Positions 1 to 64,000 of a DNA stretch of 64,000 nucleotides are shown here, in pieces. Source of the stretch: Pontibacter sp. G13 (GTDB lineage Bacteria; Bacteroidota; Bacteroidia; J057). The DNA is taken from NCBI RefSeq assembly GCF_031851795.1, contig NZ_CP134696.1:5890001-5954000 (forward strand), given 5' to 3'. A program made the translations under genes and the position numbers. The notes beneath the pieces were generated by a model. It had not been told where the DNA came from, did not search any database, and worked only from the letters and a program-made list of their open reading frames with translations. Within the stretch, counting starts at the first letter, position 1. Each line of letters starts with the position of its first letter.

Positions 1-1814
1 CTGGTGCGCTTCCTCCCACTTTTTCTGCCATGTATCGGTTGGTAGGAGATGGAGAAATCCTGATTGAGCATATCGGGAATGCCTCCGCTACGAATCTATT
101 GGGGCGATTTTGTCATACCAATCCGGCCGTCAATGATCTCGTCATGGATCTGGCAGCACAGGAAGCCGAAAAGAACCCAGAAGTGATCTTCGCGGAAATT
201 GCCCATTTACCCGAAAATCGCACGGGAAATATCTTATTGAGACCTGCTATCCGCGAATATGAAATTCCCTTTCTCGCTCAAAGTACCCTGCCCGCCGAGC
301 AGCAAATTGCTGTAGAGGATTTGTATGTTTCGGTGTACTGGGATCAAATCTACCTGAGGTCCCGCAAGTTGGACAAGCGGATTATTCCTCGTCTGAGTAC
401 CGCCCACAACTATACCTACCTTTCGCAGCCCATCTACCAATTCCTCTGCGACCTTCAGCAACAAGGCTTGAAAACGCACATGAACTTCAATTGGGGGCCT
501 TTGCTGGATCACTTCGAGTATCTGCCGAGGGTTCGCTATAAGAACATCGTCCTTTTTCGAGCTTTTTGGAAAGTGGATCTCCGCCCGTTCAAATCCATGT
601 TCAAATCGCAGGGGCAAAAGCAAATGGATGCATTTCAGGAGTTTGCTGATAAGTTGGAGCTGCCCAAGCGGTTTGTCTTGGCGGATATGGACAATGAGTT
701 ACTCGTCGATCGGGATAATCCGCTGATGGTCCAATGCTTCCTCCAGACCGTGAAGCAACGACGGGAGGTAATTCTAAAGGAATTTCTGGAAGATCAGAAA
801 GGAGCTTTGACCGATGAATCAGGACGGACTTATGCCAATCAATTGGTGTCGTCATTTGTCAAATCGGCAGCGACTTTCGACCAAACGCTTCCCGTGCATT
901 TGCAAGCTCATAACAAGCCTGAAGCCGCCAAGGCCAAACATCCTCAAACCAGTCTTTGGAGTTACTTCCGGATCTATGGAGGCGTGAAATCACTGGATCG
1001 TTTGCTCGGGGAAGTCATCGGAGCATTTGCATCGTCTCAAAAGGAGTCAGGCAAAGTGGACAAATGGTATTTCATTCGCTACCGTGATGAGGAGGAGCAT
1101 CTGCGCATTCGGTTTCAGGCGACTTCCCCTATGGCCAAGTCCCATCTGATGGCTGCATTCGCCCAGTACATCGAGCCATTCGAAGCATCAGGACTCATCT
1201 GGAAAGTGGAAACGGGGACTTATCTCCCGGAAATCAACCGATATGGCCAGACCACGATGGAGGTATCGGAATCCATATTCCATCTGGAAAGCCAGCTGTT
1301 GGTGAATCTCATGCCCAATTTGATCGCTGCGGAATCCCCCAATCTGCGCTGGTGTCTGGGATTGATGTATCTAGATCAATGGTTTCAGGTATGTACCTTT
1401 TCTGAAGAGGAGCAGACGACGTTCATGGATCAGCTTAAGCAAGGCTATGAAAAGGAATTCAATGTCACTTCTTTTCAGCGCAAGCAGATACTCGGAAAAT
1501 ACAAGCGATACTTACCTACGATTGAATCCGCCCTGTCAGGCTCTGGCTCCGAATGGCAGACTTTGGCACAGCGACTCACCGAACATTTCGAGGAAATGAA
1601 TCCTCATATTCAATATGTGCTGGACCTCAATCGATCGCTCACCTTGAAGGTGGATTTCGAAACCTGGATGGCGAGCCATGTCCACATGTTCCTCAATCGC
1701 CTCATCCCTTCCTTCCAGCGGAAGAATGAGTTGGTCATCTACACCTTCCTGCATGCCTATTACCGATCGCGGCAAGCAAGAAAACAGCCTTCCTCTCACA
1801 GTCAAGCCGTGTAA
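1..1814 (+). CDS. LanB-type lantibiotic dehydratase, C-terminal part (5' end outside window)
   Basis: The reading frame is open to the window edge (codons from nt 3, before the first ATG at 30), so this is the 3' part of a longer gene; family members are about 1000 residues and about 600 are here. The first part (phrases LPPTFSAMYRL and NLLGRFCH) resembles the end of the tRNA-Glu-dependent glutamylation domain. From about residue 310 (SLWSYFRIYGG, then WYFIRYRDEEEHLRIRF) it matches the thiopeptide-type or elimination domain. Such enzymes dehydrate Ser/Thr in a ribosomal precursor peptide in the cytoplasm. It lies 9 nt before a C39-peptidase exporter, so it belongs to a RiPP cluster. No precursor peptide gene is visible here; it is probably upstream, outside the window. 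Confidence 0.85.
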   Translation, partial: GALPPTFSAMYRLVGDGEILIEHIGNASATNLLGRFCHTNPAVNDLVMDLAAQEAEKNPEVIFAEIAHLPENRTGNILLRPAIREYEIPFLAQSTLPAEQQIAVEDLYVSVYWDQIYLRSRKLDKRIIPRLSTAHNYTYLSQPIYQFLCDLQQQGLKTHMNFNWGPLLDHFEYLPRVRYKNIVLFRAFWKVDLRPFKSMFKSQGQKQMDAFQEFADKLELPKRFVLADMDNELLVDRDNPLMVQCFLQTVKQRREVILKEFLEDQKGALTDESGRTYANQLVSSFVKSAATFDQTLPVHLQAHNKPEAAKAKHPQTSLWSYFRIYGGVKSLDRLLGEVIGAFASSQKESGKVDKWYFIRYRDEEEHLRIRFQATSPMAKSHLMAAFAQYIEPFEASGLIWKVETGTYLPEINRYGQTTMEVSESIFHLESQLLVNLMPNLIAAESPNLRWCLGLMYLDQWFQVCTFSEEEQTTFMDQLKQGYEKEFNVTSFQRKQILGKYKRYLPTIESALSGSGSEWQTLAQRLTEHFEEMNPHIQYVLDLNRSLTLKVDFETWMASHVHMFLNRLIPSFQRKNELVIYTFLHAYYRSRQARKQPSSHSQAV

Positions 1815-1823
1815 TCGCTCGAT

Positions 1824-4022
1824 ATGCCCATTCAATCATTTCCTAGCTACATACAGTACGACATCACGGATTGTGGACCGACCTGCCTACGGATCATTTC
1901 CAAATACTATGGCAAGGAAATTAGCCTAGATACTATCCGGTCGTTGAGCGAAAAAACGCGGACAGGGACCAATCTGCTCGGACTAAGCGAGGCGGCTGAA
2001 GGGCTTGGGTTCTCTACGCTTGGAGCACGGATTACTTTCGAAGTGCTGGCCCAGCAGGCGCCGTTGCCATGCATTGTGTTTTGGCGAGCGGACCATTTTT
2101 GTGTGGTGTACAAGATCCGTCGCAATACCGTCTACCTATCCGACCCCAGCATGGGATTGGTCAAACTTTCGAAGGAAGAATTTTTGGAGGGTTGGACGGG
2201 GAGCAGTACGGGAACCGAGGGGATTGTATTGATCTTGGAACCGACTCCAGCCTTTGAGGAGCTAGAATCTGATCGTCCGAAATCCCAAAGACCTTTTCAT
2301 CTATTCAGACGCGTTTTCCACTATGTAGGAACCTACCGGAAGCTCTTCGCCCAAGTATTGGTGGGGCTGACGGTAGGGAGCCTCATCAATCTGTCATTTC
2401 CGTTTCTGACGCAGGGCCTGATCGATTTGGGGATAGCGCAGCAGGATATTGGGATGATCTATTTGTTGTTGATCGCTCAATTGGCGCTGTTCGTTGGAGG
2501 CATGACGATCGAAATTCTGAGGCGGGTAATCCTGATGCATATCAGTAGTCGCGTGAATATTTATCTGCTTGGAGACTTTATCCAGAAGCTGTTTAGGCTG
2601 CCGATCCATTTCTTCGATGCCAAACTCACTGGGGACATTCTTCAAAGGATAGGCGATCACCAACGAGTCGAGCAACTGCTTTCCTCGGGAACCCTGAATA
2701 TCCTTTTTTCCCTATTCAATCTCCTCATCTTTGGGATGGTGCTGATCTATTACGATTGGTCCATTTTTCTCTTGTTTGCAGGGGGAAGTATCCTTTTCTA
2801 CCTCTGGATCAGGTTTTTCCTTCGAAAAAGGGCGGAGATCGATTTTCGGAGATTTCACCAGCTCGCGCTGAATGCCGACAAAAACCTCGAGCTGATACAC
2901 GGAATGCAGGAGATCAAGCTCAACAATCAGGAGATCCGCAAGCGATGGGAATGGTCCTATCTGCAAGCCAAGATCTTCCAGATCAATCTCGATGGCATTC
3001 GATTGGACAATTGGCAAAATGGGGGCTCCTCGCTCATCAATCAACTCAAAAACATCCTCATTACCTTCTACTCCGCGGCATTGGTCCTCGAAGGCGAGAT
3101 CACCTTGGGGATGATGCTCTCGATCTCATTCATCATCGGTCAGATGAATGTTCCGCTCTCCCAATTGCTGGAATTCACCCAATCCCTTCAAGATGCGGAA
3201 TTGAGCATGGAACGGATACAGGATACCTACGAAATGGATGAGGAAGCTGAACCTCAAACTCCCCATCCGATCCCCGCCGATCATTCCATTCAAATTTCCC
3301 ATTTGTCATTTCGGTATATGGGCATGAGAAAGGATCGTTGGGTGTTGCAGGACTTGAATTTGACCATTCCCCAAAATCGCGTCACGGCCATCGTCGGCGC
3401 CAGTGGTTCGGGTAAAACGACCTTGTTGAAATTGCTGCTCAAATTTTATGACCCGACCGAAGGCAGTATCTCCGTGGGTCAATCCCCATTGTCGCATATT
3501 TCTCATGCGGAATGGAGATCCCAGATCGGGGCGGTGATGCAGGATGGATTCATTTTCCCCGACACGATTGCCCAAAATATCACGATGACCGATGAGATGC
3601 AGGATCTGGATCGAATGGTCGAATGCGCCAAGATCGCCTGTATCCATGAGTTTATCGAGTCCCTGCCGATGGGCTACCGGACCAAAATCGGAGTTGCCGG
3701 CCAATCACTTTCCCAAGGGCAAAGACAGCGGATCTTGATTGCCAGAGCGATCTATAAAGATCCTGCCTACTTGTTTTTCGATGAAGCCACCAGTGCATTG
3801 GATGCCCAAAATGAGCGCAGAATCAAAGAGCATCTGGATCAATTTATCCAAGGCAGAACAGCCGTCATCATCGCCCATCGACTCAGTACCGTGAAAAATG
3901 CCGATCAGATTCTTGTCCTAGATCAAGGCCAGATCGTCGAGTCTGGCAATCATGAATCCCTCATCCAATTGCAGGGATACTACTACCATCTTGTGAAAAA
4001 TCAGCTGGAAATAGGCGCTTAA
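1824..4022 (+). CDS. Peptidase-containing ABC transporter (C39 peptidase, RiPP exporter)
   Basis: The 732-residue protein has the full PCAT order. Residues 1-140 are a C39 peptidase with catalytic Cys17 in DCGPTCL, a His in DHFCVVY and an Asp in LSDPSMG. About 165-440 is a six-helix exporter domain and about 480-730 a nucleotide-binding domain with Walker A GASGSGKTT, signature LSQGQRQR, Walker B YLFFDEATSALD and H-loop AHRLST. All catalytic residues are present, so it should cleave a leader peptide (double-glycine type in this family) and export the core peptide. It sits between the LanB-type gene and an HlyD-like gene in one tight operon. Confidence 0.93.
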   Translation: MPIQSFPSYIQYDITDCGPTCLRIISKYYGKEISLDTIRSLSEKTRTGTNLLGLSEAAEGLGFSTLGARITFEVLAQQAPLPCIVFWRADHFCVVYKIRRNTVYLSDPSMGLVKLSKEEFLEGWTGSSTGTEGIVLILEPTPAFEELESDRPKSQRPFHLFRRVFHYVGTYRKLFAQVLVGLTVGSLINLSFPFLTQGLIDLGIAQQDIGMIYLLLIAQLALFVGGMTIEILRRVILMHISSRVNIYLLGDFIQKLFRLPIHFFDAKLTGDILQRIGDHQRVEQLLSSGTLNILFSLFNLLIFGMVLIYYDWSIFLLFAGGSILFYLWIRFFLRKRAEIDFRRFHQLALNADKNLELIHGMQEIKLNNQEIRKRWEWSYLQAKIFQINLDGIRLDNWQNGGSSLINQLKNILITFYSAALVLEGEITLGMMLSISFIIGQMNVPLSQLLEFTQSLQDAELSMERIQDTYEMDEEAEPQTPHPIPADHSIQISHLSFRYMGMRKDRWVLQDLNLTIPQNRVTAIVGASGSGKTTLLKLLLKFYDPTEGSISVGQSPLSHISHAEWRSQIGAVMQDGFIFPDTIAQNITMTDEMQDLDRMVECAKIACIHEFIESLPMGYRTKIGVAGQSLSQGQRQRILIARAIYKDPAYLFFDEATSALDAQNERRIKEHLDQFIQGRTAVIIAHRLSTVKNADQILVLDQGQIVESGNHESLIQLQGYYYHLVKNQLEIGA

Positions 4023-4032
4023 CGAAATTCTT

Positions 4033-4677
4033 ATGCCGCATTCCCCCGCATTCTATGAAGAAGAAGTCAGGCAGATCTTGGGATTGCCCCCCAATCGACT
4101 GATGTGGTATGGCAATTACCTGTTGGCACTGGTCATCACCATACTGCTCGTGCTCGCCGCCACCATTCCCATTCCGAGATCCTTTCAAGTACCTGCTGAA
4201 ATACTGGGCCAGCAAGTGGGAAACTTTCAGCAAATCTCCCTGGCCGATTCAGGGGCAACTTGGGTAGTACGAGACAGGCAAGAGGTCGCCATTGGAGATA
4301 CATTGGGACAAATCCTGCGGGAAGGCAAGTACACGCCATTTATCAGTTCTACTGCCGGAACCTTTGTCTTGATGGGCGATGGCCCCTTTCAAGAGGCGGC
4401 GATCATGCCGCACATGCCCTCGACCACCCTCAAGGTGGTTATTCCCGCCCATATCTGGGCTTTTCTCTCTGTGGGATCACAGATTCAAATTACCTCTGCG
4501 GATTCAGATCCAATCGGTGCCAAGGTGCTCAATCTGCATGTGAGCGAAACAGGAAACCGGATGCAGGCTGAGCTGCTGGTAGAAACCCAATTTGTCCCTG
4601 CGTTCAAACATCCCATGCTCAGGATCCGCAGGACTCCCCAAACCCTCATTCAATACTTGCTAAGAACAGAATCATGA
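4033..4677 (+). CDS. Short HlyD-type membrane fusion (adaptor) protein
   Basis: A 214-residue protein with a cytoplasmic N-terminus, one transmembrane helix at about residues 28-50 (YLLALVITILLVLAAT) and an exported domain with short beta-strand segments typical of the biotinyl-lipoyl-like and barrel parts of HlyD proteins. It lacks the long coiled-coil hairpin of full HlyD adaptors, which are about twice this length. It starts 10 nt after the ABC exporter and its last codons overlap the next gene by 4 nt. The likely job is to link the inner-membrane exporter to an outer-membrane channel. The assignment rests on position and topology more than on motif identity. Confidence 0.7.
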   Translation: MPHSPAFYEEEVRQILGLPPNRLMWYGNYLLALVITILLVLAATIPIPRSFQVPAEILGQQVGNFQQISLADSGATWVVRDRQEVAIGDTLGQILREGKYTPFISSTAGTFVLMGDGPFQEAAIMPHMPSTTLKVVIPAHIWAFLSVGSQIQITSADSDPIGAKVLNLHVSETGNRMQAELLVETQFVPAFKHPMLRIRRTPQTLIQYLLRTES

Positions 4678-5594
4678 AATTAGGTTTACTCGTCTTCGAA
4701 CTCGGACTCGAACGAAACGATATATCGCGCTTGTTCGACTATGCACAAATGGCAGATGAGCTCGGTTATTCACGATTGTGGCTGGGAGAGCATTACGACG
4801 ATCCTTTGAACTATTGGAGCAATCCGGAACCACTCCTTCCCCTGATTCTCGGGCATACAGACCGGATTACGGTAGGGACTGCCGGCACATTGATTCGCCT
4901 TCATAGTCCCTATCGCGTGGCTTCCAGTTTTCGATTGTTGAACTCCATGTTTTTGGATCGGGTGGATTTGGGACTTGCAGGAGGGTATGCCAAGGAAGTC
5001 GCGGTGCAGGCCTTGACAGGAATGGATATGGACACCTTTGTTGCGCAGGATCGGTATGCGCCCACTCAGGAAGTCATTTCCCTGTTTCGTGACGAGCCTC
5101 AATATCTAGAGAAGTCCCTTTTTGTCAACCCTACTGCCTTTCCTGCGCCTCATCTCTGGATACTGAGTTTTTCGTATCGCGGCCTTCCGTTTGTGTTGGA
5201 ATCCCAATGCTGTTACTCCCGCACATTGTTCCATTCGGTGGCACCACCTACTCCCGACCGAGCCTCTGCGATGGCTTTTCGAGAGCAATACGAAGCAAAG
5301 TACGGCCGACCTGCCCAACTCAATATTGCCGTGGCGGGCATCATGGGCAAGGATGAAAAGGATGCACAACAGCGCCTCATCAAGACTTCTTATGCGACCA
5401 ATCCCTTCTACCAAGCCAACATTCTGGGCAGCCCCCAACAAGTGACCGATTATTTACATGGATTGACTGAGACCTATGGCGTGGACGAGGTAATCTGGCT
5501 GGACCTCGATGCCGATATGGAGCACCGCATGCGTACACTCCAAGCCTTATCTCCCCTTATTGCGGCTCCCATCTCCGAAGCGCCTACTACCTGA
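4674..5594 (+). CDS. Luciferase-like (LLM class) flavin-dependent oxidoreductase
   Basis: A 306-residue TIM-barrel protein opening MKLGLLVFELG, with ADELGYSRLWLGEHY and the LGHTDRITVGTAG stretch seen across bacterial-luciferase-like monooxygenases using FMNH2 or F420. It resembles the MsnO8-type branch common in natural-product clusters. The start codon overlaps the HlyD-like stop (ATGA-type, 4 nt), so it is translationally coupled to the exporter. This suggests it oxidises the RiPP product or a building block; the substrate cannot be told from sequence. It is the last gene of the operon; the repeat-like sequence after it breaks the run. Confidence 0.82.
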   Translation: MKLGLLVFELGLERNDISRLFDYAQMADELGYSRLWLGEHYDDPLNYWSNPEPLLPLILGHTDRITVGTAGTLIRLHSPYRVASSFRLLNSMFLDRVDLGLAGGYAKEVAVQALTGMDMDTFVAQDRYAPTQEVISLFRDEPQYLEKSLFVNPTAFPAPHLWILSFSYRGLPFVLESQCCYSRTLFHSVAPPTPDRASAMAFREQYEAKYGRPAQLNIAVAGIMGKDEKDAQQRLIKTSYATNPFYQANILGSPQQVTDYLHGLTETYGVDEVIWLDLDADMEHRMRTLQALSPLIAAPISEAPTT

Positions 5595-5709
5595 TCTGAT
5601 GGTGATCCCCCGTTAATGCCCTTTTGATTTGGATTGGGAAATGGTCATCAGGGTATGGGGGATTGCCTCGATCAGGCCTTTCAGGGAATGAAAATGGGCG
5701 ATTGGGCTC

Positions 5710-5929
5710 ATTTGGGCATACCCCAGCGATCTTGGAAATAAGTCTCTGCTCAATCTACATGCGCTGGGTCGGGCTGTGCACGAGTACGCTGACGCTTCCG
5801 TCCTCGGGGGATAGCGCCAATGCATGGATTCAGCTTGAGATTGATTCAAGCCCGAATTAGGCTGGAGCCCTCGGACCTCGCCTGACGGCTCGTCGTTTCC
5901 ATCCCTTATGCCGCTGCTGTCAGCCGCAC
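5710..5929. repeat. Truncated copy of a dispersed intergenic repeat
   Basis: This non-coding stretch matches the left part of a longer element at 59504-59958 over about 220 bp with the same internal order. Both begin with ATTTGGGC-A-CCC-GCG, then share GGGCTNTGC, CGCTG-CGCT and CCGTCCTCG, and later CTCGGACCTCGCC, ATCCCTT-GCCGC and CAGCCGCAC. The right inverted arm found in the other copy is missing here. The sequence ends about 10 bp before the stop of the minus-strand membrane protein gene. Confidence 0.6.
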
Positions 5930-5940
5930 AGATAGTGAAA

Positions 5941-6375
5941 TTACTGGGCGCGGCTGGCAATCAACTTGGCAGCAGCGTACATCCCCAAAAACCCTCCGAT
6001 CGGATAGATGAGGACATCCAAGATGGAAAACCAGATCGGATGTGGGATCATGATGAGATTCATTACCCCAAATGCCAAAAATAGCCCGATCAATATGCCC
6101 ACAGGGGTTTTTGCACGCTCCTTGGCAATGGCAGTCGCAACGGCGGTCGCCCCGAATACGCCCACCAGATGGGCAAGACCGACCATGAGGATCGCGCCTA
6201 ATGGCATCGTTGCGACATGCTCCTTCATCACTTCCTTGAATTCAGGATTGGCTGGGTCCATCGTTGACAATGCTTCAGGCACGGGATAGAGCTCGTGCGA
6301 AACTCCTTCGATCGCTGCTACCAGCAAAAATCCTACGATGAGTCCGGCGATGACCGCCAAGATTTGCTTGACCAT
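5941..6375 (-). CDS. Small integral membrane protein of unknown function
   Basis: A 144-residue protein with four hydrophobic helices: about residues 4-24 (ILAVIAGLIVGFLLVAAIEG), 56-80, 90-108 and 112-136. Loops are short and no catalytic motif is visible. Start MVKQILAVIAG is the only good ATG. Similar four-helix proteins of 130-150 residues are common in Bacteroidota, but I do not recognise a characterised family. It is a single gene on the minus strand, divergent from hutH with about 220 bp between starts. Confidence 0.75.
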   Translation of the reverse strand: MVKQILAVIAGLIVGFLLVAAIEGVSHELYPVPEALSTMDPANPEFKEVMKEHVATMPLGAILMVGLAHLVGVFGATAVATAIAKERAKTPVGILIGLFLAFGVMNLIMIPHPIWFSILDVLIYPIGGFLGMYAAAKLIASRAQ

Positions 6376-6503
6376 GATGTGGGGATTGGGGGTTTGCCAA
6401 GCAAGTTAAAAAACAATCTTCAGTCCCGAGGTCTTTTGGAGGGAAGTTTAAATCGAATGATGGGTTATCCATTTCCGGCATTATTGATATGGATATTTTT
6501 CCA

Positions 6504-6534
6504 TTGATCGGCTTAAACAGTTTGTGTATGTTTG
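6504..6534 (+). promoter_or_regulatory. Bacteroidota-type promoter for hutH
   Basis: TTG at 6504-6506, a 20-bp spacer and TATGTTTG at 6527-6534 match the TTG-N17-23-TAnnTTTG promoter of this phylum exactly. The expected transcription start is about 6541, giving a leader of about 55 nt before the hutH ATG at 6596. Confidence 0.65.
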
Positions 6535-6595
6535 TAGAATTTCCCGCGCCAGATTGGGCGGGGTTTCAAGCAAACATCAAAGGTCTCCGAACATC

Positions 6596-8098
6596 ATGGA
6601 AATCAGTCATCAGAACCTCACGATTGACCAAATCGCGAAGCTCCTGGCCAGCTCCAACCGCCAAGTGAGCTTGTCCGATTCAGCCAAGGCCCGCATACAG
6701 GAATGCCGGGACTATCTGGATACCAGACTCGCCAAGGGCACTGATATCATCTATGGTATCAACACTGGGTTTGGGTATCTCTGCGACAAGGAGATTGCCT
6801 TCGATGACCAGCGACAGCTTCAGATCAACTTGATCCGCTCACATGCATGTGGGATGGGATCCAAGGTCCCTCATGAGATTGTCCGATTGATGCTCCTACT
6901 CAAGGTCAAATCACTCTGCTATGGTCACTCTGGGGTACAGGTAGAGACGGTGCAACGTCTGATCGATTTCTGGAATCACGATGTGCTTCCAGTGGTATAC
7001 ACCCAAGGATCGCTTGGAGCATCTGGTGACCTTTCCCCATTGGCTCATTTGGCTTTGCCACTGATTGGAGAAGGGGAGGTGGAATACCAAGGTCAGCGCA
7101 TGTCAGCGGCAGATATGAATGCCCAGATGGGATGGCAACCCATTTCCCTCAAGGCCAAGGAAGGTCTTGCCCTGCTCAATGGCACCCAGTTCATGCTGGC
7201 GTACGGCATTCATATTCTCCTACAAGGAGAAAGATTGACACACTTGGGCGACCGCGTCGCGGCTTTGAGTTTGGATGCTTTTCATGGCTTGCTCGATCCT
7301 TTTCATCCCAAGCTTCACGAAATTCGCCCTCACCCCGGACAGATCCACACCGCCAAGACCATGCTTGAGTTGTTGGGAGATTCCGAGATCGTCCAGACGG
7401 AAAAGAAGCACGTCCAAGATCCCTATTCCTTCCGATGCATTCCGCAGGTTCACGGAGCCTCCAAGGATGCGATTGCCTATTGCCGGACGGTGTTTGAGCG
7501 CGAGTTGTCGGGAGTGAGTGACAACCCCAACATTTTCGTGGAGGAAGATCTCGTGTTGTCTGGTGGTAATTTTCACGGCCAGCCTTTGGCATTGGCACTG
7601 GATTTCCTCGCCATAGCATTGGCAGAGCTAGGGTCCATTTCCGAGCGCCGGACATATCAGCTGATCTCCGGAACCCGCGGATTGCCGAGCTTTTTGGTGG
7701 CCAATCCAGGGCTTGATTCGGGGATGATGATTCCGCAGTATACGGCAGCTTCCATTGCCTCTCAGAACAAGCAGTTGTGTACTCCGGCTTCGGTGGATAC
7801 CATTCCTTCTTCCAACAATCAGGAGGATCATGTGAGTATGGGAGCCAATGCGGCCACCAAGTGCTTGCGTGTATTGGACAATTTAGAAAGGCTATTTGCC
7901 ATCGAATTGGTGAATGCATCTCAAGCCCTTCACTTCCGCGAGCCCAAGCAGACAGGAACCGCCCTGCGCCCCATGTTGGCTGATTTCCGCAAAGTAGTGC
8001 CCTTTGTTGAACGCGATCGAATCCTCTATCAGGACCTCCATCGAGCCGTGGATTTTGTGGCGGGTTGGCAGCTTGAAATGCCCGCGATAAAAGGCTAG
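6596..8098 (+). CDS. hutH: Histidine ammonia-lyase
   Basis: An aromatic amino acid ammonia-lyase of 500 residues. The MIO-forming tripeptide Ala-Ser-Gly falls at residues 142-144 (GSLGASGDLSPLAH), and SHACGMG places a Ser-His pair with His at residue 83. The same numbers hold in the well-studied Pseudomonas HAL, which supports both the start at 6596 (not the upstream in-frame codon at 6524) and specificity for histidine over Phe/Tyr. It deaminates L-histidine to urocanate. No hutU, hutI or hutG lies nearby, so the rest of the pathway is elsewhere. The next genes make aromatic amino acids, so tyrosine lyase activity is a minor alternative. Confidence 0.88.
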   Translation: MEISHQNLTIDQIAKLLASSNRQVSLSDSAKARIQECRDYLDTRLAKGTDIIYGINTGFGYLCDKEIAFDDQRQLQINLIRSHACGMGSKVPHEIVRLMLLLKVKSLCYGHSGVQVETVQRLIDFWNHDVLPVVYTQGSLGASGDLSPLAHLALPLIGEGEVEYQGQRMSAADMNAQMGWQPISLKAKEGLALLNGTQFMLAYGIHILLQGERLTHLGDRVAALSLDAFHGLLDPFHPKLHEIRPHPGQIHTAKTMLELLGDSEIVQTEKKHVQDPYSFRCIPQVHGASKDAIAYCRTVFERELSGVSDNPNIFVEEDLVLSGGNFHGQPLALALDFLAIALAELGSISERRTYQLISGTRGLPSFLVANPGLDSGMMIPQYTAASIASQNKQLCTPASVDTIPSSNNQEDHVSMGANAATKCLRVLDNLERLFAIELVNASQALHFREPKQTGTALRPMLADFRKVVPFVERDRILYQDLHRAVDFVAGWQLEMPAIKG

Positions 8099-8216
8099 GA
8101 AAACTAACGATCGTTCGGATCATCAGAATTCGGTCAATTTATTTTTGGGGATTATTTCTTCCTGCGAATCGGACAAAGGGGAAAGTATCTATTTCAAAAA
8201 ATTATTGGCCAATTGT

Positions 8217-8246
8217 TTTGCAAGTACATTCTTTTGCTTATACTTG
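8217..8246 (+). promoter_or_regulatory. Candidate promoter of the aromatic leader and operon
   Basis: TTTG at 8217-8220, 18 bp, then TATACTTG at 8239-8246, one base off the TAnnTTTG consensus. The transcript would begin near 8252, only a few bases before the leader-peptide ATG at 8257, so the leader would be almost leaderless. Confidence 0.5.
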
Positions 8247-8256
8247 TGGCGTAGAC

Positions 8257-8340
8257 ATGAAACAATTCTTCACATACAACGGCTATTATTATTTCTTCTT
8301 TTATTGGTTTAAAGGAAGACTGGGGCCGTGGTATGGCTGA
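8257..8340 (+). CDS. Aromatic-rich leader peptide (attenuator sensor)
   Basis: A 27-codon ORF from ATG to TGA. Fourteen codons are aromatic: six Phe, six Tyr and two Trp. The densest run, codons 10-18, reads YYYFFFYWF (8284-8310). It lies 25 nt before a strong intrinsic terminator and 79 nt before the prephenate dehydratase start. This is the arrangement of a ribosome-mediated attenuator: when charged tRNA-Phe or tRNA-Tyr is scarce the ribosome stalls in the run and termination is prevented. Families of this type (trpL, pheL) are well known; a Bacteroidota tryptophan version has been described as an RNA motif. The Phe/Tyr bias here fits the operon that follows. Too short for ordinary gene callers. 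Confidence 0.88.
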   Translation: MKQFFTYNGYYYFFFYWFKGRLGPWYG

Positions 8341-8364
8341 TTCAGATATACCATCATTTACTTC

Positions 8365-8402
8365 AACGTCCCCAACGATTCAAGTCGGGGACGTTTTTTT
8401 TT
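8365..8402 (+). terminator. Intrinsic terminator of the aromatic attenuator
   Basis: AACGTCCCC (8365-8373) pairs with GGGGACGTT (8387-8395), a GC-rich 9-bp stem with two more pairs possible inside, and the 3' arm runs into nine T residues (8394-8402). It lies between the leader peptide and the prephenate dehydratase start, so it can only act on the operon transcript. A competing pairing, TGGGG (8321-8325) with CCCCA (8370-8374), would break the stem if the ribosome stalls upstream. Confidence 0.88.
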
Positions 8403-8418
8403 GAACTGATTTTCACGC

Positions 8419-9279
8419 ATGGAATTGACCATTACCGGGACACGCCGGATCGCCATTCAAGGAGTCAAGGGAGCATATCACGAGATTGCCGCCCGAAAAT
8501 TTTTCGGAAACGACATCGAACTCGAGATGTGCGACAGCTTTCCGCGATTGTTCCGGGCGCTTTCGGATCAGGCAGCTCAATACGGGGTTGTGGCCATCGA
8601 AAATTCGGTCGCAGGTTCGCTTCTTCCCAATTATGCCCTGCTCCGAAAATCGGACTTGGTCATTGTGGGGGAGGTCTATTTGCGGATTCGCCATTGCCTG
8701 ATGGCTTTGCCGGGTCAATCGCTCAGCCAGATCAAGGAAGTGCACTCACATCCCATGGCGATCCAGCAGTGCCATGATTTCTTCGGAAACCATCCCGAAA
8801 TCAAACTGGTGGAACGGGAAGATACTGCCGGAAGCTCTGCATGGATTGCAGAGAACAACCGCACAGGGGTAGCTGCAATCGCTAGCGAATTGGCCGCTCA
8901 GCATTATGGGTTGGAGGTGATGGCAGCAGGAATCGAAGACAATCCCCGGAATTTTACTCGATTCCTCATCGTCCTAGACCGTGAAACTGCCGAGAAAATG
9001 CCCGTCATCCCCAACAAGGCAAGTGTTTGCTTTCACTTGTTGCACGAGGTGGGAAGCTTGGCCAAGGTACTCGGAATGTTGGGGGAACACGGGATGAACC
9101 TCTCCAAAATCCAATCCATGCCCATTGTGGGAAAGGAGTGGGAGTACGATTTTCACATGGATCTGGAGTTTGAAGACTATCGAGAATTCCTCCAAGCGCT
9201 CAAAGCCATTGAACCCATGATCGATCAGCTCCGCATTTTGGGTGAATACCCCAGAGGCGACAAAGAGACAAATTCCTAA
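8419..9279 (+). CDS. pheA: Prephenate dehydratase
   Basis: A 286-residue monofunctional prephenate dehydratase: prephenate to phenylpyruvate, the phenylalanine branch. Residues about 8-190 form the catalytic domain, with GVKGAYHEIAA near the start, ENSVAGSLLPNYALL and the conserved Thr-Arg-Phe of NFTRFLIV. Residues about 200-280 form an ACT domain (SVCFHLLHEVGSLAKVL) for feedback by phenylalanine. There is no fused chorismate mutase; that activity is in the last gene of the operon. Start ATG 8419 lies 17 nt after the attenuator T-tract. First structural gene of the operon. Confidence 0.95.
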   Translation: MELTITGTRRIAIQGVKGAYHEIAARKFFGNDIELEMCDSFPRLFRALSDQAAQYGVVAIENSVAGSLLPNYALLRKSDLVIVGEVYLRIRHCLMALPGQSLSQIKEVHSHPMAIQQCHDFFGNHPEIKLVEREDTAGSSAWIAENNRTGVAAIASELAAQHYGLEVMAAGIEDNPRNFTRFLIVLDRETAEKMPVIPNKASVCFHLLHEVGSLAKVLGMLGEHGMNLSKIQSMPIVGKEWEYDFHMDLEFEDYREFLQALKAIEPMIDQLRILGEYPRGDKETNS

Positions 9280-9326
9280 CGAACTACTATACCAAACTCA
9301 ACTTTACTTTAGTCAATTTTTCCATC

Positions 9327-10523
9327 ATGATCATCGACGCGGCACATAGACTTGACCATATCCAGGAGTATTACTTCGCCGGAAAATTGCGGGAGATTCG
9401 CCGTCGCAATACCGAAGGAGCCGACATCATCAATCTCGGTATCGGGAATCCTGATCAGGGACCTTCGGAAGGTACTGTCAAGGAACTGGCCACTCAGGCC
9501 ATCGACGCTGACAACCACGGCTATCAGCCCTACAAAGGGATTCCAGAACTCAGAAATGCGTTTGCGCAATATTATCTGGGATGCTATGGGGTGACGCTCG
9601 ATCCTGAGACTGAAATCCTACCGTTGATGGGTTCCAAAGAGGGCATCATGCATATCTCGTTGGCATTCCTCAATCCCGGAGATCAGGTGCTTGTGCCCAA
9701 CCCCGGATATCCAGCTTACGCCAGCAATGCGCGCATGGCAGGAGCGGAACCCGTTCTTTATGAACTTACTGAAGCTCAAGGATGGATGCCCGATCTGGAA
9801 CGCCTCGGAGATGCCGATCTCGATCGGGTCAAGATCATGTGGATCAATTATCCGCATATGCCTACTGGCGCGGTTGCAGAGGAGGAAGATTTCGAGCGAT
9901 TGATTCAATTCGCCAAAGCGCATGGGATCTTGCTAGTCAATGACAACCCATACTCGTTGGTGCTGAATCCTGAGCCCCGGTCTATTCTCCATGTACCCGG
10001 GGCCAAAGAGGTCGCCCTGGAACTCAATTCTCTCAGCAAGTCCCACAACATGGCTGGCTGGAGAATCGGGATGGTCGCTGGAAGACAAGATTATGTGGAG
10101 ACAGTTATCCGTGTAAAATCCAATATGGATTCTGGGATGTTCAAGCCCATGCAATTGGCTGCTGTTCACGCACTGAATCAACCTTTGAGCTTCCGGGAAT
10201 CCATCAATCTTGAGTATGCAGCACGCAAGGAAAAAATCGTGGAATTGATGGAGACTTTGGGCTGTGAAGTTCGGCCGGATCAGGTGGGGATGTTCGTTTG
10301 GGCAAGAATCCCTGCTACGCAAGAAAGTGCGGCTACTTATGCCGATCAGATACTCGATGAGGCGAGAGTCTTCATCACTCCCGGGATGATTTTCGGATCT
10401 CAAGGAGCACAATACCTCAGAGCCTCGCTATGTACGCCGATTCCCCGTATTGAGGAAGCACTCGATCGGATTCGGACCGCTCATATTTCCGTTACGACCA
10501 AAGAGACCACCCCATCGATATGA
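9327..10523 (+). CDS. PLP-dependent aminotransferase (class I/II), probably aromatic
   Basis: A 398-residue fold-type I aminotransferase. Visible landmarks are NLGIGNPDQGPSEG near residue 33, the substrate/PLP segment NPGYPAYASNA, Asn/Asp/Tyr in NDNPYSLV and the PLP lysine in SLSKSHNMAGWR. Lying between prephenate dehydratase and prephenate dehydrogenase, it most likely transaminates phenylpyruvate and 4-hydroxyphenylpyruvate to Phe and Tyr. Sequence alone does not exclude a broader aspartate or LL-DAP-type substrate. Its stop overlaps the next start by 4 nt (ATGA at 10520). Confidence 0.85.
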   Translation: MIIDAAHRLDHIQEYYFAGKLREIRRRNTEGADIINLGIGNPDQGPSEGTVKELATQAIDADNHGYQPYKGIPELRNAFAQYYLGCYGVTLDPETEILPLMGSKEGIMHISLAFLNPGDQVLVPNPGYPAYASNARMAGAEPVLYELTEAQGWMPDLERLGDADLDRVKIMWINYPHMPTGAVAEEEDFERLIQFAKAHGILLVNDNPYSLVLNPEPRSILHVPGAKEVALELNSLSKSHNMAGWRIGMVAGRQDYVETVIRVKSNMDSGMFKPMQLAAVHALNQPLSFRESINLEYAARKEKIVELMETLGCEVRPDQVGMFVWARIPATQESAATYADQILDEARVFITPGMIFGSQGAQYLRASLCTPIPRIEEALDRIRTAHISVTTKETTPSI

Positions 10524-11386
10524 ATATTGCAATTGTAGGCCTTGGACTGATAGGCGGCTCGCTGGCCAAGGACCTGCGCGCCAATGGATTTGCCAGTAAG
10601 CTCACAGGCGTAGATTCCTCTAGCATCCACCGCAGAGTAGCTTTGGAATTGGGCTTGGTGGATGAGTGTCTTCCCTTGGAAGATGCTGTTTTCGAAGCGG
10701 ATCTGGTCGTTTTGGCGATTCCAGTCCGTGCACTCTGCCAAGGGATGGTGGAAGTCTTGAACCAGATCGACGAAGACGCCGTGGTGGTGGACATGGGTTC
10801 GACCAAGGCTGAAATTGCCGAAGCTATCCAAGGTCATCCCCTCCGCAAGCGCGCAGTATTGGCGCATCCCATGGCAGGAACCGAGTATTCCGGCCCCCAG
10901 GCTGCTGTCAGCAATCTGTTCCAGGGGAAAGCTGCCATCATCTGTGATCGTGATGATAGCGATCCGGATGCTGTCAGGCTGGCGGAGCGAATGTTCCAGT
11001 CCTTGTTTATGCGGGTGGTGTACATGGAATCCAAGGAGCACGATGTCCATGCGGCATACGTTTCTCACATTTCCCACATCAGCTCATTTGCCTTGGCGCT
11101 CACGGTACTGGAAAAGGAAGCTTCCTCAGCCAATATCTTCAACTTGGCCAGCGGGGGATTTCGGTCAACGGTGCGATTGGCCAAGAGCAATCCCACGATG
11201 TGGAGAGATGTTTTCGAGCAAAACTCCCAAAACCTATTGGATGTGCTGGACAATTATCTCGAACACGTACAAGATTTTCGCAATGATATAGCCCAAGGCG
11301 ACTTCCAACAGGCTTTCCGCCGAATGGAACAAGCCAATGCCATAGGGCCGATTCTGGATCAAGTCTTCGAATCGACCGTCAAGTAA
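10520..11386 (+). CDS. tyrA: Prephenate dehydrogenase
   Basis: A 288-residue TyrA of the short monofunctional type. It has an N-terminal Rossmann domain (GLGLIGGSLAKDL), the catalytic-site motif HPMAGTEYSGPQ and an all-helical C-terminal domain with SHISHISSFALAL. It converts prephenate to 4-hydroxyphenylpyruvate with NAD(P)+ for tyrosine synthesis. There is no ACT domain at the C-terminus, so feedback control, if any, must act elsewhere. Start and stop codons overlap those of the aminotransferase by 4 nt, implying translational coupling. Confidence 0.94.
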   Translation: MNIAIVGLGLIGGSLAKDLRANGFASKLTGVDSSSIHRRVALELGLVDECLPLEDAVFEADLVVLAIPVRALCQGMVEVLNQIDEDAVVVDMGSTKAEIAEAIQGHPLRKRAVLAHPMAGTEYSGPQAAVSNLFQGKAAIICDRDDSDPDAVRLAERMFQSLFMRVVYMESKEHDVHAAYVSHISHISSFALALTVLEKEASSANIFNLASGGFRSTVRLAKSNPTMWRDVFEQNSQNLLDVLDNYLEHVQDFRNDIAQGDFQQAFRRMEQANAIGPILDQVFESTVK

Positions 11387-11484
11387 CCGAACCTGTAGCC
11401 GAAAGGCATCTACATAAACCAAACGCGGGGTTTAATCCCCAACAGTCATCATTACTTCAACGCCATTCTCAAACGACAACAAAG

Positions 11485-12591
11485 ATGAAGCCACTGGAAA
11501 TCATACCCATGAAAGATTGGGGGCTCGGCCTTCAAGATTTCGTTACCATTTCAGGCCCATGTAGCGCTGAAACGGAAGAACAAGTCATGCAATCCATCCA
11601 GGGGGTTGCTCAGCACGAGGTACATATCCTGCGTGCAGGAATTTGGAAGCCACGTACCCGCCCGAATTCCTTCGAAGGTATCGGCAGCGTAGGCCTCAAA
11701 TGGCTCAAAGATGCAGGAGAAGCCGTAGGCAAACCTGTATGTGTGGAGGTCGCCAATGTAAAGCACGTCTACGAAGCGCTCAGAACGGGGATCGACATCC
11801 TGTGGCTAGGGGCACGAACGACCACCAACCCATTTGCCGTTCAGGAAATTGCTGATGCCCTCAAAGGGGTGGATATTCCTGTGATGGTGAAAAACCCCGT
11901 GAATCCGGACCTGCAATTGTGGATCGGGGCTATGGAACGTCTTCAAGGTGCGGGAATCACCAAAATGGCGGCCATTCACCGCGGATTCTCCACCTACGGA
12001 AAGTCCAAGTACCGCAACCAACCTCAGTGGGAAATTCCGATTGAGCTTCGCCGTACACACCCCAATTTGCCGATCGTCTGCGATCCCAGCCATATCTGTG
12101 GAACTCGGGACTTGTTGTTCGATGTGTCCCAAAAGGCATTGGACCTCAACTTCAATGGCTTGATGCTGGAATCTCACATCAATCCAGAAGTGGCACTTTC
12201 GGACAAAAAGCAGCAGGTAACGCCTGATCAGCTTGGAGAGATCCTCGGCAACTTGGTCTTCCGCCAATCCAAGGTGGACAACCCAATGCTTGCCAATAAG
12301 CTGGAATTGCTCCGTGAAGAAATTGATGAATTGGACCACCGCCTTATCGACCTGTTGGCTGAACGGATGCAAGTGGTTGAGCAGATTGGCCGCTACAAGA
12401 AGGAAAACAATGTCACCATCTACCAGAATAATCGCTGGAATGGCGTCATTCGGGATCGGATCGCCTACGCGGAACCTCAGGGAATTAGTCCTGATATTCT
12501 CGCGGAGATTCTGCAGATGATCCACAAGGAATCCATTCGTCACCAGACCAAGGTGATGAATCAGCAGGACGAACCTGCGACACAAGCCTAA
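11485..12591 (+). CDS. Bifunctional DAHP synthase / chorismate mutase
   Basis: The N-terminal about 265 residues are a type I-beta DAHP synthase (SGPCSAETEEQV, RAGIWKPRTRPNSFEG, IVCDPSHICGTRDLL), the first committed step of the shikimate pathway. Residues about 272-360 are an AroQ-type chorismate mutase (LRREEID-like LREEIDELDHRLIDLLAERM). This fusion order is typical of Bacteroidota and lets the mutase domain mediate end-product control of the synthase. The gene is 98 nt after tyrA and is followed by a strong terminator, so it closes the operon. With pheA, the aminotransferase and tyrA it covers both the entry to the shikimate pathway and the Phe/Tyr branches. Confidence 0.95.
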   Translation: MKPLEIIPMKDWGLGLQDFVTISGPCSAETEEQVMQSIQGVAQHEVHILRAGIWKPRTRPNSFEGIGSVGLKWLKDAGEAVGKPVCVEVANVKHVYEALRTGIDILWLGARTTTNPFAVQEIADALKGVDIPVMVKNPVNPDLQLWIGAMERLQGAGITKMAAIHRGFSTYGKSKYRNQPQWEIPIELRRTHPNLPIVCDPSHICGTRDLLFDVSQKALDLNFNGLMLESHINPEVALSDKKQQVTPDQLGEILGNLVFRQSKVDNPMLANKLELLREEIDELDHRLIDLLAERMQVVEQIGRYKKENNVTIYQNNRWNGVIRDRIAYAEPQGISPDILAEILQMIHKESIRHQTKVMNQQDEPATQA

Positions 12592-12624
12592 TACTGCACT
12601 ATTAGCATTTACTACACTGTGTGG

Positions 12625-12660
12625 ATGGCCATCTTCTGTCAAGGAGATGGCCATTGTTTG
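12625..12660 (+). terminator. Terminator after the aromatic operon
   Basis: A perfect 10-bp stem, ATGGCCATCT (12625-12634) with AGATGGCCAT (12645-12654), then TGTTTG. It closes the operon that begins at the attenuator. Confidence 0.75.
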
Positions 12661-12696
12661 GTTGCGATGAATCGACAGGAAAGGTAGTCCTTTGCC

Positions 12697-12735
12697 ATAA
12701 AAAATGCCCATCAACCAAAATACAGGCTGATGGGC
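12697..12735 (-). terminator. Terminator of metF
   Basis: On the minus strand GCCCATCA (12735-12728) pairs with TGATGGGC (12713-12706) and is followed by ATTTTTTATG, a clear intrinsic terminator 28 bp past the metF stop. Confidence 0.8.
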
Positions 12736-12762
12736 GGCGAACATGGTGAAACTAACTCTTGA

Positions 12763-13719
12763 TCAGACGGTAACTCTGATTTTATCCATGAGCTTGAGGA
12801 ATGGGTTGGTATTCTGCATGATGTAGAAATGCAGATACGGAATCCCGGCGTCCAGCAATTCGATAGACTGGCGATAGGCCCATTCAACGCCTACTTCAAT
12901 TTCTTCTGCACGAGTCTTGGCAGCCATCATACGTTCGGTCAATTCCTGCGGAATATCGATATGGAAGAATGAAGGGAGCCTGGAGAGATGGCCTTTAGAA
13001 GTCATGACCTTCATCCCAGGGATGATCGGCATGGTGATTCCAGCGGCTTTGGCTTTTTCGACAAACTCCAGATACTTCTGGGTGTTGAAGAACATTTGGG
13101 TGACCGCATAATGAGCGCCTGCATCTTGCTTGGCTTTGAGGACCTGCAATTCGAAGTCCATATTCGGTGCCTCGAAGTGCTTCTCCGGATAGCAAGCTAC
13201 ACCAATGCAGAAGTTGGTTTTCGCAGCGTCGATCAGATCGTCGAGGTATTTCCCGCGATTCATGTCTTCGGCTTGCTTGACCAGATCCACTGCATAGTGG
13301 TTGACAGAGCGGTCTTGGGGAATGGGACGAGGATTGACCTTGTCTCCACGGATCGCCAAGATGTTTTCGATTCCGAGATAGTTGAGTTCGATCAACGCAT
13401 CTTCGGTTTCCTCCCTCGTAAATCCTCCGCACAGAATATGAGGAACCGGCTCAAGATTGTAGCGATACTTGATGTTCGCACACAATCCGAAAGTACCGGG
13501 GCTCTTTCGCTTAACTTTTTTTCTGAACGACCCGTCGGGCATTTCTTCCCACATCACTTCCGCAGCGTGGCTGGTTACATCCACGAAAGGAGGGTTGTAG
13601 GGAATGACCGATTCAATGGCCTGGTGCAGCTTATTGATATTCCCTCCGCGACGGGGAGGAATGATCTCGATGCTGACCGTAGGATTTTTGGCGTTCAGTA
13701 GGTGATCAATGACTCTCAT
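12763..13719 (-). CDS. metF: 5,10-Methylenetetrahydrofolate reductase
   Basis: A 318-residue flavoprotein of the MetF family, slightly longer than the E. coli enzyme, reducing 5,10-methylene-THF to 5-methyl-THF for methionine synthesis. Recognisable are VSIEIIPPRRGG near the start (the catalytic Glu in the conserved SxExxPP-type stretch), FVDVTSHAAE, NILAIRGDK, IGVACYPEKH and YAVTQMFFN. The C-terminal region is intact. It is a single gene on the minus strand with its own terminator. No homocysteine methyltransferase is adjacent. Confidence 0.93.
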   Translation of the reverse strand: MRVIDHLLNAKNPTVSIEIIPPRRGGNINKLHQAIESVIPYNPPFVDVTSHAAEVMWEEMPDGSFRKKVKRKSPGTFGLCANIKYRYNLEPVPHILCGGFTREETEDALIELNYLGIENILAIRGDKVNPRPIPQDRSVNHYAVDLVKQAEDMNRGKYLDDLIDAAKTNFCIGVACYPEKHFEAPNMDFELQVLKAKQDAGAHYAVTQMFFNTQKYLEFVEKAKAAGITMPIIPGMKVMTSKGHLSRLPSFFHIDIPQELTERMMAAKTRAEEIEVGVEWAYRQSIELLDAGIPYLHFYIMQNTNPFLKLMDKIRVTV

Positions 13720-13867
13720 TGGGGTGGTGATTCTAGCAATGAGGTAGAAAATTTATCCACCTGCAAGTTAACAAACGCAGTGAGCAGTACTAGCCCCAAC
13801 ACACATTGAATTTAAAAAAACGTACGGTTTTGTGGACATCTGAGGCGATAAAATCCAAATCTTAACC

Positions 13868-15130
13868 CTAAGACAGCCGAATGGCATTCACGGGATCCAA
13901 CCGCGAAGCTGAATAAGCTGGCAGGATTCCGGCGATAAAACCCGTCACAAAAGACAGTGCGATTCCCATTATGAAGATTTCCTGCGAAAAATGCACACTC
14001 ATAGAAGCTCCAAAAAACGCGGAAATTCCCTCGATCGCATAGCCAATCAGCATGACGAGTCCAACCCCCAACAATCCCCCGATGATACAGATCAGGATGG
14101 ATTCCGTGATGAATTGGAATAGGATGAACATCCGAGTGGAGCCCAATGCCATCTGAATGCCGATTTCATTGGTGCGTTCGCGGACCGACATGTACATGAT
14201 ATTGGCGATGCTGAATACCCCGATCAGCAATGAGAAGATGCTGATGACCCATCCCGCACGGTCAAATATCGAAAAGAATGAGGTGATGGAGTTCATGACC
14301 GCCTCCTGCTTGTTGATGGAGAAATTGTCCTCCATCCTTGGTTTTAGCCCACGAGATGCCCTGACGATTCCTCGTATCTCACTTTCGACATATTCAAGGT
14401 CTTCGTAGTCGGAAGCCTTGATCATGATGACTTTTTCCACAGACCGAGGCGTGAGGTTGTATGCCCGACTGGCGGTGGTGTAGGGGATGAAAATCTGGTC
14501 ATCTTCGGAAGGCATACCCATGAATCCGGCTCCCTTTCGTTCGAGAATGCCCACGATTTTGAATTTTTTGCCACGAATGCGGATGTATTTGCCCATCGCG
14601 TCACCTCTCGGGAATAGACCGTCCGAGATATTAAATCCGACCACGCAAAAAGGGCTGGCGAGATGATGCTCGATTTCGGAGAAAAACCTCCCCTCGGCCA
14701 AGGCAAGATCCGAAATGACTGAAATGTCCTGCGTGACACCCACCAATGGGATGCCGCTGACACTTCGTCCCTCGGCTCGCGCAGTCTGATTCATGATGGT
14801 GTTTTGGTAAGCCACTCCTTCCACGAGGTCCAAATTGTCCTTGAGTTTCCGGAAATCCCGATAGCTTGCCAAAGGCCTATTCACGAGGTTGTACCAATCT
14901 TCACGCTCCTCGGCCCAGGGCCAATGATGCACAAACAGGGTCGTATTGCCCAGAGATGCCAGATTCTGTGTGAGAGATATCCGAAGGGAATAAAATAGGG
15001 TCAAGATCCCCGTGATCAGGAAGATCCCAATGGCGACTACCACCATCGTCAATACCGACCTGACCCGATTGTTGCCGATGGCGTGATTGGCCATCTGGGT
15101 CCCCTCCTTCAAAAACTGGAAGACATTCAT
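13868..15130 (-). CDS. ABC transporter permease, MacB/FtsX type
   Basis: About 420 residues from MNVFQFLKEG. One transmembrane helix near residues 27-50 (VLTMVVVAIGIFLITGIL) is followed by a large periplasmic MacB-type domain and three C-terminal helices, with the FtsX-like region including RTNEIGIQMALGSTRMFIL. I chose the ATG at 15130 because upstream residues are polar and unlike the family. Such permeases work with a LolD/MacB-type ATPase in lipoprotein handling, antibiotic efflux or mechanotransmission. No ATPase gene is adjacent, so the partner must be encoded elsewhere. It is divergent from the next gene. Confidence 0.85.
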   Translation of the reverse strand: MNVFQFLKEGTQMANHAIGNNRVRSVLTMVVVAIGIFLITGILTLFYSLRISLTQNLASLGNTTLFVHHWPWAEEREDWYNLVNRPLASYRDFRKLKDNLDLVEGVAYQNTIMNQTARAEGRSVSGIPLVGVTQDISVISDLALAEGRFFSEIEHHLASPFCVVGFNISDGLFPRGDAMGKYIRIRGKKFKIVGILERKGAGFMGMPSEDDQIFIPYTTASRAYNLTPRSVEKVIMIKASDYEDLEYVESEIRGIVRASRGLKPRMEDNFSINKQEAVMNSITSFFSIFDRAGWVISIFSLLIGVFSIANIMYMSVRERTNEIGIQMALGSTRMFILFQFITESILICIIGGLLGVGLVMLIGYAIEGISAFFGASMSVHFSQEIFIMGIALSFVTGFIAGILPAYSASRLDPVNAIRLS

Positions 15131-15289
15131 AATTAGGCTGTTGTCGGGAACCAACAATTCCCGGCTGTCCAAGTTAAAACGGAAACTTTTCTTTCCCAAT
15201 TCCTCGCTTCATCATCCATACCTGCTCGAACCAAGCATGCACGATAGGCGTTATTCTATTTGCTACCAAGCTCGAAATATCCATCCTCT

Positions 15290-16546
15290 ATGAAAAAAAT
15301 CCTCCTCCTCTGCTGCCTGATAGCGGCTTTCCTCCCCCTTCGAGCGGATTATTTGCTGGTCCCCATGGATTATGCCCAGAAGGAACACCTCAAGGCGTAC
15401 GGGTTGGCATATTGGACCCTGTCCTACGAAGTCGATGTCGAGTGGCTGCTCAACTATCGCGGAGGCAGTTTCCTGTTCAAGCACACCCCGCGATTCGAGC
15501 AAGAAATCCAAGTTCGAGGGATTTCCTACGAGCTGCTCTCCGAGTCCAAAGGCGCACAATTGTTGGCCTATGTCACTTCCGATGACGTCAACATGGATGC
15601 CGTCAAGCTGGAAAAAGCGCCGAAAGTGGCCGTTTATTCCCCTAAAAACAAACAACCTTGGGACGACGCAGTGACATTGGCTCTTACATACGCCGAAATT
15701 CCCTACGATATCGTCTATGATCCCGAGGTGCTGGATGGCAAACTGTCTGATTATGACTGGCTTCACCTGCACCATGAGGATTTCACCGGGCAGTACGGGA
15801 AATTCTACGCCAACTACCGAAACGTCAAGTGGTACCAAGACGAGGTAAAAGCACAGGAAAATACAGCCAAAATGTATGGCTACACGAAGGTTTCGGAGAT
15901 GAAATCGGCCGTTTCGAAGAAAATCAAGCAATACTGCCACGATGGCGGCTTCCTCTTTGCGATGTGCTCCGCTACGGACACCTATGATATCGCTCTGGCT
16001 GCCGAAAATGTGGACATTTGCGAGTACATGTTCGACGGTGATCCCGCCGATCCTGACGCTCAATCCAAGCTGGATTATTCCAAGACGTTGGCGTTTCAGA
16101 ATTTTGAGCTTGTCAAGAGCCCTTTCCAATACGAATTCTCCAACATTGACGCCAATCTGGGCCGCAAGGTGCCAGAGCACATGGATTACTTTTCCCTATT
16201 TGAGTTTTCTGCCAAATGGGACCCAGTACCAACAATGCTCTGCCAGAATCACACCCGCACCGTGAAGGGATTCATGGGACAAACCACCTCATTCCGCAAG
16301 GAATTGCTCAAACCGGATGTGCTCGTCATGGGCGAACTCAAGGCCTACAATGAAGCGCGATACATCCACGGAAATCTGGGCAAGGGCATGTGGACCTACT
16401 ATGGCGGGCACGACCCAGAGGACTATCGCCACTTTGTGGGAGAAGATCCTACCGACTTGGCCCTGCATCCCAGTTCGCCCGGTTATCGGCTGATTCTCAA
16501 TAATATCCTCTTCCCAGCGGCACGCAAGAAGAAGCGCAAGACGTGA
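15290..16546 (+). CDS. Secreted protein of the family often labelled 'asparagine synthetase B' in Bacteroidota
   Basis: A 418-residue protein with a clear signal peptide (KKILLLCCLIAAFLPLRA, cleavage just after). After it come YLLVPMDYAQKEHLKAYGLAYW and DVEWLLNYRGGSF, phrases I associate with a Bacteroidota family that databases often name asparagine synthetase B. The sequence has no PP-loop ATP-binding motif (SGGxDS) and no N-terminal catalytic Cys, so that name is not supported. The middle (HLHHEDFTGQYGKFYANYRN) and the GGHDPEDYRH segment recall glutamine-amidotransferase-like or ThuA-like folds. Likely periplasmic; role unknown. A terminator follows. Confidence 0.7.
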   Translation: MKKILLLCCLIAAFLPLRADYLLVPMDYAQKEHLKAYGLAYWTLSYEVDVEWLLNYRGGSFLFKHTPRFEQEIQVRGISYELLSESKGAQLLAYVTSDDVNMDAVKLEKAPKVAVYSPKNKQPWDDAVTLALTYAEIPYDIVYDPEVLDGKLSDYDWLHLHHEDFTGQYGKFYANYRNVKWYQDEVKAQENTAKMYGYTKVSEMKSAVSKKIKQYCHDGGFLFAMCSATDTYDIALAAENVDICEYMFDGDPADPDAQSKLDYSKTLAFQNFELVKSPFQYEFSNIDANLGRKVPEHMDYFSLFEFSAKWDPVPTMLCQNHTRTVKGFMGQTTSFRKELLKPDVLVMGELKAYNEARYIHGNLGKGMWTYYGGHDPEDYRHFVGEDPTDLALHPSSPGYRLILNNILFPAARKKKRKT

Positions 16547-16573
16547 AAAACTTTTCATACGCTACATGCACCT

Positions 16574-16611
16574 GCGAGATCGTCTATCTAGGCGGTCTCG
16601 CTTTCTTTTTG
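16574..16611 (+). terminator. Terminator after the 15290-16546 gene
   Basis: GCGAGATCG (16574-16582) pairs with CGGTCTCGC (16593-16601) apart from one G-U, followed by TTTCTTTTTG. Confidence 0.75.
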
Positions 16612-17139
16612 GGGGAATGGGAGGGCCAATGGGGAAATTTGCTCGGGTATGCCTAGAAAACGATAATCGAGCGGGTCTCAATTACGGACGAGAGATCCAC
16701 TGCATGATTCCAGAGCCTTCTTCGAATTGTCTACCTGCGCGACCGAGTGAAAACTCATGTGGGGTAATGGCTCCAAAGATTGAAGCCCAGAACGACTTCA
16801 TACAAGTGGTTAGTTTGTTTGAACGCGTGAGAGAGGGAGCCCTGCAGCTAACACCTGTCCCGTTTCTATGTGGCTTCTTGTGTGGTTGGGATTTTACGAA
16901 TGGTCGTCGTAGGTATTTGCTTCTATATCCCCGCTTCCGATGGATGGAAAAGGGGACCTTTTTTTATATGGAATATTTTGACAGTCAGTCAAAAACGAAT
17001 TTTAAGATTATTTCCATTTTTCTCCATGATATCCCTACAAACAAAGGATCTAACTAGAAAAGGGGATGGGAAAGATGCTCAACCATCCCGATCACTCAAT
17101 CGAGACATACTCATACACCACATTAACTAATCCGATGTT
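16612..17139. other. Non-coding stretch of about 530 bp, no gene recognised
   Basis: One plus-strand frame is open from 16566 to 17057, but its start lies inside the terminator hairpin, its codon use is unlike the neighbours and the product has no recognisable feature. I saw no RNA gene, long repeat or exact TAnnTTTG promoter. It should hold the promoter of the operon starting at 17140. Confidence 0.4.
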
Positions 17140-18006
17140 ATGAAAGCTTTTATCAATCTTGTCGGCTGTCTGGTGGTATTCGGAGTTTTCCCCAAACTCG
17201 GGAATTGTCAGGTTCTACCTACAGCGGCCTTTGTGCCTTTTACCTTTTCAGAGAGTGTTTCCTCTACTCAGTCACGCGAAGTCTATGGAATCGTCAAATC
17301 TCTCATTCAACAGTCTGGAAGGTTCCAAATAGTCGAACATGAAAAATTGGATGCCATCCAACATGAAATGGACTTGCAACGTGACGCCATGTTCCTAAAT
17401 GGTCTCATGATCGAGCAATCTGCTGGACTTGGTGCCGAGTATCTGATCTTGGGACATGTGATCGATGTCAAAAGTGGGGTGAATCACGCCTCGATGGAAT
17501 TGGCGATTGTCGATGTCGCTACAACGGAGGTCCTAGTGGTTGAAAAGTTCTCGGCCAATGGACGTCAATCCTTGGATCGAGGTAAGTTGTTTTCAAATGA
17601 AACTACTGCCATGGCATCCGAAGTGTCTGATGTTGCACCACTTATTCAGCTTGGGGTAGAACTGATCAAAAAGAGAAGCATCCAACGGAATATCAAGGAT
17701 TTTTTGAATGAGCACTTTCCGATTCAATTGATGATTACGGATGTCGAAATCTCTGATGATGAAGTGCAGTACCTCGAATTGTATGGGCGCAAAGTATATC
17801 CATTTCGCAGAGGAGAGAATTTCAGCGTGGTGGAGACGATCCTTCGAACTAATGAAGATGGATCGGTCGGGAAAAAGGAAATCGAAGTAGCGAAAATTAA
17901 AGTCACTCAGGTGAATGGAGACTATGCACTTTGCAAGGTTATCCGCGGAAAGGAAGATCTGTTTGCAAAACATGAATTAGATAATCTCACTGTTCAATAT
18001 CAATAG
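17140..18006 (+). CDS. CsgG/TolB-N-like exported protein, first gene of a four-gene operon
   Basis: A 288-residue protein with a signal peptide ending near residue 23 (LGNCQVLPTAAF). It resembles the CsgG/LpoB fold: VPFTFSESV, then QQSGRFQIVEHEKLDAIQHEM and GAEYLILGHVIDVKSG, the usual pattern 'regulator of unknown degradation, Glu-rich helix, predicted strand YLI-G'. The second half (KKRSIQRNIKDFLNEHF onward) is specific to this protein. CsgG relatives form outer-membrane pores or sit at the periplasmic face of the outer membrane. Three more exported proteins follow with gaps of 7-11 nt, so all four probably act together in the envelope. No lipobox Cys is at the right position. Confidence 0.65.
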   Translation: MKAFINLVGCLVVFGVFPKLGNCQVLPTAAFVPFTFSESVSSTQSREVYGIVKSLIQQSGRFQIVEHEKLDAIQHEMDLQRDAMFLNGLMIEQSAGLGAEYLILGHVIDVKSGVNHASMELAIVDVATTEVLVVEKFSANGRQSLDRGKLFSNETTAMASEVSDVAPLIQLGVELIKKRSIQRNIKDFLNEHFPIQLMITDVEISDDEVQYLELYGRKVYPFRRGENFSVVETILRTNEDGSVGKKEIEVAKIKVTQVNGDYALCKVIRGKEDLFAKHELDNLTVQYQ

Positions 18007-18013
18007 TAATCCA

Positions 18014-18487
18014 ATGAAAATTCATTTTATAGGTCTCCTCCTGATCTTGGGATTGGTTACGGCCTGCAAATCCCAAAAGGAAATGCCCGCGAGGACAGCC
18101 TCCGATCTTGGAGTAACATTCCTAGAAGCTCCTGCTCCCAAACTGGTGAAGGTTAGGTCTATCGGTTATGGGGCTACCAAGGATGAAGCAGAATCAGATG
18201 CCATTCGCCGTGCTTTCGATGCGATCATGTTTGAGGGGATTCCCCAATACACAGCGCTTTCAACGGCCTTGGTACCCAACGAATCTGCCTTCAATGATAA
18301 AGCGCCCAACTTCATGCGAGATTTCATGAAGAAAGCCCGATTTGAACGCTACCTAAGTTATGAGAGCAATCCCGAATTCTCTGGAAATAAAGGGTCGTTT
18401 AGGGCCAATAAGGTGCTGACAATCAATTATGAAAATCTCCGAAAATATCTTCAACAACAAGGCTTGATCCGATCATTCGGCCTGTAA
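18014..18487 (+). CDS. Small lipoprotein in the CsgG-like operon
   Basis: A 157-residue lipoprotein: hydrophobic signal IGLLLILGLVTAC with lipid-anchored Cys18, then a short polar linker. The core contains VRSIGYGATKDEAESDAIRRAFDA, a pattern found in LPP20/FlgT-like domains (an alpha/beta module where 'G-G--d---A---A---A' precedes a helix). Those domains occur in envelope proteins next to CsgG-like partners, which fits the preceding gene 7 nt upstream. Exact family not certain. Probably outer-membrane anchored facing the periplasm. Confidence 0.65.
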   Translation: MKIHFIGLLLILGLVTACKSQKEMPARTASDLGVTFLEAPAPKLVKVRSIGYGATKDEAESDAIRRAFDAIMFEGIPQYTALSTALVPNESAFNDKAPNFMRDFMKKARFERYLSYESNPEFSGNKGSFRANKVLTINYENLRKYLQQQGLIRSFGL

Positions 18488-18497
18488 TCTATCTAGT

Positions 18498-19451
18498 ATG
18501 AAACAAATATTTACCATCATCATGGCTAGCTGTATGCTGGTCATGGGGGCACATTCCTCTCAACTATTCGCTCAAGGAGAAGAAAGTGCTACAATACAGC
18601 CCACTATCATGGTGATTCCCTATGTGAAAAAGGGGGAGGATATCCGGAGGATTCTAGAGGATGATATTTGCAGACGTGTGGCCATTGCTAAAGTGAAAGA
18701 GGGATTTGATCTGAGAGGATTCACCACTGTGGATTTTATGGCTCGATTGAGAGCTGCTGAAATTGACGATGCTTTCACAGGAGCAGATCTCAATGACCTG
18801 AAATCCATTCTGGTCGAGGCTTCGAATGCAGATATTTACGTAGAGGTCGAAGCATTCATGCAAACCTCTGAACAAGGCAACAGTGCTCGATTGGTATTAA
18901 ACGCCTACGATGCCTTTACCAGCCGCTCACTAGCCACAAAAACCAATTCTAGCATGGTCAGTCGTGCTTCGGATTCCACATTATTGGTCGAAAACGCTTT
19001 GAGTCGAAGGGTGAAAGACCCCAATACTGGGCGATATATTCAGTATGAACTGGTTCAGGATATGCTCAATATCATGCAAGAGAAATTTACGGACATGGTA
19101 GAAAACGGACGACCAGTCAAAGTCATGTTTACCCTGAAAGAAGATGCTGCATTTGATTTCGATAGCGAGACCATGAATGGAGAATTGTTCTCGGATGAAA
19201 TTGACTTTTGGATGGAAGACCATGCATATAAGGCCAATTATAGTGATCCTAGAATTTCAGGCAATCGTGTGACCATCGAGGAAGTCCGCATCCCTCTGAA
19301 AACAGAAAAAGGCCGGAACTATCGCCCCTCCCGATTTGCTCGAGAAATCTACAAGTTCATCAAATCGGTACAGTTGGAAGACTTGATGGGAGATGAAATC
19401 CAGATCGATCGAGATATCCGTGGAGGAACCCTCTATTTTTCATTGCAATAA
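18498..19451 (+). CDS. Exported protein resembling the DUF6175 family
   Basis: A 317-residue protein with signal peptide (cleavage near LFAQGEE, residue 26). The mature part opens PTIMVIPYVKKGEDIRRILE and continues EGFDLRGFTTVDFMARL, phrasing I associate with DUF6175, an uncharacterised Bacteroidota family; this is from memory and needs a profile search. It has an N-terminal alpha/beta region (to about 150) with similarities to TolB-N/CsgG modules and a C-terminal half with predicted strands. No catalytic motif is seen. It lies 10 nt after the lipoprotein and 9 nt before the last gene of the operon. Confidence 0.6.
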   Translation: MKQIFTIIMASCMLVMGAHSSQLFAQGEESATIQPTIMVIPYVKKGEDIRRILEDDICRRVAIAKVKEGFDLRGFTTVDFMARLRAAEIDDAFTGADLNDLKSILVEASNADIYVEVEAFMQTSEQGNSARLVLNAYDAFTSRSLATKTNSSMVSRASDSTLLVENALSRRVKDPNTGRYIQYELVQDMLNIMQEKFTDMVENGRPVKVMFTLKEDAAFDFDSETMNGELFSDEIDFWMEDHAYKANYSDPRISGNRVTIEEVRIPLKTEKGRNYRPSRFAREIYKFIKSVQLEDLMGDEIQIDRDIRGGTLYFSLQ

Positions 19452-19460
19452 TCGGAATTT

Positions 19461-20498
19461 ATGAAAAAATATATCGCAATAGTCCTCAGTCTACTGTCTC
19501 TTGGTGGCTCAGCTTGCTGGGCTCAAGGGGAAGGCCTCTCACATTTTACTATTGGGATTTATATGCCTGAAGATCAGAATCTCCAGCTAGATCCCGGACA
19601 GGTGCAGCGTCTTGAAACTCGTATCGTGAATGTCATCACTAATGCGGGGCGGCCCTACAATATCTCGGCAGCGAAAACTGAGGCCAAAAGCAGTGGAAAT
19701 ACGGAGCAAAACCAAACGTCATTCGGCTCAGATTTGGAGCAGTATTCTATGCGATTGGAGACGATGGCCAAAGGAATTGTCTGTATCCCGTTGTTTGAGA
19801 TCTACGATGAACGAAAGGTCGAGACACCCCTCAAGACTGTGAACACGGTTGATGTATATCTGTCCTTGAGTGTCCAGTACATTTATGGGGATATCATCTT
19901 CCATACCACTGAATTGCAATTGCAGGGTACTGGTCGAAATCGGGATCAAGCCATCAATGATGTGATCCGTAACATAAAGCCATCAGATCGAAGATGGGGG
20001 GGATTTCTCCGAGCAACGCAGGATAATATCGTGGAATACTACGATCATGCTTGCGAGCACATCATCGGTCAGGCCCAAGAACTAGAAGATTTGGGAGATA
20101 ACTTCAAAGCACTTTGCCTACTCTGGCCGATTCCTCGGGAAGTGGAATGCTATGAGGAGGTACGGGAGACCACCATTAGACTCTATGATAAGTATCTGGA
20201 TAAGTACTGCGAACGCTTGATCCTAGTGGCCAAAACCTTCAAGGCAGAAAATAATTACGAAGCCGCTGCTGCGGTACTCCGACTGATCAATCCTGTTTCT
20301 GCCTGTAAGGAAGATGCGGAGGCATTGATCGATGAACTTGGGGAACAGGTGGATGAAGATCGTGACGTAGATCGCGAGATAGAACGGGAGAAAGCACTTC
20401 GGGATGATGAAATGCTGAAGTATATGTTCAAAGTCATGGAGCCTGATATTCAGGAGCGCCAGGCTAAAGAGCTTATCATTAAGATTACCAACGAATAG
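19461..20498 (+). CDS. Exported protein of unknown function, last gene of the CsgG-like operon
   Basis: A 345-residue protein with a signal peptide (ALSLLSLGGSACWAQG-type, mature from about residue 22). The first half is alpha/beta with FTIGIYMPEDQNLQLDPGQVQRLETRI, again like a TolB-N/CsgG input domain that names a 'G---R---I' strand. The second half is all helical with two helix pairs like TPR hairpins (AQELEDLGDNFKALCLLW; TFKAENNYEAAAAVLRLI) and a very acidic/basic coiled region DEDRDVDREIEREKALRDDE. Thus it may be a periplasmic scaffold. A terminator follows at once. I do not recognise the family. Confidence 0.6.
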   Translation: MKKYIAIVLSLLSLGGSACWAQGEGLSHFTIGIYMPEDQNLQLDPGQVQRLETRIVNVITNAGRPYNISAAKTEAKSSGNTEQNQTSFGSDLEQYSMRLETMAKGIVCIPLFEIYDERKVETPLKTVNTVDVYLSLSVQYIYGDIIFHTTELQLQGTGRNRDQAINDVIRNIKPSDRRWGGFLRATQDNIVEYYDHACEHIIGQAQELEDLGDNFKALCLLWPIPREVECYEEVRETTIRLYDKYLDKYCERLILVAKTFKAENNYEAAAAVLRLINPVSACKEDAEALIDELGEQVDEDRDVDREIEREKALRDDEMLKYMFKVMEPDIQERQAKELIIKITNE

Positions 20499-20524
20499 TC
20501 CATAATCCCCAATTTTCCTGATTT

Positions 20525-20552
20525 AAGCCCAGATCCATGTCTGGGCTTGTTT
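20525..20552 (+). terminator. Terminator between convergent genes
   Basis: AAGCCCAGA (20525-20533) and TCTGGGCTT (20540-20548) form a 9-bp stem with a 6-nt loop, followed by GTTTG. It lies between the four-gene operon and the convergent FGE-like gene and may serve both. Confidence 0.7.
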
Positions 20553-20556
20553 GATA

Positions 20557-22026
20557 CTAGGGTCTCCATACAATTCGAAATCCGATGTTGTCTTGGGAGC
20601 TGCTTGGAGTCCAGGATGCCCGCACAAAGTGGCGCAGGTATTTGGGACCCGAATCAAAAGCTCCACCTCGAATCACTCGCTTGGAGCCGTAATTGGGGCC
20701 TGTTGGGTCTTGCCTGCCTGCCAATTCGTAAGCATTGGAAGTATATCGGTCATGGCACCACTCATACACGTTTCCACTGAGATCGTAAATCCCCAAAGGA
20801 TTAGGGAACCCGATTGTACCGACTTCTACAGGTTGATTTCTAGGTTGACCGATCAGAGAATAGGGTTTTGCATTTGATCTGGAGCAATCGAAATTTAATT
20901 CTGCTGGATCAGCAGTGTCGGCTCCGTTGCCAAATCGTTGCCCTCCATAGCCTGCTACATACTCCCATTCTGATTCTGTGGGAAGTCGATATCCGTTGCG
21001 CGTGAAATCGAAAGATACCTTCTTTCCATTCACCTGATAGACTGGCATCCGACCGTGTTGCAAACTCAGCCAATTGCAATATGCAACAGCGTCATACCAA
21101 CTCACATTGATTACTGGGCGTTTGTGTCGGCCCCAGCCTTCGTCATCTGGCAAAGGGCGCATTGTGGCTTGGCAAAATGCATCGTATTCCTCAAAAGTCG
21201 TTTCGAATGGAGCCATTAAAAAGGGGCTCAATTCCACGTCATGAGGGTTGGCTTCCTCTTTCATTTCTCCAAGTGGGGAGCCCATCGTGAAAACACTGGG
21301 AGTGATTTTGAATCCTGCTGGTGAGGACAATTGATTCTCCTCTGAAGGCGCTTGTCTATGAGAATATCTATAACTATCAGAAGGTTCTGTTGAAGGAGAT
21401 ATTTCTTTTTTCGGAAGGTCTTCCCGGATCGGATTAGATTGCTTCTTCTGTAGAATGGAATTGTTTGTCTCCTCAGCAGAAATTTGCATTGAAATACTGC
21501 TCGAATCATTGGGTTCGGCAGGAGTAACGAGGGGCTTTTTCCAAGGAATTTCATTTATGAATTTTCGGATCCCAATAGTTTCAAATATATCAATGGTTGT
21601 TAATGCCTGAATACCAAATAAAACACCTATCAAAAAGGGAACAGTATACAGCAACCACTTACGAGTGAAGGTTATCAATGCCAATCCAATGTTATTCAAA
21701 ATTTTGAATGTACGCCTTGTGACTAACTGTAAATCCGAGTAAGGACTAACGTTTTGACCTGTTGCCATTGAAGGTTTTTCCAAAGGCTTCTTCTTATCCA
21801 TTAGATTCTCCAATGCTCGGATAATTCCATCACTGATATCACTTCTTTGGACATAGACTTCTTCAAGTCTAATACTTCCCCTGATAGAGGATTCTTCCAG
21901 ATGGTTTAGCCGTTGTAAAAATAGGACTGACTCTCCTCGTAACCCCAATTCCGCCAGACCTTTGGCAGCTTGTTTTAGTTTTCCGGCGGCTATATCTTCA
22001 TAAATTTGATTGGATATTGATTCCAT
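20557..22026 (-). CDS. Effector-associated domain / TM / FGE-sulfatase-like protein
   Basis: A 489-residue three-part protein. Residues 1-75 (IYEDIAAGKLKQAAKGLAEL, then LEEVYVQRSDISDGIIRALENL) look like an effector-associated domain of the EAD11 kind, a death-like adaptor in bacterial conflict systems. One helix spans about 123-145. Residues about 245-489 form a formylglycine-generating-enzyme/sulfatase-modifying fold: FTMGSPLGEM, RPVINVSWYDAVAYCNWLS, RLPTESEWEYVAG, DLSGNVYEWCHDRY, IRGGAFDSG. The region where active FGE has its two catalytic Cys holds none (RHFVRASWTPSS), so it is probably a binding module rather than an oxidase. No EAD partner is adjacent. Another reading is a generic SUMF1 receptor. 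Confidence 0.75.
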   Translation of the reverse strand: MESISNQIYEDIAAGKLKQAAKGLAELGLRGESVLFLQRLNHLEESSIRGSIRLEEVYVQRSDISDGIIRALENLMDKKKPLEKPSMATGQNVSPYSDLQLVTRRTFKILNNIGLALITFTRKWLLYTVPFLIGVLFGIQALTTIDIFETIGIRKFINEIPWKKPLVTPAEPNDSSSISMQISAEETNNSILQKKQSNPIREDLPKKEISPSTEPSDSYRYSHRQAPSEENQLSSPAGFKITPSVFTMGSPLGEMKEEANPHDVELSPFLMAPFETTFEEYDAFCQATMRPLPDDEGWGRHKRPVINVSWYDAVAYCNWLSLQHGRMPVYQVNGKKVSFDFTRNGYRLPTESEWEYVAGYGGQRFGNGADTADPAELNFDCSRSNAKPYSLIGQPRNQPVEVGTIGFPNPLGIYDLSGNVYEWCHDRYTSNAYELAGRQDPTGPNYGSKRVIRGGAFDSGPKYLRHFVRASWTPSSSQDNIGFRIVWRP

Positions 22027-22258
22027 GTATCCATATTCTGGCCCCGAAGTGGAGTACTTCGGAGGGGTATTTGATCAGATGATTAGTACATTTCTTGATA
22101 CTGGAAATATAGGCAATTTTCTGGAAATTAGTTCCTTATCAGCTACAGGTGAATCTCATTGAGAAGAAGTCTTCCCAACTTCCCGCACATCCTCCCCATC
22201 CTTCCCGGCATCTTGCCGATTTTCGGAATAGTTTTCAAGGAAAAGCTTTTAATTCACG

Positions 22259-23191
22259 ATGATGAAGAAAGGGGAAACGGTCATTTTAATAGGACTGAGC
22301 CTTGTTTTGGGCGGTGGTCTTGTGATTACGCAATCTGTGTATGGTCTGCTTGCGAGTCTTTGGATGTTGGGAACGGGGTTCGCGCTTTTTGGGATCAATG
22401 CAATCGCTGGAATCAAGGCCTTGGCAGCTCGGCAATGGACGCTTGTTGTGCGGATCAGCCTTGGACCGTTTATCGGGGTTTATACGGTAGCGGTATGGCT
22501 TTTTACCCACTATTGGGTGGGGCTATCCGGGCCGGAAGCCCAATTTGACTGGCGGTTTATGTTGGAGGGTTTTCCGCATGAACAGGCCGTCATGCTGCCG
22601 ATTTTGTATGGATTGGGACTGACTTACGGGTATCTCAGGACGCATCCTCGTGCAATCGCTTGGACGGTAGGAATCGTCGGGGTTTTGGGACTGCTGGGTT
22701 TTGGAACTTGGGCGATTTGGGAATTTCGGGTGGCGGATTCCAGACACGCGGATGTTCAGTTTGTGGAGGGGGAGTTTCGAACTTTAGAAGCGCTTTTGGC
22801 CGATCCTGCTTTCGCAGGGAAAAGGGTATATGTCGATGTTTGGCATTCCTCCTGCAAGCCTTGCCTGCAACAGTTTCGGGATCACCTGCCCGCGCTCAAG
22901 GAGTCGTTTGAAGGGGAAGATTTCATGTACCTGTACATCGCCAGGGAAACCAGTCATCCCAATAGCCGCGATCGTTGGCTGTCTGTGATTGAGGATTATC
23001 ATTTGAGCGGATGGCATGCCTATTACCCCAAAGACGAAACAGAGACCTTCTTTGCTGAATTGATGAAACAGGCCGAAATCTCCCAATTTGCTTTCCCGCA
23101 CTATTTCGTGGTCCAGGATGGCCAAATCTTGGTCCCAGATGCTCCCAGACCTAGTCAATTAGCCGAGCTCCGAGAGCTATTGGGAGTGTAA
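22259..23191 (+). CDS. Membrane protein with C-terminal thioredoxin-like domain (CKPC)
   Basis: A 310-residue protein. The first 165 residues carry about five transmembrane helices. The rest is a periplasm-facing thioredoxin fold with WHSSCKPCLQQF, a redox-active Cys-Lys-Pro-Cys, and the cis-Pro in FAFPHYFV. It probably reduces or shuttles disulphides, like DsbD-type or TlpA-type proteins, though the membrane part lacks the paired Cys of DsbD. Start is ATGATG at 22259/22262; either could be used. It stands alone between an FGE-like gene (divergent) and unrelated minus-strand genes. Confidence 0.75.
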   Translation: MMKKGETVILIGLSLVLGGGLVITQSVYGLLASLWMLGTGFALFGINAIAGIKALAARQWTLVVRISLGPFIGVYTVAVWLFTHYWVGLSGPEAQFDWRFMLEGFPHEQAVMLPILYGLGLTYGYLRTHPRAIAWTVGIVGVLGLLGFGTWAIWEFRVADSRHADVQFVEGEFRTLEALLADPAFAGKRVYVDVWHSSCKPCLQQFRDHLPALKESFEGEDFMYLYIARETSHPNSRDRWLSVIEDYHLSGWHAYYPKDETETFFAELMKQAEISQFAFPHYFVVQDGQILVPDAPRPSQLAELRELLGV

Positions 23192-23334
23192 ATCGGCAAC
23201 TTAGCCTCAGTTGAAATATTCGTTGCATGGATGGAACCACGAGTCATTGGCTTGCAAAAATTCAGTGAGGAATTGGAAGCGTGTAGATTTTGCCTCTTCG
23301 GTGGGTGCAAGTTCCAGAATTGATTTACGCACAA

Positions 23335-23502
23335 ATGAATACCATGCCCAATCGAGATACCTATAGGAAAATGACTCATCATTTGGAGATGCTCGCGAAC
23401 GCTGGGCAGACTGAACAGGCGCGGGCCACAATGAATGTTTTGCTGGAAGATTTCCCGAGACATCGGGCTCTGCAAGACGAATTGTCGAAACTGAAATTTT
23501 GA
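23335..23502 (+). CDS. Possible small TPR-like protein (55 codons)
   Basis: An ORF from ATG 23335 encodes 55 residues with a helix-turn-helix typical of a single TPR unit (HHLEMLANAGQTEQARATMNVLLEDFPRH). It follows the thioredoxin gene by about 145 nt and ends in LSKLKF. The composition is protein-like, but it is short and unsupported by context, so it may be chance or the end of a decayed gene. Confidence 0.35.
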   Translation: MNTMPNRDTYRKMTHHLEMLANAGQTEQARATMNVLLEDFPRHRALQDELSKLKF

Positions 23503-23604
23503 ATAGGTGTTCTTACCTGAAGGCTGATTTTCTTTGAGGCCGTAGAGGGCGCAATTTCTCTTCCTCAATCACTTGGTAAATTCCCTAAGCAACAACCCCC
23601 ATCC

Positions 23605-24999
23605 TCAGGCTCCTGCTGAAGTCTCCGCCGGAAAATCCACATACACGCCTTGGACATAGGCTACGCGATCGGAAGCGCGACTGGGCGCCGTCTCGAGCTT
23701 GAGCCTGAATGCCTGCTGCCCATTTCTGCTCGCGGTACGCTGGTGGGTCAATAGATATTCCTCCTCTAGCAGTTGTTCGAGATATTGAATTTTGAGGGCG
23801 TTGACTGCTTCCAGTTTTTCCTGAACTTCATCTCCTTTCTGCGTGATAAGCTCTAACTCGAATTGGGGAAGTTTGGAAATGACAGCTCCCACGATATGCC
23901 CGAAAGGTCCTTTGTGGCCAAAATCGATATTCGGTGTCGGCAGGAAATGATACCCAGATGCGTCGGTGTTTTCATCATTGATGGCATTCAAAATGGGCTC
24001 CATCCAAAACCAATATTTTTGAGCTGATTCATGGAAATCTACCGGATGAAAGGAGACGTCGCAAAGGCCATGAAAGCGGACTTTGGCCTTGATACTGCCA
24101 TCACTCAATTTGAGCAAGGATTCTAGCAGCGCAGGGTCTTCTTCGAACTCCAACTGCAGCAATTCACTGAATCTCCCCGAAAACTCGTCCGTCCCATTCA
24201 CGGAGATGATCAGGTCGTTGTCCTGTTCCGTAATCTCGATATCCAGACTGATTTCTGCCGAAGGGTCATTCAATTGGCGTTCGATTTCCGGTACCGAAGG
24301 GCTGACCGAATAGGCGGGTCTCAAGCCATCGGTAGTCTGCATCGCACCATTTTCGAGGGTGGGATTTTGGGCCGCTTCTAGGGCCGAGACCAGTCTCCCC
24401 GTGTAGAGCGAGACAGCGTTGATGAAGTTCTGGTTGGTTTTCAGCAAGAGTAGATAGGACAGCAAGGGCGGAATCACGGGCTCTCCTTCTGCGGGCATCT
24501 GATTGAGCAACTGAATGGGGTCCGCGGCATCCTGCAATTCCATCATGCTAATGGGAGGAGCTGCCCATTGATTGAGGATGATCTGGAATATCTCGTCGAT
24601 GGTGAAGACCTTACCCGAACTGGGATTCCCGTAAATGGAATTCCATACCTCCATCAATTCCACCTGAGAAGTCAATATCTGATGGCTGAGTTCCACCATC
24701 CGCTGTTGGTCAGCCTCGGAGAGTCGATAGCTGATACTGGCCAATGCATCGATGAAGAGGTTGAGGAAGGTCGATCCCATGGCCTGTTCGTAGGGGAAGG
24801 TATTGGCCTTGAGGTTGGCATTGATCCAATTGAAGGTGCGGATATTGAATGCCAGGTCGGTGGGATTTTGCCAGTAGTACGGAAAATTGCCCAATCCTCC
24901 TGTCCGGAAAGGCTGTAGCTGTCGTTGCACACCTCTTGCGCGGAAGGTAAGCCGCTGCGAGATCTGGTCGAATAGGGCGGAAATGACTGGGGTAGGCAT
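23605..24999 (-). CDS. Paralogue 1 of an unknown family next to a LodA locus
   Basis: About 465 residues from MPTPVISALFDQ; I prefer ATG 24999 because the upstream residues do not align with the paralogue. No signal peptide and no recognised domain. It aligns along its whole length with the neighbour at 25071-26495: GGLGNFPYYWQNPTDLAFNIRTFNWIN against GGEGNFPYYWENPNNLQFNERTLTWIN, the WNSIYG / WNEIYG step and KYWFWMEPILNAI / KYWFFMEPILDAI, so they arose by tandem duplication. N-terminal half is probably helical, C-terminal half rich in beta-strands. Role unknown; lies divergent from the LodA-like genes. Confidence 0.7.
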   Translation of the reverse strand: MPTPVISALFDQISQRLTFRARGVQRQLQPFRTGGLGNFPYYWQNPTDLAFNIRTFNWINANLKANTFPYEQAMGSTFLNLFIDALASISYRLSEADQQRMVELSHQILTSQVELMEVWNSIYGNPSSGKVFTIDEIFQIILNQWAAPPISMMELQDAADPIQLLNQMPAEGEPVIPPLLSYLLLLKTNQNFINAVSLYTGRLVSALEAAQNPTLENGAMQTTDGLRPAYSVSPSVPEIERQLNDPSAEISLDIEITEQDNDLIISVNGTDEFSGRFSELLQLEFEEDPALLESLLKLSDGSIKAKVRFHGLCDVSFHPVDFHESAQKYWFWMEPILNAINDENTDASGYHFLPTPNIDFGHKGPFGHIVGAVISKLPQFELELITQKGDEVQEKLEAVNALKIQYLEQLLEEEYLLTHQRTASRNGQQAFRLKLETAPSRASDRVAYVQGVYVDFPAETSAGA

Positions 25000-25070
25000 G
25001 AGGCTAGAATCAGGAAGAACACCCCGATAGGATAATCCTACCGGGATGTTCAGGGTGAATAAGAGAATGC

Positions 25071-26495
25071 TTATGCGCCTGGGAACTCTGTGATGGCACC
25101 CATGATCCATCCCAAAGAATCCACACTTGTGCCTGCTACGATATCCAATGGAGGATTCAGGACGATGGTGATGGACTGGGAAGAAGAATCTACGTGTACG
25201 GAGTGCTTGTAAGTGCTTTGGGAAGCCTTCGCCAAGGTGATTCCGAGGAAGGAGAGCTTCACGGAAGAATTCTGCTTGAACTCCTTCTCGATAGACTCAT
25301 AGTTGGAACCGGTCACTGTGATGGTGATGGTCGGATAGTTGGCAATTGCCACGCCGGAAGTCAGGCCGAATGATCCTCCCTTGGCGAAATTGATGCCTGG
25401 GTCTGGGGAGAATTTGTAGCTGGATACATCCTCACCAGTGTTTTTGATCGCGTCCAAGATCGGCTCCATGAAGAACCAGTACTTGTTAGTGGACTTCTCA
25501 AAAGCAACAGGCGCGTACTGCACCAATGTCGGGCCTTGATACTCCATGTCGATGGTCACGGAGTTTTGCTCGATCGCGATATTCTCCTGGAAATAGCTTG
25601 CGTTTCCGCCGATTCCCAAGCCGAAGAAACTCAAGATCGGAATTCTGAAGCCAGCACCGCCATTCACGCGCACGGTCAACTGATCCTCGTTATAGCGGGA
25701 AATCTCCGTGTTGAGCTTGATACGACGCTCAGGATTGGTGTCTTTGAGGCTGTTGATGATGTCCGCGATTGGAGTGGCAACTTCCCAACGTGGGAAAACT
25801 TCGTCTCCAATGGTCAATCCACCGTTTTTCGCAGAAGGATTTTGGATAGCGGCCAAGGCAGCAGCGAGGTATCCAGCATTCAAAGAAGCTGCGTTTTGCA
25901 GGGAAACAGCACTTCCCAATGCGTTCAGGTAATTCGCCAGCAATGGCAGAATCGGCTTTCCGGAAGCAGGCGTGTTGCCCAACAATTGGTTCAAGTTGGT
26001 GGATTGTTGGATGTCCATCAAGCTCACTGGAGGCTCGGTAGCCCAATCGGTGGTGATGGTCGTCATGATCTCGTCGATCGGCTGCTTGCCTGCTGGAAGG
26101 CCGTAGATTTCATTCCACTGTCTCAGCAAGGAAGCTTGCTGATCGGTTGCATTGGAGTTTGCCTCAGTCAAGGTCGCTTGGTCTTGGGTAGACAAGCTGT
26201 AGGAAATGGAGCTGAGCGCCTTGACGAACTGATTGGTGAAAGAGCTTCCCGGTGCGAATTCAAAAGGATCTTTGCCTTCCGCCAACAGGTTGTTGATCCA
26301 TGTCAGGGTGCGCTCATTGAACTGGAGGTTGTTGGGATTTTCCCAGTAGTAAGGGAAGTTTCCTTCTCCGCCAGTGGCAAAAGCCTCAAGCTCTTTGCTT
26401 CCAAGGGATTCGCCCAAGAGGGCAGCTGCTTGTGAACGAAGTTCTTGAATGATGGCTTGCGCCTCCATAGTAGGTAGTTCTGCAGTTGAACTCAT
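25071..26495 (-). CDS. Paralogue 2 of an unknown family next to a LodA locus
   Basis: A 474-residue protein, probably cytoplasmic or released by a route without a signal peptide. Start ATG at 26495 opens MSSTAELPTMEAQ. It shares full-length similarity with paralogue 1 but has extra strand-rich segments (FGLGIGGNASYF; YPTITITVTGSNYESIEKEF) and ends in Ser/Thr-rich strands. About 70 nt separate the two genes, so they form an operon transcribed from 26495 downwards. The start lies about 980 bp from the start of the ferritin-like gene on the other strand. I do not recognise the family. Confidence 0.72.
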   Translation of the reverse strand: MSSTAELPTMEAQAIIQELRSQAAALLGESLGSKELEAFATGGEGNFPYYWENPNNLQFNERTLTWINNLLAEGKDPFEFAPGSSFTNQFVKALSSISYSLSTQDQATLTEANSNATDQQASLLRQWNEIYGLPAGKQPIDEIMTTITTDWATEPPVSLMDIQQSTNLNQLLGNTPASGKPILPLLANYLNALGSAVSLQNAASLNAGYLAAALAAIQNPSAKNGGLTIGDEVFPRWEVATPIADIINSLKDTNPERRIKLNTEISRYNEDQLTVRVNGGAGFRIPILSFFGLGIGGNASYFQENIAIEQNSVTIDMEYQGPTLVQYAPVAFEKSTNKYWFFMEPILDAIKNTGEDVSSYKFSPDPGINFAKGGSFGLTSGVAIANYPTITITVTGSNYESIEKEFKQNSSVKLSFLGITLAKASQSTYKHSVHVDSSSQSITIVLNPPLDIVAGTSVDSLGWIMGAITEFPGA

Positions 26496-27474
26496 GATCG
26501 TATTTGTTGAGTTGAATCATTCCTACTCTGTTAAGGCTTTTCGGAATCCGCCTAATAATCTTGCGCTGCGTAGCGGTAGGCCTTTTCTGCGTTCGATTAC
26601 ATGATCCAAAGGTGGAAGATTTCCCATCTCGATAAATCCTCCTAAATGATCAATCTGATAAATGCGACTATTGGGCTGAATGAGTGGATTTTAGGCGTTG
26701 CAGAAATGGGGCTCAAAGGTCTGTAGAGGGGGTTCTCCTTTGTGACTGCGAATGGAATGCAGGTTTTGGATGAAAGGAAATAGGTGGGGGGAATCTAAAA
26801 GGTGGCTGCGAATGCCTCAAAAGCGTTGCCGAGGATATGCGGGAAGTACGCGTGTTGAATAAATATTGGCAGATAGAGATGGTTTGATTCCGCTTGTCGT
26901 ACTTAAATGCTCATGATCCAGCGTCAGAAGCTCTTGGCGAATGGGAGGAATGAATTCGGGGAGTGTTGTATGTATCAGGAAGTTGTCAATCAGTGAATAT
27001 TCATTAAGCCCCATGTTCGGAATGCTCAGACCAAGGATATTCGGAAAGATCCACACGAGTTGCGGGCTAGGTACAAATACGTGACTTCATGAAGGGTTTT
27101 GAGCTTTGGGCAACTCCCTGAAATTTTTTACATGGATGTTTTATTCCTTCCCATTCGGTCGAATGTATCCCCCCTTTTGGATGGAAGGATTGGCAGGAAT
27201 CACTGAAATGACCTGGCTATTATCGGTCTGAAGGGGAGCGAAATACTCGGTTCTGTATAGATGGAGGGACCTTCACGGCTATCCTTGTTTTTTATGACGT
27301 GCAATTTTTTTTAAAATAAAAGGATCGTGAACTGTTTTTTGCAAGAATGATTTCGATTATATGATATAATTATTTTGTGTGAATTTTTGCATGGATTGAA
27401 TGTGGTGATTCTTATATTGGAAATAAGGCTTGGTCCGTATGTATCCCCTTTATGTAAATTTCTAATTGTTTACG
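26496..27474. other. Large divergent intergenic region (about 980 bp)
   Basis: Sits between the unknown paralogue pair and the ferritin-like/LodA/LodB genes and should hold both promoters. The right third (27290-27470) is strongly AT-rich. Short ORFs on either strand lack coding character. I found no exact TAnnTTTG box in a good position, no strong hairpin and no RNA gene. Confidence 0.4.
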
Positions 27475-28479
27475 ATGAAACTAACTTCCTCGGAATGGAC
27501 GCTCGACCACCTGAAGGTGCATCTTCAAGCAGCGGTGGATCTCGAGTTCTGGACCATTCCGTTCTACATGTCCGCGATGTATTCCATCCAGGACCGAAAC
27601 TCGGAAGCCTACCAATTGATCCGGACTGTGGTCAATCAGGAAATGCTCCATCTCCAATGTGCGGCCAACATTGCCAACTCGTTTGGCCTGTCCCCAACCT
27701 TCGATCCGCCAGTGTACGAAGGGACCACGATTCCCCATCTGGACTTTTCCAAGGATGATCCCGAGGCCATCAAGCCCTATTTGCCCTACACGGCAGAGAT
27801 CGGTCCGCTTGACCTTGAGCACATCAATGCCATGTGTCTGGTTGAAATTCCGGACTACGATACGGGAGCGCCTGTCGAACTTCATAGCGATGTGGATGAA
27901 TACGGCAGTATCGGCGCATTCTATGAAGCATTGCGTTTCGGAGCTTCTTGCTTGAAGGATGAGATTCGTGGAGGCGTACGCCAAGTAGATTATTTCTCGG
28001 CATTCTATCGGAATATGCCCGACATGAAGATCACCGAATCCAGAGAAGCAGGCTTCAATCAGATTGATTTGCTGATCGACTTGATCACCGATCAGGGAGA
28101 AGGCTACGCCAAGAAGGACCCCACCGTTCCTGCCACATTCCAAAACACAGCCGACGATACCGAGCCGGAGGACGACCACTTCGAGAAATTCAATCAAATC
28201 AAGAACGCCATCTCCAAGCCACTGACCTTTGCGATTAAGCCTGTTTCCGATTATTCGGATGAGGACCGCGAGCTTGCCCAGATCCAGTTGGAAAGCTTCG
28301 ATGCCTTACGCGGCGCACTGCAACTGTTATTTAGTGGTGAAAACCCTGAGAACTTCTTTCCCCTGATGGCAGGCGTCGGAGCGGCTATCCGCAACTGCTG
28401 GGAGCATGGAGTGACCCCCGCATTCAGCCATTCCCATCTTGTCGGTTCAGATTCAAATGATGTCAGCTATGGAAAATAA
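27475..28479 (+). CDS. Ferritin-like (VioB/RebD-type domain) protein in a LodA operon
   Basis: A 334-residue protein whose first 130 residues match the Ferritin-like fold linked to VioB and RebD-type enzymes: LQAAVDLEFWTIPFYMSAMYSI carries the first Glu ligand, and NQEMLHLQCAANIANSFG an ExxH motif. These ligands suggest a di-iron or haem-like metal site. ATG 27475 (MKLTSSEWTLDHL) is chosen over a TTG 9 nt upstream. The stop overlaps the likely LodA-like start, so the proteins are coupled. Possible roles are protecting against or using the H2O2 released by the oxidase, or tailoring its product; both are inference. Confidence 0.8.
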   Translation: MKLTSSEWTLDHLKVHLQAAVDLEFWTIPFYMSAMYSIQDRNSEAYQLIRTVVNQEMLHLQCAANIANSFGLSPTFDPPVYEGTTIPHLDFSKDDPEAIKPYLPYTAEIGPLDLEHINAMCLVEIPDYDTGAPVELHSDVDEYGSIGAFYEALRFGASCLKDEIRGGVRQVDYFSAFYRNMPDMKITESREAGFNQIDLLIDLITDQGEGYAKKDPTVPATFQNTADDTEPEDDHFEKFNQIKNAISKPLTFAIKPVSDYSDEDRELAQIQLESFDALRGALQLLFSGENPENFFPLMAGVGAAIRNCWEHGVTPAFSHSHLVGSDSNDVSYGK

Positions 28480-30565
28480 CATGGTATTCCGGGTGCATCC
28501 CACCATCAATTTTGCCCGATTCGGTACGAGCGAGGAATACATCCTTTCCCCCGAAACCAGTGCAGGACTCCCTCAAGATGGCACAGACAGAACTGGAGGC
28601 CTTCCCATCAAACCGGGAACCGAGCAGACTACCGTCACCAGCAAGGAATTGCGGGACGAAGCTGGCAACCTCAAGAAGCAGGCGGCGCGTTTTCGGATCT
28701 ATGCCTACGAACATCAGTGGGAAACCAAGTATCCCCAAGGCGGCGGCGTGGAGGTGACCCTGGGAGCCTTGATGCCGGATGGCCGCGCTGTGGTCGACAT
28801 GATCTGGACTAGCCACCTCGCCAACAAGAAGGCTGCTGCCTACAACGTCGTCAACAACAAGGGGATCATGGCCTACGCCGACAATCAGGTACCCCAGATG
28901 CGCAATCCAGAGGTGCATGGCGATATCAATTCCGATTATCGACTCAATCGCCTCATGATCGATGCAGGCCCCAGAACCATCGTCGCTTCCCAGAATCAAC
29001 GCGCCAAGTTTGATAGCGAGACGACCCCCACCATTCTGAATAAAAAGGGCTACGTCGAGTCCCTCAAAGAATACCCAGTGAGATTTCCTGCTGACTCCAA
29101 CGATGAGTTATTCGAACCGAATGGGCCACTCGATACGCTTGGGGAAATGTTGACGGACGAAAAGGGACGATTGCTGGTGCTGCCCAGCTCCGGCAATGCG
29201 GTAGGGCAATATGACGAATACGGCGTCCCCATCCAGATGACAGGGGACTTGAACAATGTCGGCTGGTTTGATTCCGCAGCTGACGGGCCTGTTTCGGTGA
29301 CCATCGTATTTGATGACGGCAGTCGGGAGGAGGCATTCGGTGCTTGGGTGGTGTGTGGCGATCCCGCCTATGCTCCGCAAATCCGCAATGTCGTTTCGGT
29401 ATGGGACGATGTATACGACACTTTTGTGCGGAAATTGGATTTACAGCCAGACCTCTTTCAGCGGGATCTGGACGTGCCTCCCAAGGAGGATGGAGCAGTC
29501 ACAGGTGAATACAATCCTGCCTATCTGCCCAATTTCGCCCAAGACATTCAGCCGACCTTCCTCGCATGTGCCTTGCAGCGGTGGACGGCGAATTTGCCCG
29601 AAATGGCGCTCAGGGCTCACCATGCAGTAGAATCGATCTCCGAAGATGATGATCCGAATCGCACCATCATGGCTGCCCTGAACTTTCTCCGGAATCCCAA
29701 CAAGGATGAAACCAACATTGGTGCCCCCCTCATGCCCCTTTCTTTGGGAGCTGCTGGAACCTCGTTCATGACAGTCACCAAAACCCAGTATTTCCTGTTG
29801 GAGCAATGGAGCAAGCGCAAGTTCAGCAAGGGCAATGACCAAAAGCTCGGGCCGGGAGAGTATCTGGATATGGCTTCTTTGTCCAATTGTCTGGGGGGGC
29901 GATACGTTCCCGGCATCGAGGTCAGCTACACCGTGCGTTGCCAGGACATGTACATTCAAGATTGGAGTACCACCGGCGCAGGCCCATTTCGGATCAAGCA
30001 CTATCCCCTGGTGTATGAAAATTTGCAAAAGGACAAACCCTTCCTCACGAGTGGCTGGATTCCGCTGCATGGCATGACCGATGGGATCGAACCCGGAGAT
30101 CTGTCCAAATTCATGGCGATTCCTTGGCAGACGGACTACAATTCCTGCTCCATTCACCAGACAGCCATCAACACCGATGGGGTGAATGAAAGCAATGGGG
30201 CAGAGACTACGCTCTACTGGTCTTGGCCCTCCCAACGTCCCGATGCTGTGTATTTGGCAGAAGAAGTTGTGAATAATGTCCTGCCCAAGCAAAAATGGTC
30301 CATTCGCGGACCGGGCACTTACGCCGTCAATCCCGCTTCCGCAGCGACTTTCCAAGACCCCTTGGATGCTGTGCAGGAGTGGGACAAGATTGGGATCATC
30401 ATGCAGGGAACGAATATCGAGATGGAAGGCAAGGAATTCTCTCCAGATCTGTACCTCGAAGTCCAAGGCTTGCTGACCGCTCCCGGTGATGCGACCGATC
30501 CCGTTGCAGAATGGCCATTCAACGCCAACCCTCCCAAGAAGTCCAAGAAAAGCCGTCCATTTTGA
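28457..30565 (+). CDS. LodA-like quinoprotein (CTQ) amino acid oxidase
   Basis: About 700 residues like LodA/GoxA, which oxidise amino acids and release H2O2 with a cysteine tryptophylquinone cofactor built from their own Cys and Trp. It begins RVHPTINFARFGTSEE like family members. The Cys candidate is in LSNCLGGRYVPGIE (codon 29888-29890) and the Trp candidate in YWSWPSQRPD (codons 30218-30220 or 30224-30226), both conserved signatures. There is no signal peptide, as for LodA. Start could be 28457, 28469 or 28481; all overlap or touch the stop of the ferritin-like gene. Substrate unknown; lysine (LodA) and glycine (GoxA) are the known ones. Confidence 0.87.
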   Translation: MMSAMENNMVFRVHPTINFARFGTSEEYILSPETSAGLPQDGTDRTGGLPIKPGTEQTTVTSKELRDEAGNLKKQAARFRIYAYEHQWETKYPQGGGVEVTLGALMPDGRAVVDMIWTSHLANKKAAAYNVVNNKGIMAYADNQVPQMRNPEVHGDINSDYRLNRLMIDAGPRTIVASQNQRAKFDSETTPTILNKKGYVESLKEYPVRFPADSNDELFEPNGPLDTLGEMLTDEKGRLLVLPSSGNAVGQYDEYGVPIQMTGDLNNVGWFDSAADGPVSVTIVFDDGSREEAFGAWVVCGDPAYAPQIRNVVSVWDDVYDTFVRKLDLQPDLFQRDLDVPPKEDGAVTGEYNPAYLPNFAQDIQPTFLACALQRWTANLPEMALRAHHAVESISEDDDPNRTIMAALNFLRNPNKDETNIGAPLMPLSLGAAGTSFMTVTKTQYFLLEQWSKRKFSKGNDQKLGPGEYLDMASLSNCLGGRYVPGIEVSYTVRCQDMYIQDWSTTGAGPFRIKHYPLVYENLQKDKPFLTSGWIPLHGMTDGIEPGDLSKFMAIPWQTDYNSCSIHQTAINTDGVNESNGAETTLYWSWPSQRPDAVYLAEEVVNNVLPKQKWSIRGPGTYAVNPASAATFQDPLDAVQEWDKIGIIMQGTNIEMEGKEFSPDLYLEVQGLLTAPGDATDPVAEWPFNANPPKKSKKSRPF

Positions 30566-31695
30566 GACCTACCGATCGATTAGATGTTGTGATTATTGGA
30601 GGTGGCCCCGCTGGTTTGAGCGCGGCCATCTCCCTGCTTCAGCGCAGTTCGCTGTCGATCGCTATCATCGACAGCCAGCGTTTGGAGTTCCCCCGAATCG
30701 GGGAGAGTCTTCCGCCCGATACCATCCTGTTGCTGAGGAAGCTAGGGGTTGCAGACGCATTTTACCGAGCGGGCCATCAGACCTGTCCGGGCTATTCTTC
30801 GGTTTGGGGAAGTGATGATGTCGGGCACAATGATTTTATCGTCAATCCCATGGGCCCTGCGTGGTGCATGGATCGCATGAAATTCGATGCGATGCTCGTG
30901 GAGGAAGCTCAAAGGCTGGGTGCGCAAATCCATTGGGAGACCCGATTTCTGTCGGCAGCCAAATCCTCAGAAGGCTATTCTATTCGCTTGAGGCAGGCCG
31001 AAACCCATCAGGAATCTACCCTTCAAGCTCGGTTTGTGATCGATGCCTCCGGAGCCAAGGCGCGATTTGCCCATGCGCTCGGGATTGAGAAGGAGATTCA
31101 CGACCAGCTTTTTGCGCTGATTCGGCTTTCTCGCCTCGATGGTGGAAAACCCACTCGCCGCGTTCAGATCGAAGCCGTTCCCCAAGGTTGGTGGTATCAT
31201 ACTGCGCTACCGAATGATCGCGTCATTACCATGTTTGTGACTCAGCGGGAGCAGCTCCAGACATTGCGGGCAGATGATTTTGCGGAATTTGAACAAAGGT
31301 TGGAGCGCACCTCCTTCATCCACCCGCAGATACGGACCTGGTCTCTGTCGGAATATCTGATTCGTCCCATCTATTCGGGGATACTTCCGGCGGTGGAAGG
31401 CAAGGATTGGGTAGCCATCGGGGATGCCGCCAGTAGCTATGATCCGGTGGTTTCGCATGGCATTTACAAAGGCATGAGTGATGGAATCCACATAGCTCCC
31501 AAAGTCATTGCTTCTTTGGTGGGAGGTGACCATTCCGCAGAAACTGCCTATTCCTCATTCGTCCGAAAACGCTATCATCAATACCTTCAGAATCGGGCAT
31601 TTCTCTACGCGCGAGAACGCCGATTTCCCAATCAGCCCTTCTGGCAAAACCGTCTCATCGGACTGGAAAGGATTGCCGTCCAGTTGGGGACATGA
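30511..31695 (+). CDS. LodB-like FAD-dependent protein (CTQ maturation)
   Basis: A 394-residue flavoprotein of the tryptophan-halogenase/geranylgeranyl-reductase-like fold. DVVIIGGGPAGLSAAISLLQ is the dinucleotide-binding loop and GDAASSYDPVVSHGIYKGM the second FAD motif. LodB-type proteins are needed to form the quinone cofactor in the adjacent oxidase. The ATG at 30511 lies 55 nt inside the oxidase gene; a TTG at 30562 overlapping the oxidase stop is an alternative giving a start just before the beta-strand of the FAD fold. The halogenase lysine motif was not seen. Confidence 0.85.
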   Translation: MAIQRQPSQEVQEKPSILRPTDRLDVVIIGGGPAGLSAAISLLQRSSLSIAIIDSQRLEFPRIGESLPPDTILLLRKLGVADAFYRAGHQTCPGYSSVWGSDDVGHNDFIVNPMGPAWCMDRMKFDAMLVEEAQRLGAQIHWETRFLSAAKSSEGYSIRLRQAETHQESTLQARFVIDASGAKARFAHALGIEKEIHDQLFALIRLSRLDGGKPTRRVQIEAVPQGWWYHTALPNDRVITMFVTQREQLQTLRADDFAEFEQRLERTSFIHPQIRTWSLSEYLIRPIYSGILPAVEGKDWVAIGDAASSYDPVVSHGIYKGMSDGIHIAPKVIASLVGGDHSAETAYSSFVRKRYHQYLQNRAFLYARERRFPNQPFWQNRLIGLERIAVQLGT

Positions 31696-31762
31696 TCGGC
31701 ATTTGGAATGTTTGACTGCAGCATGATCGGAGCTCCCATTTTGATCGAGATCCTCACTTTCC

Positions 31763-31816
31763 CCGCGGAATCCATCTCGACCGCGGAACCCATCTCGACC
31801 GCGGAATCCACGAGGG
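31763..31816. repeat. Short tandem repeat, 18-bp unit, about three copies
   Basis: The unit CCGCGGAA(T/C)CCATCTCGA occurs at 31763-31780 and 31781-31798, with a partial third copy from 31799 (CCGCGGAATCCA). It lies between the LodB-like gene and the convergent glycoside hydrolase. SacII-like CCGCGG cores make it stand out. Likely slippage-prone; no evident function. Confidence 0.6.
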
Positions 31817-31852
31817 GATTCCGATCCATGGCGAATCGGTCAAGAAAAGCCA

Positions 31853-31882
31853 AAGGGAGCCTTTTGTGGGCTCCCTTCGTAT
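31853..31882 (-). terminator. Terminator between convergent lodB-like and GH105 genes
   Basis: AAGGGAGCC (31853-31861) pairs with GGCTCCCTT (31869-31877) around a 7-nt loop. On the minus strand it is followed by TGGCTTTTCTTG, 25 bp past the GH105 gene stop. It may also stop transcription from the LodB-like side. Confidence 0.65.
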
Positions 31883-31901
31883 TGCTGAACAGGTGATTTG
31901 C

Positions 31902-34349
31902 CTAAAATTCGTAGCTCATCATCACATCTGTGTGGTAATTCAGGAAGGTGCGGTAATCGCCCGTGAACCAAAAAAGCGCATTTCGTTCGCCGCGAACAAT
32001 GACCGGTCGCAGGTGATCGAAGACCGGATCAAAGGTCAATTGCTCCCAATTCCATGATTTGCCCTTTTTTACGCCCTTAAACAGCTGGTACCTGCGTTTG
32101 GGGAGTGGTTCGCCCGTAGATGGGTGGACGTCAGCAGAGATGATAACCGTGTTCCCATTCGCTGGGTAGAGGGCGATTCCTCCGGCATAGTGTTGCTCCT
32201 TGGGGTAGAGATTGCTGCCTGCGAATCCAATTTCCTCCTTCTTCCATTTTCTGCCATTGAAGGTCGCTGTCCAGTAGCGCATATCGGTCCCCATGTCTCC
32301 GCTGGGGGAAGAGATGAATGCAGCATGGGGATTTCCCTCCTCGTCGTATTCGAGATCATGTACCCAGCCGCGGCCGCTATCCGTGCTTCCATCGAAAATC
32401 ATGGTGCCTTCCTCCGGCCTGATCGGGTCCGTTTTGAGTGCCTCCATCGTCCGGATGAGCGTGCCTTTGGATGTGTAAAATGCCCCCTTCGAATAGTAGA
32501 AATGGTATACGTTGTTCTGCTTCATCTGGCGGGGATGCCCATCGGTGTAGAGGAAATCAATCCGGTCCTTGCCGTTGGAAATGTATTTGACGTATGGGCG
32601 CTTGTTGCTTTTCGTACCCGCAGAAATGAGCCAAATAGGTTCGCTCCACGTTTCGGCTTCGTCCTCGGAGTAGACAAAATTCGGGTTGAAATTATTTCCG
32701 CGGAAGAAATTATAAATCCGATCGCCTTCATCGGATAGGCGGTGGAGGTTTTGGTAGGTCAGTCCTTTGCGGGTATTGATCATTTCGAATGAACGTTCCT
32801 CGCCCGGCACCGCTGGTTTCCATCTAGCAACGGAAATTTCTCGCTGGTAAAAATGCTTCGATTTGCCGTGGGTGGCATAGCAGGCCAAGATATGGTCATT
32901 CTTGAGCGGCAAAAAAGCGGCATTGTTGTGATCATCCGACCAGTTCCATGTGCTGAGGATCACCTCACGCTGAGCATGGACGGCTCCCATCGATTCCAAG
33001 CCAAATGCCGTGAAGGCGCTTTTTCCATCGCGTTTCACATAGCTCGCATAGAAAATGCCTTTGTGGAAGATCACGCGCTCGTCATTGTACCAAGTCCACG
33101 CGCCGTCCTTCGCCACGAGTCGAGGTTCGAAGCTGCGTTGGGTAAGATTTGCTAATTGCTGGGAGGCGTTCATTTTGAGCATTTCTGCACCCGCCAAGAT
33201 GAAGGCGCCCGCCGCATAGTCCTTATTGTCTTGAGGACGCACTTCGAATGGCTGCCCAGCTACATTTTGGCTGTATCCCAGCTTGCCCGATGGCGTGACA
33301 CTGGCCATCAATCCTGACCATCCCTTGAGGACCACAGGCGCGAAATATTCACGAGGAAGCCATCCCGCGTTGATTCCCTTGGCCATTGCATAGACATAAA
33401 ATGACGAAGCGCTCGTCTCTTTGGAGGGGAGCCACGCCGGGTCATTGACGCTGGCACGCCACAAGCCATCTTCCATTTGGTACCGCGCCAAACTGAAGGC
33501 GAGGTCCTGAAACAAGGTGACGTACTTGGGACGCATGGGATCATCGGCGGGTAGATAATCGATCAGACGCGCCAAACCTGCGATCACCCAGCCATTTCCC
33601 CTGCCCCAGAAGATCTTCTTGCCATTGGGAGTGCGGTCGTTTTCAGATTGCGCCTTGCTGTTTCGGTGGAATAATTGGTCCTCATCGGAATAGAGGAAGT
33701 CCACGGCATCCCAGTACAATTCATGCATTTTCTCCCGATACTTGGGATCTCCCGTCGCCTGACTCATGCGTGCGAAAACGGGTGGAGCCATGTACAGCGC
33801 ATCGCACCAATGCCAGAGATTGCGTCCTGTCAGCGCTTTGGGCTGGCTATTGCCTCTTCCCCGAAAGGTGAATTCCTGCTGGGTAAAGTAGGCCGCCAGC
33901 TTGGATTCCAAGTTCGTGAGCATTTCGGCTTCCTGCTTGACTTCGTACAGATCTAGATAGGTTTGTCCGGGGCAGACATCATCAGCATGCATGGGGTCAT
34001 GGATGTCCCATTCGGACCGCTTGCCCCAAGCATAGGCTTGATCGAGATACCATTCCTCGCCAGTCACCTGATATGTACCCACCAGAGAGGAATAGAAGGT
34101 GCCCACCAGCCAATTCTTGACAGGGATATTGGGGCCGTATTTGTTGATTTGGAACTCGGCCACCTTGCGGATAGTCTGCTTGATGGCTTGATCCTGATAG
34201 GCGTATTCGTCGAGCAAAGAGTAGGGGATATGCGCGACAGATGGGTGTTTCTCGTAGGGAGAAAGTTTGACTTGTGCCTGCGAAAAACTCAGCGCGGCCA
34301 GCCAAATGATGAGCGAAGTGGTAATAGACCTCATGATGGAATGTTTCAT
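31902..34349 (-). CDS. GH105-family unsaturated glycuronyl hydrolase fused to a BNR_4/ulvan-lyase-like propeller
   Basis: About 815 residues with signal peptide (SITTSLIIWLAALSFSQAQ). I chose ATG 34349; the upstream 48 codons are basic and lack a signal. Residues about 30-390 are an alpha/alpha-barrel of GH88/105 (HADDVCPGQTYLDLY around the catalytic Asp; GRGNGWVIAGLARLI), which removes 4,5-unsaturated uronic acids left by polysaccharide lyases. Residues about 400-815 form a BNR_4-type propeller with two His, in SDDHNNAAF and YATHGKSKHF, 20 residues apart, as in ulvan-lyase propellers (PL24/25). Thus it may cut the polymer and trim the product in one chain; propeller activity is inference. 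Confidence 0.8.
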   Translation of the reverse strand: MKHSIMRSITTSLIIWLAALSFSQAQVKLSPYEKHPSVAHIPYSLLDEYAYQDQAIKQTIRKVAEFQINKYGPNIPVKNWLVGTFYSSLVGTYQVTGEEWYLDQAYAWGKRSEWDIHDPMHADDVCPGQTYLDLYEVKQEAEMLTNLESKLAAYFTQQEFTFRGRGNSQPKALTGRNLWHWCDALYMAPPVFARMSQATGDPKYREKMHELYWDAVDFLYSDEDQLFHRNSKAQSENDRTPNGKKIFWGRGNGWVIAGLARLIDYLPADDPMRPKYVTLFQDLAFSLARYQMEDGLWRASVNDPAWLPSKETSASSFYVYAMAKGINAGWLPREYFAPVVLKGWSGLMASVTPSGKLGYSQNVAGQPFEVRPQDNKDYAAGAFILAGAEMLKMNASQQLANLTQRSFEPRLVAKDGAWTWYNDERVIFHKGIFYASYVKRDGKSAFTAFGLESMGAVHAQREVILSTWNWSDDHNNAAFLPLKNDHILACYATHGKSKHFYQREISVARWKPAVPGEERSFEMINTRKGLTYQNLHRLSDEGDRIYNFFRGNNFNPNFVYSEDEAETWSEPIWLISAGTKSNKRPYVKYISNGKDRIDFLYTDGHPRQMKQNNVYHFYYSKGAFYTSKGTLIRTMEALKTDPIRPEEGTMIFDGSTDSGRGWVHDLEYDEEGNPHAAFISSPSGDMGTDMRYWTATFNGRKWKKEEIGFAGSNLYPKEQHYAGGIALYPANGNTVIISADVHPSTGEPLPKRRYQLFKGVKKGKSWNWEQLTFDPVFDHLRPVIVRGERNALFWFTGDYRTFLNYHTDVMMSYEF

Positions 34350-34498
34350 TGTGAGTCCCCAAAATAGGATGCCGCTGGAGGGGAGTCTGGGAGGAATCGT
34401 CCTTTTACGCTTGTTCTTACCGTAAAATAACCGAGGTAATCGTCTTGATTTCAGTAGGTTAATGTCAAAAGGGGGAGGATCGTCCAGATGCATGGATT

Positions 34499-34529
34499 TT
34501 GAGGGCCAAGGGTTGATTCGCTATCTTTG
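34499..34529 (+). promoter_or_regulatory. Bacteroidota-type promoter of the winged-helix regulator
   Basis: TTG at 34499-34501, 20-bp spacer and TATCTTTG at 34522-34529 match the TTG-N20-TAnnTTTG consensus exactly. The expected start is about 34536, some 22 nt before the ATG at 34558. Confidence 0.65.
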
Positions 34530-34557
34530 AATATCTACCACGAAAGCTGCCAAGGCC

Positions 34558-35715
34558 ATGATCAGCCAACCTGAACAGTCAGATGCATTAAACCGAATTC
34601 TGGATAGTCAAACATTTGGCAAGGCCACGACTACCCGGACTTTGTTGGCTTATCTCGTCTCCGCAACCATCGAGCGGCAGGAGATCAGCGCGGCCTCCAT
34701 CGGTTTGGAACTGTTCGGCAAAAAATACGATCCCGCCAAGCACGATGTCAATATTCGGGTGAATATCTCTCACCTTCGAAAGCGACTCAAGCGCTATTAC
34801 GATCAGGAAGGTGGGGCAGATCCCATTCGGATTTCCATCGAGCCGGGGCAGTATTATGCCTCATTCGCAGCGAAATCAGTTCCCCAAAATTCCGTGAAAG
34901 GACTCGCCTGGGGAGGGATGATCGCGGTCGCCTTGATCCTGATCGGGGCACTTGGGTGGAGCTTTTCTGGTCCCGACGATCGGATGTGGACCCCGATGTT
35001 TGAGAATGAGTTGGAGACGACGTTGTATTTGGGAGATGTATTCGGGTATAGCGGCCCCACGCAGTTTGGCAGCATGGGCTGGCATCGGGATTCGAAGATC
35101 AACTCCTCCGAAGAGTTTTATAACCGCGTCAAGCAATCTCCTGAAAAACATCAATCGTTGAGGCCCGCAGCCTACACCTATGTAGTCTTCGAAAACGCCT
35201 TCAATATCAAGCCTTTTACCCAGTATTTCACCCAGCAGGAATATCAATTCTCCGTCCGGCAGACTTCGGATTTCAGCGGCCGTTCGCTCAAGGACCGGAA
35301 CACCATCTATGCAGGCCCCTTTTTCGTACAAAGCGCCTTTAATGATATTTTCAACGACTTTTCGAAGAATGTCCAGCTACACTTTGACACCACTTCCCGT
35401 GGCCCAGTGATTCTGCAATACACCGAAGATGGTCTCCCCAAGCGCGTGAATATCACCTCGAAATTCGGCGATGAAGAATACGCATTGGCATCGGCATTCA
35501 ACGGTCCTAATGGCACGCGACATTACCTCTTCTTCTCCAATCACGGAATGGGCCTGACTGCGGTGGTAGAGCATTTCACCAACCCCGAAGCGCTGGAGGT
35601 ATTTTCGGCAGAGTATTTAGCGGAGGGCGAAGAGTTTGTGGCACTTTTCCACGTCAAGGGAAAGGACCGTACCAGCATGTCGATGGAATTGGTGCTGTGG
35701 GATGGGAATCGGTAG
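34558..35715 (+). CDS. Membrane-bound winged-helix regulator with exported sensor domain
   Basis: A 385-residue ToxR-like layout. Residues 1-105 are a winged-helix module of the type seen in cyclase and adenylate-cyclase-like regulators: LLAYLVSATIERQEISAASIG, then VNIRVNISHLRKRLKRYYD and IRISIEPGQYYASF. One helix spans 117-139 (GMIAVALILIGALGWSF). The remaining about 245 residues face the periplasm and have no domain I recognise. It is divergent from the GH105/propeller gene with 208 bp between starts, so it is a candidate for sensing sugar breakdown products and controlling that gene; the link is inference from position. Confidence 0.75.
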   Translation: MISQPEQSDALNRILDSQTFGKATTTRTLLAYLVSATIERQEISAASIGLELFGKKYDPAKHDVNIRVNISHLRKRLKRYYDQEGGADPIRISIEPGQYYASFAAKSVPQNSVKGLAWGGMIAVALILIGALGWSFSGPDDRMWTPMFENELETTLYLGDVFGYSGPTQFGSMGWHRDSKINSSEEFYNRVKQSPEKHQSLRPAAYTYVVFENAFNIKPFTQYFTQQEYQFSVRQTSDFSGRSLKDRNTIYAGPFFVQSAFNDIFNDFSKNVQLHFDTTSRGPVILQYTEDGLPKRVNITSKFGDEEYALASAFNGPNGTRHYLFFSNHGMGLTAVVEHFTNPEALEVFSAEYLAEGEEFVALFHVKGKDRTSMSMELVLWDGNR

Positions 35716-35726
35716 GGAGGGCTCCA

Positions 35727-36830
35727 CTACAAGGTTACCTGCTTGAATGCCACTTTGGGCTTCAGTCGATTCAGTTGGTAATTTTTGTACAGTTGGGGGT
35801 GCATTCGCTGAATCTGCCCGACGATGATCCCCGGATGTTGTCGGAAGGTCTGACTGAAAGCTTGAACCCATTCAGCAGTGAACTCATCTTGAAGGGCCAA
35901 TGCTCCACGTGCTTTTTCGGAAAGCAACATCCGTGCAGCGAAGGAGTCGGCTTCCTTTTCCTTCACAGGATCTGGCTGAATACTGGCTAGTCCCTCGATG
36001 AATACATCTTTTTTACCATGATAGAGGATATGGGCCAATTCATGGAAGAAGGTAAACCAAAAGGCGTTATAGTCTTTTTGCCGATCTGAAATCTGAATAA
36101 GCGGAAGACTATTGCTCCGAATCCATCGACTGGCACCATAGATCGGCGCTTTGGCAATGGAAGGGGTGTAGACCAATGCCAACCCACAGGATGCACAGCG
36201 GGATTGCAATTGATCCAACCAATCTTCTGAATGGGAAAAGGCAATTTCCTTGAAGGTGCTCAACTGATCGCGCAAAGCCTTTTTATCAAAGTCGGCTACC
36301 TGTAATTGAGCCGCCTGCAACTCCCCCAATCTCAACCAAACAGATATGGCTTGCGGTTCAGTGGTATAGCGCAATTCGATCTTGAATGCAACCGATTTTC
36401 CCTCATAGATGCTAGACCATTGGGCTGGGGAGGCGACCCTGAAAAACGCCAAAAGAGACTTGGCAATTTCGGCCTTGTCTCGTGTATCCGGGATAATTCC
36501 GAGTGTTTTCATGGCAGATAAGGGAAAGCCCGATACCCATTCCTTGCACGATTCCAAATGCTCCAACTGTTCGATCTCCAGCAATTCGTCTTGGTAGATA
36601 CGTTCCAGATTCAGCCAAAAGCTCGCCGGAATACCTAACACATATCCCAATTTGGTGGCGGTTTCCTTGGAGATAGGAGCCTTTCCCTTGATCAACTCAT
36701 TGAGTTTGGGGACAGATCTTCCCAACCGCTCAGCTAATTCAGCTTGAGACATCCCGATGGTATCGATATGTTCTTGAATGGTATCTCCCGGGCACGAAAG
36801 CAGTGATTTCTTCAATTCTAAATCTGTCAT
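35727..36830 (-). CDS. higA: HigA-type antitoxin with fused ImmA/IrrE metallopeptidase domain
   Basis: A 367-residue fusion. Residues about 15-75 are an XRE helix-turn-helix of the HigA type (MSQAELAERLGRSVPKLNELI). Residues about 150-367 resemble ImmA/IrrE, with the zinc motif HELAH in FTFFHELAHILYHG and the downstream glutamate in EKEADSFAARML. Such antitoxins neutralise a RelE-like toxin and repress the operon; the peptidase domain may be used to sense stress or remove the antitoxin. The gene follows the toxin gene by 15 nt, the order normal for higBA. Confidence 0.88.
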   Translation of the reverse strand: MTDLELKKSLLSCPGDTIQEHIDTIGMSQAELAERLGRSVPKLNELIKGKAPISKETATKLGYVLGIPASFWLNLERIYQDELLEIEQLEHLESCKEWVSGFPLSAMKTLGIIPDTRDKAEIAKSLLAFFRVASPAQWSSIYEGKSVAFKIELRYTTEPQAISVWLRLGELQAAQLQVADFDKKALRDQLSTFKEIAFSHSEDWLDQLQSRCASCGLALVYTPSIAKAPIYGASRWIRSNSLPLIQISDRQKDYNAFWFTFFHELAHILYHGKKDVFIEGLASIQPDPVKEKEADSFAARMLLSEKARGALALQDEFTAEWVQAFSQTFRQHPGIIVGQIQRMHPQLYKNYQLNRLKPKVAFKQVTL

Positions 36831-36845
36831 GGCATGTCATTTAAC

Positions 36846-37175
36846 TCAGTGAGGGTCCGTCACAGACTCAATTTTTATGATTGTAATAGCTGTTAAATCT
36901 ACTCCACCGTCTTCTAATTTGGGTATTGGATGTTGATCTATGGTGAACAGCATTCGCCAGTTTTGTTGGATGTCAATTGACCATACTTCTTCATTCCCTT
37001 TGTACGGGTGTAACCGAAGTGCTGGCATGGTTGCTATCACGGCCAAACTATCGGCGCTTTCAAGCTCTATTCTTCGTTGCTTGATTTTTTTTGCCAGTTT
37101 ACCATAGGCTTTTGCCAAGCCCTTGTCGGTGGTCAATGACTTCTCAAGTTTATTCGTTTTGTACGATAATTTCAT
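36846..37175 (-). CDS. higB: HigB-type RelE/ParE-fold toxin
   Basis: A 109-residue basic toxin of the RelE/ParE superfamily: KAYGKLAKKIKQRRIEL helix pair, LRLHPYKGNEEVWSIDI and the strand NWRMLFTI, then a C-terminal strand ending in IKIESVTD. HigB toxins cut mRNA at the ribosome. It is the first gene of the operon and is directly followed by the antitoxin. The start ATG at 37175 sits inside an inverted repeat, probably the operator. Confidence 0.87.
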   Translation of the reverse strand: MKLSYKTNKLEKSLTTDKGLAKAYGKLAKKIKQRRIELESADSLAVIATMPALRLHPYKGNEEVWSIDIQQNWRMLFTIDQHPIPKLEDGGVDLTAITIIKIESVTDPH

Positions 37176-37193
37176 TGTAAATGTACAAAATTA
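37157..37193 (-). promoter_or_regulatory. higBA promoter with inverted-repeat operator
   Basis: TTTTGTAC (37157-37164) and GTACAAAA (37183-37190) form a perfect 8-bp inverted repeat with an 18-bp centre that spans the higB start codon. On the minus strand 37193-37186 reads TAATTTTG, an exact TAnnTTTG -7 box, so a repressor bound to the repeat would block RNA polymerase. HigA is the expected ligand. Confidence 0.6.
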
Positions 37194-37575
37194 TTTACCT
37201 GATAGGGTAATGATTATTTAAAAATGGATTTGCCTCCTTGGTCTTTTCTCGGGAATCTGGGGGTGGATTAGTCCTTGTGGCTGATTTATTATGATGAAAT
37301 ATAATTTATTTTAGTGAATTATATGCCAATTTAGGCATGGCACGCAGGTGGGTCCATCGTGATTTCCGTGCAAATGGATGTTTGCATTTGCAGGAATTTT
37401 TGAATCTATCGCTCAATCTTTAACTTATCCGAAGAATGAATCTGTTGAGGGTTTCCGCTTTCGATTAAGGCATGAAGCCCTACACAGCTTCTTGATCAAA
37501 TGATCTCGTTCGTTATTTCCCGATTCTATTTATCCGTTTTCCGCAAGCCATCGCCTTGCACATGTATGAATCCCC
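37194..37575. other. AT-rich intergenic region, no gene recognised
   Basis: About 380 bp between the divergent higBA operon and the nuclease gene, with several stretches of A/T (37210-37325). No hairpin, repeat or RNA gene was recognised. Confidence 0.4.
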
Positions 37576-38304
37576 ATGAACGATCCATTTCAGATACAAC
37601 CAGAATTGCGATATGGTGCCCCTGTGTGCGACGAAATTCTGACGGGCCGCCATTTTACCATTGGATATTCCTACTATTTCCGCCAAGCCAAATGGACGCT
37701 TGAGATTATCAATCGCAATCAGCACCTGCTGACCGAGGCCGAGCGGATGGATAATTTCCGGGCAGACACACGGATTCCCCGTCGATTCCGGGCTGGACTT
37801 GGTGCCTATAAAGGAAGTGGGTTTGACCGCGGACATTTGGTGGCCAGTGCCAATCAGGACATTCAAGAGATCCAGAACAGCGAGACTTTTCTCCTCTCCA
37901 ACATGTCTCCGCAGGCACCGGATTTCAACCGCCGAATCTGGCGGGAACTCGAAGAGGCCATTCGCCAACTCAATAGCCGCGACAAAATTCTCGAGACCTA
38001 TGTGCTGACCGCTCCGGTGTTCTATTTCGGCGTGGCGGTAGAGACCATCGGCGACGAAACTGAGGATTATGGGATCGATGTACCCATTCCCCATGCGTTT
38101 ATCAAAAGTGTGCTCGCCGAAGACAAGCGCGGCAAGCTCTCCCTCTGGACCTTTGAGATGAAAAACGAGAAGCTAGATGGCGAACTCGGGGATTATCTTG
38201 TGAGCACCTACGATGCCGAGCAGATTATCGGTGGCCAGTTCTGGGATCGCGTGAGTGGGGGCGATCTCCACGAGCAAAAGAAGAATCCACGAGCCATGTG
38301 GTAG
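37576..38304 (+). CDS. DNA/RNA non-specific endonuclease
   Basis: A 242-residue NUC-family (beta-beta-alpha metal) nuclease. The catalytic Asp-Arg-Gly-His is in GFDRGHLVASANQD near residue 80, followed by TFLLSNMSPQAPDFNRRIWRELE with the Mg-binding Asn and the Glu. No signal peptide is seen, unlike many secreted relatives, so it acts in the cytoplasm or needs another exit route. Start ATG 37576 is used; upstream in-frame sequence is not protein-like. Close to higBA but on the opposite strand. No immunity-protein gene is obvious. Confidence 0.85.
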   Translation: MNDPFQIQPELRYGAPVCDEILTGRHFTIGYSYYFRQAKWTLEIINRNQHLLTEAERMDNFRADTRIPRRFRAGLGAYKGSGFDRGHLVASANQDIQEIQNSETFLLSNMSPQAPDFNRRIWRELEEAIRQLNSRDKILETYVLTAPVFYFGVAVETIGDETEDYGIDVPIPHAFIKSVLAEDKRGKLSLWTFEMKNEKLDGELGDYLVSTYDAEQIIGGQFWDRVSGGDLHEQKKNPRAMW

Positions 38305-38330
38305 CCCAGTTTGCCTGGGAAATGGACGGC

Positions 38331-38366
38331 CGGTCCTGCCTTCGGGTAGGATCGGCTTTCCGTTTG
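38331..38366 (+). terminator. Weak terminator after the nuclease gene
   Basis: CGGTCCTGCC (38331-38340) and GGTAGGATCG (38345-38354) pair around a TTCG tetraloop with two G-U pairs, followed by GCTTTCCGTTTG. The T-rich tail is poor. Confidence 0.5.
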
Positions 38367-38499
38367 GGAGAAGGAGGATAAACATCCTTTTCTCTGGGCG
38401 TGATCAGTTTCTGATGAGTCCATGCGGATAGGAATCCCGTCATGGGCGGAGGATAGACGCTATTTTCGATTCATCGATTTACCCAACATATTGATCGAA

Positions 38500-39039
38500 A
38501 TGAAAAGGAACTACCCTCAAACGACCCGTGGTGGCATGCTCAATTCCCTGCCACAATACATGCTCTGTCTGGCCTTGCTGCTGGCCAGTATCAGTACAAG
38601 CTTCGCACAAACGGACGACGCTGCGCCAATGGCGGAAGATGGCCAGACCCAAGCGCGAGTCACAGGTCTGAGATACATCTGCGTCCATGTGATCGAACTA
38701 GAAAAATCTCTAGAGCTCTATCAGGAAATTTTGGGATTTCAGATGGACGATGCAGAAGTGCTCAAGGGACCGGGCGTGGAAGGCATGCTGGTGATGAAAT
38801 TGAAGGCGGATGACCTGACCATTGCGCTGTCGGTTACTGCGCCGCAATTCATGCACACCATTGAGCCGATTGGGAATACCAACCACAACCATTTCATGCT
38901 CAAGGTAAATGACATTGGCCCCATTGGAGATAAGCTGAAAGCGGCTGGGTATGAGCTGGAAAATGAGCACTACGTACGCGACAAATACACCTTCTTCGAA
39001 GGTCCCAATGGAGAAATTGTAGGATTGTCAGCTTGGTAA
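38500..39039 (+). CDS. Exported VOC/glyoxalase-fold protein
   Basis: About 180 residues from ATG 38500 with a signal peptide (MLCLALLLASISTSFAQTDD). The mature part is one vicinal-oxygen-chelate domain: RYICVHVIELEKSLELYQEILGF, a central IEPIGNTNHNHFMLKV and the C-terminal FFEGPNGEIVGLSAW, the usual last strand. Export of a VOC protein is unusual; most are cytoplasmic metalloenzymes or binding proteins. Metal ligands are only partly evident (a His in HVIEL, a His in NHNHF and the Glu of GEIVG). Function unknown. A terminator follows. Confidence 0.72.
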   Translation: MKRNYPQTTRGGMLNSLPQYMLCLALLLASISTSFAQTDDAAPMAEDGQTQARVTGLRYICVHVIELEKSLELYQEILGFQMDDAEVLKGPGVEGMLVMKLKADDLTIALSVTAPQFMHTIEPIGNTNHNHFMLKVNDIGPIGDKLKAAGYELENEHYVRDKYTFFEGPNGEIVGLSAW

Positions 39040-39068
39040 TCTCCATGCGTGAACGTCATACGATAAGT

Positions 39069-39104
39069 GCCCACAGTCACCAAAGAGGAGGCTGTGGGCG
39101 TTTT
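39069..39104 (+). terminator. Terminator of the VOC gene
   Basis: GCCCACAG (39069-39076) pairs perfectly with CTGTGGGC (39092-39099), followed by GTTTTGG. Confidence 0.7.
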
Positions 39105-39109
39105 GGTAT

Positions 39110-40009
39110 TCAAAAAAGCGCTTGATGCGCCAAACTCAATGAATCGATTGGGCGGATTCGGATTCCTTTGAAGAAGAGTTCCGCCGCTTCACTTTGCAAT
39201 TGGATCTTGCCTTCGGTCAGCGGAATGGTTTCGCCCTGCTCATTCACATATCGGGAGTTCTGCAAAATCATGACGACTTCCCCATTCACCACATGCAGGC
39301 TTTTGTCGCCGAAACAATACAGGTCCAGCGTATTCCATTCGTCGTGTGGAAGCTCGAAATTGCTGCTGCGCATGCAGTAGTTTTTGTAGGGGCTGGTCAT
39401 GCTAAACGTCAAAAATTCCTGCGAAGGATGGGCCACTGGATCGAGATTGGATTCCGGCTTGTACGCTCGAATATCGATGGCAGAAGTTGCTTGGCTCCAA
39501 AAATCGCCCGTATGCCCTTCCATGATCTGGAATTCCTGAGACAGCATCCACGATCGCCAATATTCCGCGCCCATTTCGCCGATGGAGTGGTAGAGAATGC
39601 CGGAGTCCTTGAGCAGATGCTTCCGGAATGCCCACGTCTTGTCGCCCCATTTGTATTGCAACTGAAGGTGGTAGTTGTGGTAGGATGCCTGCGTAATGAG
39701 CGCTCCGTAATACTCTCCCGTATTTCTGATGATCCACTCGCCCGTTTCCTCGAACGTGCTGAAGACTGCATAATCCGGATGATTCAAGCCAATCGGTTCG
39801 ATCGGGGTTCCGGCTTCGTCCACGGGAGCCGTACCGTCATAGCCCGGCTGATGCTGAAAACTCAAGTAGGTATCCCAATTGGAAAGGTCTTCATCGATCA
39901 GATCGGTCCATTCGTGAACATCGTAGGGATCAGGATCATGTTGGGAAGGGTCCGTGGTGCAGGCCGTGAGCAGGCAAACGGCCATCAACGAAATCTGGAA
40001 ATGCTTCAT
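39110..40009 (-). CDS. Lipoprotein of the DUF1080 (3-keto-disaccharide hydrolase) family
   Basis: A 299-residue lipoprotein with signal peptide ending in the lipobox LLTACTTD. The rest is a concanavalin-like jelly-roll of DUF1080: WTDLIDEDLSNWDTYL, GEWIIRNTGEYYGALITQASYHNYHLQLQYKWG, then DSGILYHS and WNTLDLYCFGDKSLHVVNGEVV. Members of this family bind or hydrolyse (3-keto-)glycosides; here it is probably exposed in the periplasm or on the surface. ATG 40009 is chosen; the longer frame upstream gives no signal peptide. It is a single gene on the minus strand. Confidence 0.82.
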   Translation of the reverse strand: MKHFQISLMAVCLLTACTTDPSQHDPDPYDVHEWTDLIDEDLSNWDTYLSFQHQPGYDGTAPVDEAGTPIEPIGLNHPDYAVFSTFEETGEWIIRNTGEYYGALITQASYHNYHLQLQYKWGDKTWAFRKHLLKDSGILYHSIGEMGAEYWRSWMLSQEFQIMEGHTGDFWSQATSAIDIRAYKPESNLDPVAHPSQEFLTFSMTSPYKNYCMRSSNFELPHDEWNTLDLYCFGDKSLHVVNGEVVMILQNSRYVNEQGETIPLTEGKIQLQSEAAELFFKGIRIRPIDSLSLAHQALF

Positions 40010-40185
40010 GTTGGGAGAATCGCATGGTGGAAAGAAAGGTCCACAAGTTTGCGACAACGTGCGGGAATTCCATGCTCCCAGCGGGCATGTTGAGATTTCG
40101 TGTAGGGGACAAGCGTCCGGAATGCGGGTGAGTGGCGAAGGGGCAGCTCCAGAAACAGGTTCTTGGGAAGCATGTATCCAAGTCG

Positions 40186-40628
40186 TTCGGCTAAAAGGAC
40201 CCCCAAGTTGGGCTGTGGAGCCATCCGATTCACCCATCTCTCAGGCATCAGAAATCTTCCTTGATCAACTGCTTACTGAGCAGGTCCAAGACAACGGTAC
40301 TGAATTTTACGTCGAAGAATTCACAGAACAAGTTCCAAGTGAGCCGCTTGGGCCACTGGCGATCATCCCTGTACATATCGAAGAGTTCCTGTTGAAAGAT
40401 GAACTTCCAGTGCTTTTTGAGCGCCTTCTTCGGGTCCTCGGTTAAAATCTCATCACTGACGAGATAGGAGTTGTATTCCGTGCGATGTTCCAGCAAAGAA
40501 TCGTACTCTTCCTGATACAGTTCTCTGGCCCAGTCATCAAACGGTTTCTTCGGGATGACCATGACGACAGCTCGATTGATGGTTTGAAATTCCTCCATGA
40601 TTTTGGTGGGGGGGCTTTGAGTGGTGGT
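40186..40628. repeat. Direct repeat copy 1 (about 440 bp) flanking an EAD gene
   Basis: Near-identical to 41534-41979 over the whole length, starting at TTCGGCTAAAAGGACCCCCAAG and ending with TTGAGTGGTGGT. It contains one copy of a 116-codon gene on the minus strand. The two copies bracket a unique 905-bp stretch that carries the EAD-type gene at 40807-41480. Confidence 0.8.
40248..40598 (-). CDS. Uncharacterised 116-residue protein, copy 1
   Basis: A small acidic/basic protein (MEEFQTINRAVVMVIPKKPFDDW... ) likely of mixed alpha/beta fold, with no signal peptide, membrane segment or known motif. It reminds me of a widespread small Bacteroidota family opening '--INRA-V-V-PK-PF-DW', of unknown function. 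Copy 2 at 41597-41947 differs by a single residue (Gln/Arg near the C-terminus), so the duplication is recent. Promoter region is shared at the 5' side, including the sequence just upstream of the ATG. Confidence 0.7.
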   Translation of the reverse strand: MEEFQTINRAVVMVIPKKPFDDWARELYQEEYDSLLEHRTEYNSYLVSDEILTEDPKKALKKHWKFIFQQELFDMYRDDRQWPKRLTWNLFCEFFDVKFSTVVLDLLSKQLIKEDF

Positions 40629-40806
40629 TTTATGACACAGCGAATCTCGCGCTACCTGATAGGATTACAAAAATCAATTATCACATATTATATCAATCAA
40701 CTCAAAAGCTCATTATATTTAGTAAATAGTATTATCCTTCAATGTGATATTTTCGACTTCGGTCGCCAAAATATCCAGACTATTTCTCCTAAAATAATCA
40801 CTCTCA

Positions 40807-41480
40807 TGAAAGTCGAAAATTTTAAACGAGAACTCCAAGATTTGTTCGAGAAAAAAGGTGCGAAACCAGTGCTATCCCGATTGAAAGATGGATTGGACCG
40901 TAATTCAAAAATTTATTATCAGTTCCTTTTTATTTCTAATGATTATAACACTTTCAACGATGAAATACATTTAGGCACCGTTTCACATGAAACCGCGAAT
41001 GTGTATCGAAGCAAAATCTACAAAGCCATCCTCCACCTCATAGAATCCTTAGGGCAAGCCGATCTCAATGAAAACTATGTACCATCGTACCAAGAGATTA
41101 CCAACCCCATTCTGGTGCTGACCTCCAATAAGAACCGATTCAATTACCTTAAAGAAATCTTTCAGAGAATGAATCTGGTAGAGTTAACCGTGCAAACCTT
41201 TGAGGATGTGGGGGATACGCAAAGATATGACGTCATTATTCTTGATAATCAACATATGCCTGAATGTCGTAACCCATCTGATTTGGACGCAGCATATAAG
41301 CCCCAAATCGAAAAGATGGACGAGCTGATCCAGACTACGAATAAGATGTTTATCTACTGGGGGGAACAGCTCTTTTGGGTCCGCCAACATAGAGCGAGGG
41401 TCCATGCCGCCAATTCAATATTTGCCTTGTACGCAAGGATCATGGAGATGCTCAATTACCTGAATGCCATAAAGATATAG
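40807..41480 (+). CDS. Probable effector-associated-domain (EAD11-like) protein with a second, unknown domain
   Basis: A 224-residue protein from ATG 40807; the longer frame from 40485 runs back into the repeat and is not expected to be used. Residues 1-90 (LQDLFEKKGAKPVLSRLKDGL, then GTVSHETANVYRSKIYKAILHLI) match the pattern of effector-associated domains that link a sensor to an effector in conflict systems. Residues 100-224 (ILVLTSNKNRFNYLKEIF, YDVIILDNQHMPE, MFIYWGEQLFW, ANSIFALYARIMEMLNYL) look like a Rossmann-type domain I cannot name. AT-rich, unlike the flanks, so probably transferred. Promoter not evident. Confidence 0.6.
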
Positions 41481-41533
41481 CGAGAAGATACAAGATGCCT
41501 AGAAATAGTATCGCGGATCGTATTGTCTATTTT

Positions 41534-41979
41534 TTCGGCTAAAAGGACCCCCAAGTTGGGCGAGTGGACCTATCCAATTCACACATCCCCCAGGCATCAG
41601 AAATCTTCCTTGATCAACCGCTTACTGAGCAGATCCAAGACAACGGTGCTGAATTTTACGTCGAAGAATTCACAGAACAAGTTCCAAGTGAGCCGCTTGG
41701 GCCACTGGCGATCATCCCTGTACATATCGAAGAGTTCCTGCTGAAAGATGAACTTCCAGTGTTTTTTCAGCGCCTTCTTCGGGTCCTCGGTTAAAATCTC
41801 ATCACTGACGAGATAGGAGTTGTATTCCGTGCGATGTTCCAGCAAAGAATCGTACTCTTCCTGATACAGTTCTCTGGCCCAGTCATCAAACGGCTTCTTC
41901 GGGATGACCATGACGACAGCTCGATTGATGGTTTGAAATTCCTCCATGATTTTTTTGGGGGTGGGATTTGAGTGGTGGT
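41534..41979. repeat. Direct repeat copy 2 (about 440 bp) flanking an EAD gene
   Basis: Second copy of the 40186-40628 repeat, spaced 1348 bp. Small differences lie mainly at the left end, where CGAGTGG replaces CTGTGGAGCC-type sequence, and in one base runs near the right end. Confidence 0.8.
41597..41947 (-). CDS. Uncharacterised 116-residue protein, copy 2
   Basis: One-residue difference from copy 1 (DLLSKRLIKEDF here, DLLSKQLIKEDF there). Both copies are intact, so selection or recency has kept them open. The gene might be the target of an insertion whose repair duplicated it. Confidence 0.7.
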   Translation of the reverse strand: MEEFQTINRAVVMVIPKKPFDDWARELYQEEYDSLLEHRTEYNSYLVSDEILTEDPKKALKKHWKFIFQQELFDMYRDDRQWPKRLTWNLFCEFFDVKFSTVVLDLLSKRLIKEDF

Positions 41980-42279
41980 GAATGTTTGTGGGTGCGGGGT
42001 GATGTCGGAAAGTGCCTTCCTTTTAGTGGCGGAATGTACGGTTTTTTGGGTTGGGGGGAGTGGTTTATCGTGGTGCAGGATGATAGGTTGGGCAAGATTA
42101 TCCTGAGGGGTGATTTTCGGGGAGTATTATAACTCGAGGACAGTTGAAAGTAGATGATCTAAAGGGTGCTTTTTTGCTTCAATTATTTTAATTAAACAGT
42201 TGTGTAAAGCATTGTTCTTCGCGAAGTTGGCGGAGGGCAGCGGAAAATGCTATGGATTACCGAGTTCAATATTCATGCT

Positions 42280-43260
42280 ATGAAAATTAAAGACTTACTA
42301 GACCTCATTTCAAATGAGGACCTTGATGAGATATTTAACATTTTACTTGAGAAGTATGATTTCAACTCCAAGTTGTCGTCAAAAATTAGGGTAATAAAAG
42401 GGAATTACCAAGACCTTAAGACCAAGGAAATTGCTGGGACTATTGATTATTCTAATTTGCAACTAGGCAGGAATCAGGTAAGGTATTCACTCATAAACCT
42501 AATCCTTGGAAATGAATCTGGGAGTGAATCAGTACCTGCCCTTTGCATAAATGACTACTTTCCAGAGTTTTCCATCAATCCTAAGTTGGAGTTAGTTTTA
42601 GATTTGCTCGTTGCACGTGATATGGAACCTGTTTCTTCGTTTAATTTGTTTTTATGGTCAGTATATTCTGGTATTAGGAGAATTGTAAGTTTGTTTTCAT
42701 CTGAAGAAAAATATAATTATTCAGCTGATAATGGTTACGTTGCACGGAATTTTGATTGGGACGGATTAATAGTTTTAACTGGGTGTGATGGTAGCTTGGC
42801 TGTAAATGTATGGTCGGTTAGGAATAAAACACATTTGAGTTATTCAAGTCGAAATAAAGAAAGTTATGCAACAATGTTTGTACAAAAATGCGGAATGGGC
42901 GAAATTTTTGGGAATGGACTTTTTATGTACTACAGTGAGGATGGAAGGGTTCGCCAAGAATTTAATAAAAAGGTTACCCCATTCGATATTGGAAGGATAA
43001 TAATGGACAGAAATGAAGGTAGAGAGATAAATTCAATTATCACTGAAGATGGGAGTATGTTTTTGGGAATGTTCAAGAGAACGGGGTCTTTTATGTCAGA
43101 TTTTGCATATTCCAAAATTGACTTGAGTCCTTTTATGAAAAATGGTAATTCTGGTTCTTGGAACATCGTCTGGCTTGATGAGCTATCTTCTTCACTAAGA
43201 GCGTGTTTGGAAATTCAACCTGACCTTCTTGCCAGAATGATACTGCAGAAAGCGAGCTGA
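42280..43260 (+). CDS. Probable EAD-type protein, C-terminus replaced by IS insertion
   Basis: About 326 residues from ATG 42280 (an in-frame ATG at 42247 is an alternative). The first 75 residues (LLDLISNEDLDEIFNILLEKY, GRNQVRYSLINLIL) follow the same pattern as the EAD in the 40807 gene; the rest (FDWDGLIVLTGCDGSLAVNVW, a Ser/Tyr-rich centre) has no named domain. The last 20 residues are encoded by the end of the IS5-family element. Removing it and one copy of the TAA duplication joins codon 43195-43197 to 44074 and restores KGLLLTEHLQNYPQWK and a stop at 44121-44123, 10 nt inside the next gene. Confidence 0.7.
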   Translation: MKIKDLLDLISNEDLDEIFNILLEKYDFNSKLSSKIRVIKGNYQDLKTKEIAGTIDYSNLQLGRNQVRYSLINLILGNESGSESVPALCINDYFPEFSINPKLELVLDLLVARDMEPVSSFNLFLWSVYSGIRRIVSLFSSEEKYNYSADNGYVARNFDWDGLIVLTGCDGSLAVNVWSVRNKTHLSYSSRNKESYATMFVQKCGMGEIFGNGLFMYYSEDGRVRQEFNKKVTPFDIGRIIMDRNEGREINSIITEDGSMFLGMFKRTGSFMSDFAYSKIDLSPFMKNGNSGSWNIVWLDELSSSLRACLEIQPDLLARMILQKAS

Positions 43261-44070
43261 ATGAAAAGGACTGAAGATTCAGGCAGTCGTTCATAGTCTC
43301 TTGTCAATCTCCTGTAGAAATTCAGCCAGGCAAAGGATCTTTCCACCTGCCACCTTTTCTTCTGGGGTACAAATCCTGATAGGGACTCAGGCTTTTGGGA
43401 AATGTCCATCTCCCAATTGTATATCCCTGTTACAAGTTCCTCAAAATCACCCTGATATGCTTTGTCGGCAGAAATCAGCCTTACCCGCCGGGAAGCATTT
43501 TCTATCTGCCAAAGCAACTCCACGCCCTCTACCGAATCGTGATTGTTGGCCGGACCAACATATATCCGAACCGGCAAGCCAAGAACATCCACCGCCAAAT
43601 GCCTTTTCCGACCATTCACACGTTTTCCGCCGTCAATGCCTGTGGATATTGAAATGAAGCTCACCTTTTTCACACTTTGGCTATCGATTGCAACAGCTGA
43701 AGGCTCGGCATTTCGTCCTTGGCTTTCCCGTTCCAACTGAACCAAATGCTTCAAAATTTCGCCCCAGACTCCGGTCTTTTGCCAAGTTCTAAAATAGTAG
43801 TAGACACTCGACCATGGTGGATATTTACTCTCTAGGTTCCTCCATTGGGCTCCGGTTCGAGTGATCCATAAAATGGCGTTTTTGATGGTTCTGAGACAGT
43901 TTTTCCGCTTTCGCTCTACATCCAAGAACTTTTCGATAACTTGCCATTGTGAATCGGTCAATTCCGCAAATTGCTTTTGCATACTAACTTTTCTAGTGTG
44001 GTAACTTCAAAGTTAGTTGGCCGATTCACATTTTTCTAATATCCAGACCTTTCGAATTCAAAACACGCTC
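43199..44070. mobile_element. Complete IS5-family insertion sequence (872 bp)
   Basis: The ends are imperfect inverted repeats, GAGCGTGTTTGGAAATTC at the left and the reverse complement of GAGCGTGTTTTGAATTC at the right. The element is flanked by TAA at 43196-43198 and 44071-44073, a 3-bp target duplication of the TNA kind usual for the IS427/IS1031 groups. It carries one transposase on the minus strand. The insertion replaced the last 18 codons of the upstream gene. Confidence 0.88.
43215..43982 (-). CDS. IS5-family transposase
   Basis: A 255-residue DDE transposase (IS4_5-type fold), apparently intact. First Asp in VAIDSQSVKK, second in LISADKAYQGD, Glu in WQVERSFAWLNFYRRL. N-terminal LTDSQWQVIEKFL and TGAQWRNLESKYPPWSSVYYYF are typical of the IS1031/IS427 groups. 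Length is normal for these groups; no frameshift is needed. The stop lies 16 bp from the IS left end. Confidence 0.92.
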   Translation of the reverse strand: MQKQFAELTDSQWQVIEKFLDVERKRKNCLRTIKNAILWITRTGAQWRNLESKYPPWSSVYYYFRTWQKTGVWGEILKHLVQLERESQGRNAEPSAVAIDSQSVKKVSFISISTGIDGGKRVNGRKRHLAVDVLGLPVRIYVGPANNHDSVEGVELLWQIENASRRVRLISADKAYQGDFEELVTGIYNWEMDISQKPESLSGFVPQKKRWQVERSFAWLNFYRRLTRDYERLPESSVLFIQLAFCSIILARRSG

Positions 44071-44113
44071 TAAAAGGCCTACTATTAACAGAACATCTTC
44101 AAAACTACCCTCA

Positions 44114-44602
44114 ATGGAAATAGAAAACTTAGTCGTACAGACTGGCATCATGCTTGGAACCCTGATTGGAGTTATCATTGCTGTGGTCAATATTAAAAAG
44201 TTAAACAAACAGCAACAGCTCATCTTTTTTGCTGATTATACTAAGCGTTTTCAGGATATCATGCTGAATCTCCCGATTGGGATTTATGAAAACAATATTT
44301 CCTTGTCGGGTTTGGAACCTGAAGAAAGAACAAAGACAATTCGATATATGCGAGCATATTTTGATCTGTGTAGTGAAGAATATGATTTGTATCTGAACAA
44401 AAATCTTGAAGCCAGAATCTGGAAAGAGTGGAAGAGCGGCATAGAGTTTTTCTTTTCCAAAAGACTTTTTCAGGAGTGTTGGGATATTATTAATTCAGAT
44501 AATGGATACTATCCGGATTTTTCCCAGCTGGTGGATGACATTTTACAAAAAGTAAAAGCCAAGACTCCTTCGGAATCCTTGATTTCTGATGTCGATAAAT
44601 GA
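44114..44602 (+). CDS. Small single-span membrane protein, partner of the IS-disrupted EAD gene
   Basis: A 162-residue protein with one N-terminal helix at about residues 9-30 (QTGIMLGTLIGVIIAVVNI) and a cytoplasmic helical domain (FFADYTKRFQDIMLNLPIGIY; MRAYFDLCSEEYDLY). It resembles DUF4760-like proteins often found beside phage-defence genes; the match is by eye. The ATG at 44114 lay inside the last codons of the 42280 gene before the IS insertion (10-nt overlap), so the two once formed a coupled pair. The insertion separates them now and could alter expression. Confidence 0.6.
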   Translation: MEIENLVVQTGIMLGTLIGVIIAVVNIKKLNKQQQLIFFADYTKRFQDIMLNLPIGIYENNISLSGLEPEERTKTIRYMRAYFDLCSEEYDLYLNKNLEARIWKEWKSGIEFFFSKRLFQECWDIINSDNGYYPDFSQLVDDILQKVKAKTPSESLISDVDK

Positions 44603-44632
44603 TAAAATCCCTCAAATTTACATGGGACAGGT

Positions 44633-45568
44633 ATGGAACTAATTCAAACGGGACATAGATTAGGATACAAACAGACAGAGGTGGGATGGATCCCAAAGGA
44701 TTGGCAAATAACTGAGCTAAGTAGGGTTATCCATTCATTAAGCGCAGGAGTGAGTGTTAATTCCATTGAGGGATATACATACTCAATAACTTCTGATTCT
44801 AAATATGTTTTAAAGACCTCATCAGTACAAAGAGGAGTTTTCATTCCTACTGAGTCAAAAAAAGTGGCCCAATTTGATACGAGAAGAGCGAGGTTAAATC
44901 CTACAAAAAATTCTCTTCTAATTAGCCGGATGAATACCCCTGATTTGGTTGGTCAATGTGCGTATGTTCCCAATGATTTTTTAAATCTATATGTCCCAGA
45001 TAGACTTTGGTTAACCTCTTTTTTCCCAGACAAACCAACAAATGCTCTTTGGATGAATTATCTACTCAGTAATTCATTCTATCAGGATCGTATCAAGAGT
45101 ATTGCTACCGGGACAAGTGGCAGCATGAAAAATATATCCAAAAGAGCTTTTCTTTCTATTGTTATTCCCCTTCCCACCTTCGCCGAACAAAAAGCCATAG
45201 CCACTGCGCTCTTTGAGGTAGATGCCCTCCTGCAAAGCCTGGACCGTCTCATTGTCAAGAAAAAAGCCCTTAAGCAAGGTGCAATGCAGGAACTACTCAC
45301 CGGTAGAAAAAGGCTGGAGGGTTTTGAAACGGAGAAAGGCTTTCAGCATACCGAATTAGGGCCGATTCCTATAGATTGGGAACTAATCCCCATTTCTGAT
45401 TTTACTGTTGAAGGTGGGTTAATTCGTGGTCCATTCGGAGGAGTATTAAAAAAAGAGATTTTTGTAAAAAATGGGTACAAAGTTTACGAGCAGAAAAATG
45501 CTATTCACCAGGACGTAACGATTGGAAGATATTATGAGCTTGCCCCCAAAAACTGGACAGTGAGTTAA
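44633..45568 (+). pseudogene. hsdS: Truncated type I restriction-modification specificity subunit HsdS
   Basis: The first 306 residues of an HsdS. A first target-recognition domain (GYKQTEVGWIPKDWQIT) is followed by the central coiled-coil conserved region (FAEQKAIATALFEVDALLQSLDRLI, ALKQGAMQELLTGRKRLEGF) and only the first about 70 residues of the second target-recognition domain. It stops at the IS3 left end, whose own TAA supplies the stop. No hsdM or hsdR lies in the window, and no remaining HsdS sequence was found right of the IS. It cannot specify DNA as a full bipartite subunit, although half-subunits can sometimes dimerise. Confidence 0.85.
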
Positions 45569-45592
45569 GGAATGAATCTTAATTTACTTAAG

Positions 45593-45877
45593 ATGAAAAA
45601 ACGCAAGCGATATTCTGCTGAATTCAAGTTCAAGGTTGCGGTAGCTGCTCTTCGCGAGCAGGAAACGATGGCCCAATTGGCGAGCCATTTTGGAATTTCC
45701 TCTACTCAAATTTCCACGTGGAAGAAGCAACTCAAGGAAATGGGCCCTTCTGTTTTCTTGAAATCGGGTACAGGTCGAAGCGCTGACGATCAAGAGCTGA
45801 TCGACGGGCTCTACCGGAAGGTCGGAGAAATGGAGATGCGTCTGGAATGGCTTAAAAAAAAGGGATTGATCGAATGA
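45593..45877 (+). CDS. IS3-family transposase OrfA
   Basis: A 94-residue helix-turn-helix protein (RYSAEFKFKVAVAALREQETM, FGISSTQISTWKKQL) with a C-terminal leucine-rich helix. I prefer the ATG at 45593. The heptamer A-AAA-AAG at 45856-45862 (in LKKKGL) is a standard -1 slippage site, and the -1 frame is open through to the orfB start, so an OrfAB fusion is expected. Confidence 0.88.
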   Translation: MKKRKRYSAEFKFKVAVAALREQETMAQLASHFGISSTQISTWKKQLKEMGPSVFLKSGTGRSADDQELIDGLYRKVGEMEMRLEWLKKKGLIE

Positions 45878-46692
45878 GCATTGCCCTAAAACGGGCGATG
45901 ATCGATCCTGATGACAGACTATCCATTTCCGCCCAATGCGAGCTGCTGGGCTTGCCAAGGTCCAGCTACTACTATCAGCCTTTGGAAGAATCTCCCTTGA
46001 ACTTGGAACTCATGGGTGTACTTGACCGGATCTATCTGCGAAAGCCCTATTTCGGCCGTCCTCGGCTAACCAGGGCGATACGTGAACTTGGCTATCCGAT
46101 CAATTCGAAGCGTATAGGTCGTTTGATGAAAATCATGGGCATACGGGCGATTTTCCCCGAGCCTCGTACTACGATTCAGGAAAAGGAACACAAGAAGTAT
46201 CCATATCTACTTCGAGGATTGGAGATCATTCATCCAAATCAGGTCTGGTGCTCAGATATCACCTACGTGCCCATGCAGGCAGGATTTCTGTATCTGGTGG
46301 CGATTATGGACTGGTATAGTCGGTACGTAATCAGTTGGCGTATTTCCAATGCCTTGGACAAATCCTTCTGCATAGAAGCTTTGGAGGAAGCGCTAGACCA
46401 CGGAAAACCGGAGATATTCAACTCCGACAAGGGCGGGCAGTACACGAGTCCGGCTTTCACGGGTTTGCTAGAAGATGCGAAATCGAGGATCAGTATGACA
46501 GCTAGAGGATGCTGGGATAACCTGATGATCGAAAGACTCTGGCGAACAGTCAAGTATGAGCACATTTATCTTCATTCGTACCAGAATGGATGGGAACTGG
46601 AACGAGGACTTAGACAGTATTTTCAAGAATACAACTACGAGAATCCACATTCGAGCCTGAACATGGCAAAGCCCTATGAGCTTTGGAAATAG
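45874..46692 (+). CDS. IS3-family transposase OrfB
   Basis: A 272-residue DDE integrase-core transposase. N-terminal HTH_21-like SISAQCELLGLPRSSYYY, then CSDITYVPM with the first Asp, NSDKGGQYTS with the second and the Glu in NLMIERLWRTVKYEHIYLH. The ATG overlaps the OrfA TGA by 4 nt, in the -1 frame of OrfA. It appears complete, so the element may still be active. Confidence 0.93.
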   Translation: MSIALKRAMIDPDDRLSISAQCELLGLPRSSYYYQPLEESPLNLELMGVLDRIYLRKPYFGRPRLTRAIRELGYPINSKRIGRLMKIMGIRAIFPEPRTTIQEKEHKKYPYLLRGLEIIHPNQVWCSDITYVPMQAGFLYLVAIMDWYSRYVISWRISNALDKSFCIEALEEALDHGKPEIFNSDKGGQYTSPAFTGLLEDAKSRISMTARGCWDNLMIERLWRTVKYEHIYLHSYQNGWELERGLRQYFQEYNYENPHSSLNMAKPYELWK

Positions 46693-46966
46693 CAGGGCCG
46701 GCCATCCAGCAGCACGCCTGGCCAACTGGTTCGTCTCGCCTCAGGCCCATCCGAACCGAGCCTTCCCACTTATTGATATGGCCTACGGCCCCAGCCCCAA
46801 AGCCAGCCGCACGCATATCAAACATGAGAAGCTTCTCTTTAGCTGAATGTCAGCTGAGGATATCGAAAAAGGAGAAGACTAATTGTTCGGAATTTTGATA
46901 TATTTGATCAGGGAAACAGAGATTTTGGACCCAATTCATTCCTTATTTTTCCCTGTTTGCTGTCCA
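46693..46966. other. Right part of the IS3 element, no gene
   Basis: Non-coding tail between OrfB and the right end. It contains a GC-rich patch (46690-46830) with ...CAGCCGCACGCATATC, loosely like the dispersed repeat at 5710 and 59504 but too diverged to call. Unusually long for an IS3 tail, so an older sequence may be trapped here. Confidence 0.35.
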
Positions 46967-46982
46967 AAGATTGGGGACAGGC

Positions 46983-47147
46983 TCAGTTTTCCACAAGTAG
47001 ATCCCCTATTTCCTGCTCCTTTTTCTCGGGGCGATTCCCGGCTTTTCGGCTATGGTATGTTTGACGGCGAAACCCCAATACCTTGCAAAGCCTTCTGATG
47101 CTCCGGCCCGGAGATCGAAGCAAATCGATCAAGATTTCTTGTTCGAC
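46983..47147 (-). pseudogene. IS3-family OrfB remnant
   Basis: The frame reads VEQEILIDLLRSPGRSIRRL, then CKVLGFRRQTYHSRKAGNRP, the start of an IS3-group OrfB, and ends at a stop after about 54 residues where the right end of the neighbouring IS3 element lies. It is in the -1 frame relative to OrfA at 47129-47428, as for a normal OrfAB frameshift pair. Confidence 0.75.
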
Positions 47148-47428
47148 CGGGCCGAGAGCTTTTTTGCCAGTGCGATTCCTTCCTGGAGAATATCATTGTC
47201 AATCAACAGGTCAGCTACCTTCTGCTTGAGCCTGAGGTTTTCTTCTTCGAGCTGTTTCATTTTCCGCTTCTCCTCATTGGCCTCCTGTTCAAAGGCCTTT
47301 TTCCAATTGCTAAGGGTAGAAGCGCTGACTTGATGCTGACGGCAGAGCTCTTCCGTGGTGGCCTCTCCTGAATCTCGTTTGCCTAGGATTGCCAACTTCT
47401 CCTTGTCGCTGAATTTACTCTTGTTCAT
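47129..47428 (-). CDS. IS3-group OrfA, intact part of a broken element
   Basis: A 99-residue HTH protein (KFSDKEKLAILGKRDSGEAT, HQVSASTLSNWKKAF) with a leucine-zipper helix (MKQLEEENLRLKQKVADLL). A slippery heptamer AAAAAAG (minus strand, 47165-47159, in GCA AAA AAG) lies before the OrfB remnant. With OrfB cut short the element cannot move on its own. A start at 47443 is an alternative. Confidence 0.8.
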   Translation of the reverse strand: MNKSKFSDKEKLAILGKRDSGEATTEELCRQHQVSASTLSNWKKAFEQEANEEKRKMKQLEEENLRLKQKVADLLIDNDILQEGIALAKKLSARSNKKS

Positions 47429-47443
47429 TTCTGCTTTTTTCAA

Positions 47444-47774
47444 AAGTTGAAAAATTCCGAAGAAAATTTACTTTTGAATGGTTGCGGGTATTGGGAATAG
47501 GACAAACGCAGTTGGGCCTTGTAGTTCGTGATATCCAATATAATGATGTTGAGGCAAAATGTTAGTTCAGAAAGGTTGATGGTTCGGAATTTGAACAAAC
47601 ACTTATTGATTTCGAAAGGGCGTTTGGATTGTTCTTCATAGCAAGCTTGTGTATCTTTCAACAATGTCTCTGATTGATGTACTATTTGGATATGTGGCAA
47701 TTCCTAAGTATCATATTTTCCTTTGCGTACTAATATTTGCACTATACTCAAATTTATTATAATTCTTTTCTTAA
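47444..47774. other. AT-rich intergenic region, no gene recognised
   Basis: About 330 bp between the IS3 remnant and the 47775 gene. A minus-strand ORF of 86 codons (47440-47700) has no recognisable feature and is rich in lone Cys/Phe; I do not support it. Confidence 0.4.
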
Positions 47775-48116
47775 ATGGATGCCAAGGAAATTTCCCTGAT
47801 TGCAAATAGAAAATACTATGAGGCTTGCATAGCCTTAAAAGGTAGGGTTAAGCCAGAGATGGTTGATTTTGATTCATATGCCTATTTTCGAATTGATAGC
47901 GTGCCTCAAAACTTGGAATTGGTTGTAGATGGTAAAATCATTAATGGCTCCGAAAAAAGAGTTAGTGCATTCCAAAAGCTTTTAAGCTTTAAGGAACCTG
48001 ATGACCTAAATTTACTAGAAAGGAAAAAGGCTCCCTCAGTTGGTTGTCAGGTAGTCCGAGACTATTTAAATGGATTAGGATTTGAATGTAGAATTGATTG
48101 GAGTTTCCGTGATTAG
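47775..48116 (+). CDS. Uncharacterised 113-residue protein
   Basis: A small soluble protein, MDAKEISLIANRKYYEACIALKGR, with no signal peptide or membrane segment. C-terminal half has a predicted helix (CQVVRDYLNGLGFECRI). No family was recognised. AT-rich like the island to its left and unlike mnmE to its right, so it is probably the last gene of the island. Confidence 0.55.
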   Translation: MDAKEISLIANRKYYEACIALKGRVKPEMVDFDSYAYFRIDSVPQNLELVVDGKIINGSEKRVSAFQKLLSFKEPDDLNLLERKKAPSVGCQVVRDYLNGLGFECRIDWSFRD

Positions 48117-48192
48117 CTATTTTTGATTTTCGGAAATTAGTGTTGAGATTATATGATAAAAGGGTATTTCGGTCTACACCCATCCCCCCCAT

Positions 48193-49551
48193 CTACTTCC
48201 CAATACAAAACTTCGAAAAGATATTCCCCAATACCTCATCTGTCGTGATCTCGCCGGTGATCTCCCCGATGTAGTGGAGGACGGTGCGGATGTCAATGGC
48301 GAGGAGGTCGCCGCTGATGCCCATGGCCATGCCGTTTTGGACGTCTTGGAGGGCGGTACGGGCCTTGTGGAGGGCGTCTAGGTGGCGGACGTTGGAGATG
48401 ATCGCCTGCTCGGGTTGGAGGTGCGAGAAGGCCCGGACGGATTCGACCATCTGGTGGCGGAGTTCGTCGATGTGGGCGTGCGCTTTGGCAGAAATCAGGA
48501 TCAGGTCCTCGGCGGATTCGGGGGTGGGATTGCCGAGGTCGAGCTTGTTGCCTACCAGGAGAATTTGCGCGTTTTCGGGAACTTCCACGGTTTGCAGGTA
48601 GTCGCGGGCTTCGGCGACAGATTCCGTTTGGAGGTCGAAGATGTAGAGCAGCAAACTGGCTCGCTTGGCAAGATTGAGCGTGCGTTTGACCCCTTCAGCC
48701 TCGATCACATCCCCGGTTTCCCGGACGCCGGCAGTATCCATCAACCTGAATTCAATCCCTTCCAGTACCACGCGATCCTCGATGACATCCCGCGTAGTTC
48801 CGGCGATATCGGAAACGATGGCCCGATTTTCATTGAGGAGCGTGTTGAGCAGCGTGGATTTGCCTGCGTTTGGGCGCCCCATGATGACGGTCGGCACCCC
48901 TTCTTTCACGGCATTTCCGAAGCTGAAGCTCCCGATCAGGCTGTCGAGCCGGATGCCGATGCGTTGGATGAGCGCTTCCAATTGGCTCCGGTCGGCAAAT
49001 TCCACATCCTCTTCCGAGAAGTCCAGCTCCAGTTCGATCAGCGAGGTGAAATTCAGCAATTGCTCCCGCAGGTCCTTCAATTCATCAGAAACGCCCCCGC
49101 GTAGCTGGCTCATGGCCAGTTTGTGGGCGCCTTCGGAGGTGGAGGCAATCAGGTCCGCTACCGCCTCTGCCTGAGCGAGGTCCATAGCGCCGTTGAGGTA
49201 GGACCGCTGGGTGAATTCTCCCGCTTCCGCCAAGCGCGCACCTTGCCGAGTCAACAACATGAGCGCCTCCCGCAAAATGTAGGGAGAGCCGTGGCAGCTG
49301 ATCTCAATGGTATCTTCCCGAGTGAAGGATTTCGGCCCACGGAATACGCTCAGAACCACCTCATCGAGGATTTGGTTGCCATTCACCAGATTGCCGTAGA
49401 CGAGCCGATGGCCCGGCGTCTGCGAGATGTCACGGGAAAAGACCCCATTGACCAAGGAAATGGCATCCGGACCGGAAACGCGGATGATGCCCAGCGCACC
49501 CGATCCGGCGGGTGTACAAATGGCGGCGATGGTATCCTGTAGGAGATTCAT
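48193..49551 (-). CDS. mnmE: tRNA uridine-5-carboxymethylaminomethyl GTPase MnmE
   Basis: A 452-residue MnmE (TrmE). Domain order: folate-binding N-terminal domain (DTIAAICTPAGSGALGIIRVSG), helical domain, inserted G domain (GRPNAGKSTLLN P-loop, DTAGVRETGD, NKLDLG) and the invariant C-terminal CIGK in FSKFCIGK. With MnmG it modifies the wobble uridine of certain tRNAs. The MnmG gene is not in the window. Stand-alone gene; GC-rich and codon-typical, thus marking the right border of the AT-rich island. Confidence 0.97.
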   Translation of the reverse strand: MNLLQDTIAAICTPAGSGALGIIRVSGPDAISLVNGVFSRDISQTPGHRLVYGNLVNGNQILDEVVLSVFRGPKSFTREDTIEISCHGSPYILREALMLLTRQGARLAEAGEFTQRSYLNGAMDLAQAEAVADLIASTSEGAHKLAMSQLRGGVSDELKDLREQLLNFTSLIELELDFSEEDVEFADRSQLEALIQRIGIRLDSLIGSFSFGNAVKEGVPTVIMGRPNAGKSTLLNTLLNENRAIVSDIAGTTRDVIEDRVVLEGIEFRLMDTAGVRETGDVIEAEGVKRTLNLAKRASLLLYIFDLQTESVAEARDYLQTVEVPENAQILLVGNKLDLGNPTPESAEDLILISAKAHAHIDELRHQMVESVRAFSHLQPEQAIISNVRHLDALHKARTALQDVQNGMAMGISGDLLAIDIRTVLHYIGEITGEITTDEVLGNIFSKFCIGK

Positions 49552-49777
49552 GCCGCAAATATAGCAGGGATTCGGGGATCTGCTTCATTTGGGAGGTCGT
49601 GAGGAAAGATCCTGGTCCCCTTTTCCAATCCCCCGGGATCAGGTCTGCCTCGCCTTCCTCGTTGATTCCCCCGTCGGAACGCCAAAATGCCAATTTGGTC
49701 CATCCATTTGAGTATGCTCATCCGCTGGGCAAACCTGTGTCGCTGGATATTGCCCCATTTCTCCCTAATTTGGCCGA

Positions 49778-50575
49778 ATGAACCTACCGCTTCTCCAACG
49801 TGATCTGATCCGCAAACCGATTGTCTGGCTCCGGGTAGCTAGCTTGGGCCTTCTGCTGGGCACGGCCCTGTTGCTCCTTGGGCAGAGCCGGGCAGCCTGG
49901 GAACTTCCTATCTGGATGCAAATCGTCGTGTATGGGAGTTTGCTGAGCGGAATGGTGGGGATCATGGCCCAAAAGTGGGCCAAGTGGCTGAGCGTCCGGA
50001 TGGCTTTGGCTTCGGCGACTTTGCTGTGTCTGGCAGTGATGGGCTGGTGGAGTCGTGGGTTTCCGTGGGCATTGGTGATCGAGCATACGTTGTTTTGGAC
50101 GACGCCCATCTGGCTGTGGATGGCCATTTCCGGCAAGAACTGGACGGTCGGCGCTCGGGTCGCAACAGCCTTGACGTTTATCGGGCATGGGACCTATGCC
50201 TTGGGATTTCCGTTTGGCGTGCCGGACGGATTCACGGAGATGACCACTCGGATTTTGCCGATTTCTCATGCTGCGGCGCTGGATTTCCTATTTGTTGCGG
50301 GAGTGCTGGATATGGTGGTGGCATTGGCCATCCTGTTTCCCAAGGCGGGGAAATACGCCTTGCTGTATGCGGCTGCATGGGGATTGATCACGGCATTTGC
50401 ACGGCCTGTCTCCTACATCGAATGGAGCGATTGGGCTGGAACGACCTTCCGCTGGTCGCCTGAAATGCTCATTCGCTTGACGCATGGATTGACTCCGTTG
50501 GCGATTTATCTGGCAGAATTTTACCAGCCAGAAACTTCTGTTTCGCAGCCTCAATCTACACAGGGGGATTTCTGA
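49778..50575 (+). CDS. Integral membrane protein of unknown function
   Basis: A 265-residue protein with about seven or eight helices (VWLRVASLGLLLGTALLLLG, IVVYGSLLSGMVGIM, WTVGARVATALTFIGHGTYALG, ALDFLFVAGVLDMVVALAIL). It weakly recalls DoxX-like families, but I do not assign it. Its 3' end overlaps the convergent TPR gene by 25 bp. Confidence 0.7.
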   Translation: MNLPLLQRDLIRKPIVWLRVASLGLLLGTALLLLGQSRAAWELPIWMQIVVYGSLLSGMVGIMAQKWAKWLSVRMALASATLLCLAVMGWWSRGFPWALVIEHTLFWTTPIWLWMAISGKNWTVGARVATALTFIGHGTYALGFPFGVPDGFTEMTTRILPISHAAALDFLFVAGVLDMVVALAILFPKAGKYALLYAAAWGLITAFARPVSYIEWSDWAGTTFRWSPEMLIRLTHGLTPLAIYLAEFYQPETSVSQPQSTQGDF

Positions 50576-51750
50576 CAATCCTTGATACGCTGTTTGATAT
50601 GCTCGTCGGGTTCCATCGCAAGGGCCTTTTCGTAGCATTCCAATGCTTGTGCACGATGTCCCTGTAAATCGTGAATGCGTCCGAGATTATATGCGGCTGA
50701 AGCGGGCCAAGTGTCATTGGGTTGCTGGGCGAGCGTAGAGAGATGAAGCGATTCCTCAAAATAGGACCGAGCCACGTTCAGATTCCCTTTTTCCAATTCG
50801 CATTGTCCCAATAGATGATAGGTGCGGATCATCAGCAAGCTCGTGGTCGGAGAAATGTCCGGCGTGATTTGCCGAGTCCGGTGATTGGGGATTCCTTCGA
50901 ATGCCCGTTTCATGGGCAGCAACACGGATTCCGCTTGCTCCCAATCCTTCAGATATACCAGCGCCCGCCCATATTCCATCCGAAACTGGGTATTCCCCGG
51001 AAAAGCCCGAACCAGCTGTGCCTGATTGGCGACTGCCTTTTGGGGGTCTTTTTCCCAATACAGATACAAATCTGTGAGATAGAATTTGGCCTCGATTTGG
51101 GTGAAATTGGGTGTGGCGGCCGCAGATTCCAATTCCTCCAGCCCCAAGTCCGCATCACCATTGGGGAAGAATATCGTGAACGGCTTTACGATCGGGTGTT
51201 CCTCGGGATAGACCTCGGCGTAGTAGTGGTAAATCCCCGAACTGAAGTAGAACTCTGGACTCTGTTTGGTGAATTTGAAGCCCTTTTTGAGATTGGGGAG
51301 AGCCTTCCTGCCTGCATTGGCACCGCTCCACCATTCGCCCCGAAGCACATGGAGCCGCGCAATGAAGGCGTAGCTCATGTATTCGAAGAAGACATATTCC
51401 AGCTCTGCATCCATCCGGTTCTTGAATGCCTTGTTGAGGGTGAGCGAGGTGTCCAGTTCTGCGAATATCTCCGCATGCCACTGAGTCGAAGCCGTGATGT
51501 AGCTTTTCCACCAGAGGTTGAGTGCGAGCAGGAAATGCGGCCCCGGATGCTTGGGATAGTCATCTCGGAGATTCGCGTAGATCTCCTGCGCCTTGGCAAA
51601 CTCGAAATTGTAGGTCCGTTCCAAGCCATCTGAGGCACGGTCTCGAAAGTCCTGATCATAGAACACTTGTGCATGGGTGCGCTGGTCTGTGCCGATCAAC
51701 AGGAGGAGGAGTAGGAGCGGAGATATGGCGATATGGAGGAATCGAGTCAT
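50551..51750 (-). CDS. Exported TPR-repeat protein
   Basis: About 400 residues from ATG 51750 with a signal peptide (ISPLLLLLLLIGTDQRTHAQ). It is built of helix pairs; the clearest repeats are near the C-terminus (YHLLGQCELEKGNLNVARSYFEESL, AYNLGRIHDLQGHRAQALECYEKALAMEPD). An N-terminal region (EFAKAQEIYANLRDDYPKHPG) also fits TPR. Likely a periplasmic or membrane-attached scaffold. No partner is apparent; the neighbour on the left is convergent. Confidence 0.8.
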   Translation of the reverse strand: MTRFLHIAISPLLLLLLLIGTDQRTHAQVFYDQDFRDRASDGLERTYNFEFAKAQEIYANLRDDYPKHPGPHFLLALNLWWKSYITASTQWHAEIFAELDTSLTLNKAFKNRMDAELEYVFFEYMSYAFIARLHVLRGEWWSGANAGRKALPNLKKGFKFTKQSPEFYFSSGIYHYYAEVYPEEHPIVKPFTIFFPNGDADLGLEELESAAATPNFTQIEAKFYLTDLYLYWEKDPQKAVANQAQLVRAFPGNTQFRMEYGRALVYLKDWEQAESVLLPMKRAFEGIPNHRTRQITPDISPTTSLLMIRTYHLLGQCELEKGNLNVARSYFEESLHLSTLAQQPNDTWPASAAYNLGRIHDLQGHRAQALECYEKALAMEPDEHIKQRIKDCQKSPCVD

Positions 51751-51932
51751 CGGGAGGAAATTGGAGAAAATCAGTCCCACCTACAACTGGTTTTTCGCAA
51801 AAAAAGGGCATCACGCTTCGGGAGGTCCATCATTGCGAAAATTCGAAATGAATCGCTAACTTTCATAATTCGCTGGGCAAAACTGCTCAGGTCTATTGAT
51901 AAGCTACATTTTTCCATACCCATTTTTTGATC

Positions 51933-53165
51933 ATGACCAAATCTCTATCCCTAAGTTTGCTCGGGGGATTGATGGCAATTTGGGGTTGCCAGACTGCTTC
52001 ACCCGACGCCCCCTCCCTTGAGGAACAAGCCGACCAATTGGCCCACAAATTCATCATCGCCGATGGCCACGTAGATTTGCCCTACCGCATGCGGGTCCGC
52101 AATTTTCGCCTCGAAAAGGAGTATCTCGATGTCTCCAAGCGCACCGAAGGCGGGGATTTTGACTTCGTACGTGCCCAAGAAGGCGGTCTGGATGCGCCCT
52201 TCATGTCCATCTATATCCCTGCCAAGCATCAGGAAACGCCGGGACGTTCTGCCGAAGTCGCAGATAGTCTCATCGATCTGGTGGAAGGGGTCGCTGAGCG
52301 GTATCCTGAGCAATTTGCGGTAGCGACTTCCCCCGCAGAAGTGCAGGAAGCATTTGCAGCTGGAAAGGTCGCCTTGCCGATGGGGATGGAGAATGGATCT
52401 CCGCTGGAGTCCATCGAACTGGTCCAGCATTTCTATGATCGCGGCGTTCGCTATGTGACGCTGACGCATAGCAAGGACAACCTCATCTGCGATTCCAGCT
52501 ACGACACCACCCGCACGCACAACGGACTCAGTGCTTATGGCGAGGAAGTAGTCAAGGAAATGAATCGCGTCGGGATCATGGTGGACATTTCCCATGTATC
52601 GGACAGTGCATTCTTTGATGTGTTGGCCATGACAGATGTGCCGATGATTGCGTCTCACTCTTCTTGCCGATATTTCACGCCGGGTTTTGAGCGGAATATG
52701 AACGACGACATGCTCAAGGCGCTTGCGGAAAAGGATGGGGTGATCATGATCAATTTCGGGTCCACCTTCATTGATTCGACCTCTCAGCAATTCTACAATT
52801 CCATGCGTGCCGAAATGGCGGATTGGATGCGGGAAAACAAGGTCCAATGGGGCGATTCCGCGTACGATGCCAAGGTCGAGGAATATAAGGAAACTCACGG
52901 CGGCGGATTTTCTTCCGTCCATGTGGTGGCGGATCACATCCAGCATGTGGTGGAAGTGGCGGGGATCGATCACGTAGGATTTGGTTCCGATTTCGATGGG
53001 GTAGGAGATACCTTGCCGACCGGCTTGAAAGATGTGGCAGATTATCCTAACTTGATAGCTGAATTGCTTCGGAGAGGTTTCACTCCCGAAGACATTGAAA
53101 AGATCGCCAGTGGAAACCTCTTCCGGGTCTGGAATGCCGTTCAGGCAGCTTCAGCCGGGGCATAA
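51933..53165 (+). CDS. Membrane dipeptidase (peptidase family M19), lipoprotein
   Basis: A 410-residue lipoprotein (lipobox IWGCQTAS; start ATG 51933) of the renal-dipeptidase family. Zinc ligands appear in order: His/Asp of DGHVDLPYRM, Glu in MGMENGSPL, His in DISHVSDSAFF and His in ASHSSCR; GFGSDFDGV is also characteristic. It cleaves dipeptides, including D-amino-acid ones, probably in the periplasm. Single gene with a terminator downstream. Confidence 0.92.
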   Translation: MTKSLSLSLLGGLMAIWGCQTASPDAPSLEEQADQLAHKFIIADGHVDLPYRMRVRNFRLEKEYLDVSKRTEGGDFDFVRAQEGGLDAPFMSIYIPAKHQETPGRSAEVADSLIDLVEGVAERYPEQFAVATSPAEVQEAFAAGKVALPMGMENGSPLESIELVQHFYDRGVRYVTLTHSKDNLICDSSYDTTRTHNGLSAYGEEVVKEMNRVGIMVDISHVSDSAFFDVLAMTDVPMIASHSSCRYFTPGFERNMNDDMLKALAEKDGVIMINFGSTFIDSTSQQFYNSMRAEMADWMRENKVQWGDSAYDAKVEEYKETHGGGFSSVHVVADHIQHVVEVAGIDHVGFGSDFDGVGDTLPTGLKDVADYPNLIAELLRRGFTPEDIEKIASGNLFRVWNAVQAASAGA

Positions 53166-53193
53166 GGAATCCTCGACATATCTATTGCTACTC

Positions 53194-53230
53194 AGGGGCC
53201 GCCTTTTTTGGGTGGCCTCTACTCGTTTTG
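53194..53230 (+). terminator. Terminator of the M19 dipeptidase gene
   Basis: AGGGGCCGCC (53194-53203) pairs with GGTGGCCTCT (53211-53220) with two G-U pairs around a T-rich loop, followed by ACTCGTTTTG. Confidence 0.55.
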
Positions 53231-53482
53231 GGGGGTATGGATTAGATTAGTTTTTTGCGAAAATATTATCATTGGATATTCTTTAAATGGGAATTTGTGT
53301 CTCGGATTGGGAGTGGTGGTTAGAAAATATGTTCCGATTTTTTTATTTGTGTATTGATTATCAGGTGATTGTCTTGTGATTGCTTGATGGTCTGCGAAAA
53401 TTATCCTGATTGTATACTTATCGGAGGAATGATTGTACTAAAGTGTTGTTGATACCCAGGTTTACTTTTTAAACATACAGTG

Positions 53483-54157
53483 ATGAAAAGTTTTCTCCGT
53501 TTCTACCTATTGGCCACCCTCGTGGTCTTCCTTTGTTCCTGTAGCGAAAAGCTCGAATTCGAAGGAGATGGGACGCTTGAATTGGCGTTTGACCTCAACA
53601 CCGAGTCAGCTGGCCTCAACAAGACCCAGAGCGGCAATTTGTCTTTTACCACCGGATTCATTCGGATTATCGAAGTGGAATTTGAGGCGGAATGGGCAGG
53701 GGATTCCTCCATCTATGTGGAGAGAGAACAAGTGACCACCGTCGATTTCGCTACCGGAGCGGTGACGCCGCCATTGAATCTCGTGGTACCAGCGGGCGAG
53801 TATGAGGAAGTATCTCTGGAAGTGGGCATTTTCGATGAAAACGATCAGCCAGCCATGGTGTTTGAGGGATCCTATACCAAGACGGATGGAACGGTTGTGC
53901 CCATTGTCTTGGAAGTCCCGGGCGGAGAAACCTTCGAAGTGTCGGGTGAACAGGTTACGATTGCCTCTAATGTTGCGGCTTTGGCCACCCTTACCTTTGA
54001 TCCGGTGTCTTGGTTCAACGGTGTGCGCGCAACTGCACTAGATCGTGCCCGGGTGAATGCGAGCGGCAAACTATTGATCAGTGAATACTTCAATGAGGAT
54101 ATTTTTGACTTGGTGATGGACGGACTGGATCGCCAGACGGAAGCCCACTTCGAATAG
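53483..54157 (+). CDS. Lipoprotein of unknown function
   Basis: A 224-residue lipoprotein (start ATG 53483; lipobox VFLCSCSEK). After the anchor there is a beta-rich domain with the repeated scheme of carbohydrate- or DUF4382-like folds (GDGTLELAFDLNTESAG, SFTTGFIRIIEVEFEAEW, VPAGEYEEVSLEVGIF). No catalytic motif. It is likely exposed at the outer membrane. Single gene with strong terminator. Confidence 0.65.
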   Translation: MKSFLRFYLLATLVVFLCSCSEKLEFEGDGTLELAFDLNTESAGLNKTQSGNLSFTTGFIRIIEVEFEAEWAGDSSIYVEREQVTTVDFATGAVTPPLNLVVPAGEYEEVSLEVGIFDENDQPAMVFEGSYTKTDGTVVPIVLEVPGGETFEVSGEQVTIASNVAALATLTFDPVSWFNGVRATALDRARVNASGKLLISEYFNEDIFDLVMDGLDRQTEAHFE

Positions 54158-54190
54158 GTCAACTATCCCTCTTAATCAAGAATAATAAAC

Positions 54191-54238
54191 CCCAAGAGGC
54201 TGTCCTTATGCGCAAGGGCAGCCTCTTGGGTGTTTGGG
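54191..54238 (+). terminator. Strong terminator of the 53483 lipoprotein gene
   Basis: A perfect 12-bp stem, CCCAAGAGGCTG (54191-54202) with CAGCCTCTTGGG (54219-54230), then TGTTTGGG. Confidence 0.8.
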
Positions 54239-54279
54239 TAGGCATGGGACTCGATTGGAAGCGATGATCTTGCGGCCCC

Positions 54280-54319
54280 AAACGAAACGAGCTGAACACC
54301 AGAGGGTGCTCAGCTCGTT
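54280..54319 (-). terminator. Terminator of the 54347 lipoprotein gene
   Basis: AACGAGCTGA (54286-54295) pairs with TCAGCTCGTT (54310-54319), extended by four pairs inside around an AGAG loop. On the minus strand it is followed by TCGTTTGG, 28 bp past the stop. Confidence 0.75.
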
Positions 54320-54346
54320 GGAGTTCAGTCTAACACTGAAGATTTA

Positions 54347-55117
54347 TTATTCTGTTGGATACGGATCACCAATGTTGAAAATGCAATCAGCACCCCCACC
54401 TACAACCAATAGGCCTTGGCATAAACCGTAGGTCTTTTTGCCTGGGCATCGAGAATCCCATTCATGGCATGTTTTGATGCCAATGGCCTCTGCCTCTTCG
54501 GTTTTATTTGAGCTAATAGGATAGAGCTGGCTGAAGTCTTCAGCATACTTGACCTGAATCGGGCTAATGTCAGACCTCGTGATGTAAACCAGAGAAGTCA
54601 GTTCAAGATCCAGTTCCTCTTCAGCCCAATCTGCCAAATCCCATGCATGGTCTATTGAATTGAGTGGGATGAGGTGCTGTTGGATCAATTCAAATCCATC
54701 AGGATTGGGACGGAGTAAAGAGTATACCACCCCTTCTTCTCGGGAGTCGGTTACCCCGATTAGTGGAAGCTGGTCGAGGTCAATCTGCTTGGGGCCTTCG
54801 GTGGGTCGAAGATCCGAATACAAAATCACTTGGAACACCGCGTGGCTGTTGAAGAATTCAGAGGACACCAACTTGTTGGAGATGTGTTGGAAGTCTTCTG
54901 GGGAAACCCGCGAATAGCCCAAGAATTCATTGCTGTAAAGCTCCCTCATTTCGATTTTAGCCAATGGAGTTTCCATTGTCTCCGTGGCGGAGCTGAGTTG
55001 AAGGGTGGTGTTGAATTCCGGCGCCTCAAGCACTTGGTTGTCCATGCTGCATGCAGACAGCATGATCCCCATCAAGGCGAAGGCCGAAAAAAGTAAGATA
55101 CTGGATTGTTTGAACAT
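54347..55117 (-). CDS. Lipoprotein with Cys-rich C-terminus
   Basis: A 256-residue lipoprotein (start ATG 55117; lipobox MLSACSMD). Mature region is mixed alpha/beta with no motif I know. The C-terminus carries five Cys in about 35 residues (KTCHEWDSRCPGKKTYGLCQGLL, then GADCIF), so it is probably disulphide-bonded outside the cytoplasm. Such Cys knots occur in several Bacteroidota lipoproteins, but I cannot name the family. Single gene. Confidence 0.65.
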   Translation of the reverse strand: MFKQSSILLFSAFALMGIMLSACSMDNQVLEAPEFNTTLQLSSATETMETPLAKIEMRELYSNEFLGYSRVSPEDFQHISNKLVSSEFFNSHAVFQVILYSDLRPTEGPKQIDLDQLPLIGVTDSREEGVVYSLLRPNPDGFELIQQHLIPLNSIDHAWDLADWAEEELDLELTSLVYITRSDISPIQVKYAEDFSQLYPISSNKTEEAEAIGIKTCHEWDSRCPGKKTYGLCQGLLVVGGGADCIFNIGDPYPTE

Positions 55118-55409
55118 AAGTAAATAGGTTTTGTGGGTTGATCCCACATGGGCGATAATATGAAAGTAGGGATATAAACCAAGTTTTCAAAAGTTTTGTT
55201 TCTAACACTATTTGATTAAATGGGATGATTCGTAAGATTTTAATTGGGTAATATGAATTTAATTCTGGTTTGTTTAATTGCTGAAATGTGTAACTCGTGC
55301 AATGAATAGGGTTATTGTAGATCTGAAAGGTTTCAAATTGGCCCAAAATGACAATTTTGACCGTGTAAGATTTTTGAAAATTGCCCGCTCTGAAAAGCGT
55401 CGTATAAAA

Positions 55410-55445
55410 GACAATCGGCGTAAGGAGCACCTTACGCCGATTGTC
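55410..55445 (-). terminator. Long perfect hairpin, probable terminator of the nucleotidyltransferase gene
   Basis: GACAATCGGCGTAAGG (55410-55425) pairs perfectly with CCTTACGCCGATTGTC (55430-55445) around a 4-nt loop, 16 bp in all. On the minus strand it is followed by TTTTATAC, about 110 bp past the stop of the 55554 gene. The flanks (55118-55553) hold no gene. Confidence 0.7.
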
Positions 55446-55553
55446 GGAAATTTTTGCAGATTGATTATCAATCGCTTATACGTATGAGTGGGAAATGGCC
55501 TCTGTTTTTAAGGCGTTTTTCCTGCGAGGAGCATCGGTTTCGCTCCCTGAAAC

Positions 55554-56474
55554 TTATACCGCTTCCTGAGAGTGGTCCCACAATTTGGCGGGATAGACGC
55601 CTTGGGCGACCAGCTCCTTCAAAGCTTCAACAGCAGCTTCCTTATCTTCCTTGTAAGTCACCCCAAACCATTTGGCCTCGGAAGTGAGCAATTCTACGTC
55701 CGTTTCCTTCTCATTGATGGAGCGGCTCATGACCGTAGGGATGTAGAACTCGGATTTCAACTCGTGGCTGTGCGCTTGGATGAATTCGTGGAAGAACTCA
55801 TTTGCATAGCTAAATACCTTCGGCGTGAAGCCCATGATGTTCATGGAGACGATGGTGTCTTCATCCAAGGGCTGAGTTTCGCCGTTGTCCTCGAATTCGA
55901 TGCCCGATTCGGTGCGGGAGATTTTTGTGCGCTCGGTGATGGATACCAGGTGCCCATCCTCGTCCGCCTCGCATACACCGCGTGAAACGGAGCCGAAGTC
56001 GGAAAGGGTATTCTTGAGTTTGTAGCCCAGCAGGCAGAAGGTGTTCTCTTCGACTTCGCGAGCGGCAAGCCAAGCACCGATCGTTTCAAATGCTTCGCGA
56101 CCGTAGAAGTCGTCCGCATTGATCATCGCAAATGGCTCTTGGATGGCCTCAGCGGCTACCAATACCGCATGCCCGGTTCCCCAAGGCTTCACGCGATCGG
56201 CAGGAACTTCGATGCCCTCAGGTACATTGTCCAGCTCTTGGAGCACGTAGTCCACTTCGATCTTGTCGCTGAATTTGCCTGCGAAATGCTCCTTGAACTC
56301 CTGTTCGATGCTTTGGCGGATGACAAATACAACCTTGCCGAATCCTGCACGGATGGCGTCGAATACTGAGTAGTCAATGATGGTCTCGCCAGATGGTCCG
56401 AGTTGGTCGAGCTGTTTCAGGCTTCCGTAACGGCTACCGATCCCGGCGGCCAAAATCAATAACGTGGGTTTCAT
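55554..56474 (-). CDS. Sugar-phosphate nucleotidyltransferase
   Basis: A 306-residue nucleotidyltransferase (GT-A like fold) of the type that forms NDP-sugars. N-terminal LILAAGIGSRYGSLKQLDQLGPSGE is the pyrophosphorylase G-rich loop; GTGHAVLVAA and the Asp motif AMINADDFYG follow. It resembles a Bacteroidota group often annotated just 'nucleotidyltransferase', close to GalU/RmlA. The sugar cannot be told from sequence. Single gene. Confidence 0.85.
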   Translation of the reverse strand: MKPTLLILAAGIGSRYGSLKQLDQLGPSGETIIDYSVFDAIRAGFGKVVFVIRQSIEQEFKEHFAGKFSDKIEVDYVLQELDNVPEGIEVPADRVKPWGTGHAVLVAAEAIQEPFAMINADDFYGREAFETIGAWLAAREVEENTFCLLGYKLKNTLSDFGSVSRGVCEADEDGHLVSITERTKISRTESGIEFEDNGETQPLDEDTIVSMNIMGFTPKVFSYANEFFHEFIQAHSHELKSEFYIPTVMSRSINEKETDVELLTSEAKWFGVTYKEDKEAAVEALKELVAQGVYPAKLWDHSQEAV

Positions 56475-56889
56475 TGATGGAATATCGTTGCAGTTGAATC
56501 TTGTAATTCGAGTGTAGCTCCTGTAGATAGCATGTTGAGGGAGGTTTACCTCCCATAGAGAGGTGAGGCCGCAGAATTCCGCTTCCTCTGCAACATTACA
56601 ATTCCCATGTTAAGGAATCATAAGGATGCTGTCGTAATTCTTACAGGAGTTTTCCAGCAAAAAAGGTACCCGAAAGGGACGTCTGGGCAGGTGTACTGCG
56701 GGAATGGTCCCTCCGGCTGGGCCAAGGTCCGATATTGGAGGATGATGGGGTGGGAATAGTTCGCGAATGGCCTCGCTGAAATAAATAAGGGACCGGAATA
56801 ATTATCCGGCCCCACACAACCAAACTCAAACTACTTCTCTACGAAGTAGGGATTTTTTTCAAATATAAGTCAACCTTTTTTCGAAATTT
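56475..56889. other. Intergenic region with terminator, otherwise no gene
   Basis: About 415 bp. It contains the promoter zone of the nucleotidyltransferase at the right end of this gap on the minus strand side (no exact box seen) and a terminator at 56789-56813 from the gene to the right. Confidence 0.4.
56783..56813 (-). terminator. Terminator of the stomatin-like gene
   Basis: GGGACCGGA (56789-56797) pairs with TCCGGCCCC (56805-56813) with one mismatch and an AT-rich loop; on the minus strand it is followed by TTATTTATTT. A shorter hairpin (ACTACTTC/GAAGTAG at 56831-56848) lies between it and the stop. Confidence 0.7.
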
Positions 56890-57852
56890 TTACTCTCCGT
56901 CTTCCAAATATCTAGGAGTTTGTGAAGCTTCCAATTTCGGTTTAGGGGTATGTTTCAGCTCTTCGCCCATCATGCTCGCCGCTGAGAATGAGGTGATCAT
57001 CTGATTCATCATGTCGCTGGCATTGCTCGGGCTATTGGGCAACAAGACGAGGTTGGAGCGGCTATTGGAGCCCATCGCCTGCAACGTATCGTAGTGCTGA
57101 GTCACGACGATCAGGGCAGAAGCTTCCTGAGAATTGATGCCTACCTTGTTCAATGCCTCTACAGAATCCTCCAAGCCTTTGGCGATCTCACGACGCTGGT
57201 CGGCGATCCCTTGACCTTGCAATTTCTTGGACTCGGCCTCTGCTTGTGCGATGGCCACGATCTTGATCCGGTCAGCTTCCGCTTCATAGTGGGCTGCGAT
57301 CTTCTCGCGTTCTGCCGCGTTGATTCGGTTCATGGAACGCTTCACCTGCTCGTCAGGATCGATGTCGGTGACGAGGGCCTTGACGATGCCGTATCCGTAG
57401 TTTTCCATGGCTTCGGCAAGCTCGGATTTGATGGCGATGGCGATGTCGTCCTTACGTGCAAATACTTCGTCCAATTTCATCTTCGGTACTTCGGCACGTA
57501 CCACGTCGAATACGTAGGAAGTAATCTGCGTCTTGGGATCTTCCAATTCGTAGAATGCGTCGTACACCTTGCTTTTGAGGACTTGGTACTGTACAGATAC
57601 CTTCAGGTGCACAAATACGTCATCGAGGGTCTTGGTCTCGACCTTGACGTCCAATTGCTGGACCTTGAGACTCAAACGGCCTGCCACGGTGTCAATGAAT
57701 GGGATCTTGATTTGAAATCCTGGAGGCGCGACACGCTGGAACTTTCCGAGGCGTTGGATGACGACGGCTTGCTTTTGTTTGACGATGACCCAGCCGGAAC
57801 GAAAGAAGGCGAGGCCACCTATAGCTGCGAGAGCTCCAAATACGATTTCCAT
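56890..57852 (-). CDS. SPFH/Band 7 (stomatin-like, paraslipin) protein
   Basis: A 320-residue protein with an N-terminal membrane helix (FGALAAIGGLAFFRSGWVIV) and the SPFH domain to about residue 230 (VIQRLGKFQRVAPPGFQIKIPFID, AEMENYGYGI-type AMENYGYGIVKALVTDIDPDEQVKRSMNRINAAEREK). Then follows the coiled-coil of the family (AAHYEAEADRIKIVAIAQAEAESKKL). These proteins form large oligomers at the inner membrane and often work with NfeD; no NfeD gene is next to it here. Ends in a polar tail (TPRYLEDGE). Confidence 0.92.
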   Translation of the reverse strand: MEIVFGALAAIGGLAFFRSGWVIVKQKQAVVIQRLGKFQRVAPPGFQIKIPFIDTVAGRLSLKVQQLDVKVETKTLDDVFVHLKVSVQYQVLKSKVYDAFYELEDPKTQITSYVFDVVRAEVPKMKLDEVFARKDDIAIAIKSELAEAMENYGYGIVKALVTDIDPDEQVKRSMNRINAAEREKIAAHYEAEADRIKIVAIAQAEAESKKLQGQGIADQRREIAKGLEDSVEALNKVGINSQEASALIVVTQHYDTLQAMGSNSRSNLVLLPNSPSNASDMMNQMITSFSAASMMGEELKHTPKPKLEASQTPRYLEDGE

Positions 57853-58140
57853 AATGGCGAATTGATTGTTTTGGTCTTGAAAATTACAGGGTTGTGACTA
57901 TACGATAATGAACGGACGTGCATCTCCAAGGTTGGAATGTTGTCATTCTCATTTTGTATCGTGCATTTCCCGAAAATGCGTACTTGGATAACTTACAAAA
58001 AGATTCGGAAATAAGTATCTTTGCACGTTCTTTTCGACGCATAAGGGGGAGGACAAATATCCGTGATGCGATTTTGCCCACTCCAATCCGTCGACATTTG
58101 GCCGTCCAACACGGCAATGCATTGATTTTCCGATAATTTC

Positions 58141-59496
58141 ATGGCACAGAAACCATCCATTCCCAAGGGTACCCGCGATTTCCTCCCAGAAGTGATGCTC
58201 CGCCGAGAGCACATCTTCAATACCATCCGTAAGGTCTTCCGCAAATACGGCTATGTGCCGATCGAGACCCCGGCCATGGAACAACTGTCTGTGCTGACCG
58301 GAAAATACGGCGAGGAAGGCGACAAGCTCATCTTCAAGATCCTCAACAATGGGGACTTCCTCCGCAAGGCCAAATCCCTCGACAACGCCCAAAAGCTCTC
58401 CTTCGAAATCTCCGAAAAGGCGCTACGATATGACCTCACCGTGCCATTTGCTCGATTCGTGGTCATGAATCACAACGAACTTACCTTTCCCTTCAAGCGC
58501 TACCAGATTCAACCCGTCTGGCGGGGAGATCGTCCCGGCAAGGGCCGCTACCGTGAATTCTACCAGTGCGACGCCGATGTCGTGGGCTCTGACTCGCTCA
58601 TGTACGAGGCGGAATTCGTCGCGATCTATGACGAGGTGCTGTCCACACTCGGTCTGCCCGGATTCTCGATTTTGCTCAACAACCGCAAGATCCTTAGCGG
58701 ATATGCGGAACTGGCAGGTCAGCCGGACAAGGTCGGCGATATCTGTATCTCCATCGACAAGCTGGACAAGATCGGAGAGGACGGCGTACGCGGAGAACTC
58801 GCCAATCGTGGAATCTCTGAGAGCGCGGCGGATGATATCTTCCAGTTGATCTCCTTCGAAGGGACCAATGAAGAGAAGCTCGCATTCTTGGAGGAGAAGT
58901 TCGCCAACTGCGAGGTGGGTAAGCTGGGCGTCGCCGAAATGCGCGAGGTGCTGGATACACACCGCCATTTCTCCACCTTCAATGGAACCGTCACATTCGA
59001 TCTCACCTTGGCGCGCGGACTCGACTACTACACGGGGACGATCTTCGAGGTGAAGGCCCATGATGTCGCCATTGGCTCGATCTGTGGAGGAGGCCGTTAT
59101 GCGGATCTCACGGGGGTATTTGGCATGAAAGGCCTTTCCGGGGTGGGAATTTCCTTCGGTGCGGCGCGGATCTATGACGTGATGAACGAGCTCGGACTCT
59201 TCGGTCAGCTCGAGGAATCCGCCTCCAAGGTCATGCTTGTCAATTTCGGAGACGAAACCCGTGAGACCTGTCTCAAGGTGGTCAATCATCTACGTGGAGC
59301 GGGTATTTCGGCCGAGTTGTACCCGACTGCCGCCAAGATGAAGAAGCAATTCGGATACGCGGACAAGAAGCAGATTCCGTATACGCTGATGATCGGGACC
59401 GAGGAGATGAATTCCGGCGCCTACAAACTCAAGAATATGCAATCTGGAGACCAGTCCAGCCACACCTTGGAGGAATTGGTCGATCTGTTGAAATAA
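58141..59496 (+). CDS. hisS: Histidyl-tRNA synthetase
   Basis: A 451-residue class II synthetase. Motif 2 region FKRYQIQPVWRGDRPGKGRYREFYQCD; the histidine-binding LARGLDYYTG-type segment (TLARGLDYYTGTIFEVK) and motif 3-type GGGRYADL; C-terminal anticodon-binding domain from about residue 355 (KVMLVNFGDETRETC). It charges tRNA-His with histidine. Upstream, TATCTTTG (58016-58023) fits the promoter -7 box, though no well-placed TTG was found. Single gene. Confidence 0.96.
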   Translation: MAQKPSIPKGTRDFLPEVMLRREHIFNTIRKVFRKYGYVPIETPAMEQLSVLTGKYGEEGDKLIFKILNNGDFLRKAKSLDNAQKLSFEISEKALRYDLTVPFARFVVMNHNELTFPFKRYQIQPVWRGDRPGKGRYREFYQCDADVVGSDSLMYEAEFVAIYDEVLSTLGLPGFSILLNNRKILSGYAELAGQPDKVGDICISIDKLDKIGEDGVRGELANRGISESAADDIFQLISFEGTNEEKLAFLEEKFANCEVGKLGVAEMREVLDTHRHFSTFNGTVTFDLTLARGLDYYTGTIFEVKAHDVAIGSICGGGRYADLTGVFGMKGLSGVGISFGAARIYDVMNELGLFGQLEESASKVMLVNFGDETRETCLKVVNHLRGAGISAELYPTAAKMKKQFGYADKKQIPYTLMIGTEEMNSGAYKLKNMQSGDQSSHTLEELVDLLK

Positions 59497-59503
59497 GCTG
59501 GGG

Positions 59504-59958
59504 ATTTGGGCGCATCCCGGCGTCCATGCTTGATGGCACCGCTTGGCAAACATGTCGCCGGGCCGGGCTATGCGTGGGTCCGCTGTCGCTCCCGTCCTCG
59601 AATAGATATCCTGCGTTGAATTTCTCTGGCCATCGGGCATTGGGGAGATTCAGCGCTTTTTTTGTGGAGTTCTCGGACCTCGCCAAAGGCTCGCCACTTC
59701 TATCCCTTGCGCCGCACCATCAGCCGCACCTATTCGATTCAAGGGTGCGGATGGCCTTGCAGGGGCGTAAGTTGCTCGCAGGATTCAGTCGGCGGAGGAG
59801 CTGTTTTGGATGGGCTGGGTGAGATGTTCGGGCAGGCTGGAGTTTCTGGGGAACCCCATCCGCCGACCGAGCGATCAGCGAGTCCGGAGAGGAACGACCC
59901 GGCGACATGCAGTTTTGGCGTCATCTTTCCATCCAAGCACGCCGGGATACGCCCAAAT
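59504..59958. repeat. MITE-like intergenic repeat with imperfect terminal inverted repeats (455 bp)
   Basis: The ends are ATTTGGGCGCATCCCGGCGT (59504-59523) and the reverse complement of 19/20 identical sequence at 59939-59958. Similarity continues inwards (CATGTCGCCGGG on both arms). Internal sequence from about 59560 to 59730 matches the shorter copy at 5710-5929. There is no ORF of protein-like character. It lies between hisS and the DUF5996 gene. Non-coding, probably mobile by a transposase in trans, or a folded REP-type element. Confidence 0.65.
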
Positions 59959-60107
59959 ACAGTTCCCCTTCCCAAGTCCGCTAAATCCTTTCCTGCCGAG
60001 GCATTGCGTATGTCTCCTCCAGCGATAGATCATGTAGGAAATGCGACAATAAGTTGCGGGCGGATTGGCCAAATTGAGTGCTATCATCCACGCTCAATAC
60101 TCGCCTC

Positions 60108-61031
60108 ATGATTGACTACCGCACCAATGACGCATGGCCCAAGCTAGACTTCGAGGCCATGCAGGATACGATTGAGACGCTGCATCAATGGCTCCAGATT
60201 GTGGGCAAGGTGCGCCTCAAGACCATGCCCTGGCAAAATCATTCCTGGCACACGACCCTATTCGTGACCGTCAATGGATTCTCCACCCAATCCATTCCCT
60301 ATCAAGGGCAGATTTTCCAGATTGATTTTGATTTCCGGCTTCACAGGCTCGTCCTCCAATCCTCGAATGCCTCGCCTGTATCGATCAGCCTCCGGCCCAT
60401 GACAGTTGCCAGTTTCTACGCGGAATTGTTCGACAAGCTGGCAGAGATCGGCGTGGATGTCCAGATTCACGGCAGCCCCAATGAGGTCGATCCGGCCATC
60501 CCCTTTGCAGAAAATACCGTGAACAAGTCCTACGATCCGGACGCTGCGCAAGCCATCTGGCAGGCCATGATCCGCATCAACGAGGTGTTCAGTCGCTTTC
60601 GGGGAGAGTTTGTGGGTAAGGCGAGCCCTGTTCAGCTGTTCTGGGGGGCCTTTGACTTGGCGATTTCGAGATTTACGGGCAATCCTGCTCCGCTCCATCC
60701 GGGCGGCGCTCCCAATATGCCGGACGAGATCATGCAGGAATCCTACTCCAAGGAAGTGGCCAGCGCGGGCTTCTGGATCGGCAATCGCGATTTTCCGCGT
60801 CCGTTGTTCTATGCCTATATCTATCCGAGTACGGAGCATTTCGCCAAGCAACCCGTAAAGCCTGCGGAAGCGTATTACAGCGATTCCATGGGGGAATTCA
60901 TCCTCGAGTACGAAGCTGTGCGCACGGCGAGCGATCCCGACCAGACGCTCTACGAATTCTTGGTCAGTACCTATGATGCCGCAGCCGGGACCTCCAGCTG
61001 GGATCGTCCTCGATTGGAACGGGGAAATTAG
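60108..61031 (+). CDS. DUF5996 family protein
   Basis: A 307-residue soluble protein (start ATG 60108; the upstream in-frame codons do not fit). It matches the DUF5996 pattern: WPKLDFEAMQDTIETLHQWLQIVGKVRL, MPWQNHSWHTTLFV, and near the end FWIGNRDFPRPLFYAYIYP, GEFILEYEAVRTASDP and LYEFLVSTYDAAA. Function not known. The stop overlaps the convergent kinase gene by 4 nt. No signal peptide. Confidence 0.82.
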   Translation: MIDYRTNDAWPKLDFEAMQDTIETLHQWLQIVGKVRLKTMPWQNHSWHTTLFVTVNGFSTQSIPYQGQIFQIDFDFRLHRLVLQSSNASPVSISLRPMTVASFYAELFDKLAEIGVDVQIHGSPNEVDPAIPFAENTVNKSYDPDAAQAIWQAMIRINEVFSRFRGEFVGKASPVQLFWGAFDLAISRFTGNPAPLHPGGAPNMPDEIMQESYSKEVASAGFWIGNRDFPRPLFYAYIYPSTEHFAKQPVKPAEAYYSDSMGEFILEYEAVRTASDPDQTLYEFLVSTYDAAAGTSSWDRPRLERGN

Positions 61032-62014
61032 CGGATTCGGACGGGGGCTTCCTTGCGGAGCTGCTCGCGCTTGATGGGGACGACTCCCAATTGTTCACAC
61101 ACGAGGCTGCCGGAGAGATTGGCCAATTCGGCGGCCTCTGTCGTGTTGAGGCCCGAAAGCATTGCCAAGGCCATTACGGCAATCACTGTATCTCCTGCTC
61201 CCGAGACATCCGCGATCTGGCATACATGCCCGGGAATGTGATGGGCTTCGAGGGCCTCGTCGATCAGGAGCATCCCATTTTCGGAGAGTGTCACCAAGGT
61301 GAGGGGGTGTGGCATGGCGACCCGGAGTTCCTCGACTGCCGATTGGATGCCCGCCAGATTGCGCTTGTCGAGGCGCTTGCCTGTGCCTTCAGCCAACTCC
61401 TTGAGGTTGGGCTTGAAGAGTGTGCAATGCTGATACTGGGAGAAGTTGACAAATTTGGGGTCCACCATCACAGGGATATCCGCCTGCCGAGCGGCGTGGG
61501 TGATCCGCGAAATCATCTCGGGATTGAGGACGCATTTGTCGTAGTCCTGCAGGATGATGCCGTCGAAGTCGGGGATAGCGGCCAACAGCTGGGTGAGCAT
61601 CGCCGTGGTCTCCGTGTGGGTCAGCGGAAAGCGGTCCTCATTGTCTACGCGCAGGACTTGCTGCTGATTGCCCATCACGCGGGTTTTGGTGGTGGTCCGG
61701 CGCTGGATGGATTCGTGTACGAGGGACGTGTCGAATCCCGCTTCCTCCGCCAATTGGATGAGCTGCTTGCCATCGGAGTCCTGTCCGACAATCCCGCAGA
61801 TGGTGGGGGTTGCTCCCAGGGATCGGAGGTTGAGGGCGACATTGGCTGCACCGCCTAGTCTGCATTCCTCGCGGGCGATATCCACGACCGGGACAGGTGC
61901 TTCGGGCGAAATACGCTCCACCTTGCCCCACAGATATCTGTCCAACATCAAATCTCCAACCACAAGGACCTTCTGGTCCTGGCACTGGGCCAACATCCGT
62001 TCTTCAGCAGTCAT
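61028..62014 (-). CDS. D-glycero-beta-D-manno-heptose-7-phosphate kinase-like protein (RfaE1/HldE N-terminal type)
   Basis: A 328-residue PfkB/ribokinase-family kinase. VLVVGDLMLDRYLWGKVERISPEAPVPVV near the start is typical of RfaE domain I; LGGAANVALNLRSLGA and the C-terminal anion hole/base DVSGAGDTVIAVMAL complete the pattern. It should phosphorylate heptose-7-phosphate at C1 for LPS core sugar. The adenylyltransferase half of HldE is absent, so it must be encoded apart. Other PfkB substrates remain possible. Confidence 0.85.
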   Translation of the reverse strand: MTAEERMLAQCQDQKVLVVGDLMLDRYLWGKVERISPEAPVPVVDIAREECRLGGAANVALNLRSLGATPTICGIVGQDSDGKQLIQLAEEAGFDTSLVHESIQRRTTTKTRVMGNQQQVLRVDNEDRFPLTHTETTAMLTQLLAAIPDFDGIILQDYDKCVLNPEMISRITHAARQADIPVMVDPKFVNFSQYQHCTLFKPNLKELAEGTGKRLDKRNLAGIQSAVEELRVAMPHPLTLVTLSENGMLLIDEALEAHHIPGHVCQIADVSGAGDTVIAVMALAMLSGLNTTEAAELANLSGSLVCEQLGVVPIKREQLRKEAPVRIR

Positions 62015-62078
62015 TCTCGGAATAGATTTTCACAAAGACCACCCCTCTTGTAGGTGGTGGCCTCGGCAAAAATAAGAA

Positions 62079-62122
62079 AATCGGGGAAACAGTCCCGTTC
62101 TGGAACCAGTTTCCCCGATGGT
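62079..62122 (-). terminator. Terminator of the aspartate aminotransferase gene
   Basis: ATCGGGGAAAC (62083-62093) and GTTTCCCCGAT (62112-62122) form a perfect 11-bp stem; on the minus strand it is followed by TTTCTTATTTTTG. Lies 30 bp past the stop at 62152. Confidence 0.82.
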
Positions 62123-62151
62123 TGAATATCGTGAACGGTTATACTTTTCCG

Positions 62152-63357
62152 TTAGGAGAGCTTGCCCAAGCCACTACCGAGGCGCTTGGCTGCTTCCTTG
62201 AGCTCCTGCTCGGAGTAGGCGTAAGACAGGCGCACATGGCTCTTGGTACCGAATGCGGCACCGGGTACCAATGCAAGTCCTTCCTCTTCGATCAGGTAGA
62301 GGCACAACTCGTTGATGTCGGTGAGTTTCTGTCCAGCCGGAGTGGTCTTTCCGAGGAAATTCTTGAGATCCGGATAGAAGTAGAAGGCTCCGTCTGGCAG
62401 GATGACTTCCAGTCCCTCGATCGCCTTGAGGTCTGCGAAGAGCATGTCGCGGCGTTTGAGGAATTCATCGCGCATGGCATTCACGGATTCCATGCCGCCG
62501 GTCATGGCTGCAATGGCTCCCTGCTGCGCAAATGCGTTGGCTCCGGAAGTACTCTGCCCCTGAAGTTTTTCGGTGAGCTTGGCGATTTCGCGTGGTGCTG
62601 CGATATAGCCCAAGCGCCATCCGGTCATGGCAAATCCTTTGGAGAAGCCATTGACGGTGATGGTGCGGTCAAACATGTTGCCCAGTGTACCGAGGCTCAC
62701 GTGCTCCATGCCGAAGGTGATGTATTCGTAGATCTCATCGGAGATTACGTACACCTGTGGATGGCGCTCCAATACTTCCACCAAAGCTTCCAGTTCCTCG
62801 CGGGAGTACATGGAGCCAGTAGGGTTGGAAGGGGTATTCAAGAACAACAGGCGAGTGTTGGGCTTGATGGCGGCTTCGAGCTGCTCGGGCGTCACCTTGT
62901 AGGCAGCGGCGATGTCCGTTTCGATTTCGGTCACCTCAGCTTGTGCCAAGTGCAGCATAGCGCGGTATGATACCCAGTAAGGGGCGATCAGGATCGCGTG
63001 GTCGCCGGGATTGAGCATGGCCAATACCACATTGTAAAGCGACTGCTTCGCACCTGTGGAAACCACGATCTGGTCTGCGGCATAGTCCAATCCGTTGTCC
63101 CGTTTCAACTTGGCAACGATGGCTTCCCTGAGAGCAGGGTAACCTGTGACGGGTGGGTAGTGGGTAAACCCTTTGTCGAGGGCCTGCTTGGCTGCCTCGC
63201 GGATATGCTCGGGCGTGTCGAAGTCCGGTTCTCCTAGGGTCAAACCGATAATGTCGCGGCCTTCAGCCTTGAGCGCCCGTACTTTTTTGGCGATTCCCAA
63301 GGTGGCCGATTCCTCCATGGAGGAGATCAACTGTGAATATTGCATGACTCTTTCCAT
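62152..63357 (-). CDS. Aspartate aminotransferase (class I-b PLP)
   Basis: About 400 residues (start MERV at 63357 or MQYSQ at 63345). It shows AspC I-gamma/b landmarks: IGLTLGEPDFDTPEHI, TGAKQSLYNVVLAMLNPGDHAIL, NTPSNPTGSMYS, SDEIYEYITFG and the PLP lysine in NGFSKGFAMTGWRLGY. Most likely transfers the amino group between aspartate and 2-oxoglutarate; prephenate may be another substrate in such enzymes. A consensus promoter lies upstream and a strong terminator follows. Confidence 0.92.
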   Translation of the reverse strand: MERVMQYSQLISSMEESATLGIAKKVRALKAEGRDIIGLTLGEPDFDTPEHIREAAKQALDKGFTHYPPVTGYPALREAIVAKLKRDNGLDYAADQIVVSTGAKQSLYNVVLAMLNPGDHAILIAPYWVSYRAMLHLAQAEVTEIETDIAAAYKVTPEQLEAAIKPNTRLLFLNTPSNPTGSMYSREELEALVEVLERHPQVYVISDEIYEYITFGMEHVSLGTLGNMFDRTITVNGFSKGFAMTGWRLGYIAAPREIAKLTEKLQGQSTSGANAFAQQGAIAAMTGGMESVNAMRDEFLKRRDMLFADLKAIEGLEVILPDGAFYFYPDLKNFLGKTTPAGQKLTDINELCLYLIEEEGLALVPGAAFGTKSHVRLSYAYSEQELKEAAKRLGSGLGKLS

Positions 63358-63365
63358 AAGCTTCG

Positions 63366-63399
63366 CAAAGGTAATACATTTTTAACGGGAGGCTGTCAA
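63366..63399 (-). promoter_or_regulatory. Bacteroidota-type promoter of the aspartate aminotransferase gene
   Basis: On the minus strand TTG (63399-63397), 23 bp and TACCTTTG (63373-63366) match the TTG-N17-23-TAnnTTTG consensus. The start would be about 63359, almost at the ATG at 63357; this favours MQYSQ at 63345 as the start codon. Confidence 0.6.
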
Positions 63400-63580
63400 C
63401 TTGTGAAGCTTTTTGCGCTTTCATCAACAGTTTTTGACCAAAAGCGGGCATTTGTTGATAATGATCCAACAGTTCGGAAGATCTTCTCGCTTCCAACCCC
63501 TCGTTTTTGTATGGGTCATTCCTTCACCTTGTGCGAACTAGCGTATCTGCATGTTGTTTTTCAATTCAATGCCCTACCTT

Positions 63581-64000
63581 ATGAAAAATCGAGTGATTTG
63601 GTGTGTGATGATCCTCATGGTCAGCTTGTCTGCCTGCTCGCAGTACAGCGAGAAAGAAGCCTACCTGGCACGCTATGAGCGCTTCATGACGCATGTGGAG
63701 CAGGACAGCAGGCGCTGGAGCTCGCATGAGTGGCAGGAGCGGGATCGTGAATTGCACGCACTGCTAGCCGACAAGTACCAGAAAATCGAATCCCAACTCT
63801 CTCGGGAGGAGAAAAAGGAAATCTGGACCGATGCCTTCAAATATGCGGTGCGACATGACAAGCACGGATGGACCGGCGATATCGAGGACGAGTACGAATC
63901 CCAGTGGGAAAAGGACTACGAATTCGAGTGGGAGGAAGATCCACGCTATGATCGTGAGGATCGTCGCGAACGGCGGGATCGACGTGAGCGGACAGATCGC
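63581..64000 (+). CDS. Lipoprotein, start of gene (3' end outside window)
   Basis: ATG 63581 begins a frame open to the window end (140 codons). It has a signal peptide with lipobox LMVSLSACSQ (Cys about residue 19), then a helical region (YLARYERFMTHVEQDSRRW) and a strongly charged tail of Arg/Asp/Glu runs (REDRRERRDRRERTDR). It recalls short Bacteroidota lipoproteins of the DUF6565 kind, with 'Y--FV--V----YS--DW---D', but this is tentative. The end of the protein is not visible. Confidence 0.6.
   Translation, partial: MKNRVIWCVMILMVSLSACSQYSEKEAYLARYERFMTHVEQDSRRWSSHEWQERDRELHALLADKYQKIESQLSREEKKEIWTDAFKYAVRHDKHGWTGDIEDEYESQWEKDYEFEWEEDPRYDREDRRERRDRRERTDR

Follow-up and report, generated by a model that had tools for sequence, protein, structure and literature searches.

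Pontibacter sp. G13 carries an operon whose products serve both Phe and Tyr synthesis, and the DNA directly in front of it raises the question of how that operon is controlled: does a short ORF crowded with aromatic codons, followed by a hairpin and a T run, sense how well the cell is supplied with these two end products? We addressed this in a 64,000-nucleotide stretch of the genome (assembly GCF_031851795.1, contig NZ_CP134696.1, positions 5,890,001 to 5,954,000 of the forward strand), hereafter the window, in which position 1 is the first letter, and then in the pheA upstream regions of other genomes.

A Phe/Tyr-rich leader ORF and an intrinsic terminator precede pheA

The operon runs in the order leader, terminator, pheA, aminotransferase, tyrA and DAHP synthase/chorismate mutase. 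The features of the locus are as follows.

6524-8098, + strand: histidine ammonia-lyase gene (TIGR01225, 611.9 bits, above the cut-off), directly upstream of the aromatic operon
8217-8246, + strand: promoter-like site predicted from sequence, with TTTG at 8217-8220 and a TAnnTTTG-like box, TATACTTG, at 8239-8246
8257-8340, + strand: leader ORF of 27 codons plus stop, MKQFFTYNGYYYFFFYWFKGRLGPWYG, with 6 Phe, 6 Tyr and 2 Trp
8279-8329, + strand: possible protector hairpin (segment 1 with segment 2), pairing 8279-8284 with 8324-8329 and 8294-8303 with 8310-8319 in the MFE and centroid structures
8284-8310, + strand: aromatic block, codons 10-18 (YYYFFFYWF), the stalling site expected from the sequence
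8321-8329, + strand: segment 2, the antiterminator arm of a predicted fold, pairing 8321-8325 with 8370-8374 and 8327-8329 with 8366-8368
8365-8374, + strand: segment 3, the terminator 5' arm, common to two mutually exclusive helices in the predicted folds
8365-8402, + strand: intrinsic terminator, with its hairpin at 8365-8395 and a run of nine T at 8394-8402
8419-9279, + strand: pheA, prephenate dehydratase, with PDT and ACT domains
9327-10523, + strand: class I/II aminotransferase, the second operon gene
10520-11386, + strand: tyrA, prephenate dehydrogenase, above the NCBIfam cut-off
11485-12591, + strand: DAHP synthase/chorismate mutase fusion, the last of the four operon genes

A preliminary description of this DNA had claimed a 27-codon ORF with 14 aromatic codons, a hairpin with nine T ending shortly before pheA, and a pairing of TGGGG (8321-8325) with CCCCA (8370-8374). 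On re-reading, the ORF and its composition were as claimed and the positions of hairpin, T run and pheA agreed. The hairpin is present in the MFE and centroid structures alike; a simple terminator scan allowing only loops of 3-8 did not list it, because its loop exceeds that range. The TGGGG:CCCCA pairing reappeared in the fold predicted for the window with a stalled ribosome, which adds the second helix, 8327-8329 with 8366-8368. Across the 179-nt leader the folding z score is -3.83, a value that none of 200 dinucleotide shuffles equalled.

This anatomy is that of a classical attenuator, which would be expected to work as follows. RNA polymerase would transcribe the leader with a ribosome trailing along. 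Were Phe or Tyr scarce, the ribosome would stall within codons 10-18 and leave segment 2, from 8321 onward, free; pairing of segment 2 with segment 3 would then block the terminator, and pheA, the aminotransferase gene, tyrA and the DAHP synthase/chorismate mutase gene would be transcribed. Were both amino acids ample, a ribosome at the stop codon would cover segment 2, segment 3 would pair with segment 4, and transcription would stop at the T run.

Runs of Phe/Tyr codons are in themselves not unusual in this genome, since a genome-wide search for six in a row gave 21 matches and the reversed pattern gave 23. These runs fall in 12 distinct places, and among the 11 that were examined a short ORF followed by a hairpin and T run occurs only at the window's locus.

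The leader and its terminator are conserved across families

PheA matches were obtained in 23 of 60 near genomes and in 116 of 396 genomes of the class, the Pontibacter sp. G13 genome being counted in both sets; one near genome (G009), whose contig starts within the gene, was excluded from the former. Exclusion of four fragments (G043, G143, G315 and G379) reduced the 116 to 112, and two named records from a contig search brought the set to 114 pheA upstream regions, two of which are short (L013, 530 nt; L079, 282 nt). An ORF was counted as a leader if it lay in the 420 nt preceding pheA and had six or more aromatics in 12 codons. Such an ORF was found on the sense strand of 86 of the 114 regions and on the reverse strand of 12. 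Two further loci with five aromatics in 12 codons (L075 and L076) were added by hand, giving 88 leader loci in 22 groups (20 family labels and the two named records, each kept apart), and no leader was found in the other 26.

In all 88 leader loci the stretch between the aromatic block and pheA contains a hairpin with four or more T behind it. Among 440 dinucleotide shuffles of these stretches, 12 satisfy the search used, as do 4 of the 26 non-leader upstreams. When the 10-codon block of each leader locus is read in frame, 661 of 880 codons are Phe or Tyr; the two remaining frames give 185 and 175, and shuffled nucleotides give 307 (sd 10). Conservation of leader and terminator in relatives, which the preliminary description had set as one of two tests that could refute it, is thus borne out in 88 of 114 pheA upstreams, and the arrangement reaches at least 20 families.

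Outside the class, a Phe/Tyr leader precedes pheA in 3 of 20 upstream regions, and those three have the highest-scoring PheA proteins of the 20. The three loci (L156, L159 and L162, from G411, G518 and G451) are assigned to other classes of the phylum and combine a Bacteroidia-like PheA with the same type of leader, so that either the operon was transferred together with its leader or the contigs are misplaced. At one leader locus within the set, that of G084, a Flavo-1 RNA (RF01705, 78.6 bits; L093, 484-561, + strand) lies upstream of the Phe/Tyr leader at a distance of about 240 nt, on the strand opposite pheA.

The antiterminator covaries with the terminator

We compared in silico the pairing of the 45 nt past the aromatic block with the terminator 5' arm of the same locus and with arms swapped between loci. 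Segment 2 pairs with its own arm at -15.3 kcal and with swapped arms at -9.9 kcal (z -8.8 with one locus per group, 22 groups), and in all 10 draws none of 2000 permutations matched the own-arm pairing. The positive control, the two terminator arms, gave z -12.7, and in the same swap test the sequence upstream of the ATG gave no pairing signal with either the terminator arm or segment 2. Ranked locus by locus, the own arm beats 95% of the arms of other families in only 49 of 88 cases. The helices themselves vary by family (GAGCGGGA/TCCCGCTC, GGCAGGA/TCCTGCC, CGAGACCT/AGGTCTCG and ACGGGAGG/CCTCCCGT), with compensated changes on both sides. Since segment 2 and the terminator 3' arm compete for one segment, they would be expected to resemble each other, and the words that segment 2 has in common with its own 3' arm are longer (5.26) than those it has in common with 3' arms from other groups (4.35; largest p 0.0027 over ten draws).

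The preliminary description had called the antiterminator weak. This holds in the window, where the helix is short (5 bp plus 3), but not for the set as a whole: the longest ungapped antiterminator helix has a median of 8 bp over the 88 loci, against 5 bp for swaps, and is at least 7 bp long in 68 of 88, against 28% of swaps. One family (f40) has two loci with weak antiterminators (-5.4 and -7.8 kcal). The first paired base of segment 2 lies 4-16 nt past the block (median 10).

Partition-function folds agree with the proposed alternation. With a stalled ribosome, the predicted probability of pairing between segments 2 and 3 is at least 0.5 in 86 of 88 loci when the RNA is free from +9 and in 88 of 88 when it is free from +6, and with the ribosome at the stop codon the predicted terminator helix (segments 3 and 4) reaches that level in all 88. 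In an untranslated leader, folds taken before arm 4 pair segments 2 and 3 at 0.5 or above in 65 of 88 loci and segments 1 and 2 in 12 of 88, and once arm 4 is included segments 3 and 4 pair at that level in 85 of 88. In 12 of 88 loci more than 24 nt separate the start of segment 2 from the stop codon downstream, and a ribosome at the stop may leave part of segment 2 uncovered there.

Swap tests of the leader coding sequence against the segment that follows it also gave a signal (z -7.5 over 45 nt; by sub-region, z -0.7 for nt 1-8, -3.3 for nt 7-22 and -4.4 for nt 23-40). We do not take this as proof of a protector, a hairpin that would release the terminator in a leader without translation, because the folding disagrees; as modelled, the protector hairpin is not general among the 88 loci.

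Phe and Tyr are the likely signals, and other readings fit less well

The computations thus recover a leader ORF rich in regulatory codons, an intrinsic terminator, and an exclusive antiterminator placed just past those codons. From the anatomy, conservation, covariation and predicted folds, which the analysis establishes, we infer that the leader would be translated, that ribosomes would stall in it and that read-through would change. With leader and terminator conserved and the antiterminator covarying with the terminator, the attenuation reading of the preliminary description is supported, and we consider it highly probable, on the strength of these sequence comparisons and models, that the element is an attenuator of the classical ribosome-mediated kind, acting on transcription and sensing charged tRNA-Phe and tRNA-Tyr jointly.

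Phe and Tyr codons are one base apart, and a sensor mainly of Phe or of Tyr alone might contain the other through similar codons or by chance. The block ends with Phe in 57 of 88 loci and with Tyr in 26, which leaves room for one dominant signal. F/Y switches number 365 over all loci against 307.7 expected, and we do not use this alternation as proof of bivalence because it is weak once each group is represented by a single locus (z 1.4, range 0.6-2.3). Both residues are nevertheless present in all 88 leaders, with at least two of each in 87, and both fall within the last six block codons in 88 of 88, against 82.2 (sd 2.1) under random dealing. A single-amino-acid sensor is therefore unlikely. 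The preliminary description had allowed for two or three amino acids, of which two, Phe and Tyr, stand. Trp as a third signal was considered and rejected: it accounts for 33 of the 779 aromatic residues in the leaders (4.2%), compared with 15.2% in the 37 mechanical ORFs of at least 300 aa in the window, and trpE has a three-Trp leader of its own.

The strongly aromatic peptide might instead act as such and arrest its own ribosome when free Phe or Tyr is present, in place of a ribosome that waits for charged tRNA, and a leader of the TnaC type could move the same RNA switch. The 88 peptides, however, are alike in Phe/Tyr richness without a fixed sequence or residues at fixed positions, and, with positions numbered backwards from the end of the block, Phe and Tyr interchange at each of them, which makes arrest by the nascent peptide very unlikely. 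A structured 5' element with a terminator in front of a biosynthetic operon could also belong to a metabolite riboswitch, a T-box or a protein-controlled terminator, none of which would need a translated leader. Such a device would leave the frame-specific Phe/Tyr codons unexplained, and at threshold no Rfam family, RF01692 included, matched the leader in the window or in 20 relatives, nor did RF01692 match anywhere else in the window (the best sub-threshold match near the leader scored 24.1 bits against a cut-off of 54); we regard it as highly improbable. There is least of all to be said for the hairpin being the terminator of the upstream gene, with the ORF arising by chance. The histidine ammonia-lyase gene does end at 8098 on the same strand, but the hairpin stands about 270 nt beyond it and adjoins pheA, the pair of leader and terminator is kept at 88 of 114 loci, and the ORF segment covaries with the hairpin, so that we give this explanation practically no credence. 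Elsewhere in the window, a DUF805b RNA motif (RF02914) matches at 26520-26554 on the - strand (50.9 bits, cut-off 35.6).

Other leader-like ORFs occur in the Pontibacter sp. G13 genome. Upstream of trpE, in the orientation of that gene, a strong hairpin accompanies an ORF that includes three Trp codons (L131, 1290-1347), a His-rich ORF (7 His in 10 codons) with no clear terminator found lies upstream of hisG (L132, 1092-1194), and an Ile/Leu/Val-rich ORF with a hairpin precedes genes including ilvD (L133, 247-313). In the stretch covered upstream of pheS, no ORF exceeded four Phe/Tyr in 10 codons. At the homoserine dehydrogenase gene, the reading frame is open as far as the first base of the DNA covered.

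The leader ATG lies close to a promoter-like box

In the window, the 3' end of the box TATACTTG is 10 nt upstream of the leader ATG; an automated match chose TACTTGTG, which overlaps it. The flavobacterial box occupies positions -12 to -5 (PMC9723704), and with TATACTTG placed in the same way transcription would be predicted to start near 8251, giving a 5' UTR of about 6 nt. A TAnnTTTG box with at least 5 of 6 matches precedes the ATG in 79 of the 88 leader loci, these being consensus matches only. The distance from box end to ATG in the 79 is at most 11 nt in 23 loci and 15-35 nt in 53; the three remaining loci have 12, 67 and 71 nt. One of the 23 (L003) is a case in which the ATG chosen by the script lies inside the promoter box and the next ATG is the likelier start; with that exception, the distance in the window's family is 4-11 nt. 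If the consensus boxes are promoters, 5' UTRs in this family would be about 0-7 nt long, and the mRNA from which the leader would be translated may be almost leaderless. Leaderless mRNAs make up 5.5% in F. psychrophilum (PMC9723704).

The leader tends to accompany the DAHP synthase/chorismate mutase gene

We retrieved the operon content of 44 of the 88 leader loci and of the three genomes of other classes, together with 25 of the 26 non-leader loci (G242 was left out); one contig (G151) is only 4.7 kb long, and for five of the loci downstream DNA alone was used. A homologue of the DAHP synthase/chorismate mutase lies downstream on the same strand in all 47 leader operons (weakly in G451, at 33% identity), and tblastn placed a tyrA homologue in 30 of the 47. 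The fusion gene is downstream of pheA at 5 of the 25 non-leader loci (G017, G021, G045, G087 and G270).

The leader can also stand before the fusion gene itself. In G262, G142, G298 and G112 the fusion gene is upstream of pheA and is preceded by a Phe/Tyr leader and terminator, as it is in G044, where it lies elsewhere than pheA. A follow-up of fusion genes sited elsewhere or upstream covered 19 loci in 18 genomes and found leader and terminator at two of them (G112 and G044). In family f18 (8 genomes), f72 and others the fusion gene is present and no leader with a terminator was found at it or at pheA, and in G041, G285 and G270 an aromatic-rich ORF precedes the fusion gene with no terminator found after the ORF. 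The ORFs before the fusion gene in G285 and G041 (L263 and L264, family f28) are similar Tyr/Phe-rich sequences that end in FYWYC or FYYWYC.

The leader thus tends, as far as gene order indicates, to accompany an operon together with the pathway entry enzyme, an association and not a rule. DAHP synthase/chorismate mutase is that entry enzyme, feeding both Phe and Tyr. We put forward, as a tentative proposal about which we remain somewhat doubtful, that the bivalent Phe/Tyr attenuator is widespread in the class and is tied to the DAHP synthase/chorismate mutase transcription unit, not to pheA in its own right; a shortage of either amino acid would then open the entry to the pathway. Under the same proposal, the window's family, along with some others, would have it on an almost leaderless transcript, with the pioneer ribosome loading at the RNA 5' end without a Shine-Dalgarno sequence.

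Discussion

The mechanism itself is textbook; our analysis adds that Phe and Tyr codons are used jointly, that mutually exclusive helices covary, that the arrangement extends to at least 20 families and that it is associated with DAHP synthase/chorismate mutase. E. coli pheL is a Phe leader and is not known to contain Tyr, whereas the leader described here mixes Phe and Tyr codons and stands before an operon in which tyrA and the DAHP synthase/chorismate mutase gene are present. The thr leader reads both Thr and Ile, and leaders for several amino acids are known, so bivalence as such is not new. With the enteric attenuators, among which those of pheA, trp, thr and ilv are listed in PMC1183508, the element shares a leader ORF rich in regulatory codons, an exclusive antiterminator and terminator, and a biosynthetic operon as its target. 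According to the part of a 2010 paper available to us (PMC2965389), no leader-peptide system outside Proteobacteria and Actinobacteria preceded its own Firmicutes case, the atypical ermC excepted.

Within Bacteroidota, the Bacteroid-trp RNA (RF01692; PMC2864571, Table 1, and discussed in PMC6414381) resembles our element as an aromatic amino acid operon leader of the same phylum, and differs in that RF01692 serves a Trp operon and the window's leader precedes a Phe/Tyr operon. Closest is a report of 5' elements at pheA and hisG that are conserved in Flavobacteriaceae and have no Rfam hits, with strong clues for leader-peptide attenuation at amino-acid operons (PMC9723704). The pheA element described there is very probably the same as this leader; the portions of that paper available to us name no codons, joint Phe/Tyr sensor, alternative helices or reach beyond the family. 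Apart from it, the literature searched, some of it available in part, held no account of a Phe/Tyr leader in Bacteroidota, and an earlier prediction is possible (Lopatovskaya 2010; Vitreschak 2004).

These observations raise the question of how attenuation is synchronised where Shine-Dalgarno sequences see little use. They also place leader-like ORFs ahead of Phe/Tyr, Trp, His and Ile/Leu/Val genes in a single Bacteroidota genome. If our reading is true, the unexplained 5' elements of flavobacterial pheA genes would become a specific and widespread mechanism, in which one sensor controls the synthesis of both Phe and Tyr in Bacteroidota.
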